64,000 bases of DNA from Paenarthrobacter aurescens TC1. Its GTDB lineage: Bacteria > Actinomycetota > Actinomycetes > Actinomycetales > Micrococcaceae. A program made the position numbers and the translations under genes. The notes beneath the pieces are model-generated. The model saw only the letters and a program-made list of their open reading frames with translations. It searched no databases and was not told where the DNA came from. The stretch covers positions 3,596,001 through 3,660,000 of the forward strand of contig CP000474.1 of assembly GCA_000014925.1 (NCBI GenBank), written 5' to 3'. Shown one piece after another: positions 1 through 64,000 of this stretch (the stretch's first letter is position 1; each line of letters starts with the position of its first letter).

Positions 1-837
1 GAGCACCCCACCGAACTTGGCATCAGTGGCTCCGACAACCTGCTGCATGGGTGCGTCGGACACCGTGGACTCACAGAACACCGCCGGAACCTGGTTGTCC
101 TTGACGAACTCGATAGCCCGCGTAATCTGCTGCGGTGTAGCCTGCTGCTCCGCGTTCACAGCCCAGATGTACACCTCTTTGAGGCCGGCATCGCGGGCCA
201 GGTAGGAGAATGCTCCTTCGCAGGTGACCAGCGCCCTCTGCTTCTCCGAAAGGACGGAGAGCTTGGACACCATCTCGTCCTGCACGGTTTGGAGCTGGGC
301 GTTGTAAGCCTTGGCGTTGGCCTCGAACTCGGCAGCGTGGGAAGGATCCAGCTTGGCGAAGGCCTTGGCCATGTTGTCAGCGTAGATCTGCACATTCTTG
401 GGCGACATCCACGCATGCGGGTTCGGCTTGCCCTGGTAGGAATCCTCTGCAATGGGCATAACGTCCACCCCGTCACTGACTACCGCGTGCGGCACATCCA
501 AGTCCTCCACGAACTGGGCGAACCAGGCCTCGAGATTGAGTCCGTTGTCCAAGATAAGGTCAGCTTGGGCGGCCTTGCGGATGTCCCCCGGCGTTGGCTC
601 GTAGCCGTGGATCTCAGCTCCGGCTTTGGTGATGGACTCCACGCGGAGCTTGTCCCCCGCAACGTTCTTGGCCACATCAGCCAAAACAGTAAACGTGGTC
701 AGGACAACGGGCTTGTCATCACCCCCCGCGGATGAGTTCCCTCCGCAGGCGGAGACCCCCAGGGCAAGCGAGATCGCGGTCAGGACAGCAGCGAAACGGC
801 GGACGTCTTTGGCGCGCCGAAACGAAAAGTTAGGCAT
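1..837 (-). CDS. Metal ABC transporter substrate-binding lipoprotein (PsaA/ZnuA family), 3' end outside window
   Basis: This is an extracytoplasmic metal-binding lipoprotein of an ABC importer; 279 codons are visible and the gene runs off the left edge. The N-terminus has basic residues, a hydrophobic stretch and a lipobox (GVSAC, Cys near residue 29). The cluster A-I metal ligands can be read in order: His in AEIHGYEPTPGD, His in NPHAWMSP, Glu in TCEGAFSYLARDAGL, and Asp in ESTVSDAPM. These resemble pneumococcal PsaA (manganese) more than ZnuA, and no His-rich loop is seen, so manganese or iron is slightly favoured over zinc. The ATG at 837 is the only start that gives the signal peptide. 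The permease and ATPase genes would lie to the left. Confidence 0.9.
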   Translation of the reverse strand, partial: MPNFSFRRAKDVRRFAAVLTAISLALGVSACGGNSSAGGDDKPVVLTTFTVLADVAKNVAGDKLRVESITKAGAEIHGYEPTPGDIRKAAQADLILDNGLNLEAWFAQFVEDLDVPHAVVSDGVDVMPIAEDSYQGKPNPHAWMSPKNVQIYADNMAKAFAKLDPSHAAEFEANAKAYNAQLQTVQDEMVSKLSVLSEKQRALVTCEGAFSYLARDAGLKEVYIWAVNAEQQATPQQITRAIEFVKDNQVPAVFCESTVSDAPMQQVVGATDAKFGGVL

Positions 838-876
838 ACCGAAAAGTGTAGCCACGCAAGTGCCAGTCGGCAAAGC

Positions 877-882
877 TAGGCT
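877..882 (+). promoter_or_regulatory. Candidate -10 box (TAGGCT) of a leaderless transcript
   Basis: TAGGCT lies exactly 6 nt before the ATG at 889, and no clear Shine-Dalgarno sequence is present. The same geometry is seen at four other genes in the window. No good -35 box is visible. Confidence 0.5.
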
Positions 883-888
883 GGTCAC

Positions 889-1617
889 ATGGGCACTCCA
901 TCCACCAAGGCACCTTTGTACAGATTCACCGCCTTGGACGCCATTGCCGTGGCCGCATATGTTGGCTTCACCGCTTACTTCCTGCTGGCTGGCGAGACGC
1001 TCAACCGGCTGATGCTGCAGCTGTTTGCGGACCCGGCCACGGCGTCCTATGCCGTCAACGCGATCTTTTATGCCGGCGTCGGAATATTCGCCGTGGCGTC
1101 TGCCTGGCGCGTAGCCGGGCGGGACCTCAAAATCCTGGGAACCCGTCCATGGTTCACCCTGGCCATGGTTCCGCTGGCCATCGTGGTGATGCTGATTCTC
1201 ACGGCCGTTCTGGTTGCGGCATTCGGGACGGCGCAAAGCTCCGAGAATCAACTGGGCATCCAAGGGCTGCTGCAACAGGTGCCGGCCTGGCTGATGGTGC
1301 CGCTGCTGGTGATCCTGGGACCGTTTGTGGAGGAGTACCTCTTCCGGCATCTGCTGATCGGCAAGTTGTCGCAGTACCTGAACATCTGGCTCTGCTGCGT
1401 GATTTCCGTGGTGGTGTTCGCGTCAATCCATGTGGTGGGCCGCGAAGGACTGGCTATGTCTGCGCTGGCTCCGTACCTGGGCATGGCCGTGGTGCTCGTG
1501 GCGGTTTATGTGTGGACGGGCACGAACCTGATGTTCTCCTATTTTGTCCACGCCGCCAAGAACCTCATGGCCGTGGTCCTCATCTACGCGATCCCCCCGG
1601 AACTCCTCCCGAACTAG
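889..1617 (+). CDS. CPBP family intramembrane glutamic endopeptidase
   Basis: This is a 242-residue polytopic membrane protein of the CPBP (CAAX protease and bacteriocin-processing, Rce1-like) family. About six to seven hydrophobic segments are visible. Motif 1 is EEYLFRH near residues 147-153 (EExxxR), and the later conserved His is in ASIHVVGREG near 180. Rce1-type enzymes use the first Glu and His to cleave peptides within the membrane. Substrates of actinobacterial members are mostly unknown. The ATG at 889 follows a TAGGCT box by 6 nt, so translation is probably leaderless. The gene is divergent from the metal-binding lipoprotein, with only about 50 bp between them. Confidence 0.85.
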   Translation: MGTPSTKAPLYRFTALDAIAVAAYVGFTAYFLLAGETLNRLMLQLFADPATASYAVNAIFYAGVGIFAVASAWRVAGRDLKILGTRPWFTLAMVPLAIVVMLILTAVLVAAFGTAQSSENQLGIQGLLQQVPAWLMVPLLVILGPFVEEYLFRHLLIGKLSQYLNIWLCCVISVVVFASIHVVGREGLAMSALAPYLGMAVVLVAVYVWTGTNLMFSYFVHAAKNLMAVVLIYAIPPELLPN

Positions 1618-1686
1618 GGGAACCCGGACTGAAGGTGACCGCAACACCCTACCCAGCCACCCGCCGTCGGGAATAGCTTGAAGAGC

Positions 1687-2124
1687 ATGACACTCAACAT
1701 CCAGGTAGTAGTGGACTGCAAGAAGCCGCACGAACTCGCCGACTGGTGGGCGGAGACCCTTGAGTGGAACGTGGAACCCCAGGACGAGGGGTTCATCCGG
1801 TCCATGATCGAGCAAGGCTACGCAACCGAAGACCAGACCATCACACACAACGGCAAGCTGGTGTGGGCAGAGGGCTGCGCGATCGTCCCCGCCGAAGACA
1901 CAGACCCCAACACCGGCCGGCGGATCCTCTTCCAAACGGATCCCAACCCAAAATCCGTCAAGAACCGGGTGCACTGGGACGTCCGCTTGGAGGGACGGGA
2001 CAAGGATGACGTGCGGAAACAGCTCGAAGCCCGCGGCGCCAAGCACCTGTGGACCGCCAACCAAGGCCCCCACGAATGGCACACCATGGCCGACCCCGAG
2101 GGCAACGAGTTCTGCATCAGCTAA
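1687..2124 (+). CDS. VOC (glyoxalase-like) domain protein
   Basis: This is a small single-domain protein of about 145 residues with the vicinal-oxygen-chelate fold. It begins MTLNIQVVVDCKKPHELADWWAETLEW and ends HTMADPEGNEFCIS, the usual first and last strands of such proteins; the terminal DPEGNEFC is the region that often carries a metal ligand. The specific reaction cannot be named. A TTG at 1678 could extend it by three codons. The ATG at 1687 is preferred because a TAGCTT box sits 7 nt upstream. It ends 22 bp before menB, which appears to have its own promoter. Confidence 0.75.
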   Translation: MTLNIQVVVDCKKPHELADWWAETLEWNVEPQDEGFIRSMIEQGYATEDQTITHNGKLVWAEGCAIVPAEDTDPNTGRRILFQTDPNPKSVKNRVHWDVRLEGRDKDDVRKQLEARGAKHLWTANQGPHEWHTMADPEGNEFCIS

Positions 2125-2133
2125 GGCCATTAC

Positions 2134-2139
2134 TAGACT
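2134..2139 (+). promoter_or_regulatory. Candidate -10 box (TAGACT) for menB, leaderless
   Basis: TAGACT is followed by 6 nt and then the GTG start of menB at 2146. No ribosome binding site is present. The hexamer and spacing also occur before the genes at 5676 and 24955. Confidence 0.55.
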
Positions 2140-2145
2140 CGGACT

Positions 2146-3108
2146 GTGAACAACCAACTCCCTGCCAAGGTTTCCGACGCCTTTGACCCTTCACGCTGGC
2201 GCACAGTTTCCGGCTTCGACGACTTCAAGGACATGACTTACCACCGGCAGGTTGAGCGTTCAACGGACGGCTCAGTCAAGGACCTTCCCACGGTCCGGAT
2301 CGCCTTCAACCGCCCAGAGGTCCGCAACGCGTTCCGCCCGGGCACCGTGGACGAGCTCTACCGCGCCATGGACCACGCCCGCATGACACCCGACGTCGCC
2401 ACGGTCCTGCTCACGGGCAACGGCCCGTCCGAGAAGGACGGCGGCCACTCGTTCTGTTCGGGCGGGGACCAACGGATCCGTGGCCGTGACGGATACCGCT
2501 ACCAAGTAGAAGGTGCTGCTGGGGACTCGGCTGAATTTATCGACCCCGCCCGCGCAGGCCGCCTCCACATCCTGGAAGTCCAGCGGCTCATGCGAACCAT
2601 GCCCAAAGTGGTCATCGCCGTCGTCAATGGATGGGCAGCCGGCGGCGGTCACTCCCTGCACGTTGTCAGCGACCTCACCATCGCCTCGCGCGAGCACGGC
2701 AAGTTCAAGCAAACGGACGCCACGGTGGGAAGTTTCGACGCCGGATACGGCTCTGCGCTGCTGGCCCGCCAGATCGGGCAGAAAGCCGCGCGGGAGATCT
2801 TCTTCCTCGCCCGTGAATACTCTGCCGATGACATGGTCCGCATGGGCGCTGTGAACGAGGCCGTTGACCATTCGCGGCTCGAGGAAGTGGCCCTGGAGTA
2901 CGCCGCGGACATCGCCCGCCAGTCACCGCAGGCCATCCGCATGCTCAAGTTCGCCTTCAACCTGGCTGACGACGGCCTTGCCGGGCAGCAGGTCTTCGCC
3001 GGCGAAGCCACCCGCCTCGCGTACATGACGGACGAGGCCGTGGAGGGCAAAGAAGCGTTCCTCCAGAAGCGCGACCCCGACTGGTCCAACTTCCCCTACT
3101 ACTTCTAG
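2146..3108 (+). CDS. menB: 1,4-dihydroxy-2-naphthoyl-CoA synthase
   Basis: MenB, of the crotonase superfamily, closes the second ring of menaquinone by converting O-succinylbenzoyl-CoA to 1,4-dihydroxy-2-naphthoyl-CoA in the cytosol. The 320-residue product has NRPEVRNAFRPGTVDEL (CoA pocket), SGGDQRIRG, the oxyanion-hole segment VNGWAAGGGHSLHVVSDLTIAS and the MenB-type ending DPDWSNFPYYF. The length fits the actinobacterial form with its extended N-terminus. The GTG start is set by the upstream TAGACT box and by homology of the N-terminus. It is followed 7 bp later by menE, so the two are probably co-transcribed. Confidence 0.96.
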   Translation: MNNQLPAKVSDAFDPSRWRTVSGFDDFKDMTYHRQVERSTDGSVKDLPTVRIAFNRPEVRNAFRPGTVDELYRAMDHARMTPDVATVLLTGNGPSEKDGGHSFCSGGDQRIRGRDGYRYQVEGAAGDSAEFIDPARAGRLHILEVQRLMRTMPKVVIAVVNGWAAGGGHSLHVVSDLTIASREHGKFKQTDATVGSFDAGYGSALLARQIGQKAAREIFFLAREYSADDMVRMGAVNEAVDHSRLEEVALEYAADIARQSPQAIRMLKFAFNLADDGLAGQQVFAGEATRLAYMTDEAVEGKEAFLQKRDPDWSNFPYYF

Positions 3109-3115
3109 GACCACC

Positions 3116-4258
3116 GTGAACATCGATCCTGTACTGAAAGCCCTGATGGCCGCCCTCCATGGCGAGGGCCCCGCCGTCGAAATCGTGGTGGACGAAAACG
3201 GCGAGCCGCAGGCGGTTCCGGTGGAGACCGGCGTCGACGACGCAGCAGTGGTGGTCCGCACGTCCGGTTCCACGGGGACGCCGAAGGCAACCATCCTCAC
3301 CGTTGATGCCCTCGCGGCCTCCTCAGTGTCCACTGCCGTGGCCCTGCGCGGCGAAGGCCAATGGCTGCTGGCACTCCCCCTGCAGTATGTGGCCGGGGTT
3401 CAGGTGCTGGTCCGTTCGCTGTATGCGGGCACGCGTCCGTGGGTCATGGACCAGTCGAACGGCTTCACGCCCGAGGCCTTCACTGCAGCAGCAGCAGAGG
3501 AACTCACGGACAAGATCCGTTTTACGTCCCTGGTACCCACGCAGCTCCAGCGGTTGCTGGACTCCCCCACGCCGGAAACCCTTGCCGTGCTGCGTCGCTT
3601 CGACGCGATCCTGCTGGGCGGCGCCCCAGCATCGGCTGAACTCCTTGCCACCGCCCACGCCGAAGGGCTCAAGGTTGTGACGACGTACGGCTCAGCCGAG
3701 ACCTGCGGCGGGTGCGTGTACGACGGCGAGCCGCTGGACGGCGTCGAGGTCCGGATCGGTGAGGGCGAACTGGAAGGCCGAATCCTGCTGGGTGGCGACA
3801 CCGTGGCGGCCGGCTACCTGGACGCCGCCCGCGCCTCAAAGGCAGCATTCGTCGAGGAAGGCGACGTCCGCTGGTACATCACCGGCGACCTCGGCGAGCT
3901 ATCCAACGACGGCAAACTCACCGTGCTGGGCCGCGCCGATGACGTGATCATCACCGGCGGCGTCAAGGCCTCGGCCGCATACATCCAGGGCAAGCTGGAA
4001 GAGCTCGACGGCGTCACTGCGGCTTTCGTGACCGGCGTCCCGTCGCGCGAGTGGGGCCAGGCCGTGGCAGCCTATGTTGCGGTGACCGATCCTTCGCCCG
4101 AGGGCCTGAAGGGATTCACTGCCCGCCGTGAGAAAGCATTGGGGGTCCTGGCGCCCAAGACGGTGCTCGCAAACAAGGAAATGCCGATGCTTCCGAACGG
4201 AAAGCCGGACCGCATGGCCATGATTGACCTGCTTTCCAATCTGCATCAGGGACAATAG
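3116..4258 (+). CDS. menE: o-succinylbenzoate--CoA ligase
   Basis: MenE is an adenylate-forming ligase that makes O-succinylbenzoyl-CoA, the substrate of MenB. The 380-residue protein shows the P-loop RTSGSTGTPKATIL near residues 43-56, the core motif TTYGSAETCGG near 186, the TGDL motif with the following GRADDVIITGG near 260-283, and a C-terminal lysine in LPNGKPDRM. It is short for the ANL superfamily, which is usual for actinobacterial MenE. The GTG start lies 7 bp after menB with a weak AGGA upstream, consistent with an operon. Confidence 0.94.
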   Translation: MNIDPVLKALMAALHGEGPAVEIVVDENGEPQAVPVETGVDDAAVVVRTSGSTGTPKATILTVDALAASSVSTAVALRGEGQWLLALPLQYVAGVQVLVRSLYAGTRPWVMDQSNGFTPEAFTAAAAEELTDKIRFTSLVPTQLQRLLDSPTPETLAVLRRFDAILLGGAPASAELLATAHAEGLKVVTTYGSAETCGGCVYDGEPLDGVEVRIGEGELEGRILLGGDTVAAGYLDAARASKAAFVEEGDVRWYITGDLGELSNDGKLTVLGRADDVIITGGVKASAAYIQGKLEELDGVTAAFVTGVPSREWGQAVAAYVAVTDPSPEGLKGFTARREKALGVLAPKTVLANKEMPMLPNGKPDRMAMIDLLSNLHQGQ

Positions 4259-4317
4259 ACAAGTTCTTCCCCCGAGCCTGACTAACGATCAACCGCGAAA
4301 TACACGAGGTACTACAC

Positions 4318-5199
4318 GTGGCGACAGCTGCACAATGGATTCAAGGAGCCCGGCTCCGCACACTGCCCGCGGCCATCGCGCCGGTCCTCATCGGTTCGGC
4401 AGCGGCGTACGAGCTTCAGGCTTTCCGGCTGCCGAACGCGATCCTCGCGGCACTCGTGGCTCTCCTGCTTCAAATCGGCGTGAACTACGCCAACGACTAC
4501 TCCGATGGCATCCGCGGCACCGATGAGGACCGAGTGGGTCCCCTTCGCCTGGTTGGTTCCGGCGCCGCGAAACCGGAGCAAGTTAAGTGGGCTGCGTTTG
4601 CCCTGTTCGGGGCGGCGATGATTTGCGGCCTGATCCTGGTGATCATTACCCAGACCTGGTGGCTGATCCTGGTAGGCATCGGCTGTGTCCTGGCGGCGTG
4701 GGGATACACCGGCGGCAAGAATCCCTACGGATACCTGGGCTTGGGCGACGTCTTTGTCTTCGTGTTCTTCGGTCTCGTGGCCACCCTCGGCACCACCTAC
4801 ACCCAGGCCGGCCAGGTCAGCCTCGCAGCGGTCATCGGCGCGATCGGTACGGGGCTCATCGCCTGCGCACTGCTGATGGCCAACAACGTCAGGGACATCC
4901 CCACGGACACGGCCGCCGGGAAGCGGACCCTGGCCGTCCGGCTGGGTGACCGCCACGCCCGCGAAAGCTACGTGTTGATGCTGGCCGTAGCCATCCTGCT
5001 GGTCATCGTCCTGGCACCCACCAAGCCGTGGATGCTGATCGTCCTGCTGCTGATCCCTGCGTGCCTGATGCCGGCGTGGCTCATGGTGAACGGCAAGAAG
5101 CGCAAGAGCCTCATCCCGGTCCTCAAGCAGACGGGCCTGATCAACCTCGGCTACAGCCTGCTGTTCTCGCTGGGACTGATCCTGAGCCGCGGCTTCTGA
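4318..5199 (+). CDS. menA: 1,4-dihydroxy-2-naphthoate polyprenyltransferase
   Basis: MenA is an integral-membrane UbiA-family prenyltransferase that attaches the polyprenyl tail to 1,4-dihydroxy-2-naphthoate, giving demethylmenaquinone. The 293-residue protein has about eight to nine membrane helices. It has the two Asp-rich motifs that bind Mg-diphosphate: NYANDYSDGIRGTDED near 58-73 and NNVRDIPTDTAAGKRTLA near 190-207. The GTG start at 4318 follows CGAGGT. The gene lies 59 bp after menE and is closed by a strong hairpin at 5227-5257. Confidence 0.95.
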   Translation: MATAAQWIQGARLRTLPAAIAPVLIGSAAAYELQAFRLPNAILAALVALLLQIGVNYANDYSDGIRGTDEDRVGPLRLVGSGAAKPEQVKWAAFALFGAAMICGLILVIITQTWWLILVGIGCVLAAWGYTGGKNPYGYLGLGDVFVFVFFGLVATLGTTYTQAGQVSLAAVIGAIGTGLIACALLMANNVRDIPTDTAAGKRTLAVRLGDRHARESYVLMLAVAILLVIVLAPTKPWMLIVLLLIPACLMPAWLMVNGKKRKSLIPVLKQTGLINLGYSLLFSLGLILSRGF

Positions 5200-5226
5200 G
5201 TCTTTCCGTTCGAGTCTCTAACAGAC

Positions 5227-5257
5227 AACGCCCCTAAGAAGCTCTCTTAGGGGCGTT
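5227..5257. terminator. Bidirectional terminator hairpin between menA and the DUF4229 gene
   Basis: A 13-bp perfect stem (AACGCCCCTAAGA with its complement) has a 5-nt loop. An A-tract at 5265-5272 lies beyond it on the plus strand. The two flanking genes converge here. Confidence 0.85.
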
Positions 5258-5276
5258 ATCTGTACAAAAAAAACTT

Positions 5277-5588
5277 CTAGAGGGTGCCTGGGCGTTTGTC
5301 GTTGTTAACGGCAATATCCGGGTTCTTCTCCACCAGGCCGTCCTCGGCGGCGGCGTCTTCAACCTCGCCGGCGGTGCGGATGGGCTTGGCCCGCCCGGAG
5401 AAACGTTCGCGCATGGCTGCAGTGGCGGCGTCGCGCTGTTTCTGGAAGAACAGGTAGCTGATGGCGAAAGCAATCAGCCCCGCGAAGATGACCGCAAGGA
5501 TCCAGCCGACCCCCAAAAAAGCGAACAGCACGAGCAACGGCGCGAACAGCGCCAGACGGATGAGGGAATACTTCAGGAAAGCCACCAT
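5277..5588 (-). CDS. DUF4229 small membrane protein
   Basis: This is a 103-residue protein with two hydrophobic segments (LIRLALFAPLLVLFAFLGVGWI and AVIFAGLIAFAISYLFF) followed by a charged cytoplasmic tail (FQKQRDAATAAMRERFSGRAKP). This layout matches the actinobacterial DUF4229 family, whose function is unknown. Homologues commonly lie near menaquinone genes in actinobacteria. It converges on menA. Confidence 0.7.
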   Translation of the reverse strand: MVAFLKYSLIRLALFAPLLVLFAFLGVGWILAVIFAGLIAFAISYLFFQKQRDAATAAMRERFSGRAKPIRTAGEVEDAAAEDGLVEKNPDIAVNNDKRPGTL

Positions 5589-5663
5589 CCAAGTTTAGCC
5601 GCCCGGATGGTTGCACTCTGATCACAGCCGGAAACGGGCGTCCAGTGTTTGGCTTCCGGCGAC

Positions 5664-5669
5664 TAGACT
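5664..5669 (+). promoter_or_regulatory. Candidate -10 box (TAGACT), leaderless
   Basis: TAGACT lies 6 nt before the ATG at 5676 and no Shine-Dalgarno sequence is present. Confidence 0.5.
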
Positions 5670-5675
5670 TGGTGC

Positions 5676-6116
5676 ATGCTCCGGGTTGTAGGCGTCGTCA
5701 TAGTTCTAGTCATCTTTGTCTATGCCCTGGTGGACGTCATTCGCACCGACGGCCACCAAACACGCGGGATCTCCAAACCCGCGTGGATCATTGTGATGAT
5801 CGTCCTGCCGTTGCTGGGCGCAATCCTCTGGTTCATCTTCGGCCGGCCTTACGGCAAGCCCACGGCCAAGCCCGTCCGCCGCCAGCCCACAGCCCCGGAC
5901 GACGACCCCGAATTCCTCCGCAACCTGGAAACCCGGCGCCGCAACCAGGCCGAAGACGATCGCCTGAAGAAGCTCAAGGCGGACCATGAAGCCAAGGAAC
6001 GCGAACATAGGGACAAGCCAACCGACGGCAGCGGCGACGCAAAAAACAATGGCTTCAAAGCCGGCGACGTCAAGCGCACCGAGCCGGATCCCCATGACAC
6101 CGACGAGCTGAAGTAG
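5676..6116 (+). CDS. PLDc N-terminal domain membrane protein
   Basis: The 146-residue product begins with two transmembrane helices. They contain the signature of the phospholipase-D-nuclease N-terminal domain: DVIRTDGHQTRG and WIIVMIVLPLLGAILWFIFGRP. No HKD phospholipase motif is present, so this is the membrane module alone. The remainder (residues 65-146) is a highly charged tail rich in Lys, Glu and Asp and probably cytoplasmic and disordered. Function is unknown. It precedes another membrane protein by 6 bp. Confidence 0.75.
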   Translation: MLRVVGVVIVLVIFVYALVDVIRTDGHQTRGISKPAWIIVMIVLPLLGAILWFIFGRPYGKPTAKPVRRQPTAPDDDPEFLRNLETRRRNQAEDDRLKKLKADHEAKEREHRDKPTDGSGDAKNNGFKAGDVKRTEPDPHDTDELK

Positions 6117-6122
6117 GGAAAC

Positions 6123-6725
6123 ATGGCCCAGCAAGCTGATGGATCACGGCAGTCACCTTCCTCCACACCATCAGCCAGCGGGCCCACATCACCCTCCGCA
6201 CCACCACCGCGACCAGGCATTTCCCTCTCCACTCCCCCGCCCATAGCGGCGGTTGTTCGGCCTCCCGGAGCCGCACGGTTGTCCCGCTCCCTGTGGGTGT
6301 CGAGCTTCGTGGCCGGAATCGCCGTAGTGGTGACAGGCTTTCTCGGCCGTGATTCCCACTTCGAACGCCTGAAGGGCGTCATCTCAGGCATGGTTCCCGA
6401 CGGCGACGCCGACGCTCTGGAGGGGGCCACCGCCGTCGTGTTCCTTGGCAGCCTCACCATGCTTGCGCTGGTGGTGGCCATGGAAGCGATCCTGCTGGCG
6501 GTCCTGTTCAGACGCCGCATCTGGGCTCGCTGGGCACTGGCCCCGTTGGTCCTCCTGCATGCAGTAGTCACGGTCATCACTGCCGACTTTGTGGTGACCC
6601 CAGGGACGGACGGGACCCTGACCATAGTGCTGTTGGCGGCCCAGTTCGTCCTGGCCGCGGCCGGCCTGATCCTGCTGTTCCTCCCGTCAACCACCAACTG
6701 GTTGCTCAGCGAACGGCGGGGATAG
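6123..6725 (+). CDS. Hypothetical four-helix membrane protein with Pro/Ser-rich N-terminus
   Basis: I do not recognise the family. Residues 1-45 are rich in Pro, Ser and Gln. Four hydrophobic segments follow: LWVSSFVAGIAVVVTGFLG, VFLGSLTMLALVVAMEAILLAVLF, WALAPLVLLHAVVTVITADFV and LTIVLLAAQFVLAAAGLILLF. It lies 6 bp after the PLDc_N gene and is probably co-transcribed with it. Its last 20 bases overlap the end of the convergent dynamin-like gene. Confidence 0.65.
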   Translation: MAQQADGSRQSPSSTPSASGPTSPSAPPPRPGISLSTPPPIAAVVRPPGAARLSRSLWVSSFVAGIAVVVTGFLGRDSHFERLKGVISGMVPDGDADALEGATAVVFLGSLTMLALVVAMEAILLAVLFRRRIWARWALAPLVLLHAVVTVITADFVVTPGTDGTLTIVLLAAQFVLAAAGLILLFLPSTTNWLLSERRG

Positions 6726-8181
6726 CGGCCAACATTCCTTCGCAACTACGGACCACCACGCGGCAAGCGTCCAGTGCGGCCGGCTCAGTGAGCGGGTTTT
6801 CCGCGATCAACCGCCAACGGTTCAGGCCGTTTCGTGCCGCCTCACTGATCTGCTCCGGGCTTGCCCCCGGATCCAAGCCCAACCTCAGGGGAGGCGTGCT
6901 GCCGCGTCCACCTACCAGCTGCTCAGCTTCCGCGGACAGCTCCGGAGTCAGGCTTGAGCCCTCAGTCCGCAGCGTTGCCAGGAGTTTCAATTCCCGGAAC
7001 TCGTGGGCGCCCGCCTGAAGTTTTTCCAAGTTTGCTTCGAGCAGCAGCGCGACGTCCCGTGGCGAATTGCGCAGCAAGGCGTCCAAACCCACGACGACGG
7101 CACGCGCCTTGAGTGCGTCCGCGCGCGTTTGGAACAAATAGGCGATGTTATCGAGCAGCTGGCCAAGGCCGCTGCGCCGTGAGAGCTCATGGGCCAGTTC
7201 CGTAGGATTGCTGATACCGCCCCGGATCAGGGCAACACCGAGGCGGATCCCGAACAGACCGAACCTCTCCACAAGGGACGTCTTTGCTGCCTGACCGAGT
7301 CCTTCGGGTTCGGTGGCGCGGACAAAGAGATCCGCTGACAGCATCAGCCTTTCCCTCTGTTTCCTGTCCATCTGCGCCAAAAGCTGCATGGCCTCGAAAT
7401 CGCCTTGGCGCATGGTCCGCGAACTCTGCGCCAGCAAGCCGGCAACCGGGACGACGCCCAGGGCAAGGGGCCTGAGGTTCTGGTCCCGGCTGTATCTATC
7501 GGCGATCACTGCGGCGGAAATGAGGGAGTCGATTCTTCCTGCGCCGATCTCATCGGCGCGGGACAGGACGGCCAAGGCATTGACGGTCCCGGATTGGCCC
7601 GCTGCGGTGTCCTTGAAGGATTCCAGGAACCGGACATCGGAGGCGTGGAGATGCCTCATGAGATAGATGACGGCATCGGCGGCCATGGGGGCGTCTTCGG
7701 GGAGGAGGAATTCCGTGGACCGGCCTGACACGTCGTGGGACAGCGAGGCGATCCCCGGCGTATCGATCAGCGTCAGCTCCCGCAGGCTGGCCGTTGGCCA
7801 GTCCACCACCAGCCGTTCCACATCCTCGGCCCTGACCTGTCCCAAGTTGAACACCAAGCGGCCATCTTCACGGGTGACAGGGAGTGCTTGCGGCTCCCCG
7901 ATGATGGGATGGAGCGTGATCCTGGGCGTGTGTCCGTAGCGGTACCACGTAACAATCCGCGTGCATTCCCCGGCATCAGTGGGCGCTATTTCCTCCCCGA
8001 TGATCGCATTGAGAAGCGTTGATTTGCCGGCTTTCACCATCCCGGCCACGGCTATGCGCAAAGGCCCTTCCAGCCTGCCCTCGAGTTCGTCCACCACCGC
8101 GAGAGCCGCTGCGTCGCCGTGGAAGATCTCCCTTGCTTGCCGGAGCAGGTCCGAGGCTCCGGCGATGCCCGTGTCGATCAT
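6706..8181 (-). CDS. Dynamin-like GTPase, second of a tandem pair (IniC-like position)
   Basis: The 491-residue large GTPase has G1 GMVKAGKS at residues 47-54, a switch-I Thr in APTDAGECT, G3 DTPG at 140-143 and G4 SRAD at 207-210. The rest is mainly helical and lacks an evident transmembrane segment, unlike its partner. Its start overlaps the stop of the 638-residue dynamin by 4 bp (ATGA), so the two are translationally coupled and probably form a heteromeric membrane-remodelling machine. The order IniB-like, dynamin, dynamin matches mycobacterial iniB-iniA-iniC. Orthology to IniC is inferred from position and domain type. Confidence 0.85.
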   Translation of the reverse strand: MIDTGIAGASDLLRQAREIFHGDAAALAVVDELEGRLEGPLRIAVAGMVKAGKSTLLNAIIGEEIAPTDAGECTRIVTWYRYGHTPRITLHPIIGEPQALPVTREDGRLVFNLGQVRAEDVERLVVDWPTASLRELTLIDTPGIASLSHDVSGRSTEFLLPEDAPMAADAVIYLMRHLHASDVRFLESFKDTAAGQSGTVNALAVLSRADEIGAGRIDSLISAAVIADRYSRDQNLRPLALGVVPVAGLLAQSSRTMRQGDFEAMQLLAQMDRKQRERLMLSADLFVRATEPEGLGQAAKTSLVERFGLFGIRLGVALIRGGISNPTELAHELSRRSGLGQLLDNIAYLFQTRADALKARAVVVGLDALLRNSPRDVALLLEANLEKLQAGAHEFRELKLLATLRTEGSSLTPELSAEAEQLVGGRGSTPPLRLGLDPGASPEQISEAARNGLNRWRLIAENPLTEPAALDACRVVVRSCEGMLAAIPAVR

Positions 8182-10094
8182 CCCGCCGGGACCGCCGAGG
8201 TCGCGGCGCCAGGGAGGGAGGTGGTGCCGGGCTGGGATCCAGTGTCGGGCCGGGAGACGGGCGGCTCTTCGAGCAGCTGCTGAGCGGACTTGGCCAGGGC
8301 GTCAACGGCTTTGAGCTGGTTCCGTATCTCTTTGATTCTCATGTCCCGCTCCACCGCGTACGTAGCTGCCGCTTTCTGCGCGGCCGCCACGGATTCCGTC
8401 AGGGAACGGTGGTGCTCCTCGGCAATCTCCGTGAAGTGGTCCCGCGTGGCCCGCTGGACCAACCGCAGCCTGTCCTTGAGCTGTTTGCCCACTTGGAACA
8501 CCACATCATCCACGTGCTTTCGGACCAGGACTTTGGCTTCTGATTGCCGTTGCTTGAGTCGGGCCTCTTTGTCTTCCCTAAATGCTTTGCGTCCCAACAT
8601 CAGGCCTGCTCCAACGGACAGCGGGTTGATGAGGGCCATACCGAAAATGCCGGTGAGCAGGCCAAACATCAGCACGCCGCCGTAGGACCCCCGCATCCCT
8701 ATCAGCACCTTCTGCAGAGGCCCCAGCCGGCCGTCTTCCATGTGCTGAATGTCGGCCACGGGGTCCAGCACGCCGCCGGTATCGGACACTTTCAATGCGG
8801 GGAGGGCCACCTCCTCTTCTGAGAAGTGCTCCGCAACCTGTGTGGCCAACCATTGAGCACGCTCGCTGGTCCACACGAAAGTATCTGAAACCGCTGCCGC
8901 CGTGCTCTGTTCCAGCCATTGCGTGAACTGCTCCCACGCGGGTCCAGGATCGCCTTGCTCAATGGCTGTTTCGGCCTCGCGTTGAATCCTGCGTAGCCGG
9001 TCCCTCAGGTCGTACTCCATGTCGGCGATCAGGTCACCGATGCCATCGTTGAGCGTTATCTGCCACCGCGCGGAGCGTTTGCGCAGCGCATCGGCATCCT
9101 CCTTGGCCGCATTCAGGCCGGCGATCATCTGCGGTGTTCCTGCCGGATTTTCCAGGGCTCCAAGTTCCGACTGCAGGGCGAGCCTGAGGTTATCGGTGAC
9201 GGACAAGAGGTCGTTGCTCACGGATCTGCGTTGCATTCTGGCCGCCCCGCCCACAATGTTGTTCCGCACATGGCCGATCAACGCCGGGAACCCTGATTCG
9301 GCGTTCAGTTCCGGGTCCTGCAGCCGCGCCGCATGCAGACGAAGTTCCGAGGACACCGGAAACAGCGGAATATCGGGCCCGACGTCAGCCAGGTGCCTTT
9401 GATCCAGGTCCGCGATCTGGCGCCACGCGGGGTAAAGGTCCGTTTTGGACAATACGCACAGGACGTTCGGGCTGATGCGCATCGCCTGACGCAGAAACCG
9501 CATTTCCGGCTCGGTGAACTCCTGGGAAGCATCGGAGACGAACACCATGGCGTGCGCCGAGGGCAGCGCAGTCAAGGTGGTCAGTGTGTGTGTTGAGCCC
9601 AGGCCGCCAACGCCTGGAGAGTCCACGATTGTCAGGCCCCCGGACAACAGTTTCCGGGGCAGGGAAACCTCGGCTGCCACGATGTTCTTCGTGTTGCCCG
9701 GGTTGCCCTTTTCGGAAACGTATTCCGCGAGTTGTTCCAGCTGCACGGGTTGCCGTTCCAAGCCGTTCTCGGATCCGCCGGTCTCACCTTCAGCCTCGGG
9801 TCCGGTACCGTCCTTCCTGGGAACCAGGACAACGGCCGACGCCGGGTCCCCCTGCCGTACGACGGTAGGGACGGAGGTGGCGATGTCGTCATCAACGGGG
9901 CAGACCGGTGCGTTCACCAAGGCGTTGATGAGCTGGCTCTTTCCCTGCTTGAACTCACCCACCACGATCACCCGAACGCTTGGATCCCGCAGGCGGTTGA
10001 GGGTGTTTTCCAATCGGCGACGGAGGTCGTTCCGGTCCCCCACCAGCGCCATGCCCTGCTCCGCCAAGGTGGTCATGCGTCCTGTTTCCGCCAC
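8178..10094 (-). CDS. Dynamin-like GTPase with central membrane segment (IniA-like position)
   Basis: The 638-residue bacterial dynamin-like protein has G1 GEFKQGKS at 46-53, G3 DSPG at 158-161 and G4 SKTD at 216-219. After a helical stalk there is a hydrophobic hairpin near 470-505 (GVLMFGLLTGIFGMALINP, then GAGLMLG) that should insert in the membrane as the paddle does in dynamin-like proteins. A coiled-coil helix and a Pro/Thr-rich tail follow. Mycobacterial IniA has been shown to remodel membranes. The GTG at 10094 has AAAGGA upstream; an ATG at 10076 is an alternative. A 12-bp hairpin separates it from the IniB-like gene. Confidence 0.87.
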   Translation of the reverse strand: MAETGRMTTLAEQGMALVGDRNDLRRRLENTLNRLRDPSVRVIVVGEFKQGKSQLINALVNAPVCPVDDDIATSVPTVVRQGDPASAVVLVPRKDGTGPEAEGETGGSENGLERQPVQLEQLAEYVSEKGNPGNTKNIVAAEVSLPRKLLSGGLTIVDSPGVGGLGSTHTLTTLTALPSAHAMVFVSDASQEFTEPEMRFLRQAMRISPNVLCVLSKTDLYPAWRQIADLDQRHLADVGPDIPLFPVSSELRLHAARLQDPELNAESGFPALIGHVRNNIVGGAARMQRRSVSNDLLSVTDNLRLALQSELGALENPAGTPQMIAGLNAAKEDADALRKRSARWQITLNDGIGDLIADMEYDLRDRLRRIQREAETAIEQGDPGPAWEQFTQWLEQSTAAAVSDTFVWTSERAQWLATQVAEHFSEEEVALPALKVSDTGGVLDPVADIQHMEDGRLGPLQKVLIGMRGSYGGVLMFGLLTGIFGMALINPLSVGAGLMLGRKAFREDKEARLKQRQSEAKVLVRKHVDDVVFQVGKQLKDRLRLVQRATRDHFTEIAEEHHRSLTESVAAAQKAAATYAVERDMRIKEIRNQLKAVDALAKSAQQLLEEPPVSRPDTGSQPGTTSLPGAATSAVPAG

Positions 10095-10136
10095 GGTCTG
10101 TCCTTTGCTCTGCCAGCCTCGCCGATGAGGCCACGA

Positions 10137-10172
10137 AGTGCCCGGCAGACGGTTTGCCGCCTGCCGGGCACT
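10137..10172 (-). terminator. Stem-loop between the IniB-like gene and the dynamin pair
   Basis: A perfect 12-bp inverted repeat (AGTGCCCGGCAG and its complement) has a 12-nt loop and lies in the 133-bp gap. No T-tract follows on the minus strand. It may attenuate read-through or protect the upstream mRNA end rather than terminate fully. Confidence 0.6.
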
Positions 10173-10227
10173 GCTGGGGGTAACGCGTTGTGCTTCTTGT
10201 TGTTACATCGTGTGGAACTCGTTGGTG

Positions 10228-11649
10228 CTAGTCGATTTCCACATCGTTCTTGGCGACGACGATCGAATCGTCGATGTCGTTGTACTCCACATCCACGTCG
10301 AGTTCGTTGTCGGCGATGACCGTGTTGTCCTCCACGTTGGTGTATTCAACATCCAACTCGTTGTCTTGGACAACCGTGGAATCGTAGTTGACCTGGACGT
10401 CTTCGACATCGATTTCCTTGGAGTTGTCGATCTCCAGCTCGTTGTCCTGGATCACCGTGGAGTCGTAGTTGACCTGCACGTCTTCCAATTCCACGTTGGT
10501 GGAGTGATCGTTGGTGTACTCCAGATCCACCTCGTTGTCCTTGATGATGGTGGAGTTCTCGATGTTCGTGTACTCCACGTCCACGTCGCCGACTTCCAGT
10601 TCGGTCTCGTTGTTGTAGGAGTCCTTGTTGAACGAATCCGTGTTGTGGATATTGGTGTGCGAATTGTCCACCGAGTTGTCCTCGTTGAAGGAGTCCTCGA
10701 TGTCCACGTCAACGTCGACGTCCGTGTTGTAGGAGTCCTTGGTCACGGAGTTATCGGAGTTGTCGTTGAACGAATCCTTGATCTCGATGTCCGTGTTGCC
10801 GACCTCAACGTCGCCAGGGCCCGATTCATTGATGTTGAACGAATGATCGTCGGTGTTCGTCGTTGTTGTAGTGGTTGTTGTAGTGGTGTTGCCGGAATCC
10901 CGAACATCGTCGCCGGCTGCAATTGCACCATCGCCGGAAGCAATGACGGCCTCATTGTCGAACAACTGGACTACGTCACCGTCGGCCCAGATGTTCTGGT
11001 TGACCGACTGGTCAGTAATCGTGTCGCGGTCGTCGATCGTGGTGGTGTACGAGTAGTTGTTTACTACGTGGACCAGCTGCTGGACGGCATGTGCATGGTC
11101 GTCCCAGTCACCGCCACCGCCGCCGCCGTGGCCGCCGCCGTCATGATCGTCGTCGTCATGGCCACCCCAGCCACCACCGCCACCGCCGTGTCCGCCACCG
11201 TCATGATCGTCGTCGTCATGGCCACCCCAGCCACCACCGCCACCGCCGTGTCCGCCACCGCCATGATCGTCGTCGTCATGGCCACCCCAGCCACCACCGC
11301 CACCGCCGTGTCCGCCACCGCCATGATCGTCGTCGTCATGGCCACCCCAGCCACCACCGCCACCGCCGTGGCCGCCACCGCCATGATCGTCGTCGTCACG
11401 GCCACCCCAGCCACCCGTCGATGCGTGGTTGCCGCCGGTGTTGTATTCGCGGTCGAAGGACGAGCGGGCGTTGATGGGTGCGTAGTCGAGGACCACCGGG
11501 CGAACGGCGTCGACGTCGGCCGAAGAGACGTCACGGAGGCCGGCCGCTGCGAGCGCTGCTTCGGGATCCCGTACGAATTCTTCGGCTGCTTCAGGATCGT
11601 TGAACAGGCTCATCAGGAACTGCACGAGCTGTTGTGCGAGTGTAGGCAT
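10228..11649 (-). CDS. IniB N-terminal domain protein with Gly/His/Asp tandem repeats
   Basis: The 473-residue product starts with an IniB-type domain (residues 1-50: MPTLAQQLVQFLMSLFNDPE, then EEFVRDPEAALAAAGL), a short helical module like those of mycobacterial IniB. Residues about 82-182 are five near-identical 20-residue units of the type HDDDDHGGGGHGGGGGGWGG. The C-terminal half is very acidic and built from short Val/Asp/Asn/Tyr strands such as DVQVNYDST and QDNELDVEYTN, suggesting a repetitive beta structure. No signal peptide is visible. GAGGG precedes the ATG. Function is unknown; the His/Asp repeats suggest metal or surface binding. It heads the IniB-dynamin unit. Confidence 0.85.
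   Translation of the reverse strand: MPTLAQQLVQFLMSLFNDPEAAEEFVRDPEAALAAAGLRDVSSADVDAVRPVVLDYAPINARSSFDREYNTGGNHASTGGWGGRDDDDHGGGGHGGGGGGWGGHDDDDHGGGGHGGGGGGWGGHDDDDHGGGGHGGGGGGWGGHDDDDHDGGGHGGGGGGWGGHDDDDHDGGGHGGGGGGDWDDHAHAVQQLVHVVNNYSYTTTIDDRDTITDQSVNQNIWADGDVVQLFDNEAVIASGDGAIAAGDDVRDSGNTTTTTTTTTTNTDDHSFNINESGPGDVEVGNTDIEIKDSFNDNSDNSVTKDSYNTDVDVDVDIEDSFNEDNSVDNSHTNIHNTDSFNKDSYNNETELEVGDVDVEYTNIENSTIIKDNEVDLEYTNDHSTNVELEDVQVNYDSTVIQDNELEIDNSKEIDVEDVQVNYDSTVVQDNELDVEYTNVEDNTVIADNELDVDVEYNDIDDSIVVAKNDVEID
11101..11400 (-). repeat. Five copies of a 60-bp coding tandem repeat
   Basis: Five consecutive 60-bp units are almost identical at nucleotide level and keep the reading frame, each coding one 20-residue Asp/His/Gly block. 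The few differences are synonymous or exchange Asp for Gly at one position. High DNA identity implies recent expansion or homogenisation. Confidence 0.95.
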
Positions 11650-11687
11650 TGGAGTGCTCCCTCAAATTCTGTGATGGATAATGATTC

Positions 11688-11707
11688 GCCCGGCGCCTTT
11701 GCCGGGC
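11688..11707 (-). terminator. Weak hairpin between the LuxR-type gene and the IniB-like gene
   Basis: A 7-bp stem GCCCGGC/GCCGGGC has a 6-nt loop and lies in the 174-bp gap upstream of the IniB-like start. No T-tract follows. It could limit read-through from the regulator gene. Confidence 0.35.
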
Positions 11708-11823
11708 TTGAATCCAAACTATTGCCGGGGTTGGGGACCGGGCATCGGGGGTGGTCCCCCTACCGGCTGCCTCACCGTTAGGGGATGGTGTGGTTTTGCG
11801 TTAGGGGGTGGAGGGGGTTGCCG

Positions 11824-13908
11824 CTACGGAGGCGGGTACCCCTCCCCCAACGCCAGGCGGAGACGGACCAAGAGTTCAGAGCGGTTTTCGGCGCCCAAGC
11901 GCCGGCGCATGCGTGCCACGTGGTGTTCTGCCGTGCGGGGCGAAATGTAGATGGCCTCGCCTATTTCCCGGTAGGTCTTGCCCTCCAGGATGAGCCGGGC
12001 CACTTCCCGTTCCCTGGCGCTAAGCCCTGAAGAATCAGGGTTCCCGGGACCACCTCCGTTGTCCATGACGGACGGGGCGACGACGGCGGTGTGGACATCC
12101 TCCTGCCGCTCTGAAGCTCCGCCGGACGGAGCCGCACTTTGGGGGTGGATGTCCCTGGCGCAAGCCAGCAGTTTCACCATGTCGCGCCGTTCGTCCGCAT
12201 GCGCTGCGGCGTGGCCCGCCAAACGCGCGCCTTCCCAGGGCATCCCGACGGCCGCCAACCCGCGGGCCGCTGTTTCGACGTCGGACGCTTCGAAGCGGCC
12301 AGCCAGGACAGACACCCAGGCCTTGCCTCCAGCGGCGAGCACGGACGCCAGATGGCTGTGTTCCGATGCCCGCACCAAGGCTGCCGCGTGCGGTGCAAGA
12401 CCGGCCGGGTCCTCGCTCAGCAACGCCGCCTGCACGGCCGCCCAGTGCAGCGGCACTGACCACAAGGGCGGGTTGCCCAGCCTTCCCAGCAAGTCCCAAG
12501 CACCCTCCACATAATGCGAAACTCTCCTGGATTCCCGCAATCGCGCCGCGGTGATCATCAGTTCACCCCACGGCAGAAGGCTGTAGAGATCCACGGAGAC
12601 GTGCATCATCGCTTCGCGGGCCTTGTCCCACGCCAGCACAAGCTCGTGCACATCACTGCCCCGCCGGGCCAGGCCTACGTCCAAGGCCGCCAACAAGAAT
12701 TCATCCCGGGGCGCCAAGGGCCAGTGGTTGGCCTTGACGGCCTCGTTGATGGCCAGGCGTGCCTCGTCGGCGTTGTCCTGCTGCATGGAAGACCATGCCC
12801 TCAGCAGGAACAGCCGGGGACGGGCAGCATCGCCGCCTTGGCCTCCAGCCAGCGCGGCTTTGAGCACTGTGTCCGCTACCCCCGGTTCCCCGCTGTGCAG
12901 GGCGCATAAGGCGGCCAGCGCGCTGGGTGTCTCCGGCAAGGGGATCGAGGTACCTGCCGCGTTCATCATGTCCGAGGCCCTGATGAGTTCAGGCAGCGCA
13001 AGTTCGGGTGCGGGCCCCAAGGTTTGGCGCAGCCCTTCCTGCGTCAGTGACAAAGCCACTGCCAGGAGCGTCGGCGAACCACTCGGCGGAGCAACTGCCA
13101 GCAACTCTTCGGCACCCACAGAATTTCCCGAACCGATCATGGCCACCGCAGCGAGCGGGGCCGAACCGTCGATCCTGTCTGATCCCAGCCAGCTGTAAGT
13201 ATCGGCGCTCCGAGACAACATTCCACGCTGCGCCCAGACCGCGGCCGCCACATCCACTCCCAGGCGAAGGTCGGGCGGCTCAGGCATCGCGAGGAGTCGA
13301 TCCACGATCCTGCCTGCGGAGTCCAGGTCACCGGTGGCCGCTGTGGCCTGGGCGCGCCTGGCAGCTGTGTCCAATTCTGTTCCCCCTGCCATGAGGGCTT
13401 CGGAGTAGAGCTCGGCGGCCTGTGCTGGGTCGGTTTCCAGTACAGCGTCGGCAGACCGTTCGAGCTCAGCCACAACACGGGGGTTTTTGAACCCACTCCT
13501 CGCAAGGTCCCGGGCTAACTCCCCCAACGCCTGACCCTCCTGGAGAGTCTTGTCCACCAGTTCTTTCTGGAGCGCGCGGATGCGGGCAGTGGGTGTTCCC
13601 TTCAGCAGGGCGTACCGTGCAGTACCCACCACGGACCCGTCCGGTGAGAGCAGCCCGGCGTCCTTGGCTGCGGCAATGATCGAGTCCAGCCCTCCATGGT
13701 CCACCAGGTGGTGGTCTCCCAGGCTGTCAGGCAGTGGCGACGGGATGGAGAACCCCACGGACAATGCCAAGAGCAGCTCGCGGACTGCCGCAGTCGCGCC
13801 CGTCAGCGTGGGAGCAATATCTGTGCCCCGGGTCTCTGTGGTCTGGTTCAGGGGGTGATCGTCTGCCGCGGGCCGAAAGTGCCCGGGCGTATGGTCCTGT
13901 CCCGTCAT
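11824..13908 (-). CDS. LuxR-family transcriptional regulator with long helical-repeat N-terminus
   Basis: The 694-residue protein has a C-terminal LuxR/GerE helix-turn-helix near residues 627-690 (LSAREREVARLILEGKTYRE, then ISPRTAEHHVARMRRRLGAENRSELL). The first 600 residues are Ala/Leu-rich helical repeats resembling the TPR-like arm of large LuxR proteins. I see no Walker A motif, so it is not a classical LAL/MalT ATPase. It lies 3 bp after the Hsp70-like gene and upstream of the IniB-like gene. It is therefore the likely regulator of the IniB-dynamin unit, with the Hsp70-like protein as a possible sensor or partner; that role is inference. Confidence 0.85.
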   Translation of the reverse strand: MTGQDHTPGHFRPAADDHPLNQTTETRGTDIAPTLTGATAAVRELLLALSVGFSIPSPLPDSLGDHHLVDHGGLDSIIAAAKDAGLLSPDGSVVGTARYALLKGTPTARIRALQKELVDKTLQEGQALGELARDLARSGFKNPRVVAELERSADAVLETDPAQAAELYSEALMAGGTELDTAARRAQATAATGDLDSAGRIVDRLLAMPEPPDLRLGVDVAAAVWAQRGMLSRSADTYSWLGSDRIDGSAPLAAVAMIGSGNSVGAEELLAVAPPSGSPTLLAVALSLTQEGLRQTLGPAPELALPELIRASDMMNAAGTSIPLPETPSALAALCALHSGEPGVADTVLKAALAGGQGGDAARPRLFLLRAWSSMQQDNADEARLAINEAVKANHWPLAPRDEFLLAALDVGLARRGSDVHELVLAWDKAREAMMHVSVDLYSLLPWGELMITAARLRESRRVSHYVEGAWDLLGRLGNPPLWSVPLHWAAVQAALLSEDPAGLAPHAAALVRASEHSHLASVLAAGGKAWVSVLAGRFEASDVETAARGLAAVGMPWEGARLAGHAAAHADERRDMVKLLACARDIHPQSAAPSGGASERQEDVHTAVVAPSVMDNGGGPGNPDSSGLSAREREVARLILEGKTYREIGEAIYISPRTAEHHVARMRRRLGAENRSELLVRLRLALGEGYPPP

Positions 13909-13911
13909 GGG

Positions 13912-15996
13912 TTAGACCGCCGAGAGCAGCGCTGGATCCGGAGTAGGGCTGGTTTCCGCTGGTGAAGGTGCCGGGTCCGGGGTGACCGGCGGTGTGGTCT
14001 CCTGCGGCAGAGTTGGTTCCGGTGACGGCGGCGGAGGGTCCTGGACCACTGTGGGCTCGGGCTGCGGTGCAGGGGGTTCCGGCGATGGTGGTGGAGTAAC
14101 TGGATCTGCCGGAGTGGTAGGCGGTGTTGTTGGCTCGATGACCGGTGGCGTCGTGGGCTCAACCACCACCGGTGGTGTGGTGGGAGGCGGAGTGCTCGGA
14201 TCGGGTGTTGGTCCGCTCGCGGCACCTCCTGTGGGATCAGGGGCCGGGGTTGTTGGCGGCGTCTGCGTGCCTGGGGCCTGGGTGCCCGGCACGGTGGTCC
14301 CCGTTCCCGGGGCGGCCGGCGCGGTGGTGCCCCCTGTCTCGCCGGCGACTGTACCAGCGGTGGTGCCGCCAGCGCCCGCCCCTGCAGTGATCCCTGAACC
14401 GGTGCTCGCGCTGCCTGTCCCCGCGTTCGCTGCACCCGAATTCGTTGTTCCTTGCCTGACCGGAGCCCGTCCGTTGGATCCAGCCCTCGTGACCCCGGCC
14501 TTGGCGCTCGCTTCGAGCCCCGCAGCCGGTCCTCCCATCACGGGCGCCGAACCGGCGGCGCCTCCTGCAGCGCTGCCGCCCTGCGCACCGGAAGCCTGCG
14601 CACCGGAAGCTTGCGCACCGCCGTCGCGCATGACATCGGCCGCTTGGTTTCCGAACACGGTTGCCAGCAGTCCGGTGCCTTCGGGGCTCTGTGCTGCCGT
14701 GGCGGTGGCGATGGTCAGCGCGGTTGCGGCCGCAGCGGCTGCTGCTGCCATGCGGACCCGGGGCCGTGGGGCGTGCCGACCGGGCTTGGCCGACGCCGCC
14801 TTGGGGTGGCTGAATGCCGGAACCCGGCCCGGGACGTGCGGCCTCCCGCCAGCAACGGAATCCTTGGACGCGGAAGCCAGGGTTGGAGCGCCGGCCGCGG
14901 CATCCACGGCACCCGCCCCGCTGGAACGCAGACCAGCTACGGCAGCACCAAGGCAAATGGACGATTTGGGATCGGCGTCCACGGCTATGGGACGGTCCAG
15001 TTCCACGGAAATCAGCTCTGCCACGAGTGGAATCCGGGACGATCCGCCGATCAGCAGCACGGCGCTCAGGTCCTGGGCTCCAAGGTTGATGCTCCCCAGG
15101 CTGCGTTCAAGGGCGTCCACTGTGTCCCGGACCGGGGCCTCGATCATCGCCTCGAACTCGGAACGGACCAGCCTCACGGACAGCTGGGTGCCGGGCAGGG
15201 AGACAGCAACGCTGGCTTCGCTGTCCAGGGACAGCGCTTCCTTGGCTTCCCGGCATTCCCGCCGCAACCTGGACAGGGCGGCCAACGTCCCGGGAGAACC
15301 CGGATCCATCACCGCAGCGTCACCAACATGACCCATCACGTGGCGCAGGACGGCGGCGTCGAAATCGGCGCCGCCAAGGGTTTCAATGCCGTCCGGACGG
15401 CCCAGTAGTTCAAAGTTCCCGGCTCCGGCCTTGCGCAGGACGGCGGTGTCGAAAGTACCGCCGCCCAGGTCATACACCGCGATGATGCTGCCGTCCTCAA
15501 CACGCTTTTGGGAGGCGTAATGAAGGGCTGCCGCTTCCGGCTCGCTGATCAGGGTGATGTCCTGCAGACCCGCCATGTTGAGCGCTGCCAGGACCAGGGA
15601 GGTGCGGTGCTGCCCCCATGCTGCGGGGTACGTCATGATGATCGACGACGGCGCGCTTCCCTCGCGCTCTTCGGCCTTGTCCACCACCCAACGGGCCATG
15701 GTGGCATACACGTCTTCTGGGGCCAGCCAGCTCTCACCGACAGCGAGGGGAACGGAGTCACCTATCCGGCGTTTGAACTCCCGCACCATGCGCTGGGGGT
15801 CGTCCAAGCCGCGACGTTCGGCCGCTTCGCCAACCAGGATCCTGCCGTCGTCGGCATAAAACAGCACCGAGGGCACGGCGCTGCCGTGCAATCCCAGCGA
15901 AAGAATTTCAGGGGTCGGAGCGGGTCCTTGCTGGGGTTTAACAAGGGCTGCGGCTGTAAAACTTGTCCCGACGTCAATGGCGAGAACATAGCTCAT
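13912..15996 (-). CDS. Truncated Hsp70 ATPase fused to a transmembrane helix and a Pro/Thr-rich tail
   Basis: Residues 1-355 form an Hsp70/actin-type ATPase: phosphate 1 loop DVGTSFTAAAL (8-18), phosphate 2 loop DLGGGTFDTAVL (176-187) and adenosine motif LLIGGSSRIPLV (314-325). The DnaK substrate-binding domain is missing. A basic linker (residues 393-415) leads to one Ala-rich transmembrane helix (about 416-436). The remaining 250 residues are low-complexity Ala/Gly, then Pro/Thr, and would be outside the cell if the ATPase is cytoplasmic. This looks like a membrane-anchored ATP-dependent sensor rather than a chaperone. It is the first gene of the unit with the LuxR-type regulator. Confidence 0.85.
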   Translation of the reverse strand: MSYVLAIDVGTSFTAAALVKPQQGPAPTPEILSLGLHGSAVPSVLFYADDGRILVGEAAERRGLDDPQRMVREFKRRIGDSVPLAVGESWLAPEDVYATMARWVVDKAEEREGSAPSSIIMTYPAAWGQHRTSLVLAALNMAGLQDITLISEPEAAALHYASQKRVEDGSIIAVYDLGGGTFDTAVLRKAGAGNFELLGRPDGIETLGGADFDAAVLRHVMGHVGDAAVMDPGSPGTLAALSRLRRECREAKEALSLDSEASVAVSLPGTQLSVRLVRSEFEAMIEAPVRDTVDALERSLGSINLGAQDLSAVLLIGGSSRIPLVAELISVELDRPIAVDADPKSSICLGAAVAGLRSSGAGAVDAAAGAPTLASASKDSVAGGRPHVPGRVPAFSHPKAASAKPGRHAPRPRVRMAAAAAAAATALTIATATAAQSPEGTGLLATVFGNQAADVMRDGGAQASGAQASGAQGGSAAGGAAGSAPVMGGPAAGLEASAKAGVTRAGSNGRAPVRQGTTNSGAANAGTGSASTGSGITAGAGAGGTTAGTVAGETGGTTAPAAPGTGTTVPGTQAPGTQTPPTTPAPDPTGGAASGPTPDPSTPPPTTPPVVVEPTTPPVIEPTTPPTTPADPVTPPPSPEPPAPQPEPTVVQDPPPPSPEPTLPQETTPPVTPDPAPSPAETSPTPDPALLSAV

Positions 15997-16145
15997 GGTT
16001 ACCTCGAAAAGGTCACGGCGCGTCGCTAGCGGTCTGCATCACAAGCGGGTCCTGATCAAGTTAGCACCTGCCTTCACAGGGCAAAAGGGCTAATTGCTAC
16101 ACCGAATTGTCATTGTCGAGGCGTGAGTATGAGCTTGGGAAGTAA

Positions 16146-16162
16146 CGCCCCTGCTCAGGGCG
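16146..16162 (-). terminator. Possible terminator of the ccs operon
   Basis: A short GC-rich hairpin (CGCCC..GGGCG with a one-base bulge) lies 11-27 bp beyond the ccsB stop codon. There is no T-tract. Confidence 0.35.
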
Positions 16163-16172
16163 GGATCTGGAA

Positions 16173-17240
16173 CTAAAGTCCCGAATAAGAATGCAAGCCG
16201 TTGAAAACAGTGTTCACGAGTGTGAAGTTGATGATGACGCAGGCGTAGCCAACGATCGACAACCACGCTGCACGGGTTCCAGTCCAACCTCGTGTGGCCC
16301 GGGCGTGGAGGTAGCCCGCATAGACCACCCAGATCACAAAGGTCCACACTTCCTTGGGGTCCCAACCCCAAAAACGGCCCCACGCCTTTTCGGCCCAGAT
16401 GGCACCGAACATGAGGGTGAACGTCCAACCGATGAAGGCGATGGCATTGATTCGGTAGGACAGGTTTTCCAAGCTCAGCGCATTCGGAACCAGGCGCATG
16501 AAGCCCAGGTTGTCCGTACGGCCCGCAGCCAGGTTCTTCTGGCGGTGCGACTGCAGCAATTGCAGCACAGACATGGCAAACGTCAGCGTGAACAGGGCTG
16601 ATGACAAAACCGCGATGGAAACGTGGATGATCAACCAGTAGCTCTGAAGGGCCGGAACCAAGTGCCCCACCGGAGTCCAGAAAGCAGCCGACGCGGCCAC
16701 CAGCATGATGATGGCCAGCCCGATCACGAACGTGCCCAGGAACCGCAGATCCCTGCGGATGAGGACCACCAGGAAGACGGCCACAGCAACAAAAGCACCT
16801 GTGGTGAGGAACTCGTACATGTTTCCCCACGGCACGCGGCCCGCACCGAGGGCACGCGTAACCACACCGGCGCCATGGATGAGGACGCCCAGCACCGTCA
16901 GCGCAACGGCCACGCGGGCAGGTGCGCGGCGTTCGCCCGCGTACTTCATGTCCCCGGCGGCGGTACCGCCCTCAACGGTGAGGCCCGACGTCGGACGCTC
17001 GGCACGGCCAGCCGGCCCACCGGCGTCGGGACCTTCCAAGCCACTGGCGACCCGGCCTGCAGCCACCGTGACCTTCTCGCCGGCGGTGTTTGCCGCGGCC
17101 TTCTGGTCCACTGCACGGAGCATTTTGCTGCTCTTCGCCAGGTCCCAGGCAAAGGCGATGAACGCCACGGTGTACGTGCCGGCGGCCAACAGCATGAACA
17201 GCTCGCTGTACTGGCCCAGGGTTTCGTTGATGACGGGCAT
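16173..17240 (-). CDS. ccsB: Cytochrome c biogenesis protein CcsB/CcsA (haem handling)
   Basis: CcsB (CcsA in some nomenclature) works with ResB to move haem across the membrane and ligate it to apocytochrome c (System II). The 355-residue polytopic protein carries the Trp-rich haem-binding signature WGRFWGWDPKEVWTF in its C-terminal half and conserved His residues in LQSYWLIIHVS and near the C-terminus (FNGLHSYSGL). A non-conserved linker occupies residues 45-100. Its ATG overlaps the resB stop by 1 bp, so it ends a translationally coupled operon. The order equals M. tuberculosis Rv0525-Rv0529. Confidence 0.94.
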   Translation of the reverse strand: MPVINETLGQYSELFMLLAAGTYTVAFIAFAWDLAKSSKMLRAVDQKAAANTAGEKVTVAAGRVASGLEGPDAGGPAGRAERPTSGLTVEGGTAAGDMKYAGERRAPARVAVALTVLGVLIHGAGVVTRALGAGRVPWGNMYEFLTTGAFVAVAVFLVVLIRRDLRFLGTFVIGLAIIMLVAASAAFWTPVGHLVPALQSYWLIIHVSIAVLSSALFTLTFAMSVLQLLQSHRQKNLAAGRTDNLGFMRLVPNALSLENLSYRINAIAFIGWTFTLMFGAIWAEKAWGRFWGWDPKEVWTFVIWVVYAGYLHARATRGWTGTRAAWLSIVGYACVIINFTLVNTVFNGLHSYSGL

Positions 17241-18934
17241 TACTGGTCCTTCGAGGTTGAGGAAGAGACTGCTGTTGTTGCGGCGGTATCAGGAATGTTC
17301 CATTCCCGGGCCAAGATCTCGCGGAGGGCTGCTGCTTCGCCGGCCAGGCGGTGGTCTTCACCACGTGCCAGCAGGCCGTACTCCACCATGGTGCGGCCGT
17401 CCGCGTGGGTTCCGGTGCGGACCCACACGCGGCGGCGGTTAATGTACAGCGACATGACCAGACCGGCCACCGCAAGGAAACCGAAGATCAACGCGTACAG
17501 CTGGCCCGGGTTGTGGTGGATGTCTACGCCGATGTATTTCTTGACGCCATCGAACGTGATGCTGCCCTTGCCTTCGGGCAAGTCGACTGTGGCGCCCGGG
17601 GTCAGGGTGATACCGCCCGCGGCGAGGTCGCGGCCGTTGAGCTGCGTCAAGTCTTTGACGTCCAGTTCGAACACGTTCTGGGGCACGCCCTTGTCCAGTC
17701 CGAGGTCGCCGTAGAACGAGTTCAGGCTCAGCTGGGGGTTGATCAGTTCCGGGGCACCGCTGAAGGAAATGCCGTCCTCGGTGACGAACGCCGTGGGAAG
17801 GAAGAAGCCAACAAAGCCGAGCTGTTCCGGCTTGGCGTCCGGGACCTTGATGACCACGGAGGAATAGTAGTTGTCGCCTTGGACCTTGGCCGTTACGGGA
17901 CCTTGGAAGGCAATATTGCCTTCGCCGTCGCGGACCGTGACCAAGGGTGCGTAGCCGTTTCCTGTGAGGTAGAGGCTTGTACCTCCGAGGGAAACGGGGT
18001 CGTTGACCTTGAGCGTTTCCTTCTTGCCCGGCGAATCCGGAGTTTCCTTGGTGGTCACTTCTGCGGTGTAGTCGATGGGTTGCCCGGCCTTGCCCGGCGA
18101 TTCGCGGTCGAACCTGGCCTCGAACTTATCCAGTTGCATCGAGTACGGCTGGAGCGAACTGCTCTGGAAGTTGGTACCCGGCGTGAATTGGTCGTAGCCC
18201 ACCAAGGTGTTGACGAACGTTTCGCCCTCCACCAAGATCCGCTGGCCGCTGTATCCGTAAAGCCCACCGATGGCCACAGACACCAGCACCCCGATCAAGG
18301 ACGTGTGGAACACCAGGTTGCCCACTTCCTTCAGGAAGCCGCGTTCTGCACCCAAGGACGGCAGGGCGTCGTCGACGTTCCTGACCTCCACGCGGTAGCC
18401 GCGCTTCTTGAGCAGCCCGGCGGCATCGTTGATGGCCTTCGAGGCCGGGATCCCGGCGTCGGCGGGTATGGCCAAGGTGCCGTACTCAGGCAGGCGCGAC
18501 AGGCGCTTGGGGGTGCGCGGCGGCTGCGACTTCATGGCTTTGTAATGGGCGATGGCACGCGGTGTGACGCAGCCGATCAGGGAGACAAACAGCAGGATGT
18601 AGATGGCCGAGAACCAGGCCGACGAGTAGACGTCGTACAGCTGCAAGGCATCCAGAAGCTCGCCGTAAGAAGGGTTGTCCTTGATGTACTGCGTGACCAC
18701 TGACGGGTTGGCAGGCCGCTGCGGGAACAGGGAACCCGGCACGGCGCCCACTGCGAGCAGGAGCAGCAGGAAGAGGGCCGTGCGCATGCTGGTCAGCTGG
18801 GTCCAGGCCCACCGCAGCATGCCTTCTAAACCGAGCGCGGGCAGGGCTGCCTCGGACTTGGCCTGCTGGAGTTTTCCGTCCGCTGTGTTTTCAGCGGCTG
18901 GTGACTTCTTCTTGGCTTTCACGGACTCGCTCAT
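17240..18934 (-). CDS. resB: Cytochrome c biogenesis protein ResB
   Basis: ResB is the large partner of CcsB in System II cytochrome c maturation. The 564-residue form starts MSESVKAKKKSPAA. The first transmembrane helix is near residues 50-67 (MRTALFLLLLLAVGAVPG), then SAIYILLFVSLIGCVTP, VGNLVFHTSLIGVLVSVAIGGLYGY, a large exoplasmic domain and a last helix (ALIFGFLAVAGLVMSLYI). The open frame extends to 19288, but the ATG at 18934 is chosen because it overlaps the ccdA stop by 1 bp and gives the family N-terminus. Confidence 0.94.
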   Translation of the reverse strand: MSESVKAKKKSPAAENTADGKLQQAKSEAALPALGLEGMLRWAWTQLTSMRTALFLLLLLAVGAVPGSLFPQRPANPSVVTQYIKDNPSYGELLDALQLYDVYSSAWFSAIYILLFVSLIGCVTPRAIAHYKAMKSQPPRTPKRLSRLPEYGTLAIPADAGIPASKAINDAAGLLKKRGYRVEVRNVDDALPSLGAERGFLKEVGNLVFHTSLIGVLVSVAIGGLYGYSGQRILVEGETFVNTLVGYDQFTPGTNFQSSSLQPYSMQLDKFEARFDRESPGKAGQPIDYTAEVTTKETPDSPGKKETLKVNDPVSLGGTSLYLTGNGYAPLVTVRDGEGNIAFQGPVTAKVQGDNYYSSVVIKVPDAKPEQLGFVGFFLPTAFVTEDGISFSGAPELINPQLSLNSFYGDLGLDKGVPQNVFELDVKDLTQLNGRDLAAGGITLTPGATVDLPEGKGSITFDGVKKYIGVDIHHNPGQLYALIFGFLAVAGLVMSLYINRRRVWVRTGTHADGRTMVEYGLLARGEDHRLAGEAAALREILAREWNIPDTAATTAVSSSTSKDQ

Positions 18935-19689
18935 CAGATTGGCAACTTCACATCGTTTTGGAACCAGTACTGCAACTCGGTCACCCAGGTTCCCCACACA
19001 CCGGTGGCCATCAGAATGCCGAGCAAAATCAGGATGCCCCCGCCAATCCGCTGGATGGCCAGCCGATGCTTGCGGAAGAAGGACATGACGCCCATGCCCC
19101 GGCGGACGGCCAACGCAATCAGGAGGAATGGAATGCCAAGGCCCAGGCTGTAAACGAACGCCAGGAGTGCTCCCTTGGCCGCCGACGAACCGCCGGACAG
19201 GCTCAGCAACTGTACCGCGGAGTACGTGGGACCAATACAGGGCGCCCAGCCGAGGCCGAACGTGAGTCCCAGAAGCGGCGCACCCCACAGGCCTGCGGGC
19301 GGTTTGGCGTGGATCTTCGCGTCACGCTGAAGCCAGCCGAAGCCGCCCATGAACACCACGCCCATGATGACCACCAGGATGCCCAACAGCTGCGTGATCC
19401 AGGCGTTTTGCGGACCCGTCAGCAACGTCCCAAGCTGGCCGAAGGCACCGCCCAGGAGGACAAAAATCACCGAGAATCCAAGGACAAACAGGCCGATGCC
19501 GGCCAGCATGCGGCCCCGCCGCTGCTTCTGGAGGTCGACGCCGGTCAGTCCCGTGACGTATCCAAGGTAACCGGGGACCAGCGGCAGCACGCAAGGCGAA
19601 AGGAACGAGACCAGTCCGGCCAGCAACGCCACCGGCACAGCCAGCAGCAGTGATCCGTTGAGGATCGTCTCGGCGAAAGGACTGTTCAT
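18934..19689 (-). CDS. ccdA: Cytochrome c biogenesis protein CcdA (thiol-reductant transporter)
   Basis: CcdA, of the DsbD membrane-domain family, passes electrons from cytoplasmic thioredoxin to extracytoplasmic thiol proteins such as ResA, keeping the CXXCH Cys residues of apocytochromes reduced. The 251-residue protein has six helices with the two conserved Cys motifs: VSFLSPCVLPLVPGYLGYVTG (first Cys) and GLGWAPCIGPTYSAV (second Cys). It starts 5 bp after the resA stop and overlaps resB by 1 bp. Confidence 0.96.
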   Translation of the reverse strand: MNSPFAETILNGSLLLAVPVALLAGLVSFLSPCVLPLVPGYLGYVTGLTGVDLQKQRRGRMLAGIGLFVLGFSVIFVLLGGAFGQLGTLLTGPQNAWITQLLGILVVIMGVVFMGGFGWLQRDAKIHAKPPAGLWGAPLLGLTFGLGWAPCIGPTYSAVQLLSLSGGSSAAKGALLAFVYSLGLGIPFLLIALAVRRGMGVMSFFRKHRLAIQRIGGGILILLGILMATGVWGTWVTELQYWFQNDVKLPI

Positions 19690-19694
19690 GGGTG

Positions 19695-20300
19695 CTACTC
19701 GGCCACTGCGGAGGTGATGAGGGCTTTCAGGGTGCTCTTCTCGATCTCGCCGAGCACGCGCGAGGCAACCTTGCCTTCCTTGTCCAGGACCAAGGTGGTG
19801 GGAACTGCTCCCGGGGGCACAATGCCGGACACGGACAGCAGCACAGCCCCGTCCTTGTCATTGAAGCTCGGGTAGGTGATGTTGAAGGTCTTGTCGAACG
19901 CCTCAGCGGTGGCTTGTTCGTCGCGCAGGTTGACGCCGAAGAACTGGACTCCCTGGTCCTTGAAGTCCTGGTGCAGGGCTTCAAGCTGGGGGGCTTCGAT
20001 GCGGCACGGAGCACATGCGGCAAACCAGAAGTTCAGGACAGTGACTTTGCCCTGCAGGTCCTCCGGCTTTACGGTCTGCCCATTAAACAGAGTGCCCTTG
20101 AGCGCCACGGGGGCTGCACGATCTGCCTTGGCGAACTCCGTCACCGAACCATCGCCGGCCACGTAGTTCTTGTTGTCGCCAGCCTTGGCTTGCTTTGCAA
20201 GGGAGTCTTCCTGGGCACACGCGGACAGGCCCATGGTCAGTCCTGCGAGGAGGACACCGCCGGCGGTCAGCACGCCGCGGCGCGAAAGGTTGTTGTCCAT
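19695..20300 (-). CDS. resA: TlpA/ResA-like thiol-disulfide oxidoreductase lipoprotein
   Basis: This is an extracytoplasmic thioredoxin-fold reductase, probably reduced by CcdA and acting on apocytochrome c. The 201-residue precursor has a twin-Arg-like N-terminus (SRRGVLTAGG) and a lipobox ending GLSACAQ, so it should be a lipoprotein. The active site is FAACAPCRIEAP (CAPC) near residues 91-102. It lies between the histidine-phosphatase gene (3 bp gap) and ccdA (5 bp gap), as in the mycobacterial operon. Confidence 0.92.
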   Translation of the reverse strand: MDNNLSRRGVLTAGGVLLAGLTMGLSACAQEDSLAKQAKAGDNKNYVAGDGSVTEFAKADRAAPVALKGTLFNGQTVKPEDLQGKVTVLNFWFAACAPCRIEAPQLEALHQDFKDQGVQFFGVNLRDEQATAEAFDKTFNITYPSFNDKDGAVLLSVSGIVPPGAVPTTLVLDKEGKVASRVLGEIEKSTLKALITSAVAE

Positions 20301-20303
20301 GCT

Positions 20304-20969
20304 CTATGCCCCCGGGGTGCTCGCCGCGCCGGGGAGCAGAACGGCAGCAGGCTCGGTGTATTCGACGCGCACGATCTTGCCGTCGTCGTCCAAAGTCAAG
20401 GATGTCAGGGAGGTGAGGGTGCACTCACGCTTGCGGGGATCGTGCGCGAGGCGGCGGCCCTCAGCGGTCAAACGGGTTGACCAAATGGGAAGTTGGTGGC
20501 TCACCAGAATGGCTTCAGCGCCGTCGCCACCGAGCTCGATCGCCTTCACCCGTGCGTCTTCCACAGCCGCCAGAACGCGGGCCGCCTGCTCTTTATAGGG
20601 CTCGCCCCAGGAAGGCCGGAGGGGATTCCTGAAGTAGAACCAGTGCTTGGGCTTGAGGAACTCGCTCTTGGTGGGATGGAGTCCCTCAAAGTGGTTCTCG
20701 GCTTCGATGATGCGAGGATCCGTGGTGATGTCCAGGTTCAGCGCCTCGGATGTCGGCATGGCTGTTTCCTGGGCGCGGGTCAGCGGCGAGGCTACCAAAT
20801 GCACAATCTTGGCACCTTCACTGGCGCGGGCCGTGAAGTGGTCCGCCAACATCCGGGCCATCTCCCGGCCACGCTCTGAGAGGTGGAATTCCGGCAGCCG
20901 GCCATAGAGGACGGCGCCGGGATTGTGGACCTCGCCATGGCGAAGCAGATGGACAGTTGCTTGGGGCAT
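20304..20969 (-). CDS. Histidine phosphatase family protein (phosphoglycerate mutase-like)
   Basis: The 221-residue protein has the catalytic LLRHGEVHNPG motif at residues 8-18, the acid residue region near HFEGLHPTKSE, and the second catalytic His in AILVSHQLPI. It belongs to the branch-2-like or cobC-like histidine phosphatases; the substrate is unknown. It heads the cytochrome c biogenesis operon exactly as Rv0525 does in M. tuberculosis. A link to cytochrome maturation is suggested only by this conserved order. Confidence 0.88.
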   Translation of the reverse strand: MPQATVHLLRHGEVHNPGAVLYGRLPEFHLSERGREMARMLADHFTARASEGAKIVHLVASPLTRAQETAMPTSEALNLDITTDPRIIEAENHFEGLHPTKSEFLKPKHWFYFRNPLRPSWGEPYKEQAARVLAAVEDARVKAIELGGDGAEAILVSHQLPIWSTRLTAEGRRLAHDPRKRECTLTSLTSLTLDDDGKIVRVEYTEPAAVLLPGAASTPGA

Positions 20970-21008
20970 GTTTACCAGTTTCTCAAAGAAGCGGGGCGAT
21001 CCGAAATC

Positions 21009-21025
21009 TTCTACCGCTAGTAGAA
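21009..21025. promoter_or_regulatory. Candidate operator palindrome upstream of the ccs operon
   Basis: TTCTAC and GTAGAA form a perfect 6-bp inverted repeat around CGCTA, about 40 bp before the histidine-phosphatase start. No regulator is assigned. Confidence 0.3.
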
Positions 21026-21103
21026 CTCAAAGTTTTCCCGAAATGTTCCGTGGAGTTGGAATAAAAGATGCATATGCATGTTTATACTGGGTACGAAGCT
21101 CGG

Positions 21104-21115
21104 TTGACGCTTCAA
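21104..21115. promoter_or_regulatory. Candidate palindrome upstream of yceI (TTGA-N4-TCAA)
   Basis: TTGACGCTTCAA lies 59 bp before the yceI start. Such TTGA/TCAA half-sites are common MarR-family operators, and yceI genes are often under MarR control. This is a motif-level suggestion only. Confidence 0.3.
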
Positions 21116-21173
21116 GCAATGAGCTCGACCGGGCAAGCACGCAGTACCCACCACTTGATATAGGAGCAACACC

Positions 21174-21728
21174 ATGATGACTCTCCCCGCTTCCGTCACC
21201 ACCGGCACCTGGACCCTCGACGCTTCCCACAGCGAGATCGGTTTCACCGTCCGCCACGCAGGCATCAGCAAGGTCCGCGGCCAGTTCAAGGATGCTGCTG
21301 CCACTCTGGAAGTCGGTGAGACACTGGCCGACTCCAAGGTCACCGCCACCATCCAGACCGCCAGCTTCGACTCCGGCGACGTCAACCGCGACGGCCACGT
21401 CAAGGGCGAAGACTTCTTCGACGTGGAGAAGTTCCCGGAAATCACCTTCGTGTCCCGCCACGTCAAGGCCAACGGCAACAGCTTCGACCTCGTGGGCGAT
21501 CTCACAATCAAAGGCGTGACCAAGGAAGTTTCCATCGAAACCGAATTCAACGGTGTAGCCGTGGATCCGTTCGGCAACACCCGCGCAGGTGTCTCCGGCG
21601 AAACCACCATCAGCCGCAAGGACTTCGGCCTCACCTGGAACGCCGTCCTCGAAGCCGGTGGCGTCCTGGTCAGCGACAAGGTAGTCATCAACCTGGAGCT
21701 CGCCTTCATCGCACCGGCTGCCGCATAG
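21174..21728 (+). CDS. YceI family lipocalin-like isoprenoid-binding protein
   Basis: The 184-residue YceI-domain protein begins TGTWTLDASHSEIGFTVRHAGISKVRGQF and continues with TASFDSGDVNRDGHVKGEDFFDVEKFPEITFVS and a terminal beta strand. YceI proteins are lipocalin-like barrels that bind polyisoprenoids. No signal peptide is present, so this is a cytoplasmic form. The start may be 21174 or the adjacent ATG at 21177; GGAGC lies upstream. A long hairpin follows at 21835. Confidence 0.9.
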   Translation: MMTLPASVTTGTWTLDASHSEIGFTVRHAGISKVRGQFKDAAATLEVGETLADSKVTATIQTASFDSGDVNRDGHVKGEDFFDVEKFPEITFVSRHVKANGNSFDLVGDLTIKGVTKEVSIETEFNGVAVDPFGNTRAGVSGETTISRKDFGLTWNAVLEAGGVLVSDKVVINLELAFIAPAAA

Positions 21729-21834
21729 TCCTGCTGCTCCTGGTGCGGGTTCACGAGTCCCGCCCTTGTTCGTCATCCCCGCCGCACAACGCGGAGGGCG
21801 ACGAACAAGAGACTGATCCGTGGCCGACGCAGCC

Positions 21835-21875
21835 AAACGGCGCCCCACATAGTTCACGCTGTGGGGGCGCCGTTT
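21835..21875 (+). terminator. Terminator hairpin downstream of yceI
   Basis: A 15-bp stem with one bulged G (AAACGGCGCCCC...GGGGCGCCGTTT) and a 10-nt loop ends in TTT. It lies 107 bp after the yceI stop. Confidence 0.7.
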
Positions 21876-21972
21876 CGCATGCAGGGAAGTCACCCCGCAA
21901 TTGTTCGGCAAAGAGCCTGCATTTAGCTGCGAGTTGGCTCCGAATTTCCTATGCATCCTTCAACCCGCGGTC

Positions 21973-21978
21973 TAAAGT
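21973..21978 (+). promoter_or_regulatory. Candidate -10 box (TAAAGT), leaderless
   Basis: TAAAGT lies 6 nt before the ATG at 21985 with no Shine-Dalgarno sequence. Confidence 0.5.
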
Positions 21979-21984
21979 GATGCC

Positions 21985-22683
21985 ATGAGTACCCCAGACG
22001 AAACACCACAGCCACAGCAGCCCGGCTCCCAGCCTCCGCAGCCCGGCAATGTTCCTCCTGCGGGTTACCAGCCTCCGCAGGGCTACCAACCCCCTCAGGG
22101 TTACCAGCCACCGTCTCAACCAGGCCAGTATTCACAGCCCGGCGCACCCCAGCCCGGGCCCGGCCAACCTGCAGCCGGGCAGCCTGGTTTCCACTTCGAA
22201 ATGCCCACCGACGGACCGCGCAGTTTCAACGACGTCATGCCTCAGGGCGGGTTCTCGGGAATGTTCAAGACCCAAGGCCTGCCGACGGAGTTGAAGGTTT
22301 CCTACTTTATTTGGGTGATCTCCGGACTCCTGGGCTTGCTGTTCGGGCTTATTGGATTCTTCGCCGTGATCGCAGCCTTCGCCTTCGCCCCGGGTATCGC
22401 GGCAATCGCGCTCATCCTCCTCCTGCTCGCTTTGGCCGTTGCCGCCGCCCAGGTGGTCCTGGCCATGAAGATGAAGGAAGGCAAAGAATGGGCTCGCCTC
22501 GCTTTGACCATCCTGGCCGGCGTTTCGCTGCTGCTGGCCATCTTCGGAGCGGCAAGTGGCGGCGGTTCCGGGATGGGCCTGGGCGGCAACTGGTTCGGCT
22601 TCCTGGTCAGCGCAGTCGCCGTCGTCCTGATGTGGATGCCCAATTCGCAGCTCTGGTTCAAGGCAGTAAAGGGCCACGCATAG
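21985..22683 (+). CDS. Pro/Gln/Gly-rich membrane protein, first of a pair
   Basis: The 232-residue protein has a low-complexity N-terminus (residues 1-70) with repeats of the type GYQPPQ. About four hydrophobic segments follow (YFIWVISGLLGLLFGLIGFFAVIAAF, IALILLLLALAVAAAQVVLAM, and WARLALTILAGVSLLLAIFG among them). The motif KMKEGKEWARLALTILAGVS is shared in form with the next gene (RKGKNWARILGTVFAALS), so the two are paralogues. No function is known. The start is leaderless-type. Confidence 0.75.
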   Translation: MSTPDETPQPQQPGSQPPQPGNVPPAGYQPPQGYQPPQGYQPPSQPGQYSQPGAPQPGPGQPAAGQPGFHFEMPTDGPRSFNDVMPQGGFSGMFKTQGLPTELKVSYFIWVISGLLGLLFGLIGFFAVIAAFAFAPGIAAIALILLLLALAVAAAQVVLAMKMKEGKEWARLALTILAGVSLLLAIFGAASGGGSGMGLGGNWFGFLVSAVAVVLMWMPNSQLWFKAVKGHA

Positions 22684-22735
22684 CACTGACCCAACTGCCG
22701 TCGTCGTGCGTGATCGGCGGTAATGCAGGCTGAAG

Positions 22736-22767
22736 GCCGCGGCCCGGATCCTCCGGATTCCCGCGGC
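22736..22767 (+). terminator. Terminator hairpin between the paired membrane-protein genes
   Basis: GCCGCGG pairs with CCGCGGC, with a nested CCGGA/TCCGG stem, followed by TTTCATC. It lies 53 bp after the stop of the first gene in the 262-bp gap. Nothing else is recognisable in that gap. Confidence 0.6.
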
Positions 22768-22945
22768 TTTCATCATGAAGGCGTAAGCCGATTTGATGAT
22801 TTTTCCTGTGAGCTGGAAATACCAGCGTGTGATCGTCTGCAGCGTCGGACCCGGGAGGTACGGTGGTAGCAGAACCACGCTGGGGGCAGGGTCGATTTGC
22901 TGATCCCGGCGGCCGCACCAGCAGTCGAACAAGCAAAGGAATGCC

Positions 22946-23731
22946 ATGAGCAACCCTCCGTACCCGCCGTCAACCCCGGGTGACGACAACAAGCCCGAGC
23001 AGCAGGGCACCCAGCCTTCTGCCCCGCAGCCCCCGGCACCTCAGTACGGTCAGCCTGCCGCGCCGCAGTACGGACAGCAGTCTCCCGCTGCGCCGCAGTA
23101 CGGACAGCAGTCACCGACTGCACCCCAGTACGGACAGCAGTCTCCCGCTGCACCGCAGTACGGACAGCAGGCCTCTCCTTACGGCCAGGCCCCTGTGGCT
23201 CCGCAGTACGGCCAGGGCACTAACTGGCCGAGCCAGCAGCCCGGACCCACCACCATCCCGCCGATGGTTAACTACGCGTTCTGGATGATCGTCGCGGCCG
23301 GACTGCTGTCCGCCATCAGCTCTCTGGTCTTGGCCTTCACCGGAGCTGACCCCATCATTGATGTCATGTTCCAACAGGCCGCACAGCAGAATACAGAGAT
23401 CCCTGAGGGATCCGCTGAAGGCATCCGGGCTGCCATCGCAGTCGGCGCCATCATCGGGGCGATCCTTTCACTGGGCCTCTACGCCTTGGTTGCCTTCCCC
23501 GTCCGGAAGGGCAAGAACTGGGCACGGATCCTAGGCACAGTCTTCGCGGCCTTGTCAGTCCTCGGCCTTACCAGCCTGTTCCAGTTCGGTCCCACCTACG
23601 GCATCCTGCAGCTCATCGTGATCCTGCTGGGTGTTGCAGCAATTGTCATGCTGTACCTGCCGGCGTCGGCTCCTTACTTCCGTAAGGCGCAGCCGTTCGG
23701 CAACCCGTACCAGAACCCTTACGGCCGCTAA
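22946..23731 (+). CDS. Pro/Gln/Tyr-repeat membrane protein, second of a pair
   Basis: The 261-residue protein carries about seven repeats of the form APQYGQQSP in residues 30-90. Four hydrophobic segments follow (NYAFWMIVAAGLLSAISSLVLAF, IGAILSLGLYALVAFPV, ILGTVFAALSVLGL and IVILLGVAAIVMLYL). It is a paralogue of the preceding gene, sharing the KGKNWARI-type motif and architecture. Repeats of this kind resemble intrinsically disordered tails in actinobacterial envelope proteins. Function is unknown. Confidence 0.75.
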   Translation: MSNPPYPPSTPGDDNKPEQQGTQPSAPQPPAPQYGQPAAPQYGQQSPAAPQYGQQSPTAPQYGQQSPAAPQYGQQASPYGQAPVAPQYGQGTNWPSQQPGPTTIPPMVNYAFWMIVAAGLLSAISSLVLAFTGADPIIDVMFQQAAQQNTEIPEGSAEGIRAAIAVGAIIGAILSLGLYALVAFPVRKGKNWARILGTVFAALSVLGLTSLFQFGPTYGILQLIVILLGVAAIVMLYLPASAPYFRKAQPFGNPYQNPYGR

Positions 23732-23778
23732 ACACGCCGACTTCCAAGTATTAGACGCGGGCGCGGACCCGGCGAAGG

Positions 23779-24486
23779 CTAAACAGCCTGGCCCGGAGTC
23801 TGCGCCCGTTGTGCGTGGTAGGCAAGGATCTGCAGCTCGGTTGCCATGTCCACCTTGCGGAGGTTGACGTGCGGGGGGACCTGCAGCAGCACCGGAGCGA
23901 AGCTCAGGATGCTCCGGATCCCGGCGGCAATCACGCGGTCGCACACGGCTTGGGCCACCGTTGCAGGCAACGCCAGGACCACCATGTTGGTGTGGGTTCG
24001 TTCCAGGACGCGCTCCAACTCGGCGGAGTCGCTGACCCTCAACCATCCCACCTCGTTGCCGATCACCATGGGGTCGGCATCAAAGATGGCTACGACGTCG
24101 AAGCCCCGGGACTCGAAGCCTCCATACCGGGCAAGGGCTTTGCCGAGGTTACCGGCACCCACAATCGCGACCTTCCAGTCGTGGGTCAGGCCGAGGGCTG
24201 CCGCAATGTGGCGGCTCAAGTACTGGACCTCATAGCCAACGCCGCGGGTCCCGTAAGAGCCCACATAGGAAAGGTCTTTGCGGAGGGTGGATGAGCTGAC
24301 TCCCGAGGCCTCGGCCAAGGCTTCCGAGGAAACCCGCTCAACGCCTTCGGCCAGCAGAGAGTTGAGCGCGCGCAAATAGAGAGTCATCCGGGCCACAGCC
24401 GCGGGCGGGATCTGCTTGGTGGCAGGTTCGTTATCCCCGGTTGTGGCTTCCGGGGACGGTTCCAGCGCAGTCACGGTATTCTCCAT
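23779..24486 (-). CDS. rex: Redox-sensing transcriptional repressor Rex
   Basis: Rex senses the NADH/NAD ratio and represses respiratory and fermentative genes when NADH is low. The 235-residue form has an N-terminal winged helix (EALAEASGVSSSTLRKDLSYVGSYGTRGVGYEV, residues 55-87) and a Rossmann domain with VGAGNLGKALARYGG at 109-123 followed by the FDADP segment. A TTG at 24534 would lengthen it, but a promoter (-35 TTGTTG, 17 nt, -10 TAGAGT) lies between, so the ATG at 24486 is used. The glutaredoxin gene follows the same orientation upstream. Confidence 0.93.
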   Translation of the reverse strand: MENTVTALEPSPEATTGDNEPATKQIPPAAVARMTLYLRALNSLLAEGVERVSSEALAEASGVSSSTLRKDLSYVGSYGTRGVGYEVQYLSRHIAAALGLTHDWKVAIVGAGNLGKALARYGGFESRGFDVVAIFDADPMVIGNEVGWLRVSDSAELERVLERTHTNMVVLALPATVAQAVCDRVIAAGIRSILSFAPVLLQVPPHVNLRKVDMATELQILAYHAQRAQTPGQAV

Positions 24487-24505
24487 TGCGTCGCTTTGTT
24501 GTTCC

Positions 24506-24534
24506 ACTCTATGACCCCCCGCCGGACTCAACAA
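24506..24534 (-). promoter_or_regulatory. rex promoter
   Basis: On the minus strand, -35 TTGTTG (24534-24529) and -10 TAGAGT (24511-24506) are separated by 17 nt, placing transcription start a few bases before the ATG at 24486. No Rex operator (TTGTGAA-N4-TTCACAA) was found here. Confidence 0.55.
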
Positions 24535-24562
24535 AAGCCATTACCTGCGGGTAACCCCACCC

Positions 24563-24817
24563 TCAGCCCTCCAGGACTTTCTTCAGGGTGCGGGTGAGCC
24601 GTTCCTCGTCGATCTTCCAGAAATCGCGCTGGATGCCGTTGACCAGCACCACTGGAATCTCCTCTGCGAAGCGCTCCTGCAGTTGGGGGTCGCCGTCGAT
24701 CTTCTGTTCGGTCCACCCCACGCCAAGGCCTTTCGTGACACGCTCGACGGCGGCACGCGCCTCCGTGCAGAGGTGACAGTCAGCTTTGGTGAGGAGGACG
24801 ACGTCGGGAATTGCCAT
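24563..24817 (-). CDS. Glutaredoxin family protein
   Basis: This 84-residue thioredoxin-fold protein has a CHLC active site (LLTKADCHLCTEAR, residues 8-21) and a cis-Pro segment (EEIPVVLVNG). It is the DUF836-like glutaredoxin type often found just upstream of rex in actinobacteria. It is probably co-transcribed with or functionally linked to redox sensing, although rex has its own promoter. Confidence 0.88.
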   Translation of the reverse strand: MAIPDVVLLTKADCHLCTEARAAVERVTKGLGVGWTEQKIDGDPQLQERFAEEIPVVLVNGIQRDFWKIDEERLTRTLKKVLEG

Positions 24818-24841
24818 GTCTCAAAGGTAACCGCCCCACCG

Positions 24842-24892
24842 ACCCTCTCTCACATCCCACCCCCTTCCCGGCAACCCTCTCTCACATCCCAC
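24842..24892. repeat. Two copies of the 32-bp repeat family (direct)
   Basis: ACCCTCTCTCACATCCCAC occurs at 24842-24860 and 24874-24892, spaced exactly 32 bp, between the glutaredoxin and HAD genes. The same core forms the larger arrays at 25817 and (reversed) 28208. Confidence 0.85.
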
Positions 24893-24942
24893 CCCTTTCG
24901 GCGCTCTCCCGTGCGTTCCCGACGCGGGCCCCGGCGATTGAC

Positions 24943-24948
24943 TAGACT
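24943..24948 (+). promoter_or_regulatory. Candidate -10 box (TAGACT), leaderless
   Basis: TAGACT lies 6 nt before the ATG at 24955, as at menB and the PLDc_N gene. Confidence 0.5.
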
Positions 24949-24954
24949 CAAGGC

Positions 24955-25818
24955 ATGCCCGAGGAGAAGAACGCCGCCGTGGTCGCAGATGCCTTGGTGC
25001 AGAAGGACACCGTGCAGAAGGACGCGGCGAAAAAGGACATCGCGCAGAAGCACGCTGGCGAAGCCGCATTCTTCGACGTCGACAATACGTTGATGAAGGG
25101 TGCCAGCCTCTTCCACGTGGCGCGCAAAATGTATGAACGAAAAGCGTTCACGCTTTCCCAGGCCGCCGGGTTCGCCTGGAAGCAGTTCAAGTTCGTCATG
25201 CGCGGCGAGAACATGGAAGACGTCCACTCGGTGCGCGACTCTGCACTGACCCTTGCTGCCGGCATTACCGTGGCTGACATCAAAGCCTTGGGCGAAGAGG
25301 TCTATGACGAAATGATCGAGTCGAGGATCTGGCCGGGAACCAAAGCGCTGGCAGAACAACACCTTCGGGTCGGCCGGAAGGTGTGGCTCGTGACGGCCAC
25401 ACCCATCGAGGTCGCCACTGTTATTTCCACCCGGCTCGGCCTGACAGGCGCTTTGGGAACCGTGGGCGAGGTGGACGAAGGCGTGTACACAGGGAAGCTC
25501 GTGGGCGACATCCTGCACGGACCTGCAAAGGCAATTGCGGTCCAACTCGTGGCCGATCGAGAGGGTCTGGATCTGGACCACTGCTGGGCCTACAGTGACT
25601 CCGCCAACGACATTCCTTTGCTCACCATGGTGGGTCATCCCGTGGTCATCAACCCGGATTCAAAGCTGCGGCGGCACGCCCGTGAGAACAACTGGCCGGT
25701 TTACGATTTCCGCTCGGGACGCCGTGCGGCAACCCTTGGCCTCAAAGCCGCCACAGTCGGCGGAGCTGTGTATGGTTTGTGGCGCGGATTCTCGAAGTTC
25801 CGCGGCCCCCGCGTCTAA
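24955..25818 (+). CDS. HAD-IB family phosphatase (SerB-like)
   Basis: The 287-residue protein has HAD motif I FFDVDNTLMKG (residues 38-48), motif II VTATPIEVA, and motifs III/IV with Lys and YSDSANDIPLL. Residues 1-35 are a charged extension (VQKDTVQKDAAKKD repeats), and residues 265-287 form an amphipathic or membrane-associated C-terminus. Family members dephosphorylate phosphoserine or small phosphate esters; actinobacterial copies with this tail are sometimes linked to lysophosphatidic acid phosphatase. The exact substrate is unknown. Its stop codon lies in the first unit of a 32-bp array. Confidence 0.88.
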   Translation: MPEEKNAAVVADALVQKDTVQKDAAKKDIAQKHAGEAAFFDVDNTLMKGASLFHVARKMYERKAFTLSQAAGFAWKQFKFVMRGENMEDVHSVRDSALTLAAGITVADIKALGEEVYDEMIESRIWPGTKALAEQHLRVGRKVWLVTATPIEVATVISTRLGLTGALGTVGEVDEGVYTGKLVGDILHGPAKAIAVQLVADREGLDLDHCWAYSDSANDIPLLTMVGHPVVINPDSKLRRHARENNWPVYDFRSGRRAATLGLKAATVGGAVYGLWRGFSKFRGPRV

Positions 25819-25938
25819 CCCTCTCTCACATCCCTCGGGCTTGAGCCCAACCCTCTCTCACATCCCACGGGCTTGACCCCAACCCTCTCTCACATCCCAC
25901 GGGCTTGACCCCAACCCTCTCTCACATCCCACTTGGGC
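25817..25938. repeat. Four-copy 32-bp tandem array (plus orientation)
   Basis: Units start at 25817, 25849, 25881 and 25913. Each contains AACCCTCTCTCACATCCC followed by a 14-bp segment resembling ACGGGCTTGACCCC. Spacer sequence repeats with the unit, so this is not CRISPR. The core is inverted relative to the array at 28208. Confidence 0.92.
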
Positions 25939-26763
25939 CATAACAAGCCTGTGGATAACTTTCGATGGCTTTAGCATTTCTGGGCAAGAATGCCGGTATG
26001 CAAAATGCCACTGCTCTTCCTCCCCGACTGACCGCCGGCCCGTTCACCTTGGACGAGGCGGAGGCTGCGGGCCTTAGTCAGTCCTACCTCTGGAATCGCA
26101 TCAAGGTCGATGGAGTTAGCCGGGGTATTTACCGGCCTTCCGATTGGAATTTCGAGCTTTCTGCGGCTGCCCGATCGCTGTCGGTTGTAAGTCCCGGCGC
26201 TTGGATTTCCCATGTGACGGCCGCCAGGCTCCATGGTGCATGCCTGCCGCCCTGGCTGGCGGATTCCAATGAATTGCATCTGAGCAAGCCGAGGCACCTG
26301 CCGTCAGTGCGGCGCAAGGGAGTGATCGGACACACGGTAGTGGCCTTCGACGACGAGGTCGAGTATGTCCAAGGCATCAGGATGAGCACACGGTCGCGGA
26401 CTTGGTTGGATCTCGCGCGACGCCTGCCCGTCCCTGAGCTCGTCTGCATGGGTGATGAACTCATACGCATGCCCCGGCCGAACTTCGAAGGACGCGACAA
26501 GCCGTTCACGTCGCTGGAGGCTCTTCGCAAAATGATTGGCAGGCACAAGAATCTGCAAGGCGTGGTTCGGGCACGAGAAGCTCTCGACCTCATGCGGGTT
26601 GGCGCCGATTCTGCGCCCGAGTCGCTGCTCCGGCTGGCGATGTTGGACGCCGGCATCCCAGAACCGGAGCTGCAAGTGCAACTCCGGCCAAACGATCCGT
26701 TCTCCCCGTCCGCGGATCTGGGCTACCGTGATCGGCGAGTAGCCATGCAGTACGACGGCGATC

Positions 26764-26767
26764 ATCA
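26764..26767. repeat. Target-site duplication (ATCA), left copy
   Basis: ATCA directly precedes the IS left end; the partner copy is 28025-28028. Confidence 0.85.
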
Positions 26768-26847
26768 TGGTTGGGTCCCCGTGTAGGAGTCCGGTGACTA
26801 TGTGAGTTTCGTGTCCGAGAATGGACGCAGGAGGAAATTCACTAGTT

Positions 26848-27126
26848 ATGGCACGTAGGCATACCCCCGAGCAGGTCATCGCGAAGGTCCGGCAGGGCCA
26901 GAAAATGCTCAATGAAGGACGGCCCCTCATCGAGGTCGTCAAGGAACTGCAGGTCACCGAGGCGACCTGGTACCGGTGGCTGAACCAGTACGGGTCCGAG
27001 AAGAACGCCGAGGCGACGAAACGGACCAAGGAGCTCGAGAAGGAGAACGCGAGGCTCAAGCGGCTGCTGGCCGAGAAAGAGCTAGCCATCGACATCCTGA
27101 ACGAGGTGGCCAAGGGAAAATTCTGA
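26848..27126 (+). CDS. IS3-family transposase OrfA
   Basis: This 92-residue helix-turn-helix protein (MARRHTPEQVIAKVRQGQKM, then ELQVTEATWYRWLNQYG) is followed by a leucine-zipper-like coiled coil (ELEKENARLKRLLAEKELAIDIL). It binds the IS ends. AGGAGG lies upstream; an ATG at 26821 is a possible alternative. The slippery heptamer GGGAAAA at 27114-27120 sits just before its TGA, so a -1 shift would fuse it to OrfB. Confidence 0.92.
   Translation: MARRHTPEQVIAKVRQGQKMLNEGRPLIEVVKELQVTEATWYRWLNQYGSEKNAEATKRTKELEKENARLKRLLAEKELAIDILNEVAKGKF
27114..27120 (+). promoter_or_regulatory. Programmed -1 frameshift heptamer (G GGA AAA)
   Basis: GGGAAAA is placed in the OrfA frame as G GGA AAA, the canonical X XXY YYZ arrangement. 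It lies 3 nt before the OrfA stop codon at 27124. OrfB is in the -1 frame relative to OrfA. Confidence 0.75.
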
Positions 27127-27155
27127 GCCCCGAACCACGCCGCCGTGCCGTGCGC

Positions 27156-27995
27156 ATGGCGATGGAGAAGTTCGGGGCGTCGGAACGCTTTGCCTGCAAA
27201 GTGCTGGGGCAGAACCGCTCCGCCCTGCGCAAGAAGAAACCCGAAATGAGTTTCGAGGAAACACGGCTGCGCGCTGACCTGCGGGCAGTCGCGCAGAAAC
27301 ACCCGGCGTGGGGCTGGAAGAAGGCCCGCTGGCACCTGCGTGCCCAGCCGCAGTGGCAGGACGTGGCGCTGAACAAGAAGCGGGTACGCCGGCTCTGGCG
27401 CGACGAGGGACTGGTTTGTAAACCCAAGCCGAAGAAGAAGCGCCGGACCGGCCCGGACGCCGGGGAACAGAAGCGCCTGAAAGCCGAATACCCGATGCAC
27501 GTGATCAGCTTCGACTTCCAGTCCGACGTCACCTCCTGCGGGCGCCACATCCGCTTCTTCAACGTCATCGACGAATGCACCCGCACGGCGCTGGCGATCG
27601 TGCCGCGGCGCTCGTTCAAGGCTTCCGACGTGGTCGCCGTGCTGGAGAACATCATCGCCGAAACCGGTATCGAACCGGCGTACGTGCGCTGCGACAACGG
27701 ACCGGAATTCACCGCCGCCGCACTGATCGAATGGTGCAGCACAGCCGGTGTGAAGACCGCGTTCATCGACCCGGGATCGCCCTGGCAGAACGGGTTCATC
27801 GAATCATTCAACGCCCAATTCAGAAGGGAACAACTCTCCGGAGAAATCATCGACACCATGGCCGAAGCAAAGTACTTGGCCGACGAATGGAAAGACATCT
27901 ACAATCATGAACGGCCCCACGGATCCCTGGATGGAATGACACCATCCAACTACTGGAATCAGTGGACCGCAGACCACCAATCAGCTATCGCATAG
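27156..27995 (+). CDS. IS3-family transposase OrfB (DDE integrase domain)
   Basis: The open frame begins upstream of the OrfA stop, so the active product is probably the OrfAB fusion; the ATG at 27156 marks an independent start. It has an HTH_21-like region (WGWKKARWHLRAQP), then the rve core with D in ISFDFQSD, D in RCDNGPEF and E in GFIESFN, and the ending YNHERPHGSLDGMTPSNYW. All three DDE residues are present. It reads through to a natural stop 29 bp before the IS right end. Confidence 0.94.
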   Translation: MAMEKFGASERFACKVLGQNRSALRKKKPEMSFEETRLRADLRAVAQKHPAWGWKKARWHLRAQPQWQDVALNKKRVRRLWRDEGLVCKPKPKKKRRTGPDAGEQKRLKAEYPMHVISFDFQSDVTSCGRHIRFFNVIDECTRTALAIVPRRSFKASDVVAVLENIIAETGIEPAYVRCDNGPEFTAAALIEWCSTAGVKTAFIDPGSPWQNGFIESFNAQFRREQLSGEIIDTMAEAKYLADEWKDIYNHERPHGSLDGMTPSNYWNQWTADHQSAIA

Positions 27996-28024
27996 CCGCT
28001 GGACTGCTAAAGGGGGCCCAATCA

Positions 28025-28028
28025 ATCA
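28025..28028. repeat. Target-site duplication (ATCA), right copy
   Basis: ATCA follows the IS right end and matches 26764-26767. Confidence 0.85.
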
Positions 28029-28207
28029 CCTTGAGCAGGAACAGATACTTCGCGATCGGCGACGTGACAAATCATTTGAAGCAGCCGGCTGGACGGTCCT
28101 CAAATTCGGCAAGGACGACCTAGCCGACAACTTTTCGTCCGCCATCCAAAAGATTAAGAGGGCCCTGCGGGTCGCATGGCGGGATCCTGCAGTCAGTTCG
28201 GGCTTTT

Positions 28208-28332
28208 CCCGAGGGACCTGAGAGAGCGATCACCCCAAACCCGAGGGACCTGAGAGAGGGACGACCCCAAACCCGAGGGACCTGAGAGAGGGACGACCCC
28301 AAACCCGAGGGACCTGAGAGAGGGTTGGGATG
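28208..28332. repeat. Four-copy 32-bp tandem array (inverted orientation)
   Basis: Units start at 28208, 28240, 28272 and 28304. The core GGGACCTGAGAGAGGG is the reverse complement of the CCCTCTCTCA core of the 25817 array, with the same 32-bp period. The first unit provides the stop codon of the DUF559 gene. The array lies just beyond the end of the convergent bS22 gene. Confidence 0.9.
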
Positions 28333-28387
28333 CAAAAATGCCCGCCACCTCGAGAGGCAACGGGCATTCACGCTTGATGAAGTATCT

Positions 28388-28486
28388 CTACTTCTTATTG
28401 CGGCGCTGGTGGCGAGTCTTGCGAAGCAGCTTGCGGTGCTTCTTCTTGGCCATACGCTTGCGGCGCTTCTTAATAACTGAACCCAC
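28388..28486 (-). CDS. Small ribosomal protein bS22 (AURKAIP1/COX24 domain)
   Basis: This is a 32-residue, extremely basic peptide starting at GTG: MGSVIKKRRKRMAKKKHRKL, then a C-terminal TRHQRRNKK. It matches the actinobacterial small-subunit protein bS22 (Rv0500B in M. tuberculosis), which was recognised only in structures of mycobacterial ribosomes. AAGGAA lies 5 nt before the GTG. It is too short for most gene callers. The BldC-like gene lies directly upstream, as Rv0500A does in mycobacteria. Confidence 0.92.
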   Translation of the reverse strand: MGSVIKKRRKRMAKKKHRKLLRKTRHQRRNKK

Positions 28487-28650
28487 GAAAGTTCCTTACA
28501 AACTAGAAGTTCCTGTCTGTTGGAACAGATCCGCGGAAGCAGACAGTACAACTGACAGATTCTTACATTGACGTAAAACGTTCCTTAACAGAGTACCGCT
28601 TCAAAGGGGCACCCCATGACCACCGTCCGCGGGACGGACCCCGGCTGGCC

Positions 28651-28863
28651 TCAGGCGGTCTCGGATTGCCCGTCCACCACAGCACCTTTGAGGTATTGGG
28701 CAACAGCTTCTTCAGGAACCCGGAAGGAACGGCCGAACCTTACGGCGGGCATTTCCCCTGAGTGGACCAGGCGATACACAGTCATTTTGGAAACACGCAG
28801 GACGTCGGCCACTTCGGCCACCGTCATGAAACGCGCATTCGAGAAGTTAGTCTCCGCGGACAT
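28651..28863 (-). CDS. BldC-like / excisionase-family helix-turn-helix protein
   Basis: This is a 70-residue MerR-type winged helix (FMTVAEVADVLRVSKMTVYR, then VHSGEMPAVRFGRSFRVPEE) typical of actinobacterial BldC and Rv0500A. BldC proteins bind direct repeats cooperatively and control development or stress genes. The ATG at 28863 is chosen because it begins the conserved fold, with GGAA upstream, although the frame extends to 29115. It lies 164 bp upstream of the bS22 gene. Confidence 0.9.
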   Translation of the reverse strand: MSAETNFSNARFMTVAEVADVLRVSKMTVYRLVHSGEMPAVRFGRSFRVPEEAVAQYLKGAVVDGQSETA

Positions 28864-29032
28864 TTCCCATATTCCTTTGCTCTCAGACAGTAGGACACCC
28901 CCAGTGGAACGGTGTGCCGATGCTGAGCCATCAAACAACCATGTGCTAGATACTCTAGAGGCTGATGGGGCCAATGTGAAAGAGCTCCCAGCAACTTTGG
29001 AGGCCCGGGTAAGCCCCGGTCCCGCCCGTTTC

Positions 29033-29086
29033 GTGGGTTCCCTGCGCGTCGTGCCGTGGGCACGGCATGATGCGCAGGGAACCCAC
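29033..29086 (-). terminator. Terminator hairpin of the DAHP synthase gene
   Basis: A 15-bp perfect outer stem (GTGGGTTCCCTGCGC with its complement) encloses a further GTGCC/GGCAC stem, and starts 9 bp beyond the gene's stop codon. Confidence 0.85.
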
Positions 29087-29095
29087 TCAGCGGAT

Positions 29096-30244
29096 CTACG
29101 CCGTAACCACCGCACGGCGCTTCCGGGCCGACGCTGCGAGCTGCTCCAACACCGAGGCCGTGACGTCCCACTCCATGCAGGCGTCCGTGACGCTCTGGCC
29201 GTACACGAGCTCCTGCTCCCCGGAAAGCTGCTCGGCCACGTCGAGGTTCTGCGCGCCGCCCACCAGGAAGCTCTCCAGCATCACGCCGGCAATCGGCGAG
29301 GAAGAACCAGCTTCGAGCTGTGCGCCAATTTCCAAGGCAACCTCGGCCTGGCGGTGATGGCTCTTGCCGCTGTTGGCGTGGCTGGCGTCCACGATCAAGC
29401 GCGGGTTCAGGCCCTTGGCAGCAAGCTTGGCGGAAGCGGCTGCGACATCTGCAGCAGAGTAGTTGGGTCCCTTGCGTCCACCGCGGAGGATCACGTGGGT
29501 GTCCGGGTTGCCGGACGTCGCTACGAGAGCAGCGCGGCCGTCGTCGTCGATTCCCAGGAAGGCTTGCTCAGCGGCGGAGGCGCCGCAAGCGTCGATGGCC
29601 ACTTGGAGATCACCGTCGGTGCCGTTCTTGAAGCCGATGGGCATGGACAGCCCGGATGCGAGCTGGCGGTGGATCTGGCTTTCGGTGGTGCGGGCGCCGA
29701 TCGCGCCCCAAGAGACGAGGTCCGCCATGTACTGCGGGCTGATGGGTTCAAGGAACTCGGTGGCCGTGGGCAGACCCAACGCGGTGACCTGCTTCAGGAA
29801 GCCGCGGGCCGCGCGCAGGCCAGCGGCGATGTCGTGGCTGCCGTCCAGGTGGGGATCGTTGATGAGGCCCTTCCAGCCAACGGTTGTGCGCGGCTTCTCG
29901 AAGTAGGTCCGCATGACGACCAGCAGGTCCTCCTTGTGCTTCTCCGCCTGGCTGACCAACCGGCGGGCGTATTCGAGGCCGGCCTTGGGGTCGTGGATGG
30001 AGCACGGGCCCACGATCACCAGAACGCGATCGTCTACCCCGTCCATGATGGCGCGGACCTGATCGCGGCCGCGGTCGACGACGGCAGCTGAGCGGGCATC
30101 CAGCGGCAACTCGGCGATGAGGTCCTGCGGGGCCGGAAGTGGCTCGAAGCGTGCAACCCGCAGGTTGGAGGTAGCGGGCTGTGCTGCGTCCGCGGCGGTA
30201 GCGGAGTGGAGCGATTCAGTGGGTTCTGCGGCGATGCTGGTCAT
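29096..30244 (-). CDS. aroG: 3-deoxy-7-phosphoheptulonate synthase, class I
   Basis: The enzyme makes DAHP from phosphoenolpyruvate and erythrose 4-phosphate, the first step of the shikimate pathway. The 382-residue protein shows VIVGPCSIHDPKAGLEYA, MRTYFEKPRTTVGWKGLINDP, TATEFLEPISPQY, GARTTESQIHR, IGFKNGTDGD and the metal-binding DASHANSGK segment of class Ia (AroFGH) enzymes. Residues 1-30 are a variable extension. The ATG at 30244 follows AGGA. A ribosome-mediated attenuator (leader peptide 30359-30418 and hairpins) lies upstream, so expression probably follows aromatic amino acid supply. Confidence 0.95.
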   Translation of the reverse strand: MTSIAAEPTESLHSATAADAAQPATSNLRVARFEPLPAPQDLIAELPLDARSAAVVDRGRDQVRAIMDGVDDRVLVIVGPCSIHDPKAGLEYARRLVSQAEKHKEDLLVVMRTYFEKPRTTVGWKGLINDPHLDGSHDIAAGLRAARGFLKQVTALGLPTATEFLEPISPQYMADLVSWGAIGARTTESQIHRQLASGLSMPIGFKNGTDGDLQVAIDACGASAAEQAFLGIDDDGRAALVATSGNPDTHVILRGGRKGPNYSAADVAAASAKLAAKGLNPRLIVDASHANSGKSHHRQAEVALEIGAQLEAGSSSPIAGVMLESFLVGGAQNLDVAEQLSGEQELVYGQSVTDACMEWDVTASVLEQLAASARKRRAVVTA

Positions 30245-30305
30245 TTCTGGGTCCTGTTCCGGGATGCGGAGCGGGCCCCTTTTCAGAACCCGCCGGATAT
30301 GGCGA

Positions 30306-30329
30306 AGGGCAGAGAATAATCTCTGCCCT
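30306..30329 (-). promoter_or_regulatory. Attenuator hairpin in the aroG leader
   Basis: AGGGCAGAGA and its complement form a perfect 10-bp stem with a 4-nt loop, 62 bp before the aroG start. The upstream side abuts CAGAGCCAA, which can pair instead with TTGGCTCTG inside the leader-peptide reading frame (30331-30339 with 30380-30388). The segments are thus arranged as mutually exclusive stems. A run of T is not seen after the stem. Confidence 0.65.
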
Positions 30330-30358
30330 GTTGGCTCTGAAGGAAAGTTGGATGCGTG

Positions 30359-30418
30359 TCAGTTAGACGCGGGCCCCTCCAGAGCCAACGAAAAATACGC
30401 ATACCAACGCTTAGTCAT
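30359..30418 (-). CDS. Leader peptide of aroG (aromatic-rich, 19 residues)
   Basis: The peptide is MTKRWYAYFSLALEGPASN, containing W, Y, Y and F within five residues. Stalling at these codons when charged aromatic tRNAs are scarce would shift the downstream RNA pairing. Its last codons overlap the RNA strand that pairs with the segment next to the hairpin at 30306. It lies 114 bp upstream of the DAHP synthase start. Translation is inferred from composition, position and pairing, as in trp-type attenuators. Confidence 0.75.
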   Translation of the reverse strand: MTKRWYAYFSLALEGPASN

Positions 30419-30464
30419 AGCCACACCATAACCGCGGTTCTTCACCGCGGGCAAATCGCGTCCA

Positions 30465-31472
30465 TCAAGATGACAGGAGTTTGCGCAGGAACTGCAACTG
30501 CTTGATCCAGTGGTGCTCTTGGCCGCCCTCGTGGTTGTTGAAGCGGTACACCTCGATGTCCTTCTCAACCCCGCCAAAGCCTGTGCCGTAGTTGTTGAAG
30601 CTTGCGAACACCGTTGATGGAGGGCAGATATCGTCCATCTGCGCAGCCGAGAACAGCGCCGGCACTGTGGCGTTGCGGCCGAGGTGGACGCCGTCGAAGT
30701 AGTTCAGCACTGCCAGCATGGGCTCATACCTTTCCCGGTGCCGGCCCAGGAACCCGGCAATCTCGGGGTACGGACCACGCGGGGCGATGTCGATCGCGCG
30801 AGGGAAGTCCTGCAGGAACGGGACATCGGGCAGCGCGGCGATGACGCCGTCGAGCCTTCCAGCCGTCAGCCCGGCAGCAGCAACAGTGATGCCGCCACCC
30901 TGGCTAACGCCGGCCAGCACCACCTTGGAAGGGTCGACGGCGGCATGGCTCTGTGCCGCTTCTACCGCACGGAAGGCGTCCACGTAGACCCGTCGGAAGT
31001 AGTAATTGTCCTGGTGATCAGCGCCTCGCGTCATGAGGCCGGCGTAGTTAATCCCACCGGCCGACGGGTGTGGATCCGGGGTGTCTCCGGAAACGCCGCC
31101 GTAGCCCTGCCCGCGCGTGTCCATGATGAAGTGCGCGTAACCGGCTTGGGCCCAGCGGGTGTTCTGGTTGACCAGGCCGCGCCCTCCGGAGTAACCGATG
31201 TATTCCACAACTACGGGAAGCTGCTCCCCCGGCTCGAGCTGCGAGGGTACGTGCAGCCATCCCTTGATGCGGTCTCCCCCAAAGCCGGAGAACGTGACAT
31301 CGAAGGTGTTGATTACGGTGAGGTAGTTGTCCACGGGCTCAAAGACAACGTCCAACGGCAAGGCTCGGGCCTCGGTGATGGTCCGGTCCCAGAACTCTTC
31401 AAGGTCGGCTGGTACCGCGGCGTTGGAGGTGTAGTTGCGGAGCTGATCAAGGGGAAGGTCAAAAAGGGGCAT
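30465..31472 (-). CDS. Acetylxylan esterase / cephalosporin-C deacetylase family (CE7-like)
   Basis: The 335-residue alpha/beta hydrolase has the CE7 signatures MDTRGQGYGG, the nucleophile motif GVSQGGG (Ser190), Asp in AAQMDDICPPST and His in NNHEGGQEH. CE7 enzymes remove acetyl groups from short xylo-oligosaccharides and related sugars in the cytoplasm. It is divergent from the Gfo/Idh-DUF6807 gene, with a LacI-type operator (31628-31643) between them, so it likely belongs to the sugar regulon. Confidence 0.92.
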   Translation of the reverse strand: MPLFDLPLDQLRNYTSNAAVPADLEEFWDRTITEARALPLDVVFEPVDNYLTVINTFDVTFSGFGGDRIKGWLHVPSQLEPGEQLPVVVEYIGYSGGRGLVNQNTRWAQAGYAHFIMDTRGQGYGGVSGDTPDPHPSAGGINYAGLMTRGADHQDNYYFRRVYVDAFRAVEAAQSHAAVDPSKVVLAGVSQGGGITVAAAGLTAGRLDGVIAALPDVPFLQDFPRAIDIAPRGPYPEIAGFLGRHRERYEPMLAVLNYFDGVHLGRNATVPALFSAAQMDDICPPSTVFASFNNYGTGFGGVEKDIEVYRFNNHEGGQEHHWIKQLQFLRKLLSS

Positions 31473-31627
31473 GGTCCGTTCCGGTTCAGGTGGGTCTTAC
31501 TGGGCTGATTCAGGCGCTGCGGGTTGTTCTGGTAGAGGACATCCTACGTCATCACAGGTTTTCGGCCTGGCTGGTTTGAATCGTTACATTTTGAAGTCAG
31601 TCGAGCTAAACTAAACGTATTCGTCCC

Positions 31628-31643
31628 GGGAAAGCGCTTGCTC
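31628..31643. promoter_or_regulatory. LacI-type operator 1
   Basis: GGGAAAGCGCTTGCTC is centred on CG and shares the AAAGCG/CTT core with the other five sites. It lies in the 260-bp divergent region between the CE7 esterase and the Gfo/Idh-DUF6807 gene. Confidence 0.6.
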
Positions 31644-31732
31644 AGGTGTAGCCTAAACCCGCCCGAACACTTTTGTGAAGACCCAGACGACGGCGTCACG
31701 CGCCATCGTTGCCGCGCCACCCGAGGAGAGCC

Positions 31733-33832
31733 ATGGACACCGCTTCCACCGAGTCCGTCAGCAGCCCAACACCCAACAGGCCTGCCCCTTCAACCGGGAC
31801 TGCAGCTTCAACCGGGCCTGCCGCGGTAACTGCCCCCGCCCGGATCGCCCTAGTGGGGGTCCACGGCTTCGGCACGCACCACCTCCGCAACCTGGAGCGG
31901 CTCAGCAAGCAGGGCATCGTGGACCTCGTGGCCGTGGCCGACCCTCATCCGCCGGCGACCGGAGCTTTGCCTGAGACCACGGCGATCCACGCCAATCTGG
32001 ACGAACTGCTGGCCGGCGAGCACGGACCGGACGTCATCATCGTGGCTACTCCCATTCAGACCCACGCCCCACTGGCCCTTTCCGTGCTCGCTTCCGAGGC
32101 TGATCTGTACTTGGAGAAGCCCCCGGTTGCCTCGATGAGCGACTTCCTCCGCCTCCAGGAAGCGGCGGCTAAAGCCGGCCGCAGCGTTCAGATCGGTTTC
32201 CAGAGCCTCGGATCCCATGCCTTGGCGGCGTTGGAGAATCTGGCCAGCGGGGAAGCTACGGCAGAGCTCCCCGGCATCGGTGCCCTGAAGGGGATTTCCG
32301 CTACGGGCCGCTGGGTCAGGGATCGCGCCTATTACAAGCGGTCCCGTTGGGCAGGCAAACGTAGTCTCGACGGCGTGGATGTGGTGGACGGCGTTGCTAC
32401 CAATCCGCTGGCCCACGCAATCGCCACCGCACTCCGCATCGCCGGAGCCAGGGAGGCACAGGATCTCGTATCCGTGGAAACCGACCTCTACCGCGCCAAT
32501 GACATCGAAGCGGACGACACCTCAGTGATCCGCATGCGGACCATCAACGGTTTGCCCATCACCTGCGCCCTCACGCTCTGCGCCAGCGAATCAGTGGAAC
32601 CGTACGTTACGCTCCACGGCACCGAAGGTACGGCAGTATTCCACTACACGGAGGACCGGGTGACGGTCCGCACCGAAGCGGGCGAAACCGCTCACACCTT
32701 CGGTCGAGACGATCTCACCGAGAACCTCCTCCAGCACCTGTCCCAAGGCACGCCACTGCTCAGCCCGCTCCACCACAGCGGCGCCTTCATGAAGGTACTG
32801 GAAGCCATCCGGACAGCAGAGGCACCTGCGCTGATTCCCGCAGAATGTGTGAAATGGGTAGGAAAGGGCGAGCAAGCCCACGCAGTGATTCCGAACATTG
32901 AAGACATCCTGGAACGCGCCACGCGCGCCCACGCCACCTTCTCCGAGTTGGGTCTCCCCTGGGCACGCCCGGTCACCTCTGGTGCCGAGGCGCTCTTCGC
33001 ACCTGACGACGCCGGCCCTGCCGCCACCCCTGCCAACGCCGCCGCCGTCCTCCGCACCGGAAGCACCCTCGAGCCGGATCTGTCCCCACGGCCCTACCTG
33101 CACCCGGTATCCACACAGGCCGGCGTGGTGGTTACGGATCACCTGCCCTCAGACCACGTATGGCACCTCGGCGCAGGATTCGCCCTGCAGGACGTCAACG
33201 GCAGCAATTTCTGGGGCGGCCGCAGCTACCGCAGAACCGCGGGGAAGTACGTGGATGTGAAGGACCACGGCAGGATCGAAACGGCAAGCATCGCCCGGGA
33301 AAAAGACCACACCACGCTTGGCCTCAACTGGCTCGCAGCCGACGGCAGCCTGGTCCTCACGGAACGCCGCTCACTGAAGCGCACAAACCTTGATGCGCTC
33401 ACGTGGCGACTCGACATCCAGACCCGGCTCACCGCCGTCGTGGATGTTTCGCTGGGCAGTCCCGGCTCGCACGGTGCCGCCGGCAGCGGCTATGGCGGAT
33501 TCTTCTGGCGGCTTCCTGCCAATGCCGCCCCGCGCGTCTTTTCCTCCACAGCCGAGGGCGAGCCTTCCGTGCACGGTTCAGTGGCGCCGTGGCTCGCTTG
33601 GACGGGAGAGTTCGACGGCGGCCCTGCCACTTTGGTGTTTGGCGCACCTTCCGAGTCGCCGGACCCGTGGTTCGTGCGCTGCAGCGACTACCCGGCGGTC
33701 GGTTCTGCACTGGCATGGGACACCGCCGTAGAACTGGCTGCCGGTGACTCCATCACCCGCAGCAACACCGTGTGGATCAGCGACGGAACGTTGGATGTAG
33801 CGGAGATCGAGGGCTTGGTTTCAGGCAGATGA
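31733..33832 (+). CDS. Gfo/Idh/MocA oxidoreductase fused to DUF6807 (PmoA-like) domain, copy 1
   Basis: The 699-residue two-domain protein starts after GAGGAGAG. Residues about 29-350 form a NAD(P)-dependent Gfo/Idh/MocA module (IALVGVHGFGTHHLRNLERL, then DVIIVATPIQTHAPLAL and LEKPP). Residues about 450-690 match the beta-sandwich DUF6807/PmoA-like region (SPRPYLHPV, TDHLPSDHVWHLGAGFALQDVNGSNFWGG, GGFFWRLP, PDPWFVR). Gfo/Idh enzymes oxidise or epimerise sugar derivatives; the role of DUF6807 is not established but it is typical of carbohydrate loci. It is a paralogue of the gene at 46527. Confidence 0.88.
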   Translation: MDTASTESVSSPTPNRPAPSTGTAASTGPAAVTAPARIALVGVHGFGTHHLRNLERLSKQGIVDLVAVADPHPPATGALPETTAIHANLDELLAGEHGPDVIIVATPIQTHAPLALSVLASEADLYLEKPPVASMSDFLRLQEAAAKAGRSVQIGFQSLGSHALAALENLASGEATAELPGIGALKGISATGRWVRDRAYYKRSRWAGKRSLDGVDVVDGVATNPLAHAIATALRIAGAREAQDLVSVETDLYRANDIEADDTSVIRMRTINGLPITCALTLCASESVEPYVTLHGTEGTAVFHYTEDRVTVRTEAGETAHTFGRDDLTENLLQHLSQGTPLLSPLHHSGAFMKVLEAIRTAEAPALIPAECVKWVGKGEQAHAVIPNIEDILERATRAHATFSELGLPWARPVTSGAEALFAPDDAGPAATPANAAAVLRTGSTLEPDLSPRPYLHPVSTQAGVVVTDHLPSDHVWHLGAGFALQDVNGSNFWGGRSYRRTAGKYVDVKDHGRIETASIAREKDHTTLGLNWLAADGSLVLTERRSLKRTNLDALTWRLDIQTRLTAVVDVSLGSPGSHGAAGSGYGGFFWRLPANAAPRVFSSTAEGEPSVHGSVAPWLAWTGEFDGGPATLVFGAPSESPDPWFVRCSDYPAVGSALAWDTAVELAAGDSITRSNTVWISDGTLDVAEIEGLVSGR

Positions 33833-33943
33833 GTGCTCGCTGACGCGTTGTGAGGCCCGCCCTGCATGGTATTTGCCATGAATAGCCTGCAGAACGGGCC
33901 CCGCAACGCGAAGTCACGGTGTTTGGCAATTACCGGCGGCCCG

Positions 33944-35218
33944 CTAGGAGCGACGGCGGGCCGAGTATCGCCAGAGCAGGAAACCGATCACGGCCGCCGA
34001 GACCATGCCCAGCGCTCCCGTGACCACGAGCCCCGTGCGGACGCCGAAGTCCTCCGTGAGCCACCCCGCCAGCAAGCCACCCAGCGCATGACCGCCCAAG
34101 AGAAGCGGGAAATACAGTGCCAGGACCCTGCCGCGCACGCTGGCGCCGGCCTCGAGCTGCACCGCCGTGGCTGCGCTTGTGAGGAACACCAGGGTCATGA
34201 AGCCCACCACGATGAGCATCACCACGAACCACTCCTGCGTGGGCATCACAGCAGCGAGCCCTTGCGTCAAGCCGAAGAGCCCGGCACTGGCCACAATCCC
34301 TTTCCGTCCGAAGCGTTTGATCCTTGTTGCCACCAACGCGCCTGCCAGTGCTCCCACGGCGCTGACAGTATTGAAGAGCCCAAAGCCGGCAGGTCCGCTG
34401 TGCCACACCCCGTCTGCGAAAGCTGCGAGAACTACAGGACCATTCATGCCGAAAGCGCCTAGCAGTCCCGCGAGCAGCATGGTCAGAAGCAGAGGCGGAC
34501 GGGCGCGGACGAAACGGAAGCCGGCGAGGATCTGGCCTTTCCGGGCTGTGGGATCAGGCGCTTCGGGAGCGTGGTGCAGTTCGCCGGGCCTGATGGACGC
34601 GATCATCACCAGGACCGAAACCCCTATCAAAGCGTTGGCCGCGAATACCGCAGCCGGACCAGCCTGGGCGATGACCACACCAGCCAGTGCCGGGCCTGCC
34701 ATGGCCCCCAACTGACCAATCGCACTGTTCAAGCCGATGGCGGCCGGCAGCCCTGCGTCACCCACCACCTCGTTGACGAACACCTGCCGCGCAGGCCCAT
34801 CGATCGCACTGGTGACGCCCAAGGCAATGCAGGATGCATAGACCACCCACACATCCGTGCCGCCCATCGCGTTCCACACGGCGAGGCCGGCGGCCAGCAA
34901 CGCGGCGACGGACTGGCAGATCAGGAGGATACGGCGTTTGGGGAAAAGGTCCACCAGGATGCCGCTGATGGGACCCACCACCAGCATGGGCAGGAACTGG
35001 AGTGCAACTGCGAGGCCCACGGCGGCCGGACTCCCCGTTAGCTGCAGCACCAACCAGTCTTGGGCGAGCCGCTGCATCCACACCCCGCCACTCCCCACAA
35101 GGGAGAGGGTGACGAAGATCCGGTAGTTATGGTGCCTCAGCGGGTAATGCCAGCTTTCCGTGGATCGGGCACGCGGTGTGGTGGATTTGGGGCGCAGTGG
35201 GAACGGGCGCGGCGACAC
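33944..35218 (-). CDS. Major facilitator superfamily transporter
   Basis: The 424-residue protein has about 12 helices in MFS order. The N-terminal half has PISGILVDLFPKRRILL (motif A variant, loop 2-3), and the C-terminal half includes ATRIKRFGRKGIV. The family resembles DHA3-type exporters (enterobactin-exporter/EntS-like). The substrate is unknown. A GTG at 35218 is the first start; MSPRPFPLRPKS is basic and cytoplasmic. It converges on the Gfo/Idh-DUF6807 gene over an approximately 110-bp gap with weak inverted repeats. Confidence 0.85.
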   Translation of the reverse strand: MSPRPFPLRPKSTTPRARSTESWHYPLRHHNYRIFVTLSLVGSGGVWMQRLAQDWLVLQLTGSPAAVGLAVALQFLPMLVVGPISGILVDLFPKRRILLICQSVAALLAAGLAVWNAMGGTDVWVVYASCIALGVTSAIDGPARQVFVNEVVGDAGLPAAIGLNSAIGQLGAMAGPALAGVVIAQAGPAAVFAANALIGVSVLVMIASIRPGELHHAPEAPDPTARKGQILAGFRFVRARPPLLLTMLLAGLLGAFGMNGPVVLAAFADGVWHSGPAGFGLFNTVSAVGALAGALVATRIKRFGRKGIVASAGLFGLTQGLAAVMPTQEWFVVMLIVVGFMTLVFLTSAATAVQLEAGASVRGRVLALYFPLLLGGHALGGLLAGWLTEDFGVRTGLVVTGALGMVSAAVIGFLLWRYSARRRS

Positions 35219-35257
35219 GGAGTGTTCTGCTCGATTCAGCGGGTTGGTTGGGAATTC

Positions 35258-35908
35258 TTAGCGATGGGAGCGGATCTTGACGGCGGCTGCGGCCAGGACC
35301 AGGGTCCCGGGGACGATGACGAAGAGGGCTTGCAGCATCCAGACGAAGACCACGGTCATGAAGACTGCGGCTAGCAGCAGGAGCGAGCCGGTCCAGTCGC
35401 GCACCGCATCAGCCTTGGCGTTGGCATAGGCGGCAGCCCACCGTTGCGGGCCGGGAACGACGGCGGGTTGTTGGCCGGCGTCGCCGCTCCAGGTCACGCT
35501 TCCGCTCCAGTTGGCGGTGATGCGCAGGAACAGCACGGCGCCTGCCGCGGCGAGGATCAGCGTGGCGGGCAGGATCGCTGCCCGGCCGGGCAGTTGACCC
35601 ACCAGTGCGAGCAAAAGGTTCAGGACAATCACGACGGCGGCTACCGCCGTCGTGATTCCCATCTTCCAGCTGCCGGGCAGCGCACGGCGGAAATTGCCCC
35701 ACAGGCTTCGCAGGGAATCGTCCCTGCCGCTGAGGTGCCTTTCCAGGTGCGCGACGCCGGCCGCGTAGGCAGCCGGCGCCGTCACCAACGGGACGGAGAG
35801 GAGGAGCACGATGACTCCCGCCAGGATGGTCTCGGCGAAGAGGGCAAAGCGGTTGACCGGAATCCCGGGGTTCCCGGACGGCTTGCCTGTGGCGTTCATA
35901 GTGCTCAT
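35258..35908 (-). CDS. YesL/DUF624 family membrane protein
   Basis: The 216-residue protein has about five helices, an early TAPAAYAAGVAHLERHLSGRDDSLRSLWGNFRRAL segment and the layout of the YesL/DUF624 family. Such proteins are regularly encoded beside MalFG-type sugar importers and are thought to be accessory. It lies 20 bp downstream of the permease gene and ends the operon. Confidence 0.8.
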   Translation of the reverse strand: MSTMNATGKPSGNPGIPVNRFALFAETILAGVIVLLLSVPLVTAPAAYAAGVAHLERHLSGRDDSLRSLWGNFRRALPGSWKMGITTAVAAVVIVLNLLLALVGQLPGRAAILPATLILAAAGAVLFLRITANWSGSVTWSGDAGQQPAVVPGPQRWAAAYANAKADAVRDWTGSLLLLAAVFMTVVFVWMLQALFVIVPGTLVLAAAAVKIRSHR

Positions 35909-35928
35909 TTTTCTCTCTTCCGTGTCCG

Positions 35929-36852
35929 TCAGCCCTTGAGGCCCTGCGTTGAGACGCCTTCGACGATGTAGCGCTGGAAGACCAGGAAGAAGACCAAGAC
36001 CGGGAGCAGCGCCAGGACGGACATGGCGATCATGGCACCGTAGTCCGAGGATTGGGTTTGGTCCACGAAGAGCCGCAGCGCCAGCGGGAGCGGGTATTTG
36101 TCCGGGGTGTTCAGGTAGAGCAGCGGGCCCAGGAAGTCGTTCCAGCTCCAGATGAAGGAGAAGATGGAGGTGGAGATCAGGGCCGGTTTCATCAGCGGGA
36201 GCATGATGGACCCGAAGATGCGGACGTGTCCGGCGCCGTCGATGCGCGCTGCTTCGTCGAGTTCGGCCGGCAGGCCGCGCATGAACTGGACCATGAGGAA
36301 CACGAAGAACGCGTCTGCGGCGAGGAACTTGCCGATCAGCAGCGGCACGTAGGTATCCACGAGACCAAGCTGTTGGAACACGATGTACTGCGGGATGATC
36401 ACCACGTGGAAGGGCAACAGCAAGGTGGCGATCATCATGCCGAAGAACAGTCCTCGGCCGGGGAAGTTGATCCGTGCGAAGGCGTAGGCCGAGATACTCG
36501 CTGAGAGCACGGTTCCCACCACCGCGCCGACGGCCAGGATCAGCGAGTTGGTGAAGAACGTCAGCGTGGAGACCCCGCCGATGCCTTCCATGGCCGTGAC
36601 GAAGTTATCGAAGCTGAAGTTGTTGGACCACAACGCATTGTTCGCGCCGCCGATCTCGGAGTTCGGCTTGAACGAGGCCGAGATCATCCATAGGGCCGGG
36701 TAGAGGACCATCGCCACCAGTGCCAGGGCCACGATGTGGAAGATGGTGCTCTTGATCCGCTTGGCCAAGGTGGACTCGGACTTCGGGTTATAGACCGGCG
36801 CCGGAGTGGTTGTTGTTGCTCGGGGCTGGGTGGGGGTTGCCATGGTTGTCAC
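35929..36852 (-). CDS. Carbohydrate ABC transporter permease, MalG type (system 1)
   Basis: The 307-residue permease has six helices and the EAA loop (EAARIDGAGHVRIFGSIMLPLMKP) that contacts the ATPase. It is the second permease of a carbohydrate uptake system, CUT1 type. Its GTG overlaps the end of the MalF-type gene by 4 bp. No ATPase gene is nearby, so a shared MsmK-like ATPase elsewhere probably powers the system. Confidence 0.94.
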   Translation of the reverse strand: MTTMATPTQPRATTTTPAPVYNPKSESTLAKRIKSTIFHIVALALVAMVLYPALWMISASFKPNSEIGGANNALWSNNFSFDNFVTAMEGIGGVSTLTFFTNSLILAVGAVVGTVLSASISAYAFARINFPGRGLFFGMMIATLLLPFHVVIIPQYIVFQQLGLVDTYVPLLIGKFLAADAFFVFLMVQFMRGLPAELDEAARIDGAGHVRIFGSIMLPLMKPALISTSIFSFIWSWNDFLGPLLYLNTPDKYPLPLALRLFVDQTQSSDYGAMIAMSVLALLPVLVFFLVFQRYIVEGVSTQGLKG

Positions 36853-37799
36853 TTTGCATCACCGCTGTAGTGGACCCAGGACTTGGAGGTCTTGAAGAAG
36901 ATCAGCGTGATGATGCCGACCACGATCACCAGGAGCCAGGCCATCGCCGAGGCGTAGCCCATCCGGAAATCGGAGAAACCGCGCAAGTACAGGTAGAGGG
37001 TGTAGAAGAGGGTGGATCCTGCCGGGCCGCCTTCGCCGTTGGAGATGATGTAGGCCGAGGCGAAGATCTGGAACGCGTGGATGGTTTCCATCAGCAGGTT
37101 GAAGAAGATCACCGGGGAGAGCATGGGCCAGGTGATGTTCATGAACTTCCGCACCGGGCCGGCGCCGTCCATCGAGGCTGCCTCGTAGAGGTCCACCGGG
37201 ATCTGCTTCAGGCCGGCCAGGAAGATGACCATCGGGGCGCCGAACTGCCACACGGTCAGCAGGATCATCATGCCCATGGTCATGTTGGGGTTACCCACCC
37301 AACCGCCGAGGTTGATCCCGAAGAAGGACAAGCCTTGGTCCACGGGGCCGGAATCGCCGAACATGGCCTTCCAGACGATCGCGATGGACACCGAGGCGCC
37401 GATCAGGGAGGGGGCGTAGAACGCGGACCGGTAGAAACCCTGGCCCTTGCGTTTGCTGTTGAGCAGCATCGCGATCGCCAACGCCGCCGCGAGCTTGAGA
37501 GGGGTACCGAAGACCACGTACTGCATGGTCACACCCACCGACTGCAGGAACCGTTCGTCCTGGAACAAGGTGACGTAGTTATCGAAGCCGATCCACTTGG
37601 GGGCATCGAAGAGGTTGTAGTTGGTGAAGGAAAGGTACAGCGAGGAAATCATCGGGCCCACGGTCAGGGCAATGAATCCCAGCAGCCAGGGCAACAGGAA
37701 CGTGTAGCCGGCGCGGGCGTCCGCCCCGCGCCGCCGCGATTTACGCGGCTGCGTGGGAGCGGAGGCGGTGCGCCTGCTCAGGGTTGGGCTTTGAGTCAC
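36849..37799 (-). CDS. Carbohydrate ABC transporter permease, MalF type (system 1)
   Basis: The 316-residue permease begins with a basic tail (RKSRRRGADARAGY) followed by six helices. Its EAA loop is YEAASMDGAGPVRKFMNITWPMLSP. It pairs with the MalG-type permease and lies 30 bp downstream of the sugar-binding lipoprotein gene. Confidence 0.94.
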   Translation of the reverse strand: MTQSPTLSRRTASAPTQPRKSRRRGADARAGYTFLLPWLLGFIALTVGPMISSLYLSFTNYNLFDAPKWIGFDNYVTLFQDERFLQSVGVTMQYVVFGTPLKLAAALAIAMLLNSKRKGQGFYRSAFYAPSLIGASVSIAIVWKAMFGDSGPVDQGLSFFGINLGGWVGNPNMTMGMMILLTVWQFGAPMVIFLAGLKQIPVDLYEAASMDGAGPVRKFMNITWPMLSPVIFFNLLMETIHAFQIFASAYIISNGEGGPAGSTLFYTLYLYLRGFSDFRMGYASAMAWLLVIVVGIITLIFFKTSKSWVHYSGDAK

Positions 37800-37829
37800 G
37801 AGATCAGTCCGTCAGTTATGAAGCCTGTA

Positions 37830-39116
37830 TCAGGCGTTCTGCTTGATGAGGTCTTCGGCTTCCTTGAACCACGCATCAACTGCGCCGTCCACGGTGAGCT
37901 TGCCGTAGTTGAGGTCCTGGGTGACGCGCTTGAATGTGGACTCCAACGTGCCGAAACCAACGATGGGCGGCTCCGGAGCGTCCTTGAGGTACTTCTCGAT
38001 TGACTTCTCGTAATCGACCACGAGCTTGTCCGTGCCTTCGAAGGTGGTGCCGTCGCGCTGGGTCTTCGACGCCGGGACACCGCGCGAGGTCTTGAAGATC
38101 TGGCCGACCTCGGGATCGTTGACCATGAAGTCAATGAAGCGGGCAGCAGCATCCTTGTACTTGGTCTTGGCGCTGGCCACCATGAGCATGGACGGCTTCA
38201 GGAACAGGCCCAGGTTGTCCGGGTCATCCGACGGAACAGGAACCAGCTTGAGTTCCTTGGCACCGCTGTCAGCGAGGTAGCCGGCCATGAAGTTGTCCCA
38301 CGTAACTTCCGTGGCGGTGACGTTGGAGCCGAACGGGGACTTGGGCAGCAACTGGGTGGCCTTGTCTTCGCCAACAATCGCCCCGGTTCCGCGCAGATCC
38401 GCGGTGAGGTTCCACCACTTCTTCAGATCGTCCTTGGAGAATCCAAGCTTGCCGTCCTCGGTGAAGGCCTGGATGTTGTTCTGGCGCAGCCAGATGTTGA
38501 AGTTCCACCAGATGCCGGTGTAGTCGGTGCCGCCGAACAACGTGCCGTTGCCCTTGGCGCCAACCTCGGCCAGGAAAGCGTTGAACTCCTTGTAATTCCA
38601 GGTGCCGTCCGGCTCCGCAATGCCCAAGGAAGCGAGCTTGGCGGGATCGTAGTAGACCGCGAAGGCGTTGGTGCTGGTGGGGATGCCGTAAGTCTTGCCG
38701 CGGATCTGGCCCGAGGGAAGGAGGGACTTGTCGAAAGCGTCCGTGTTGATCTTCACGGTGCCCAGGTCCAGGAGCTGGTTCCGCTGACCGTAGTCACGCA
38801 GGTAGGAGAGGTCCCACTGCATGACGTCCGGCAGTCCACCGCCGGCAGCTTCGGTAGCGCGCTTCTGCCAATAGCCGGGGAAGTCGGAGAAGTTGCCGTT
38901 GACCTTGATGTCCGGGTTCTTGGACTCGAACAGGGCAATGGCTTTGCGGGTGCGCTCGGCACGGTCATCGTTGCCCCACCAGGTGTAGGTGATGGTGACG
39001 GGGTTCTCCGCGGAACCGGTCTGTCCACTGGACGAGGACTGGCCACAAGCGGAGAGGAACGCGGCAGATGCAGTGCCGAGAGCCACCGTGGTGAGGAATT
39101 TCCTTCTATCGATCAT
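37830..39116 (-). CDS. Extracellular solute-binding lipoprotein, family 1 (system 1)
   Basis: The 428-residue sugar-binding protein has a signal peptide with twin-Arg-like start (MIDRRKFLTTVALGTASAAF) and lipobox LSACGQ. It has the family 1 fold: VTITYTWWGNDDRAERTRKAIALFESKNPDIKV. The ATG at 39116 has AGGAGG upstream; the frame extends to 39143. It is divergent from the beta-galactosidase across a region with a LacI-type operator (39224-39239), suggesting import of galactosides. Confidence 0.94.
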   Translation of the reverse strand: MIDRRKFLTTVALGTASAAFLSACGQSSSSGQTGSAENPVTITYTWWGNDDRAERTRKAIALFESKNPDIKVNGNFSDFPGYWQKRATEAAGGGLPDVMQWDLSYLRDYGQRNQLLDLGTVKINTDAFDKSLLPSGQIRGKTYGIPTSTNAFAVYYDPAKLASLGIAEPDGTWNYKEFNAFLAEVGAKGNGTLFGGTDYTGIWWNFNIWLRQNNIQAFTEDGKLGFSKDDLKKWWNLTADLRGTGAIVGEDKATQLLPKSPFGSNVTATEVTWDNFMAGYLADSGAKELKLVPVPSDDPDNLGLFLKPSMLMVASAKTKYKDAAARFIDFMVNDPEVGQIFKTSRGVPASKTQRDGTTFEGTDKLVVDYEKSIEKYLKDAPEPPIVGFGTLESTFKRVTQDLNYGKLTVDGAVDAWFKEAEDLIKQNA

Positions 39117-39223
39117 GAGAGCCTCCTTGCTCAGTTGGTGCAAGCTTCCGAGTTCTCTACAACGTGGCAGTGATCTCGCTTACACTCGTTCTGAATCGAT
39201 ACAATATCCCTAAACAAGAATCT

Positions 39224-39239
39224 GGGCAAGCGTTTTCCA
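39224..39239. promoter_or_regulatory. LacI-type operator 2
   Basis: GGGCAAGCGTTTTCCA shares the AAGCGTTTTC core and lies between the divergent binding-protein and beta-galactosidase genes. Confidence 0.65.
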
Positions 39240-39322
39240 AAGATCGCAATTTGACCGGTACGCTGCACTCATACCTTCAGTACCACCAGTACCAGCACGG
39301 CCAACCTGACGAAGGAGTCCCC

Positions 39323-41341
39323 TTGACCTCCCCCGAAATCCCCCGCAGTCCATCCGTCTGGAACAGCATCCACGGCCTCGCTTACGGCGGTGACTACAAC
39401 CCCGAGCAGTGGCCGGAGGACATCCGGCTCGAGGACATCGAGCTCATGAAGGAAGCCGGAGTCAACTTCCTGAGCGTCGGCATATTCTCCTGGGGTCTCC
39501 TGGAGCCCGCTGAAGGGAACTACGATTTCAGTTGGTTGGACGATGTCATGGACAACCTCCACGGGGCCGGGATCAAGGTTGCACTGGCGACCGCCACAGC
39601 CTCTCCCCCTGCCTGGCTGGCCCGCAAATACCCCGAGATCCTTCCCGTCACCGCGGAAGGAATCCGGCTGGAACGTGGCTCGCGACGCCACTACACGCCG
39701 TCGTCGTCCGTGTACCGCAGGTACGCCACCGCCATGACGCGGGTCATCGCCGAACGCTACAAGAACCACCCGGCCTTGGCACTCTGGCACGTGGACAACG
39801 AACTTGGCTGCCACGTTGGCGAGTTCCATGGCGAGGAAGACGCCGCCGCTTTCCGCGCTTGGCTGGAACGCCGTTACGGTTCCATCGAGGCCCTCAACGA
39901 GGCCTGGGGAACGGCGTTTTGGTCCCAGCACTACGCATCGTTTGACGAGATCATCCCGCCGGGCGCAGCTCCCACCACGTTGAACCCCGGGCAGCAACTG
40001 GACTTCGCCCGGTTCAATTCCTGGGCTTTCATCGATTACTACCGCGAGCTGCTGGCCGTTATCCGCGAAGTCACCCCGGGCATCCCGGCGACCACCAACT
40101 TCATGGTTTCCAGCGCCACCAAGGCCCTGGATTACTTCGATTGGTCCAAGGACATGGACGTGGTTGCCAACGACCACTACCTGGTGGCGGCTGACCCCGA
40201 GCGGGAGATCGAACTGGCCTTCAGCGCCGATCTCACGCGCGGCGTGGCGGGCGGCGAGCCGTGGATCCTCATGGAGCACTCGACGTCTGCGGTCAACTGG
40301 CAGCCCCACAACCAGCCCAAAATGCCCGGCGAAATGCTTCGAAACTCGCTAACGCACGTAGCCCGCGGCGCCGACGCCGTCATGTTCTTCCAGTGGCGTC
40401 AAAGCAAGGCCGGCTCGGAGAAATTCCACTCAGCGATGGTTCCCCACGGCGGCCGCGACACCCAGGTGTGGCGGAACGTGGTGGACCTCGGCGACGCCTT
40501 GTCCAAGCTGGAGACCGTCAAGGGATCGAGGGTGGAATCCCGTGTTGCGATCGTGTTCGATTACGAGGCCTGGTGGGCTTCGGAGTTGGATTCGCACCCG
40601 AACAATTCGCTGAAATACCTGGACACCATGCGGGCATTCCACCGTTCCCTGTATAGGCGCGGGATCACCGCGGACTTCGTCCACCCGTCCTCAGACTTGT
40701 CCGGTTATGACCTCATCCTGGTGTGCACTTTGTACTCCGTCGCTGACGCCGCGGCTGCCTCCATTGCGGCAGCCGCGGAGGGTGGTGCCACAGTACTGAT
40801 CAGCTACTTCAGCGGCATAGTTGATGAACGGGACCACGTTCGATTGGGCGGCTACCCCGGCGCCTTCCGCGAACTGTTGGGGGTTCGGAGTGAGGAGTTC
40901 CACCCGCTCTTCCCCGGCACGTCGGTCACGTTGAGCGATGGGACGGTGGGGTCCGTGTGGAGCGAGCACGTCCACGCGGCCGAGGGTACGGAGATTTTGG
41001 CAACGTTCACCGACTACCCGCTCGGCGAGGTGCCGGCATTGACGCGGCGTTCCGTCGGAACGGGTTCTGCCTGGTACCTCGCCACGCTTCCCGACGCCGA
41101 TGGCATCGACTCCCTCACCGCGCGACTCGTGGAGGAAGCAGGGGTGAGGGCCGTGAGCGAGATGTCTGCCGGCGTCGAACTTACGCGACGGCGGGCCGCT
41201 GACGGCCGTACGTTCCTGTTCGCCATCAACCACAGCCAGGAGGACGTTACGGTAAAGGCCGACGGCGGCGAACTGCTCAGCGGCGCGCGCTTTACGGGAG
41301 TGGTACCCGCCGGAGCCGTGGCCGTCATCGCGGAAGACTGA
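39323..41341 (+). CDS. Beta-galactosidase, glycoside hydrolase family 42
   Basis: The 672-residue GH42 enzyme hydrolyses beta-D-galactosides in the cytoplasm. The TIM barrel contains YGGDYNPEQWPED (residues 21-33), acid/base Glu160 in WHVDNELGCH and nucleophile Glu318 in WILMEHSTS. The beta-galactosidase trimerisation-like domain and a C-terminal beta domain follow. The TTG at 39323 has GAAGGAG 5 nt upstream and starts the conserved N-terminus. No signal peptide is present, so oligosaccharides must be imported first. Confidence 0.95.
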   Translation: MTSPEIPRSPSVWNSIHGLAYGGDYNPEQWPEDIRLEDIELMKEAGVNFLSVGIFSWGLLEPAEGNYDFSWLDDVMDNLHGAGIKVALATATASPPAWLARKYPEILPVTAEGIRLERGSRRHYTPSSSVYRRYATAMTRVIAERYKNHPALALWHVDNELGCHVGEFHGEEDAAAFRAWLERRYGSIEALNEAWGTAFWSQHYASFDEIIPPGAAPTTLNPGQQLDFARFNSWAFIDYYRELLAVIREVTPGIPATTNFMVSSATKALDYFDWSKDMDVVANDHYLVAADPEREIELAFSADLTRGVAGGEPWILMEHSTSAVNWQPHNQPKMPGEMLRNSLTHVARGADAVMFFQWRQSKAGSEKFHSAMVPHGGRDTQVWRNVVDLGDALSKLETVKGSRVESRVAIVFDYEAWWASELDSHPNNSLKYLDTMRAFHRSLYRRGITADFVHPSSDLSGYDLILVCTLYSVADAAAASIAAAAEGGATVLISYFSGIVDERDHVRLGGYPGAFRELLGVRSEEFHPLFPGTSVTLSDGTVGSVWSEHVHAAEGTEILATFTDYPLGEVPALTRRSVGTGSAWYLATLPDADGIDSLTARLVEEAGVRAVSEMSAGVELTRRRAADGRTFLFAINHSQEDVTVKADGGELLSGARFTGVVPAGAVAVIAED

Positions 41342-41364
41342 CTCAACTGACTGGCGGGCACACG

Positions 41365-41414
41365 AAAAAACCGCGCTCCGGGTTGATCCTGAAGGACCAA
41401 CCCGGGGCGCGGTT
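41365..41414 (-). terminator. Rho-independent terminator of the second binding-protein gene
   Basis: The stem AACCGCGC/GCGCGGTT extends with one G-T pair through CCGGGTTG/CAACCCGG. On the minus strand it is followed by six T (complement of 41365-41370). It also serves the convergent beta-galactosidase. Confidence 0.9.
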
Positions 41415-41429
41415 CCCGTCGCTGGAAAG

Positions 41430-42800
41430 CTAGCTAATGGCGGATTTCATCTCGTCCACGGCCTTCTTGCCGGCTTCCTCGGTGGAGAGCCTGTCGAACA
41501 GGACCTCCGAGGTGTAACGCTTCACGATTTCCTGGATGGCTCCCGCACCCTTCGGTGGTGCGGCCGGAGCTTCGCCAAGTTCTCCCTTGATCTGGTCGAT
41601 GAAGTCGACAACCTTGACGTCGGCCTTTGCGAGCTTGGGTGCGATTGCCTCGCGAACCTCCGAGTTCGGGTAAACGCCGCGGTCTGCCAGGAGTGCTTCG
41701 CCGGCCTTGACGTTGTTGGTCAGGAAGTCGATGAACTTGGCGGTCTCTTCAGGGTGCTTGGTGCGCGATGACGCCGACCAGAACTGGGAAGCCTTGTACC
41801 AAAGCTTCGCATCAGCGGCCTTGCCCGTCTTGGAGGGGAAGCGCAGGACCTGCAGTTCACCGCCGGCAGCTTTTTCGAGGGCCGGAAGCTGGTTGGACCA
41901 CCAGAATGCCAGGCCATTCTTACCGGTTGCCAGGCCGCTCTGGTCGAGCGGTGCTGCTTCGGCTTCAACAACCTCGGATGCAGACGGGACGGCCTTCTTC
42001 TCGCTGAGTTGCTTCAGGAAAGCCCACCACTCGGCAATGTCCGACGGCTCGAAGCCCAGCTTGCCGTCCTCGGTGTATAGGGATTTGCCGTTCTGGCGCA
42101 GCCAGACACCCAGGGAGGCTTCATCCGTGCCGTAGGCAGCCGCGCCGTACGTTCCCTTGGGCGACTTGGCAGTGACCTCGGCGGCGATGCGTTCGAAGTC
42201 TTCCCACGTCCAGGTCTTGTCATCCGGAAGTGCGACGCCTGCGGCCTGGAAGACTGCCGGGTTGGCCAGGATGGTGGCAGCGTTGATGCCTGCGGCGATG
42301 CCCATGAGGCCGTCCTCGCCCTTGCCGGCTTCCAAAGCGGCTTCGTCCAGCTTGGAGGTATCAATGTCGTACTTTGAGAGGTCCAGCAGTGCACCGCGGG
42401 TGGAGTACTCAGTGATGTACTTCTCGTCCATCTGGATGATGTCCGGAGCATCATTGGCGGCGACCTGGGTGGCCAGCTTGTCCCAGTAGCCGCTCCAGTC
42501 GCCGTACTCAGGCTTGATCTTGATGTTGGGGTTCTCGGCCTCAAAGGCCGCGATGGCTGCCTGCGTCACCTGGGCGCGCTTGTCGCCGCCCCACCATGCA
42601 AAGCGAAGTTCCACTTTGCCATCGGCGCTCTTGGCTTCGGATCCTCCGCCGCCACCGCAGGCGGTGAGTGCGAGGACCGCGGCAGCTGTTGCCGCCACGA
42701 GGGCGGAGGCACGTAGCCTGCGCTTGGCCTTCGGCGCTGACGCGCGGGTTTCTGCGGCGGTTGCGGGGGCGACTGCTTCACCCTTTGGACTTACCGGCAC
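41430..42800 (-). CDS. Extracellular solute-binding lipoprotein, family 1 (system 2)
   Basis: The 456-residue protein has a long basic N-terminus then a signal peptide (RLRASALVAATAAAVLALTAC) with lipobox LTACGGG. The mature part starts VELRFAWWGGDKRAQVTQAAIAAFEAENPNIKI and closes with family 1 motifs. It has its own promoter with a perfect operator at 42837-42852, so it is controlled separately from its permeases, which lie upstream on the same strand. The GTG at 42800 is the first start; the ATG-like start could be slightly internal. Confidence 0.93.
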   Translation of the reverse strand: MPVSPKGEAVAPATAAETRASAPKAKRRLRASALVAATAAAVLALTACGGGGGSEAKSADGKVELRFAWWGGDKRAQVTQAAIAAFEAENPNIKIKPEYGDWSGYWDKLATQVAANDAPDIIQMDEKYITEYSTRGALLDLSKYDIDTSKLDEAALEAGKGEDGLMGIAAGINAATILANPAVFQAAGVALPDDKTWTWEDFERIAAEVTAKSPKGTYGAAAYGTDEASLGVWLRQNGKSLYTEDGKLGFEPSDIAEWWAFLKQLSEKKAVPSASEVVEAEAAPLDQSGLATGKNGLAFWWSNQLPALEKAAGGELQVLRFPSKTGKAADAKLWYKASQFWSASSRTKHPEETAKFIDFLTNNVKAGEALLADRGVYPNSEVREAIAPKLAKADVKVVDFIDQIKGELGEAPAAPPKGAGAIQEIVKRYTSEVLFDRLSTEEAGKKAVDEMKSAIS

Positions 42801-42836
42801 TGTGGTCTCCGATCTTCTTTGATCTTGATGCGAACT

Positions 42837-42852
42837 GAGAAAGCGTTTTCTC
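42837..42852. promoter_or_regulatory. LacI-type operator 3
   Basis: GAGAAAGCGTTTTCTC is a near-perfect palindrome 37 bp upstream of the binding-protein start. It is identical to the site before the LacI-family gene. Confidence 0.8.
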
Positions 42853-43048
42853 GTTGGGATTTATGATACAAGTCACAATCTTGTATTACAAGATGCAACT
42901 TGCCTTGATTGGTGAATAGCTCGACGGCGGTACTCGCCTAAGGCGCGGCGCATACCGGAGGGCCAACATAGCCGGAGGGCGCGCCCACCGGAGGGGACGG
43001 CACCCGCCGCCCCCTCGTGCCGTGACGCTCGTGGCAGAAACGATGGAT

Positions 43049-43990
43049 CTACTTGATGCCCGTGGTGGCAATGCCCTTGATGAGGAATCGCTGGCCGAAG
43101 AGGAACACCAGGAACACCGGGAGCAGGGACACGATGGACATCGCGAAGAGCGATCCCCAGCTGGTTGCCGACTGCGAGTCGACGAAGGCCCGCAAAGCTA
43201 CGGGGACGGTGAACATGTCCGGGTCCGTGAGGTAGATGAGGGCACCGAAGAAGTCGTTCCAGGTCCAGATGAACGTGAAGATGGTGGTGGTGGCCAGGGC
43301 CGGGACCATCAGGGGCAGGATGACACGGAGGAAGATCCTGGGGTGGCCGGCACCATCAATGCGTGCGGCTTCGTCGAGGTCCTTGGGGATGCCGCGGATG
43401 AACTGGACCATGAGGAAGACGAAGAATGCGTCCGTCGCAAGGAGCTTGGGCACGATGAGCGGCCAGAAGGTGTTCACCCAGCCGATCTGGGAGAACAGGA
43501 TGTACTGGGGCACGATCACCACGTGGAACGGCAGCATGATGGTCAGCAGCATGATGCCGAAGAACAGCTTCTTGCCGCTGAACTGCAGGCGGGCGAAAGC
43601 GTAGGCGGCCATGGAGCAGGAGATCAAGTTGCCGAGAATCGATCCGAGGACCACTATCGCGGAGTTGACCATGTAGTGCCCGAATGGGTGGGTCAGCGCT
43701 GACCATCCATCGGTGTAGTTGCTCATCTCCAGGCTCTCCAGCCACAGGCCGGGTTCGCGGAAGATGAGGTCGTTGGGGCGGAGGGAGGAAACCACCATCC
43801 ACAGCAGCGGGTAGATCATCACCGCGCCCACAATGATCAGGATGGCGTGCTTGACCAGGCCTTTGATGCGGGCGCTGCGGCTGAAGGCCAGGCTGCCTGG
43901 TGATTCGCGGCGCCGCGGGCTCTTGCCGGACTTGCCGCCCTTTCCTGCGGAGGTACCGGAGGCGGCGGGGAGGGTTTGGAGTTTAGTCAT
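43049..43990 (-). CDS. Carbohydrate ABC transporter permease, MalG type (system 2)
   Basis: The 313-residue permease begins MTKLQTLPAASGTSAG. Six helices follow, with the EAA loop EAARIDGAGHPRIFLRVILPLMVP. The ATG at 43990 overlaps the MalF-type gene by 8 bp, which supports it over the longer frame to 44092. The 248-bp gap to the binding-protein gene contains short CCGGAGGG direct repeats (near 42955-43000) and operator 3. Confidence 0.93.
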   Translation of the reverse strand: MTKLQTLPAASGTSAGKGGKSGKSPRRRESPGSLAFSRSARIKGLVKHAILIIVGAVMIYPLLWMVVSSLRPNDLIFREPGLWLESLEMSNYTDGWSALTHPFGHYMVNSAIVVLGSILGNLISCSMAAYAFARLQFSGKKLFFGIMLLTIMLPFHVVIVPQYILFSQIGWVNTFWPLIVPKLLATDAFFVFLMVQFIRGIPKDLDEAARIDGAGHPRIFLRVILPLMVPALATTTIFTFIWTWNDFFGALIYLTDPDMFTVPVALRAFVDSQSATSWGSLFAMSIVSLLPVFLVFLFGQRFLIKGIATTGIK

Positions 43991-44927
43991 CGTAGAACAC
44001 CCAATACTTTGAAGCGATGAAGTTGATGGCGGTGAAGACGCCGATGATGACCAGCAGGAACCAGGCCATCGCTGAGGCGTATCCCATATCAAATTGGCCG
44101 AAGCCCTTTTGGTACAGATACAGGGTGAAGAACATGGTGGAGTCGGATGGGCCGCCGTTGCCGCCGGAGACGATGAACGCCTGCGTGAACGACTGGAACG
44201 AACCGATGATCTGCAACACCAGGTTGAAGAAGATGATGGGGCTCAGCATCGGGAGGGTGATCCGCCAGAACTGCTGCAGTGTGGTGGCACCGTCAACCTT
44301 CGCGGCCTCGTAATACATCACCGGGATCTGGCGCAGGCCGGCCAGGAAGATGATCATCGGGCTGCCGAAAGTCCAGACGTGCAGCAGGATGATGGAGCCA
44401 AGAGCGGTGTTGGGGTCCGAGATCCAGCCTGGACCCTCAATGCCAACCATTGCCAGGATCTGGTTGACCAGGCCGGTGGTGCCGAAGATCTGCTTCCACA
44501 GGATGGCAACTGCCACCGATCCGCCCAGCAGGGACGGCAAGTAGAAGATGGACCGGTAGAACGGAAGGCCGCGCAGGCCTTTATCCAGGACCAGTGCGAT
44601 CAGCAGGGCCACACCCAACTGAAGGGGTACACCCACCAGTACATACGTGAAGGTGACCCGCAGCGAGTTGTGGAGACGGGCGTCGCCGAACATGCGGATG
44701 AAGTTATCCAGCCCCACCCATTCCGGCGGCTGCAGGAGGTTGTAGTCCGTGAAGGACAGGTACAACGACATGAGCATGGGTCCAACAGTGATGGCCACCA
44801 AGCCCACCAACCACGGCAAGAGGAAGATGTATGCGGCCTTGTTGTCGCGGCCGTTTGCTTTCTTCTCTTCCTTGGTCATGGGGCCCTTGCGACGGGTCAT
44901 GGTGGAGAGTTCGCCTATGGCGCTCAT
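43983..44927 (-). CDS. Carbohydrate ABC transporter permease, MalF type (system 2)
   Basis: The 314-residue permease starts MSAIGELSTMTRRKGP with GAGGGGG upstream. It has six helices, including the first at YIFLLPWLVGLVAITVGPML, and the EAA loop YEAAKVDGATTLQQFWRITLPMLSP. The frame extends to 45020, but that stretch lacks family similarity. It is the first gene of the permease pair, downstream of operators 4 and 5. Confidence 0.93.
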   Translation of the reverse strand: MSAIGELSTMTRRKGPMTKEEKKANGRDNKAAYIFLLPWLVGLVAITVGPMLMSLYLSFTDYNLLQPPEWVGLDNFIRMFGDARLHNSLRVTFTYVLVGVPLQLGVALLIALVLDKGLRGLPFYRSIFYLPSLLGGSVAVAILWKQIFGTTGLVNQILAMVGIEGPGWISDPNTALGSIILLHVWTFGSPMIIFLAGLRQIPVMYYEAAKVDGATTLQQFWRITLPMLSPIIFFNLVLQIIGSFQSFTQAFIVSGGNGGPSDSTMFFTLYLYQKGFGQFDMGYASAMAWFLLVIIGVFTAINFIASKYWVFYDD

Positions 44928-45126
44928 TGTTTCCCCCTCGCCGGAGCGCGAACGCCTTGCGGCGTCCCCGTGCGTAGTACAGCGGCCATGTGGTCTCCTT
45001 TGGTCATCGTGGCCATCCACGGAGTTCGAGTCTTGGTGGTGCTTGCCGTCCGGGATGCAGCCGATCTGCTGGCGCTACCCCCTGAAGGCCTGGATTTAAG
45101 TCCGGGCGATCAGCGGCTCCGTATCA
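44928..45126. other. Intergenic region of the divergent permease/esterase promoter
   Basis: The gap between the permease start (44927) and the plus-strand hydrolase (45301) is 373 bp. Apart from the two operators at 45127 and 45172 I recognise no gene or structured RNA. The permease promoter should lie here. Confidence 0.5.
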
Positions 45127-45142
45127 AAGTAAACGTTTTCTT
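45127..45142. promoter_or_regulatory. LacI-type operator 4
   Basis: AAGTAAACGTTTTCTT has the right half of the consensus and a weaker left half. It is centred 45 bp from operator 5, allowing tandem binding or looping. Confidence 0.5.
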
Positions 45143-45171
45143 GACCCTTGTACAGCCTTTTGCTAATTTTT

Positions 45172-45187
45172 GAGAAAGCGTTTTCTT
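45172..45187. promoter_or_regulatory. LacI-type operator 5
   Basis: GAGAAAGCGTTTTCTT differs from operators 3 and 6 at one base. It lies between the divergent permease operon and the alpha/beta hydrolase operon. Confidence 0.75.
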
Positions 45188-45300
45188 GCGAAACCGCCCA
45201 CATCGATTTCCCCACGCTGAAGAAGCCCGGCGTGCGCTACCGCACACCCTCCCGCATCGATAAGGCAGGACACTATTGTTTCCCACCGACTACGCCTGCC

Positions 45301-46530
45301 ATGAGCGGGGCTGACATGGCAGATTCGTCCTCCCGGCCCAGTGCGCTGGCCAGGTACGAGGACTGGCCCTGCTACGTGGGACGACGCCACGTGGCTGAGT
45401 CCGCGGACGCCCAGCAGCTTGCTGACACACTCGGAGTTCCTGCCGTAATAAGCGAGCTTCCGTACACCGTCCACTCAGAAAATGAGCACGACGGCGTCAT
45501 CACCACGCACTTGTCCTGGCAGTTGGGTTTCGGGCCGAAGACATCCGCATGGTTGGTGCGTCCAGCCGGCGTTACCGGTCCGCTGCCGGGGTTGCTCGCC
45601 CTGCACTGCCACGGCGGCATCAAGGCCTATGGCGCCCAGCGGCTGGTGTCGTTCCCCCGTAGCCTGGAAAACCGCGACGACGTGACCTCCTCGGCGGTCG
45701 CCTCCGGTTCTGCGTCGCATGCGTTGCCGCCCCTCGATGTCAGGGCAAAGCTCTATGGCGACCGGGCACTCGCCACATGGTTGGCTCAGCAGGGTTTCGC
45801 CGTCCTTACGCACGACGCTTTCATGTGGGGTAGCCGAAGCTTCGAACTCGAACCCCTTCCCTGGCGGGCTGCCAACGCAGTCAGCGGCCAGCAGGCACTC
45901 TGGCGGGAGGCCGGCGTCGAACCTTCCGCGGCGGAACAGTACAACGCAGCGGCTGCCGCCCACGAAGAAACCGTGGCGAAAGCCGCAACGCTGATGGGGA
46001 CCACCGTTGCCGGGACCGTGGCGCATGACGACCTCGCAGCCTTGGGCATCCTTGCCTCGCTGCCGGGCGTGGATGCGGATCGGCTCGGTTGCTTGGGCTT
46101 CTCCGGCGGCGGTGGTCGGGCGCTGGTGCTCGCTGCCCTGAGCCCGCTGATCCGCAGTTACGTGGTGACGTGCATGATGACTACCTTCGCGTCGCTCCTG
46201 CCCGCCTACCTGGACGCACACTCTTGGTTGCTGCACACCCCCGGGCTGGCCAAGCTGGGGGATTGGCCGGACCTGGCCGCGCGTTCCAAAGCCAAGGTCC
46301 TGGTTCAGTACGGCCTGGCGGACCAGCTTTTCCCCGAACAGGGAATGCGTGATGCCCACAACCGCCTCCTGGAGCGCCTGCCTGCCCGCTACACCGGGAG
46401 CTTCTGGCAGGAGCCCCACGTTTTCACCCCAGCCATGCAGGAGGAGGCGGCGGCCTTCCTCACCGCCGTCCTGCAGGCCGGGCAAGCTACCAGTGCCCCC
46501 GCACCTGATCCCGCTAGGACAGCCTCATGA
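45301..46530 (+). CDS. Alpha/beta hydrolase (dienelactone hydrolase/acetylesterase-like)
   Basis: The 409-residue enzyme has the alpha/beta hydrolase features LPGLLALHCHGG (oxyanion strand), the nucleophile elbow GCLGFSGGGGRAL, an Asp in VQYGLADQLFPEQG and a late His in QEPHVFTPAMQ. It resembles bacterial acetyl-esterase or prolyl-oligopeptidase-like hydrolases found in polysaccharide loci. No signal peptide is present. The ATG at 45301 is preferred; an ATG at 45316 is possible. Its stop overlaps the next gene by 4 bp, so it starts a three-gene operon. Confidence 0.82.
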   Translation: MSGADMADSSSRPSALARYEDWPCYVGRRHVAESADAQQLADTLGVPAVISELPYTVHSENEHDGVITTHLSWQLGFGPKTSAWLVRPAGVTGPLPGLLALHCHGGIKAYGAQRLVSFPRSLENRDDVTSSAVASGSASHALPPLDVRAKLYGDRALATWLAQQGFAVLTHDAFMWGSRSFELEPLPWRAANAVSGQQALWREAGVEPSAAEQYNAAAAAHEETVAKAATLMGTTVAGTVAHDDLAALGILASLPGVDADRLGCLGFSGGGGRALVLAALSPLIRSYVVTCMMTTFASLLPAYLDAHSWLLHTPGLAKLGDWPDLAARSKAKVLVQYGLADQLFPEQGMRDAHNRLLERLPARYTGSFWQEPHVFTPAMQEEAAAFLTAVLQAGQATSAPAPDPARTAS

Positions 46531-48575
46531 CACAACCCTCGATCGCCACCACAGCGGAAGGCAACGCCCGGCTCCCCCGCATCGCACTGGTTGGCGTGCA
46601 CGGTTTCGGCGAACGACACCTCCAAAACCTTGCCCGCCTCAGTGCTGACGGCGCCCTCGAACTGGTGGCGGTGGCCGATCCACAACCCCCGGCGGGCGGG
46701 ACGCTCGGCTCCGACGTGGAGGTCTTCGCTTCCCTCGACGAGCTCCTGGCTGCGGGAACCTCCCCGGATGTCGTCATCGTCTCCACACCCATTCAAACTC
46801 ATGCGCCGCTTGCCCTCGCCGCCCTCAAAGCCGGGTCCAACGTCTATCTGGAAAAGCCGCCGGTGGCGTCCATGGCGCAATACGAGGACCTCATGGCGGC
46901 GGCTGCGAGCGCGGGCCGGTTAGTGCAGGTGGGCTTCCAGAGCCTGGGTTCAGGGGCCCTTCCCGCAATCGAGGCACTGGTGGCATCCGGCGACATCGGA
47001 GACGTCCGCGGCATTAGCGCCACCGGTCTGTGGCTGCGGAACAAGGCGTACTTCAAGCGCTCCCGTTGGGCCGGCAAACGCAGCCTCAATGGGACGGATG
47101 TGGTGGACGGGGTAGCCACCAACGCCTTGGCGCACGCAGTGGCTACCGGGCTGCGGCTTGCCGGTGCCCGGACCGTGGCGGACGTTGAATCCGTGGATAC
47201 CGACCTTTACCGGGCCAACGACACCGAGAGTGACGACACGTCCGTGGTGAGGGTCCGGACCGCGGGAGGTATTGTGCTGACCTGCGCCCTGACGCTCTGC
47301 GCGTCCTTGCAGTCCCCGCCGTCAGTCACGGTCTACGGGACACGGGGGCATCTCACCCTTTTCTACACCGAGGACCGTCTGGAGATCACAACCCCGGACG
47401 GGACGCGAAGCGAGACTTTCGGGCGAACAGACTTGTTGGAGAACCTGATCGCTGCCCGCACGGAAGAGGATCTGCTCAGCCCGTTGGGTGGTGCCGGCGC
47501 CTACGTGTCCGTGCTTGAAGCCATTCGCACGGCCGACTCGCCCCGGCCGATCCACCCTGACTTCGTCACATGGGAGGGCGAGGGAGACTCGGCCCACCCC
47601 GTGGTCCACGGCATCGAATCCCTGATTAAACGGGCAGCGCTGGGCCAAGCCACGTTCGCGGAGCTCGGAGCGCCCTGGACTGCATCAGGCGGACCCACCC
47701 TGGACATTCACGGCGTACCCGTCGCTACCCTCCAGGACGGAAACCACATCCGGGCAACGTCGTCGCCGCGGCCCTACCTCCACCCCGTGCGCACCCTTGC
47801 AGGCACTGTGGTCACCGATCACGTCCCTGAGGACCACGTGTGGCACCTCGGAGCTGGCGTCGCCCTCCAGGACGTGGACGGCATCAACTTTTGGGGTGGG
47901 CGGACCTTCACCCGCGAGGCCGGGGCCTATGTTTGGCGCAAGGACCACGGCCGAATCGTCACCAAATCCGCGGAGCACTCTGACGGTCAGCGGCGGGAAC
48001 AGCTGAGCTGGCTGGCACCGGACGGAACACCTGTCCTCCGCGAGCAGCGCGAGTGGGGCTGGGCCGCCGTCGGACATTCCGCATGGAAACTGACGCTGGA
48101 CTTTACGCTGGAGTCCGCCACCGGACGCACCGTGCTGCTGGGCAGCCCCGGTTCCAACGGGCGTCCGCTGGGCGGTTACGGCGGCTTCTTCTGGCGCTTG
48201 CCCAAAGTCAGCGACGCCACCATCTGGACCCCGGACGCGCGCGGCGAGGACGCCGTGCACGGCAGCGTGGCGCCGTGGCTGGCATGGTCCGGGACGTTCG
48301 ACGCCGGAACCTCGGGCGCCGCACATGTCACCGGCGACCCCGGGCTGGGACACCCCGCAACACTCGTCTTCCTCGCGTCACCGCAAGCCCCGGACCCGTG
48401 GTTCGTGCGGCATTCGGGTTATCCCGGCGTCGGGCTATCGCTGGCGTGGGACGCCCCAGTGGCCGCCGACCCCGGACACCCTGTCCACAGGTCGGTGACC
48501 GTGCTCATCACGGACGGCTTCCTGGCAACACAAGACATTGAACAGCTCATGACTACTTTGGGGGAAACGGCATGA
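46527..48575 (+). CDS. Gfo/Idh/MocA oxidoreductase fused to DUF6807 domain, copy 2
   Basis: This 682-residue paralogue of the gene at 31733 has the same two-part layout. The Rossmann part shows IALVGVHGFGERHLQNLARL, VVIVSTPIQTHAPLAL and YLEKPP. The C-terminal part shows SPRPYLHPV, TDHVPEDHVWHLGAGVALQDVDGINFWGG, GGFFWRLP and PDPWFVRHSG. The two copies are strongly alike along their whole length, so they probably arose by duplication and act on related sugars. It is translationally coupled to both neighbours (4-bp overlaps). Confidence 0.88.
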   Translation: MTQPSIATTAEGNARLPRIALVGVHGFGERHLQNLARLSADGALELVAVADPQPPAGGTLGSDVEVFASLDELLAAGTSPDVVIVSTPIQTHAPLALAALKAGSNVYLEKPPVASMAQYEDLMAAAASAGRLVQVGFQSLGSGALPAIEALVASGDIGDVRGISATGLWLRNKAYFKRSRWAGKRSLNGTDVVDGVATNALAHAVATGLRLAGARTVADVESVDTDLYRANDTESDDTSVVRVRTAGGIVLTCALTLCASLQSPPSVTVYGTRGHLTLFYTEDRLEITTPDGTRSETFGRTDLLENLIAARTEEDLLSPLGGAGAYVSVLEAIRTADSPRPIHPDFVTWEGEGDSAHPVVHGIESLIKRAALGQATFAELGAPWTASGGPTLDIHGVPVATLQDGNHIRATSSPRPYLHPVRTLAGTVVTDHVPEDHVWHLGAGVALQDVDGINFWGGRTFTREAGAYVWRKDHGRIVTKSAEHSDGQRREQLSWLAPDGTPVLREQREWGWAAVGHSAWKLTLDFTLESATGRTVLLGSPGSNGRPLGGYGGFFWRLPKVSDATIWTPDARGEDAVHGSVAPWLAWSGTFDAGTSGAAHVTGDPGLGHPATLVFLASPQAPDPWFVRHSGYPGVGLSLAWDAPVAADPGHPVHRSVTVLITDGFLATQDIEQLMTTLGETA

Positions 48576-49681
48576 CCACGCCTACTCAATTCACAACACC
48601 CGCCACAGCCAGGACAGCACCCGGCAACGTTGCCGACCGGACAGTAAAGCGCCGGCGGGTACTGGACATCCTGGACGCTGCGGGTCGCGATTCGCTCCTG
48701 CTGACATCCAACACGGCCCTCACCTGGTACCTGGACGGCAGCCGCGTGCACATCAGCCTTGCCGGTGACCCCATCGCGGCCCTCCTGGTGGACCGTTCCG
48801 GCGACCACCTCGTCACGTTCAACAACGAGGCCGGACGGATCACCGCAGAAGAATTACCGGACGGCGTCAGTTTGGACACCGTTCCATGGCATGGACAGTT
48901 GCACGCGGCAGCGGCCGGCCTGGCAGTGGACGGCAACCCCTTGGTTGAAGCGGCCGTCACGTCCGAACTGCGTGCGGCCCGGCAACAACTCTTGCCGGCC
49001 GAGGCAGCCCGTTATGCAGCGCTATCCGCCGACGCGGCGAACGCCATGACCGATGTCCTCACTGCTGCGACCCCGGAAACCACGGAGTTTCAGCTGGTGT
49101 CGGAGCTGGCTGCCCGTATTGTCGCGGTGGGCGCCGAGCCGCTGGTCCTGCTCTGCAACGGGGCCGGCCGGAGCGCCTTCCGGCACCCCCTGGCCACTCA
49201 CTCCCCCATCGGCCGCCGTGCCATGGCGGTGGTGTGCGCCCGCCGCAACGGGCTGGTTGCCAATGTGACCCGTTGGGTAGCGTTCGACGCCGGCACTCCC
49301 CAGGAGCTCGACGCCGAGGCCCGCATCGCCGCTGTTGAGGCGGACATTTTCCGGGCCACGGTTCCCGGTGCGAAGCTCAACGAGGTCTTCACTGAGATTA
49401 AGCTGGCCTATGCCCGGCATGGCTTCGGCGAGGACCAGTGGACGCTTCACCACCAGGGCGGACCGGCCGGTTATGCGGGGCGGGATCCCCGGGTCACTGC
49501 CGAGGTCACGGACACCATCGTCCTCAACCAACCCTTCACGTGGAACCCGTCCGGGCCCGGTGTGAAGATCGAAGACACTGTGCTGCTCACGGATACGGGC
49601 CTGCGCGTCCTGACCACAGACCACCGCTGGCCGACCACCCAAGTCGACGGCCGCCGTCGTCCGCTGACGCTGCGCCCGTAA
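48572..49681 (+). CDS. M24-fold (creatinase/aminopeptidase P-like) protein lacking usual metal ligands
   Basis: The 369-residue protein has the two-domain M24 'pita-bread' layout: an N-terminal creatinase-type domain (residues 25-150) and a catalytic domain with HHQGGPAGYAGRDP. In ordinary M24 metallopeptidases a pair of Asp, a His and two Glu bind metal. Here the segment RRNGLVANVTR has Asn where both Asp residues are expected, and VLNQPFTWNP lacks the first Glu; only the late Glu in VKIEDTV is retained. It may therefore be metal-free like creatinase, with an unknown substrate. It ends the operon with the hydrolase and Gfo/Idh-DUF6807 genes. Confidence 0.75.
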   Translation: MTTPTQFTTPATARTAPGNVADRTVKRRRVLDILDAAGRDSLLLTSNTALTWYLDGSRVHISLAGDPIAALLVDRSGDHLVTFNNEAGRITAEELPDGVSLDTVPWHGQLHAAAAGLAVDGNPLVEAAVTSELRAARQQLLPAEAARYAALSADAANAMTDVLTAATPETTEFQLVSELAARIVAVGAEPLVLLCNGAGRSAFRHPLATHSPIGRRAMAVVCARRNGLVANVTRWVAFDAGTPQELDAEARIAAVEADIFRATVPGAKLNEVFTEIKLAYARHGFGEDQWTLHHQGGPAGYAGRDPRVTAEVTDTIVLNQPFTWNPSGPGVKIEDTVLLTDTGLRVLTTDHRWPTTQVDGRRRPLTLRP

Positions 49682-49696
49682 CTCTCGCACCCAGCG

Positions 49697-49739
49697 CGAA
49701 AGGGGCGGGGCCACCGTGATGGTGACCCCGCCCCTTTCG
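49697..49739. terminator. Bidirectional terminator hairpin
   Basis: A 14-bp perfect stem (CGAAAGGGGCGGGG and complement) has a further CACC/GGTG pairing in the loop. It lies between the convergent M24 and aldehyde dehydrogenase genes. Confidence 0.88.
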
Positions 49740-49785
49740 TGTATGCCTACCCAGCTGAGTCGCAGTTGGGGTGCGGCTGGGTGCG

Positions 49786-51237
49786 CTAGCCGAGCGTCAG
49801 CACGCCGTCCACACGCCGCGGGATGCCCAGCGGGTTGGCGTCGTGCAGTGCCGGGTGCAGCACAGTCTCCGGAGCGTCCTGGTAGGCCACCGGGCGCTGG
49901 AAGCGGCGAACCGCCGTAGCACCCACGGAGGTGAACAGGGATGTGGTGGCCGGGTACGGACCGCCGTGTTGCTGTGCCCAGTTCACGGCAACACCAGTGG
50001 GCCAGCCGTCGAACAGCACCCGCCCGGCCAGGCCGCTAAGTTGCTCCACCAAGGCGGACACGTCTTCACCCGACTGGGCGTGCACCGTGCCCGTGAGGCT
50101 GCCTGGAACCTTCGCGAGGGCCGCGGACAGTTCGTCCTGGTTGGCATACTCGATGAGCAGCGTAGTTGGACCAAAGCACTCCTCAAGGAGTTCTTCGGGA
50201 CGTTCCAGGACGTTCGCGGCACTCGTAGAAAACACCACGGGCGCGGCGCCGTCCGCCAGGCTGTCCTGCTCCACCGTGCCACTCACGACGGCGACACCCG
50301 GCTGGTCTGCGACGTTACGGAGCCCATCCGGATAGGCTTCCGCGATGCGCTCGGTGAGCATGGCCGCCGTTGGCTTGTCCTTGCTGGCCTCGGCGAGGTG
50401 CGATGCGAAGTCCGTGCCTGCCGGGATGAACACCAGCCCGGGTTTGGTGCAGAACTGTCCGGCGCCCATGGTGAACGAGCCGGCCAATCCCGCGGCGAGC
50501 TGCTGGCCGCGTTCCGCGAGGGCGTCCGCCGTGATGACCACGGGGTTCAAGCTGCCCAGCTCACCGTAGAACGGGATGGGTTCCGGGCGGGACGACGCGA
50601 GGTCGAACAATGCGCGTCCGCCCGGGATGGAGCCGGTGAAGCCCACGGCCTTGATGGCGGGGTCCTGAACGAGTGCCGTGCCGGCCTCGCGGCCGCTGAC
50701 CAACGCAAATGTGCCCTCCGGGGCGCCGGCTTTGGCCAGGGCTTCGCTGACAATCTCAGCGGTCCGCTGGGACAGGCGGAGGTGTCCCGAGTGTGCTTTG
50801 ACTACCACCGGGCAGCCAACGGCCAGCGCGGACGCGGTATCGCCTCCTGCCACGGAGAACGCGAACGGGAAGTTCGACGCCGAGAATACGGCTACGGGGC
50901 CGATCGGTCGCAGGATGCGGCGCAGGTCTGGCTTGGGCGGAGTGGAGGAAGGGTCGGCGTGATCAATGACGGCCTCAAGGTACGAGCCCTCCGTGATGAC
51001 GTTTGCGAACAGCCGCAGCTGTCCACTGGTCCGCGCTACCTCGCCTGTGAGCCGGACGGTGCCAAGGCTTGTCTCGGAATCGGCAATGGCCACCAGTTCA
51101 GCCACGTTGGCGTCCAGGGCGTCGGCGACGGCGGTCAGCCAGGCTGCGCGATCGGCGTCGGACGCTGCTGCGGTCACCTTTGCAGCTTCAGTCGCGGCCG
51201 CCGTGATGGCTGTCAGGTCAAGAGTTGCTGTACTCAA
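49786..51237 (-). CDS. 2,5-dioxovalerate (alpha-ketoglutarate semialdehyde) dehydrogenase
   Basis: This NADP-type aldehyde dehydrogenase would oxidise 2-oxoglutarate semialdehyde to 2-oxoglutarate, the last step of aldarate breakdown. The 483-residue form starting at TTG 51237 (AAAGGAAAC upstream) has VFSASNFPFAFSVAGGD, FYGELGSLNPV (Glu226) and the catalytic Cys263 in GQFCTKPG, all typical of the KGSADH branch. The frame extends to 51423 but overlaps the enolase gene there. The 20-bp overlap and the neighbouring kdgD support the assignment. Confidence 0.9.
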   Translation of the reverse strand: MSTATLDLTAITAAATEAAKVTAAASDADRAAWLTAVADALDANVAELVAIADSETSLGTVRLTGEVARTSGQLRLFANVITEGSYLEAVIDHADPSSTPPKPDLRRILRPIGPVAVFSASNFPFAFSVAGGDTASALAVGCPVVVKAHSGHLRLSQRTAEIVSEALAKAGAPEGTFALVSGREAGTALVQDPAIKAVGFTGSIPGGRALFDLASSRPEPIPFYGELGSLNPVVITADALAERGQQLAAGLAGSFTMGAGQFCTKPGLVFIPAGTDFASHLAEASKDKPTAAMLTERIAEAYPDGLRNVADQPGVAVVSGTVEQDSLADGAAPVVFSTSAANVLERPEELLEECFGPTTLLIEYANQDELSAALAKVPGSLTGTVHAQSGEDVSALVEQLSGLAGRVLFDGWPTGVAVNWAQQHGGPYPATTSLFTSVGATAVRRFQRPVAYQDAPETVLHPALHDANPLGIPRRVDGVLTLG

Positions 51238-52378
51238 TGAGGTTTCCTTTGTTCTCAGAAGCGGAGTTTTCAGAAGCGGAACTCCCTGGGGCGGACTGCT
51301 TGCCGGTAAAGTCGAAGCCGAGCCCTTGACGGCCTGTGCTGCTGAGCAGGCTTCTGCCGGTATTGTTGCTGATCCGAACCGGCGAGGGACCGGCCAGGAT
51401 TCCGAGCTGCTCGAACGAGGCATCCTCCACGTCTTCCACGCTCACGGCTTCCGCCAGGGTCAGCGCCAGCTGCCCCGAGAGCTCCGGGAGGAGGTGCGGG
51501 GCCACCCTGATGCTGTTGGTGCGAGCCAACTCAACGATCCTTCGGAACGGCGTAATGCCGCCCACCCGGACGATGTTGGGCTGGATGATGTCCACGGCTT
51601 CGGCTTCGATGAAGTCGCGGAAGCGGTAGATGGTGTGGACGTTCTCACCCAAAGCAATGGGCACGGGCGAGTGCTTGCGCAGGCGCCGGTAGGCCCAGAG
51701 GTCGTCGGCGCGGATCGGTTCTTCCAACCACTCCAGTCCGTACTCCCCCAAAACATCCAAGGCACGGAACGTGTGGGCGAGGTCCCAGCGTTGGTTGGCG
51801 TCGATCATGAGCAGCCGGTCCGGGCCGATGACTTGCCGGACAGCGGCAACTCGTTCGGCGTCTTCCCGAAGCTCGGGCTTGCCCACTTTGATCTTCACCG
51901 CGTTGTGTCCTGCAGCAACCCATCGCTGAGCCTGCTCCACCAGCTGTTCCACGGTGTAGTGCAGGTTCACGCCGGAGCCATACACCTCCACTGATTCTTG
52001 GCGCTGACCCAAGAGTCCTGTGACGGATGTACCTGCTTGCCGGGCCTTCAGGTCCCAGAGGGCAAGGTCAACACCGGACATCGCGATGGTGGTCAGGCCG
52101 CCACCGCCGGCCTCGTGAAGCCTCTTCCAGAGCTGGTCCCACACGATCTCCGCGTTCGCTTCCAATCCGAGGATGAACGGTGCGATGTCGTGATCCAGGA
52201 GGGCCTTCACCGCGTGGGGACCAATGGTGGGCGTCCACGAGAAGCCGTGGCCCGTGCCGCCGTCGTCCGTGGTCAGTTCGGTGACAATCACATGGTTCTC
52301 GGGCGCCTCCGCACCCCAGCTGCGCAGCAGCGGGACCGTGATCAGCCGGGTGGTGAGGCCCGTAATGCGGGCCGACAT
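51218..52378 (-). CDS. Mandelate racemase/muconate lactonizing-type sugar acid dehydratase
   Basis: The 386-residue enolase-superfamily protein has the mandelate-racemase set of residues: KxK in VKIKVG (Lys162, Lys164), Asp193 and Asn195 in MIDANQRWD, Glu219 in WLEEP, Glu245 in LGEN, Asp263 in DIIQP and His295 in VAPHLLPE. Members dehydrate acid sugars. Between a uronate-dehydrogenase-like gene, kdgD and KGSADH, a galactarate or glucarate dehydratase role is most likely; D-galactarate versus D-glucarate cannot be decided. A Ser/Ala/Glu-rich tail is unusual. It overlaps kdgD by 1 bp. Confidence 0.85.
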   Translation of the reverse strand: MSARITGLTTRLITVPLLRSWGAEAPENHVIVTELTTDDGGTGHGFSWTPTIGPHAVKALLDHDIAPFILGLEANAEIVWDQLWKRLHEAGGGGLTTIAMSGVDLALWDLKARQAGTSVTGLLGQRQESVEVYGSGVNLHYTVEQLVEQAQRWVAAGHNAVKIKVGKPELREDAERVAAVRQVIGPDRLLMIDANQRWDLAHTFRALDVLGEYGLEWLEEPIRADDLWAYRRLRKHSPVPIALGENVHTIYRFRDFIEAEAVDIIQPNIVRVGGITPFRRIVELARTNSIRVAPHLLPELSGQLALTLAEAVSVEDVEDASFEQLGILAGPSPVRISNNTGRSLLSSTGRQGLGFDFTGKQSAPGSSASENSASENKGNLIEYSNS

Positions 52379-53283
52379 CAGCTGCCGGCCAGCTCGTGGC
52401 CCTTGGCCAAGATGGACTTGAGCTCCAGCAGCTGCTCCTCGGTGGGGTCCACCAGAGGCGGCCGGACCGAACCTACGGGGAGCCCGGCCAACCGCAGCCC
52501 GGCCTTGATGAGGGAAACACCAAAGCCCGGTGTCTGGTCCCGGAGACGGACCAACGGAGCATAAAAACCTTCAAGCAAGGCGTGGCGGCGTTCCTCGTCA
52601 CCGGAAACGTAGGCGTCGTAGTAGGCCTTGGCGATCTCCGGAGCCATGGCGAACGCTGCCGAGGAATACAGCGGGATGCCGAGGCCACGGTAAGCGCCCT
52701 GGGTCAGTTCGGCCGTCAGCAGACCATTGAAGAGTGCAAAGTCCGTGCGACCGCTGGCGTTGATGGCGGACACGATTTCCTGGGCCAAACCGACGTCGCC
52801 GATTCCATCCTTGAAACCAACCACCTTCGGGTTGGCCGTGAGGCGTGTGATGGCATCGGCTGTGAACTTCGCGGTGCCACGGTGGTAAACGATCACGGGC
52901 AGGCTGCTCGCGGCAGCAATGGCTTCGACGTAGGCCACCACACCGTCAGTGGGGCCGGTGACCAGGTACGGCGGGAGCACCAGGAGGGCGTCCGCACCGG
53001 CTTCCTCGGCAACCTTGGCCGCCGCGATGGCGTGACCCAAAGGACCCCCGGCACCCGAAACTACCGGGACGGCTCCCGCGACGGCCTCGACGGCGGCAGT
53101 CACCACGGTGCGGATCTCATCGATGGACAGGGCGTGGAACTCGCCGGTGCCGCACGCGGGGAACACGCCGCCCGGACCGAACGGAAGCCGGGAAGTGATG
53201 TGCTCCTTTAGCAGCGCCACATCTACGGTGCCGTCTTCGGCGAAGGGAGTGACGGGGAAGAACAGTACGCCGTCGAAGTTCAT
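52378..53283 (-). CDS. kdgD: 5-dehydro-4-deoxyglucarate dehydratase
   Basis: The enzyme converts 5-dehydro-4-deoxy-D-glucarate to 2,5-dioxopentanoate, water and CO2. The 301-residue DapA-superfamily barrel has FPACGTGEFHALS (45-49 GTGEF), Tyr133 in IVYHRG and the Schiff-base Lys158 in VVGFKDGIGD. Its product is the substrate of the dehydrogenase two genes downstream. The ATG overlaps the uronate-dehydrogenase-like stop by 4 bp. Confidence 0.93.
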   Translation of the reverse strand: MNFDGVLFFPVTPFAEDGTVDVALLKEHITSRLPFGPGGVFPACGTGEFHALSIDEIRTVVTAAVEAVAGAVPVVSGAGGPLGHAIAAAKVAEEAGADALLVLPPYLVTGPTDGVVAYVEAIAAASSLPVIVYHRGTAKFTADAITRLTANPKVVGFKDGIGDVGLAQEIVSAINASGRTDFALFNGLLTAELTQGAYRGLGIPLYSSAAFAMAPEIAKAYYDAYVSGDEERRHALLEGFYAPLVRLRDQTPGFGVSLIKAGLRLAGLPVGSVRPPLVDPTEEQLLELKSILAKGHELAGS

Positions 53284-54284
53284 GGTGTCTCCTTGGTTGC
53301 TCCCGCCGGGACCAGCCCGGCGTGGTTCTCGTCGTTGAGTGCTGCTTGGGTTTCTTCTTCAGATGCTGTGTCTTCGCCCTCGAATGGCGGCGTAAGTTCG
53401 GTGCGCCACGTGCGCTGTGGCTCCCAGCCCAGAAGTTCCCGGGCCTTATCGATGGAGAACGCCGGGCTGGTGCCGGTCAAGTGCTCGGTCAGGGGGCCGC
53501 TGCCAGGCAGGAACCGCGGGAACAGTTCCGCTAAAGGCGCTGCGGCCAGAGCATCCTTCGCGCCCACGAAGAACACCTCGCCGTTGGGGATGGAGTCCAT
53601 CTTTTCCAGCAGCACGTCCAGGAAGTCAGCTACGTCCCGCGCGTCCACGTAGTTGAACAACGCCGGAGCGGAAAGCGCCGGATCCTGCAACCGCTCACGC
53701 ACCGTGTGCCCTTGCTGCGTCAGCGCCCCTTCCCACTCCTCCGGGGAGATCACGTAGCACGGACGGAACGCCGCGTACCGAATTTTGTTGCCCTGAGCGG
53801 CAGCGAACATCTGCACGGTCTGCTCCGCGATCAGCTTGGACAGCGCGTAGGCGTTCCACGGCTTGGGGGGCGTCTGCTCGTTCAAAGGGAACGACGGCGG
53901 CAGCCACCCCGCCGGTGAGCCATAGCCCAGGGCGGTGGGGCTGCTTGCCGTCACGATCTTGGGGACACCGGCGTCGGTGGCCGCGCTGACCACGGCATAG
54001 GCGAGCCGAGTGTTCGTGCTGAAAATGACGTCCTCGGGTGCGCTGAAAGGCACAGCGATAGCAGCGAGGTGGATAACGGCGTCGGGCGTTGTTTCGCGGA
54101 TGAGCCGCTCCGCCTCCCCCGGCGCCAAAAGATCTGCGGTGAACTGCTCGGCCCCGGCCGGCAACAGCTCCGCCGGAATGGCGTCGCGGTCAACCGAAAT
54201 CACCTTATGGCCTGCCTCCGCGAGTCCGGCCACAACGCTGCGGCCGAGCCTGCCGGAACCACCGGTGACGAAAATCCTGCTCAT
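53280..54284 (-). CDS. NAD-dependent epimerase/dehydratase, probable uronate dehydrogenase
   Basis: The 334-residue extended SDR has the nucleotide motif VTGGSGRLGRSV (residues 6-17) and the catalytic YALSK. In this operon the expected role is oxidation of D-galacturonate or D-glucuronate to the aldarolactone, which feeds the dehydratase and KdgD. Known Udh enzymes are near 265 residues, so this protein is longer and has an acidic C-terminal tail (FEGEDTASEEETQ). The function is inferred from the pathway and is less certain than the fold. Confidence 0.72.
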   Translation of the reverse strand: MSRIFVTGGSGRLGRSVVAGLAEAGHKVISVDRDAIPAELLPAGAEQFTADLLAPGEAERLIRETTPDAVIHLAAIAVPFSAPEDVIFSTNTRLAYAVVSAATDAGVPKIVTASSPTALGYGSPAGWLPPSFPLNEQTPPKPWNAYALSKLIAEQTVQMFAAAQGNKIRYAAFRPCYVISPEEWEGALTQQGHTVRERLQDPALSAPALFNYVDARDVADFLDVLLEKMDSIPNGEVFFVGAKDALAAAPLAELFPRFLPGSGPLTEHLTGTSPAFSIDKARELLGWEPQRTWRTELTPPFEGEDTASEEETQAALNDENHAGLVPAGATKETP

Positions 54285-54314
54285 GGTCTTTTCCTTGCTT
54301 GAGGTAGTGAACGG

Positions 54315-55727
54315 TCAGGCCTGGCCGCGGCTGAGATCAGCGCCGAGGCCAAGTTCACTGATGCGGACGGGAAGATCGGTGTCCAGGGACTGGTTTCCGG
54401 CGATACCCACCGACACAGAGCGGAGGCCGTCGATGTAGCCGGAGGGGCGGCCCAGCGGGTCAACGCCCGGGCCGTTGAACAGGTCCGAAAGGAGCAGGTT
54501 GTCACCGCCGCCGTGGCCGCCTTCGCCGTTGATGATGGGAACTTCGTACGCAGCCTCCCAGTGGCGCTGAACCACCAGGCGCTCGCCGTTCCGGCGCACG
54601 GCGTCCTCTTCCTCGATGGGCGTCGCGCTGGGGTCCACCACGGTTTTCTTGTCGGTGCTGGACTCGACGGCGGCGCGCTCCACCACTTCGAGTTCCGCAC
54701 GGCCTTCGGTGCCGTTCACGGTGACGCGATAGCCTTCCCACGGGCTGTGGGCGTTCAGCGAGTAGCTCAGCGTGGGTCCGCCCTGGTAGTCCACCACGAG
54801 GGCAAGGTTGTCCTCGATGGTGATGCCCTCCGTGAAGACATCCTGGTCGCGGATGTAGCCGTCGAACTTCTCATTGTCGTAGTACAAGGCCTTGAGGCGC
54901 TCGTCTTCGCGCATGTCCAAGCGGAACGGATCGTGCTCAAGGCCGTCAACGGTGCCACGCTCAGGACGGGCACCCAAGCCACGCTCTGCAGCGTTCTTGT
55001 CTCCGTAGAACCGCAGGCCACCGGAAGCGAAAACGCGCTCCGGGACGTCGTTGATCCACCAGTTGACAAGGTCGAAGTGGTGGGAAGCCTTGTGGATGAG
55101 CAGGCCACCTGAGTTCTTCTTTTCACGGTGCCAGCGGCGGAAGTAGTCAGCGCCGTGCACCGTATCCAGCACCCAGCTGAAGTCGATGGACGTGACCTTG
55201 CCGATCACGCCGTTCTGGATGACTTCCTTCAGCGCGGTGTTGCGCGGCGAGTAGCGGTAGTTGAAGGTCACCACCACGTTCTTGCCGGTCTTTGCGACGG
55301 CGTCGGTGATGCGGCGGCAGCCGTCGACGTCGATGGTCAGGGGCTTTTCAACCACGACGTCGGCACCCGCCTCGAGCGCTTCAACGATGTAGTCCGCGTG
55401 GGTGTAGTCGGGCGTCGTGACAATGACGCGTTCGATGTCATTGGCCTGGATGAAGCTGGTGAGCTGGCCGGGTTCGAAAGAAGCCACCGGCTGTGTTCCG
55501 CCGAGTTCCTTGATCAAGTCCTGGTAGAAGTCCACACGGCCCTGGTTGACGTCGGAGAGCGCAATAAGTTCTGCGACGTCTGAATGCTGTCCATAGATGG
55601 CCCGGATGTACATCTCCGAGCGGCCGCCGGTTCCGATGAGGGCTATGCGGGTCCGGTTGGAGGCCTGGGGCTGGGCGGTGGTTGCGGCAGATTCGGTCTG
55701 GGTCTCGGTTGAGTCGACGTTGACCAT
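54315..55727 (-). CDS. Gfo/Idh/MocA family oxidoreductase
   Basis: The 470-residue single-module oxidoreductase begins with a Gln/Thr/Ser-rich tail then IALIGTGGRSEMYIRAI (Rossmann) and VVVEKPLTIDVDG. The C-terminal part has WVLDTVHGADYFRRWHREKKNSGG and an unusually long dimer domain. The ATG at 55727 has AAAGGGG upstream; the frame extends to 55796. It heads the aldarate operon, 31 bp before the uronate-dehydrogenase-like gene, and is divergent from the LacI-family gene with operator 6 between. Substrate is unknown. Confidence 0.85.
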   Translation of the reverse strand: MVNVDSTETQTESAATTAQPQASNRTRIALIGTGGRSEMYIRAIYGQHSDVAELIALSDVNQGRVDFYQDLIKELGGTQPVASFEPGQLTSFIQANDIERVIVTTPDYTHADYIVEALEAGADVVVEKPLTIDVDGCRRITDAVAKTGKNVVVTFNYRYSPRNTALKEVIQNGVIGKVTSIDFSWVLDTVHGADYFRRWHREKKNSGGLLIHKASHHFDLVNWWINDVPERVFASGGLRFYGDKNAAERGLGARPERGTVDGLEHDPFRLDMREDERLKALYYDNEKFDGYIRDQDVFTEGITIEDNLALVVDYQGGPTLSYSLNAHSPWEGYRVTVNGTEGRAELEVVERAAVESSTDKKTVVDPSATPIEEEDAVRRNGERLVVQRHWEAAYEVPIINGEGGHGGGDNLLLSDLFNGPGVDPLGRPSGYIDGLRSVSVGIAGNQSLDTDLPVRISELGLGADLSRGQA

Positions 55728-55796
55728 GTTGGATGCCCCTTTCAGAAAGGCAGGAGTGAACCGCTTGACGGCCCGGCTTCGTATGGGAAGAATCAT

Positions 55797-55812
55797 GAGA
55801 AAGCGTTTTCTC
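55797..55812. promoter_or_regulatory. LacI-type operator 6
   Basis: GAGAAAGCGTTTTCTC, identical to operator 3, lies between the aldarate operon and the LacI-family gene, consistent with autoregulation and control of the operon. Confidence 0.8.
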
Positions 55813-55908
55813 AGAGCGTTATAAGCTTTGTATCAAGACTCTGGTGGTCACGTCAACCACTGCTCCAACGACGGAGCATGCGGGAGGCAGGCAATGGGAA
55901 GGGGCCAC

Positions 55909-56940
55909 ATGGCACGCAGGAACACCAACAGGCGGGTCGGCATTGCCGATGTCGCGGAGAAGGCGGGCGTCTCGCACGCCACAGTGTCGCGCGTCATGAA
56001 CGGTAATGCCGCCGTGGATCCGGGCATTGCCGCCCGCGTTAGGGCCGCCGCCGTTGAACTGAAGTACCAGCCCAACCCGGTGGGACGCAGCCTCGCGCTC
56101 GGCAAGACAGACACCATCGGCATCGTGGTTCCGGACTTGGCCAACCCGACGTTCCAGGCGATCCTCCGCGGCCTCAGCATGGCCGCTGCCCAGGACGGGT
56201 ACCGCGTCCTCATTGCCGATTCCTCGGAAGTCACCAGCGAGGAAGCCATCCTTGCGGGCGAGGCCCGACGCCGCTGTGACGGCGTGGTGCTCTGCGCCCC
56301 CCGCATGAGCGATGCCGAACTGGAGGAGTTGGCGCCCACCCTGCACCCGCTGGTGCTGATCAACCGCACCACCATTGCCACCAACACTCCGAGCCTCAGC
56401 GTGGACTACGGGCAGGGCATCCAGGAACTGGCACAGCACCTGGTCACCCTGGGTCACCGCCGCTTGGCATTCCTCTCCGGCCCCGAGCACAGTGCATCCA
56501 ACCGCCAACGCCTGGTGGGGCTGGACCAATTCCGCAAGGAACACCCGGAAATCGAGCTTCAGATGCTCCACGGCGGCTCCAACTTCGACTCGGGCCACGA
56601 ATCCACCCAGGACATCATCGCCAGCGGCGCAACCGGGATCCTGGCATTCAACGACCTCGTAGCCATGGGCCTGCTCAGCGGCCTGCATGAGCGCGGAGTG
56701 CGCGTCCCGGAGGACATCTCAGTGACCGGATTCGATGACATCCCGTTCGCCAAGTACACCACTCCCCCGCTGACCACGGCGGCCGTGCCCATCAACGAGC
56801 TTGGAAGCCTGGCCTGGCGGAGGATGCGGGAACAGATTCAGCAGGCAGGCGAGGCCACCACGCAGGCACAGGACGAATTCTCACCCAGGGTGGAGATCCG
56901 CAAAAGCACCGCGGCCCCCGCCCTCGAGCCCGCGAGCTGA
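55909..56940 (+). CDS. LacI family transcriptional regulator
   Basis: The 343-residue repressor has an N-terminal LacI headpiece (RVGIADVAEKAGVSHATVSRVMNGNAAVDPG) with a hinge helix, then a periplasmic-binding-like sensor domain (ADSSEVTSEEAI, NRTTIATN, SVTGFDDIPFAKYTTPPLTT). It probably binds the six GAGAAAGCG-like palindromes and responds to a sugar or uronate-derived inducer. The ATG at 55909 has GGAAGGGG upstream; an in-frame ATG at 55894 is equally possible. A long hairpin follows the stop. Confidence 0.93.
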   Translation: MARRNTNRRVGIADVAEKAGVSHATVSRVMNGNAAVDPGIAARVRAAAVELKYQPNPVGRSLALGKTDTIGIVVPDLANPTFQAILRGLSMAAAQDGYRVLIADSSEVTSEEAILAGEARRRCDGVVLCAPRMSDAELEELAPTLHPLVLINRTTIATNTPSLSVDYGQGIQELAQHLVTLGHRRLAFLSGPEHSASNRQRLVGLDQFRKEHPEIELQMLHGGSNFDSGHESTQDIIASGATGILAFNDLVAMGLLSGLHERGVRVPEDISVTGFDDIPFAKYTTPPLTTAAVPINELGSLAWRRMREQIQQAGEATTQAQDEFSPRVEIRKSTAAPALEPAS

Positions 56941-56982
56941 CAGTTGATGACAATGTTCGGCGCGGACATTGGCATCAACTGT
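56940..56982. terminator. Hairpin between the LacI- and GntR-family genes
   Basis: ACAGTTGATG/CATCAACTGT (10 bp) and CAATGT/ACATTG (6 bp) stack with a single mismatch around a 9-nt loop. It lies directly on the two converging stop codons. Confidence 0.75.
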
Positions 56983-57680
56983 CACTTCGGCGGAGGGTTT
57001 GAGCCGACGCCCGCCTCTTTGTAGAAGCCTTGGATGTGTGCGGCAACAAGCTCAGCTGCCTCGGCGCCGTCGTTGTTGTTGACCGCGGCGAGTATGGCGC
57101 GGTGTTCAGCACGAAGCCTGGTGGATGTGGCGCTCCAGTCCGGAAGATTTCCCGTCAGCTCACCTGCATAGTTTTCGATCGCACCCCGCAGCGAGGCCAT
57201 CATGGCACTGACCACCGAGTTGCCGGCCGCTTGGGCCAGTGCAACGTGGAAGCGTGCGTCCAAGGCCAGGAAAGTGTCGATGTCCGGGGCGGCATCCATC
57301 TGATCCAGCAGCTCCGCGGCTTCCTCCAGCGCCGGAACGCCCACGTGAGCCCGTTCTGCCGCCCACGATTCCAGCAGCACGCGGGTCTCCACGATGTCGG
57401 CCACAGGCAGGTGGCGCGTGGCCACATGCAGCCGAAGGGTGGAGCCCAGGGCAGAGCCGGGCTCGGCAATCACCACAGTTCCAGCATCCTTGCCCGAGCC
57501 CACGCCTGCACGGACCACGCCCATGGCCTCAAGGATCCTCACAGCCTCGCGCACCGAGGTCCGGGAAACCTGAAGTTGCTCGGCCATGACCCTCTCCCCC
57601 GGCAGCCGTCCGCCCAAGGTGAGGTCTCCGTCAGACAGCTGCTTCTCGATCCATTGCAGGACCAGCTCGTGGGTACGCAT
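56982..57680 (-). CDS. FadR/GntR family regulator (LldR-like)
   Basis: The 232-residue protein has an N-terminal winged helix (GGRLPGERVMAEQLQVSRTSVREAVRILEAMG, residues 22-53) and a helical FCD ligand domain with the metal-binding His and Asp positions (FLALDARFHVALAQAAGN). It is divergent from lldD, and the shared intergenic region carries two TGGT-N3-ACCA palindromes, the operator type of LldR. It probably represses lldD in the absence of L-lactate. Confidence 0.88.
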   Translation of the reverse strand: MRTHELVLQWIEKQLSDGDLTLGGRLPGERVMAEQLQVSRTSVREAVRILEAMGVVRAGVGSGKDAGTVVIAEPGSALGSTLRLHVATRHLPVADIVETRVLLESWAAERAHVGVPALEEAAELLDQMDAAPDIDTFLALDARFHVALAQAAGNSVVSAMMASLRGAIENYAGELTGNLPDWSATSTRLRAEHRAILAAVNNNDGAEAAELVAAHIQGFYKEAGVGSNPPPK

Positions 57681-57696
57681 AACGGAATACTAGTTG

Positions 57697-57713
57697 ATGT
57701 GGTCCAACCACAT
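57697..57713. promoter_or_regulatory. LldR-type operator A
   Basis: ATGTGGT-CCA-ACCACAT is a perfect 7-bp inverted repeat with a 3-nt spacer in the regulator/lldD gap. Confidence 0.8.
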
Positions 57714-57720
57714 GGCTTAC

Positions 57721-57739
57721 AGTGTGGTTAGACCACACT
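57721..57739. promoter_or_regulatory. LldR-type operator B
   Basis: AGTGTGGT-TAG-ACCACACT is a perfect 8-bp inverted repeat, 25 bp centre to centre from operator A and 31 bp before the lldD start. Confidence 0.82.
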
Positions 57740-57770
57740 GGCAGGACCACAGAATTCAAGGGAGAACCGC

Positions 57771-59102
57771 ATGACCGACACCCTCGACCCCAAGATCACC
57801 GCCGCGCCCGCCAATGCCGGCAGCGATCAAAACGTGGCACGGGCGCCCCAGCCGCAGCCCGCCGTCGTACTGCCACCGGCCCTGAAGCGCCGCGTGCCCA
57901 AGGTCTCGGACCTGGCGCCGCTGATGCAGTTCAAGAAGCCCGAGTTCAGCAAAACCGCCCGCCTGAAGCGTGCCAGCACCATCTGGGAACTGCGGGACAT
58001 GGCCAAGCGTCGCACCCCGCGAGCACCCTTCGACTACACGGACGGTGCGGCCGAAGAAGAGATCACCCTCCGCCGCGCACGCCAGGCTTTCCAGGACATC
58101 GAGTTCCGCCCGGGCATTCTGCGCGATGTCTCCACAATCGATCTCCGCACCGACATCCTGGGCCAGGAATCACGGCTCCCGTTCGGCATCGCACCCACGG
58201 GTTTCACGCGCATGATGCAGTCGGAGGGCGAGTACGCGGGTTCGCAGGCCGCTGAAGCTGCGGGCATTCCCTACACCCTGTCCACCATGGGCACCGCGTC
58301 CATCGAGGACGTTGCCACCGCCGCCCCGAACGGCCGCAACTGGTTCCAGCTGTACCTGTGGACGGACCGCGACCGCTCGCTCGAACTGATCGAGCGTGCC
58401 GCCAAGGCCGGCAACGATACCCTCATGGTCACCGTGGACACGGCAGTTGCCGGCGCCCGCCTCCGCGATGTCCGCAACGGCATGACCATCCCGCCGGCAC
58501 TGACCATCAAGACCGTGCTGGACGCCTCTTACCGCCCGGCATGGTGGTTCAACTTCCTCACGCACGAGCCCCTGACGTTCGCCTCCCTCTCGCGTTACAC
58601 CGGCACCGTGGCGGACCTGATCAACTCCATGTTCGACCCCACCCTCACCTACGAGGACCTCGACTGGCTCCGTGAAACCTGGAAGGGCAAGCTGGTGGTC
58701 AAGGGCATCCAGACTGTGGAAGACGCCCGCAAGGTAGTGGATCACGGCGCCGACGGCATCATCCTGTCCAACCACGGCGGACGCCAACTGGACCGCGCCC
58801 CCATCCCATTCCACCTGCTCCCGGAAGTTACTGCAGCGCTGAAGGCGGACAACAGCAAGGCCGCAGTCATGCTGGACACGGGCATCATGAGCGGCGCAGA
58901 TATCGTAGCTGCCCTGGCTTTGGGCGCCGACTTCGCACTGATCGGCCGCGCCTACCTCTACGGCCTCATGGCTGGAGGACGCGAAGGCGTAGACCGCACC
59001 ATCCAAATCCTGGAGAAGGACATGACCCGCACCATGGCGCTCCTGGGTGTCAGCAAGATCTCCGACCTGAACCCGGACCACGTTCGGCTACTCCAGCGCT
59101 AA
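57771..59102 (+). CDS. lldD: FMN-dependent L-lactate dehydrogenase
   Basis: LldD oxidises L-lactate to pyruvate and passes electrons to the quinone pool. The 443-residue (S)-2-hydroxy-acid dehydrogenase has [51 protein letters not shown], Lys311 in VVKG, and the catalytic SNHGGRQLD with His335 and Arg338. A Pro/Gln-rich N-terminal extension of about 55 residues is typical of actinobacterial forms. AGGGAG lies upstream. Control by the divergent LldR-like regulator is expected. Confidence 0.92.
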
Positions 59103-59116
59103 CAGCACCCATGTAG

Positions 59117-59164
59117 GTAGCAGTAGAGGCCGTTTTGAACGCTCAAAACGGCCTCTACTGCTAC
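59117..59164. terminator. Bidirectional terminator, 22-bp perfect stem
   Basis: GTAGCAGTAGAGGCCGTTTT... pairs perfectly over 22 bp with a 4-nt loop (ACGC) between the convergent lldD and gdhA. It is one of the longest perfect stems in the window. Confidence 0.9.
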
Positions 59165-59181
59165 TCAGTTGGGTAAAAGTG

Positions 59182-60570
<1,389 letters not shown>

Positions 60571-60688
60571 TCATGGTTGCACCGAGGGAGGTGGGATCTC
60601 CATCCGAAGGCAATGTGACCCGGATCGCGGAGTTAACACAACTGTAGGAAATCGTTGAAAACTCAAGGAAACGGCAGATTAACAAAAA

Positions 60689-60701
60689 CTCACAATGTGA
60701 G
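60689..60701. promoter_or_regulatory. Palindrome CTCACA-A-TGTGAG upstream of gdhA
   Basis: A perfect 6-bp inverted repeat with one central base lies about 170 bp upstream of the gdhA start and 26 bp past the stop of the ArsR-family gene. No regulator is assigned. Confidence 0.35.
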
Positions 60702-60726
60702 AAGGATCACGTTAAGTCGAGTCCGA

Positions 60727-61287
60727 CTATCGCTTACGGCCGAACTTGGGAAGGTTGGGCAGGTTCGGGAGATTGGCCAGAAGATCAGCGGCCTTAGTGG
60801 CGGCCCGGCCTACGGTTCGGCCGATCTGCTGGGGAACAGTGTCATCCGATGCCAGATCCAGCGAGACGGGGTTTCCGCTCGCATGAACCTTGACGGCCTG
60901 GCCCACAGCGTCCGCCCGGGTAGCCGGGACCTCCGGAGCGGTATCGACGGCTGGAGCGGCGGAGGCGGCAGCGGGCGCCGTATCAGAAGGGGCCTCAGCA
61001 GGTGCGACGACGACGGGCGCCGGGGTGCCGACGTCGAACGTTTCCAGCCAGCTGGCGACGCCAGCGAGCGGCTTGGGATTCAGGGCGTAGAAACGCTTCT
61101 GGCCTTGGGCGCGCATGCTGACGAGATCAGCCTCACGGAGCACTTTCAAGTGCTTGGAGATGGTGGGCTGGCTCGCAGCCAGTTCTTCCACCAGTTCGCC
61201 TACAGCTTTATCCCCAGAGCGGAGGGAGACCAGGATGTCGCGCCTGGTTGCCTCAGCTATGACGGCAAATACGTCGTCAGTCACCAT
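60727..61287 (-). CDS. ArsR-family winged-helix regulator with Ala/Pro/Val-rich extension
   Basis: The 186-residue protein has an N-terminal ArsR-type winged helix (FAVIAEATRRDILVSLRSGD, then ELAASQPTISKHLKVLREADLV). No metal-binding Cys cluster is seen, so it is not an arsenic sensor. Residues 90-150 are low complexity, and the C-terminus ends in a basic LPNLPNLPKFGRKR repeat. The ATG at 61287 gives the conserved fold; the frame extends to 61323. Its target is unknown. Confidence 0.85.
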   Translation of the reverse strand: MVTDDVFAVIAEATRRDILVSLRSGDKAVGELVEELAASQPTISKHLKVLREADLVSMRAQGQKRFYALNPKPLAGVASWLETFDVGTPAPVVVAPAEAPSDTAPAAASAAPAVDTAPEVPATRADAVGQAVKVHASGNPVSLDLASDDTVPQQIGRTVGRAATKAADLLANLPNLPNLPKFGRKR

Positions 61288-61375
61288 GCCTCCCACCCTA
61301 GCGACATATACGCCGATTGGCATCCCTGTTTCGTGGCGCTACGGGTCCGGGAATTCAGTCGAACACACCGAAACG

Positions 61376-62602
61376 TCAGTCGAACCAGGGATCCAGGCCA
61401 TAGAGCGGGAAGATCTCCTTGCGGGTGGCAATAACGGTCCGGTCAACCTCGTCCGCGGGATTGTAGCCCACCTCCCAGGAGCGCCACCAGACGTCCACGT
61501 CATCGCTCATCGACTCCGGGGCCCACACGCCGTACGTTTCCTTCACGTAGCTCCGCCATGCTTCCGGCACGGGTGTTTTCAGCGGCACGGGCCGTTGCGT
61601 CACCATCCCGATCAGGTGGCTCCATGCACGCGGCACAACACCGGTGACGTCATAGCCGCCTCCGCCGGTAGCAATCCAGCGGTTATCGCAGTAGCGGGCG
61701 GCGAGGCCGGCGACGGCGGAAGCCGCCTCACGCTGTCCATCAACGCTGAGGTTGAGGTGCGTCAGGGGATCGTCCCGGTGGGAGTCGCAGCCGTGCTGGC
61801 TGACGATGACTTCGGGCTGGAACGCACCCACAAGCTGAGGGACCACCGCGTGGAAAGCCCGCAACCAGGCCGCGTCGCCAGTGAAGGCAGGCAGTGCCAC
61901 GTTGACCGCTGTTCCCGGGGCATCCGGCCCGCCGGTTTCATTGGCAAAGCCGGTCCCGGGGAAAAGGGTGAGACCCGTTTCGTGCAGGCTGATGGTCATG
62001 ACGCGGGGGTCGTTCCAGAAAATACTCTGCGTGCCGTCGCCGTGGTGGGCATCAACGTCGATGCTCACCACCCGTTGCACGCCGCCGTCGAGCAGCTTTT
62101 GGATTGCCAGCGCGACGTCGTTGTAGACGCAAAAGCCGCTGGCCCGCTCCCGTGCTGCATGGTGCATTCCGCCGCTGAAGTTCACGGCGCGGACGGCTTG
62201 GCCGGAAAGGATGGTTTCAGCCGCCAGCAGCGAGCCCCCGGCGAGGCGGGCGCTGGCCTCGTGCATTCCAGCAAAGGCGGGATCATCCTCGGTTCCCAGT
62301 CCGCGCTCCTCCTCGGGGGCTGAAGGGTCCGCACTGACGCGGCGCACGGCCTCCACATAGTCGCGGCTGTGCACGGAAAAAAGTTCGACGTCGGTAGCCA
62401 CCGTGGGTGCCTCGACGGCCACATGGTTGTGGTTAAACAGGCCGAGCGATTCAGCCAGCCGGGCTGTCAGTTCTAGCCGCTGCGGTGCCATGGGATGGCC
62501 CGGGCCAAAGTTGTAGGCAGTCATGGCTGGATCCCACACCACCGTCGTTGGCAGTGCGGACCGCGTAATGCTGGAAGCTGTTGTTCCAAGCCGTGAGTTC
62601 AT
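61376..62602 (-). CDS. acuC: Acetoin utilization protein AcuC / histone deacetylase family
   Basis: The 408-residue Zn-dependent deacetylase has NFSGGMHHAARERASGFCVYNDVA and the metal site IDVDAHHGDGTQ, with further Asp in SQHGCDSHRDDPL and the catalytic Tyr region GGGGYD. AcuC removes acetyl or other acyl groups from protein lysines, for example acetyl-CoA synthetase in Bacillus. No AcuA or AcsA gene is adjacent in this window. It is divergent from the TrkH gene. Confidence 0.93.
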   Translation of the reverse strand: MNSRLGTTASSITRSALPTTVVWDPAMTAYNFGPGHPMAPQRLELTARLAESLGLFNHNHVAVEAPTVATDVELFSVHSRDYVEAVRRVSADPSAPEEERGLGTEDDPAFAGMHEASARLAGGSLLAAETILSGQAVRAVNFSGGMHHAARERASGFCVYNDVALAIQKLLDGGVQRVVSIDVDAHHGDGTQSIFWNDPRVMTISLHETGLTLFPGTGFANETGGPDAPGTAVNVALPAFTGDAAWLRAFHAVVPQLVGAFQPEVIVSQHGCDSHRDDPLTHLNLSVDGQREAASAVAGLAARYCDNRWIATGGGGYDVTGVVPRAWSHLIGMVTQRPVPLKTPVPEAWRSYVKETYGVWAPESMSDDVDVWWRSWEVGYNPADEVDRTVIATRKEIFPLYGLDPWFD

Positions 62603-62704
62603 CCAGAACAGGCTACCTGAGCCCCGAGGAGCCTACCGCCCGGTTACGCCGCAGGAATAGTGGTTTACTACTCAGGAAAGCTTGTTCAACCGAGGAAGAG
62701 CGCC

Positions 62705-64000
62705 ATGTCTCAAAGCCAGTCGCGGTCCACGAGCCCGACCAACTGGCAACCCAACCAGCAGGAGCGGGAAGGTCTCTGGATCTTTACGCGCGTGCGCGAC
62801 TTCGTTGACAACATTGCCAACACCTCACCTGCCCGTCTGGCGTTGACCGTCTTTGCCGTGGTGATCCTGATTTTCACCGGGTTGTTGTCCCTGCCCGCCG
62901 CTTCCACGGCCGGCACAGTCACGCCCCTGCACCAGTCCATGTTCACGGCCGTCTCCGCAGTCTGTGTCACAGGACTGACAGTAGTTTCAACAGCCACGCA
63001 CTGGACCTTCTTTGGTCAGCTGGTCATCCTCGTGGGCATCTTCGTTGGCGGTCTCGGCACCCTGACCCTTGCTTCCTTGCTGGCCCTGATGGTCAGCAAA
63101 CGGCTGGGTGTGCGCGGCAAGCTCATCGCGCAGGAAGCCATGAACAACGCGGGCAGGCTCGGCGAGGTTGGTACGCTCCTGCGGATCGTCATCGTCACGT
63201 CGGTGGTCATTGAGGCAGCCCTGGCCCTGGCACTGATTCCACGCTTCATATTGCTCGGCGAAGACTTCTGGCAATCCGTATGGCACGGCGTCTTCTATGC
63301 GATTTCCTCGTTCAACAACGCCGGATTCACTCCACACTCAGATGGCATCGTTCCCTACGAGACCGACCTCTGGATCCTGATCCCCCTGATGCTGGGGGTT
63401 TTTCTGGGCAGCCTCGGCTTCCCTGTGGTGATGGTGCTCCAGCAGAACGGGCTCAACTGGAAAAAGTGGAACCTCCACACCAAGCTCACCATCCAGGTCT
63501 CCTTCATCCTGCTCGCAGCAGGCACGGTCCTGTGGGCCTTGATGGAGTGGGACAACGTGCGGACCATCGGCCACATGGATATGGGCGACAAAGTGATCCA
63601 TTCACTGTTCGCCTCAGTCATGACCCGCTCGGGCGGATTCAACCTGGTGGACCAAAACCACATGGAGTCCACCACCATGCTCCTCACCGACGCCCTCATG
63701 TTTGCCGGTGGCGGATCGGCGTCCACGGCAGGCGGCATCAAGGTGACCACCATCGCCGTCATGTTCCTGGCCATCATGGCTGAAGCCCGCGGCGACGCCG
63801 ACGTGAAGGTCTACGGGCGCACCATTCCACAAGGCACCATGCGCGTTGCCATCTCGGTGATCGTCGCAGGAGCCACCCTTGTGTCCGTGGCGGCATTCCT
63901 GCTGCTCTCCATCAGCGGCGCTTCCTTGGACCGCGTGCTCTTCGAATCCATCTCCGCCTTTGCCACCGTGGGACTGAGCACAAACCTCAGTGCCGAGCTG
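62705..64000 (+). CDS. TrkH/KtrB potassium uptake protein, 3' end outside window
   Basis: This K+ transporter subunit has 432 codons visible and runs off the right edge. Four pore-type repeats with filter Gly are present: SAVCVTGLT, SFNNAGFTP, MTRSGGFN and FATVGLSTN. The N-terminus is hydrophilic (QSQSRSTSPTNWQPNQQEREGL) before the first helix. It resembles KtrB, which pairs with a KtrA/TrkA RCK protein that may be the next gene. The gene starts ATG 62705 after GAAGAG. Confidence 0.92.
   Translation, partial: MSQSQSRSTSPTNWQPNQQEREGLWIFTRVRDFVDNIANTSPARLALTVFAVVILIFTGLLSLPAASTAGTVTPLHQSMFTAVSAVCVTGLTVVSTATHWTFFGQLVILVGIFVGGLGTLTLASLLALMVSKRLGVRGKLIAQEAMNNAGRLGEVGTLLRIVIVTSVVIEAALALALIPRFILLGEDFWQSVWHGVFYAISSFNNAGFTPHSDGIVPYETDLWILIPLMLGVFLGSLGFPVVMVLQQNGLNWKKWNLHTKLTIQVSFILLAAGTVLWALMEWDNVRTIGHMDMGDKVIHSLFASVMTRSGGFNLVDQNHMESTTMLLTDALMFAGGGSASTAGGIKVTTIAVMFLAIMAEARGDADVKVYGRTIPQGTMRVAISVIVAGATLVSVAAFLLLSISGASLDRVLFESISAFATVGLSTNLSAEL

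What the first reader, a model, noticed from the sequence alone, without database searches (positions are those of the whole stretch)
6706..15996. Five-gene minus-strand locus: membrane Hsp70-like ATPase, LuxR regulator, IniB-like repeat protein and two dynamin-like GTPases
The order IniB-like, dynamin, dynamin matches mycobacterial iniBAC, which responds to cell-wall stress. Here it is preceded by a substrate-domain-less Hsp70 fused to a transmembrane helix and by a large LuxR-type regulator, only 3 bp apart. I infer an envelope-stress circuit in which the membrane ATPase senses and the LuxR protein switches on a membrane-remodelling pair. I know of no described role for the Hsp70-LuxR pair with these GTPases.
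Basis: partly seen in the sequence, partly recalled or inferred. Interest (0 to 1): 0.85.

Follow-up and report, generated by a model that had tools for sequence, protein, structure and literature searches.

The report
iniBAC locus with membrane Hsp70 partner
A soil bacterium of the Arthrobacter kind carries a relative of the mycobacterial membrane-repair operon iniBAC, whose regulator has lost its own ATPase and is encoded next to a membrane-anchored Hsp70-like ATPase; the same pairing recurs in many actinobacteria, so it may be an overlooked switch for sensing envelope damage.

Summary
The five genes are real, at the stated coordinates and in the stated order. The "large LuxR protein" is a relative of IniR, the activator of mycobacterial iniBAC, that keeps the MalT-domain-III-like solenoid and the LuxR HTH but lacks the whole N-terminal AAA+ ATPase. 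The genes after it are an iniB-iniA-iniC operon. The Hsp70-like gene (NBD, TM helix, Pro/Thr-rich tail) lies directly upstream of iniR in 73 of 73 usable named loci (7 of 80 dropped) and in 118 of 120 loci of a Mycobacteriaceae-type family. New here: a box, CCCCTA(A), repeated upstream of iniB in 146 of 175 loci, 6.7/kb against 0.11/kb elsewhere; its direct-repeat form occurs once in the 5.2-Mb host genome, at this promoter. So control of iniB by the LuxR protein is well supported by sequence. That the Hsp70 senses stress and gates IniR is inferred; a strict rule "Hsp70 replaces the lost ATPase" fails in one family. The only earlier mention I found is one sentence on a dnaK-like gene beside iniR in M. 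smegmatis. Verdict: new variant of a known kind.

The parts
13912..15996 (-). hsp70-like gene: Hsp70 NBD (about 1-358) with catalytic motifs intact, one predicted TM helix (414-434), Pro/Thr/Gly/Ala-rich tail; no substrate-binding domain
   Evidence: PF00012 159.7 bits over 88-358; motifs KRRIG, DLGGGTFD, GGSSRIP; AlphaFold model mean pLDDT 57.5, NBD mostly 70-90, tail low; the 50 Foldseek rows shown are all Hsp70-type
11824..13908 (-). iniR-like gene: MalT-III-like helical solenoid and C-terminal LuxR HTH; N-terminal AAA+ ATPase missing
11650..11823 (-). iniR-iniB spacer, candidate iniB promoter: boxes CCCCTA at 11807-11802 and 11784-11779, TAGGGG at 11762-11757 (read on the minus strand); by eye a -10-like TAGTTT at 11721-11716 and a GCCCGGC/GCCGGGC hairpin at 11707-11688
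   Evidence: direct repeat unique in the genome; box rates. The -10 and hairpin are read by eye, not tested
10228..11649 (-). iniB-like gene: IniB N-terminal domain (7-55), Gly/His/Asp-rich tandem repeats, Asp/Asn/Thr-rich C-terminal part
   Evidence: NF038175 73.2 bits, cut-off 40; no Pfam match; repeats seen in the translation
8178..10094 (-). iniA homologue (dynamin-like GTPase)
   Evidence: 467.6 bits to solved M. smegmatis IniA 6j72 over 14-601; Dynamin_N 75.5 bits
6706..8181 (-). iniC-like gene (second dynamin-like GTPase, overlaps iniA by 4 nt)
   Evidence: Dynamin_N 51.5 bits; matches the iniC-position gene of Mycobacterium-like loci at 366-372 bits (L077, L078)

Best explanation
This is an ini (iniBAC) envelope-stress locus: hsp70 and iniR are made together as a sensor/regulator pair, and iniBAC is the output. 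Shown by sequence: the regulator is an ATPase-less IniR relative; iniB-iniA-iniC follows it; a CCCCTA(A) box is repeated upstream of iniB in many actinobacteria; an Hsp70 NBD with TM helix and Pro/Thr-rich tail is a near-constant neighbour of IniR. Inferred: IniR binds the boxes beside a weak promoter and activates iniBAC; the Hsp70 tail lies outside the membrane and reports on the state of wall or membrane; the cytoplasmic NBD, through its nucleotide state, holds IniR at the membrane and frees it under stress, as DnaK acts on sigma-32 or HspR and MalK on MalT (analogies recalled); IniA and IniC then remodel or repair the membrane. Where IniR keeps its AAA+ domain there would be two nucleotide switches in series; in the window only the Hsp70 one is left. 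The sign (restraining rather than activating) is a guess.
For: IniR homology and MalT-III fold. Hsp70 directly upstream of iniR: 73 of 73 usable named loci, 118 of 120 loci of the Mycobacteriaceae-type family, 30 of 31 same-genus loci, stop-to-start distance -14 to +34 nt in 153 of 155 (the start codon was chosen near the stop, which favours short gaps). Every one of 36 named and 24 Mycobacteriaceae-type ATPase-less IniR genes has it. Boxes: 146 of 175 loci, and of 22 named loci without one after iniR, 14 have one upstream of an iniB lying elsewhere. Direct repeat unique in the genome, in line with IniR controlling iniBAC alone in M. tuberculosis (PMC5760070 abstract). IniR and IniA co-occur: 14 of 15 genomes with IniR against 7 of 282 without.
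Against: No direct evidence that Hsp70 touches IniR or that the tail is outside. In deep-branching loci and in L080 and L128 the Hsp70 gene is not beside iniR; L070 shows none in 17 kb, G720 none in the 2.7 kb upstream. In the Mycobacteriaceae-type family all 119 Hsp70 score as non-catalytic, none shows the catalytic Lys, so nucleotide hydrolysis cannot be the general switch. Boxes do not occur upstream of hsp70 in the window. Three named loci with iniB have no box (L289, L312, L324).
Confidence: 0.5

Rival explanations
1. Hsp70 is an effector of the membrane machinery, not a signal protein: a membrane-tethered NBD that assembles or disassembles IniB or dynamin structures. IniR senses stress by itself.
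For: Hsp70 sits divergent from iniB or beside iniC rather than beside iniR in the deep-branching loci and in L080 and L128; uncoating by Hsp70 is known for clathrin (recalled).
Against: Near-constant tight coupling to iniR, not to the dynamin genes, in 73 of 73 named and 118 of 120 Mycobacteriaceae-type loci; no substrate-binding domain; in the window hsp70 is not under the boxes.
Confidence: 0.25
2. IniR alone senses a metabolite such as trehalose through its MalT-III-like solenoid, as proposed for mycobacteria; the Hsp70 neighbour is ancillary.
For: Trehalose activates iniBAC and IniR overproduction suffices in mycobacteria (PMC5760070 abstract and section 11); the solenoid matches MalT domain III.
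Against: IniR that lost its ATPase never lacks the Hsp70 gene in the loci that could be judged; whether IniR binds trehalose is left open by its authors (section 17).
Confidence: 0.15
3. Strict ATPase swap: the Hsp70 ATPase has taken the place of the lost IniR AAA+ switch, one intact ATPase being required.
For: Outside the Mycobacteriaceae-type family 38 of 38 ATPase-less IniR have a catalytic Hsp70 and 16 of 16 degenerate Hsp70 have a P-loop IniR (some genomes counted twice; two of the 16, L279 and L306, are partial alignments).
Against: 24 Mycobacteriaceae-type loci have ATPase-less IniR and Hsp70 without the catalytic Lys; the independent-pairs test on the tree shows no association.
Confidence: 0.05

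Closest known systems
Mycobacterial iniR-iniBAC (Boot et al. 2017, PMC5760070; abstract, sections 10, 11, 17 and passages read)
   Same: IniB, IniA and IniC homologues in this order; IniR-type regulator with MalT-III-like solenoid and LuxR HTH; box arrays of the same kind upstream of iniB in Mycobacterium-like loci
   Different: AAA+ ATPase of IniR absent; Hsp70-like gene with intact catalytic motifs directly upstream; host of the Arthrobacter kind, which by general knowledge has no mycolate outer membrane (recalled)
MalT / STAND regulators of the LuxR family (MalT recalled; fold)
   Same: Solenoid fold like MalT domain III, LuxR HTH, repeated short boxes in the target promoter (MalT boxes recalled)
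   Different: No P-loop NTPase, which is the switch of that class
Hsp70/DnaK acting on a transcription factor (DnaK-sigma32, DnaK-HspR; recalled)
   Same: Hsp70 NBD encoded with a stress regulator
   Different: No substrate-binding domain; membrane helix and Pro/Thr-rich tail instead

Membership tests
iniBAC operon | IniB N-terminal domain | tested here: met
   NF038175 73.2 bits, cut-off 40
iniBAC operon | IniA orthologue next to iniB | tested here: met
   467.6 bits to 6j72 over 14-601; P-loop Ser and lipid-loop Arg-Lys conserved, the residue I count as IniA R63 is Pro here (the offset of 2 is my count)
iniBAC operon | second dynamin-like GTPase (IniC) coupled to iniA | tested here: met
   4-nt overlap; 366-372 bits to the gene in the iniC place of L077 and L078
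iniBAC operon | induction by cell-wall stress | not testable with these tools
   needs expression data
IniR (NCBIfam equivalog NF038181) | curated score of 750 bits | tested here: not met
   364 bits
IniR (NCBIfam equivalog NF038181) | N-terminal AAA+ ATPase domain | tested here: not met
   profile matched from position 258 on; absent in alignment A1
IniR (NCBIfam equivalog NF038181) | MalT-III-like domain | tested here: met
IniR (NCBIfam equivalog NF038181) | binds and activates the iniB promoter | not testable with these tools
   boxes are indirect support
STAND ATPases | P-loop NTPase | tested here: not met
   no AAA match and no Walker A before the core in any of 31 same-genus frames except one chance GPANMGRS; none in the window protein
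Hsp70 chaperone (DnaK) | Hsp70 NBD with catalytic motifs | tested here: met
Hsp70 chaperone (DnaK) | substrate-binding domain | tested here: not met
   PF00012 ends at profile 375 of 599; tail modelled as disordered
LuxR quorum-sensing receptor | autoinducer-binding domain | tested here: not met
   Pfam gave GerE, a weak TPR_19 and a weak Sigma70_r4_2 only

The most novel reading that the evidence does not exclude
An Hsp70-family NBD has been turned into a transmembrane envelope-stress sensor that gates a MalT/IniR-type activator across the actinobacteria; it is the missing sensor of the ini response, and in ATPase-less lineages such as the window's it is the only nucleotide switch left.
Probability: 0.33. 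Interest if true: 0.85.

Novelty: new variant of a known kind. Interest (0 to 1): 0.62.

Why it matters
How envelope damage reaches IniR is open; the authors who found IniR ask whether it senses trehalose at all (PMC5760070 section 17). A near-constant membrane Hsp70 neighbour and a defined candidate operator make the question directly testable in harmless soil bacteria. It also recasts iniBAC, known from mycobacteria under isoniazid, as a module spread over many actinobacterial families, and gives a case in which a MalT-like regulator lost its ATPase several times.

Tried and rejected
Hsp70-IniR fusion in L284: an artefact of an N run in the assembly.

Strict ATPase swap: fails in the Mycobacteriaceae-type family and in the pairs test.

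Wider regulon by inverted boxes: CCCCTA-N4-30-TAGGGG lies at 7 places in the genome, as often as the backward control. For the direct repeat the backward control found 8 and the true pattern 1, so the finding is its uniqueness, not an excess over that control.

First trees: (85 rows) set L073, L075 and L201 wrongly, as one search showed; one search leaves 14 loci out by name, L073 and L075 among them. The line 'canonical P-loop: 0' is a script error (gap signs not removed); I read the printed P-loops by eye. The Lys column of an own-genome DnaK is misplaced by one; the motif search served as a check.

TM count: of the 123 frames above 1.6, at least two (L132, L153) are not convincing TM helices; the two below are one genome (L067, L116).

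PMC9659744 (LuxR genes of Arthrobacter sp. UMCV2; abstract, section 15 and passages): no mention of Hsp70, IniB or dynamin in the main text. Search gave mostly unrelated papers. Foldseek on the regulator listed TPR proteins, not MalT, in its 50 rows; MalT came first only in the VIA re-alignment.

Full report
1. What is there. Five minus-strand genes occupy 15996-6706. Gene 1 (694 aa) is an Hsp70 nucleotide-binding domain with the catalytic motifs intact, no substrate-binding domain, a helix at 414-434 and a long tail modelled as disordered (mean pLDDT 57.5, NBD mostly 70-90). The 50 Foldseek rows shown are all Hsp70-type. Gene 2 (694 aa) starts 3 bp later. Gene 3 is IniB-like; genes 4 and 5 are dynamin-like GTPases that overlap by 4 nt.

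3. Genes 3-5 are iniBAC. IniB_NTERM 73.2 bits. Gene 4 matches solved M. smegmatis IniA (6j72) at 467.6 bits over 14-601, with the P-loop Ser and the lipid-loop Arg-Lys kept and the residue that I count as R63 changed to Pro. IniA binds membranes and cuts them in vitro (PMC6715688, passages and section 8). Gene 5 matches the gene in the iniC place of two Mycobacterium-like loci at 366-372 bits.

4. Distribution. The IniR-like protein is in 34 of 61 same-genus genomes (E <= 1e-20) and 15 of 297 of the order (E <= 1e-25). In the 297 order genomes 14 of 15 with IniR have IniA (E <= 1e-60), against 7 of 282 without (Fisher p 5e-18; the genomes are related, so p is too small). The nearest to the window are Paenarthrobacter and Arthrobacter. 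Named and unnamed sets overlap (L292 and G794 share a contig length), so counts are not independent.

5. Hsp70 is a near-constant neighbour. It lies directly upstream of iniR in 73 of 73 usable named loci; 7 of 80 were dropped for contig ends, N runs or broken frames (L269, L284, L288, L293, L301, L313, L318). All five genes are seen in 65 of 73, both dynamins in 69, IniB in 68. In the Mycobacteriaceae-type family it is there in 118 of 120 loci with more than 3 kb upstream; in the two others (L080, L128) such a gene stands beside iniC instead. In the genus 30 of 31; the exception is a short locus that still shows the Hsp70 tail. In the deep-branching loci it is in the locus but divergent from iniB or beyond the dynamin pair; in L070 none was found in 17 kb, and G720 has none in the 2.7 kb upstream. 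Of 125 frames outside the genus 123 have a hydrophobic stretch above 1.6 after the NBD, mostly with Arg/Lys on its N side and a P/T/S/A/G-rich tail (at least two of the 123 are not convincing). N-in, C-out is inferred.

6. Two ATPases that decay separately. The IniR AAA+ domain is intact, decayed at the P-loop (Lys to Thr, or a GTDASARP-like remnant) or gone. Outside the Mycobacteriaceae-type family 38 of 38 ATPase-less IniR have a catalytic Hsp70, and 16 of 16 degenerate Hsp70 have a P-loop IniR. Inside it all 119 Hsp70 score as non-catalytic and none shows the catalytic Lys (one gap), with 83 intact, 12 decayed and 24 absent AAA+ domains. The pairs test shows no association. So Hsp70 hydrolysis is not a universal switch, but the Hsp70 gene is kept whenever the IniR ATPase is gone.

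7. The box. The iniR-iniB spacer holds CCCCTAAC twice, 23 bp apart, and TAGGGG 22 bp further. CCCCTA/TAGGGG runs at 10.8/kb there in Micrococcaceae against 0.135/kb in the rest of the loci, and at 5.76 against 0.049/kb in Microbacteriaceae. Over all loci 146 of 175 have a box, 6.70 against 0.108/kb; of five control words four stay under 0.9/kb, and the fifth, ATCCCC, which overlaps the extended box, reaches 5.25 against 0.407/kb. Of the 29 loci without, 22 are named: in 14 of these a box lies upstream of an iniB placed elsewhere (divergent from hsp70, or further down), 3 have iniB without a box (L289, L312, L324), and in 5 no iniB was seen. In nine Mycobacteriaceae-type genera with four or more loci a word of the box is among the 14 most enriched 7-mers upstream of iniB. 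Boxes, single to triple, also occur upstream of iniB in deep-branching loci. In the 5.2-Mb genome the direct repeat (N12-20) exists once, here. IniR of M. tuberculosis binds directly upstream of iniBAC and controls only that operon (PMC5760070, abstract and section 11). That IniR binds this box is my inference.

8. Mechanism. Best reading: hsp70-iniR is the standing sensor/regulator unit and iniBAC the induced output; boxes are absent upstream of hsp70 in the window. Tail outside, NBD inside and the IniR solenoid as the contact are inferred. The sign (I favour a restraint that holds IniR at the membrane) is a guess from DnaK-sigma32, DnaK-HspR and MalK-MalT, all recalled. The main rival is an effector role of Hsp70 on dynamin or IniB structures.

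9. Prior print. Searches: iniBAC+IniR, IniB/Hsp70/dynamin/LuxR, iniBAC+dynamin, promoter and motif terms, Rv0339c/IniR/CCCCTAA, Hsp70-like/MalT/LuxR/STAND, Arthrobacter/iniB/dynamin. Found: the sentence that M. [quoted passage not shown] In the papers I looked into (PMC5760070, PMC6715688, PMC13413693 and PMC9659744; parts only) I saw neither the box, nor an ATPase-less IniR, nor the spread of the Hsp70 pairing. PMC13413693 (passages only) describes another regulator, HpoR, at a different palindrome of the BCG iniBAC promoter. Most subscription journals are not held.

Noticed in passing
window 5231-5253: A CCCCTAAGA...TCTTAGGGG hairpin between convergent ORFs looks like a terminator and only by chance holds the box word.
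   Followed up: partly
window 11649-10228: The IniB-like protein carries Gly/His/Asp tandem repeats (GGWGGHDDDDH-type) that might bind metal.
   Followed up: no
L174-L236, many Mycobacteriaceae-type loci, directly downstream of iniR: A second Hsp70-like gene follows iniR in several genera, often only about 390 aa with a weak partial match and a TM helix; in some Mycobacterium-like loci it is about 580 aa. Some listed frames are spurious.
   Followed up: partly
G033 C1:151938-153866: A second IniR-like copy, 51% identical to the window's, in a genome that also has the close one.
   Followed up: no
L068: Tandem IniR paralogues: a second AAA-bearing frame at 2809-4389 behind the first.
   Followed up: no
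L303: A record titled Planococcus sp. holds an ini locus whose iniB start region is nearly the same as that of a Microbacterium (L326); probably a mislabelled or contaminated assembly.
   Followed up: no
L284: An apparent Hsp70-IniR fusion frame that is due to an N run.
   Followed up: yes
G711, G726, G794 and others, IniA matches: The genome search reports an in-frame TGA within several IniA matches; perhaps alignments running past the stop.
   Followed up: no
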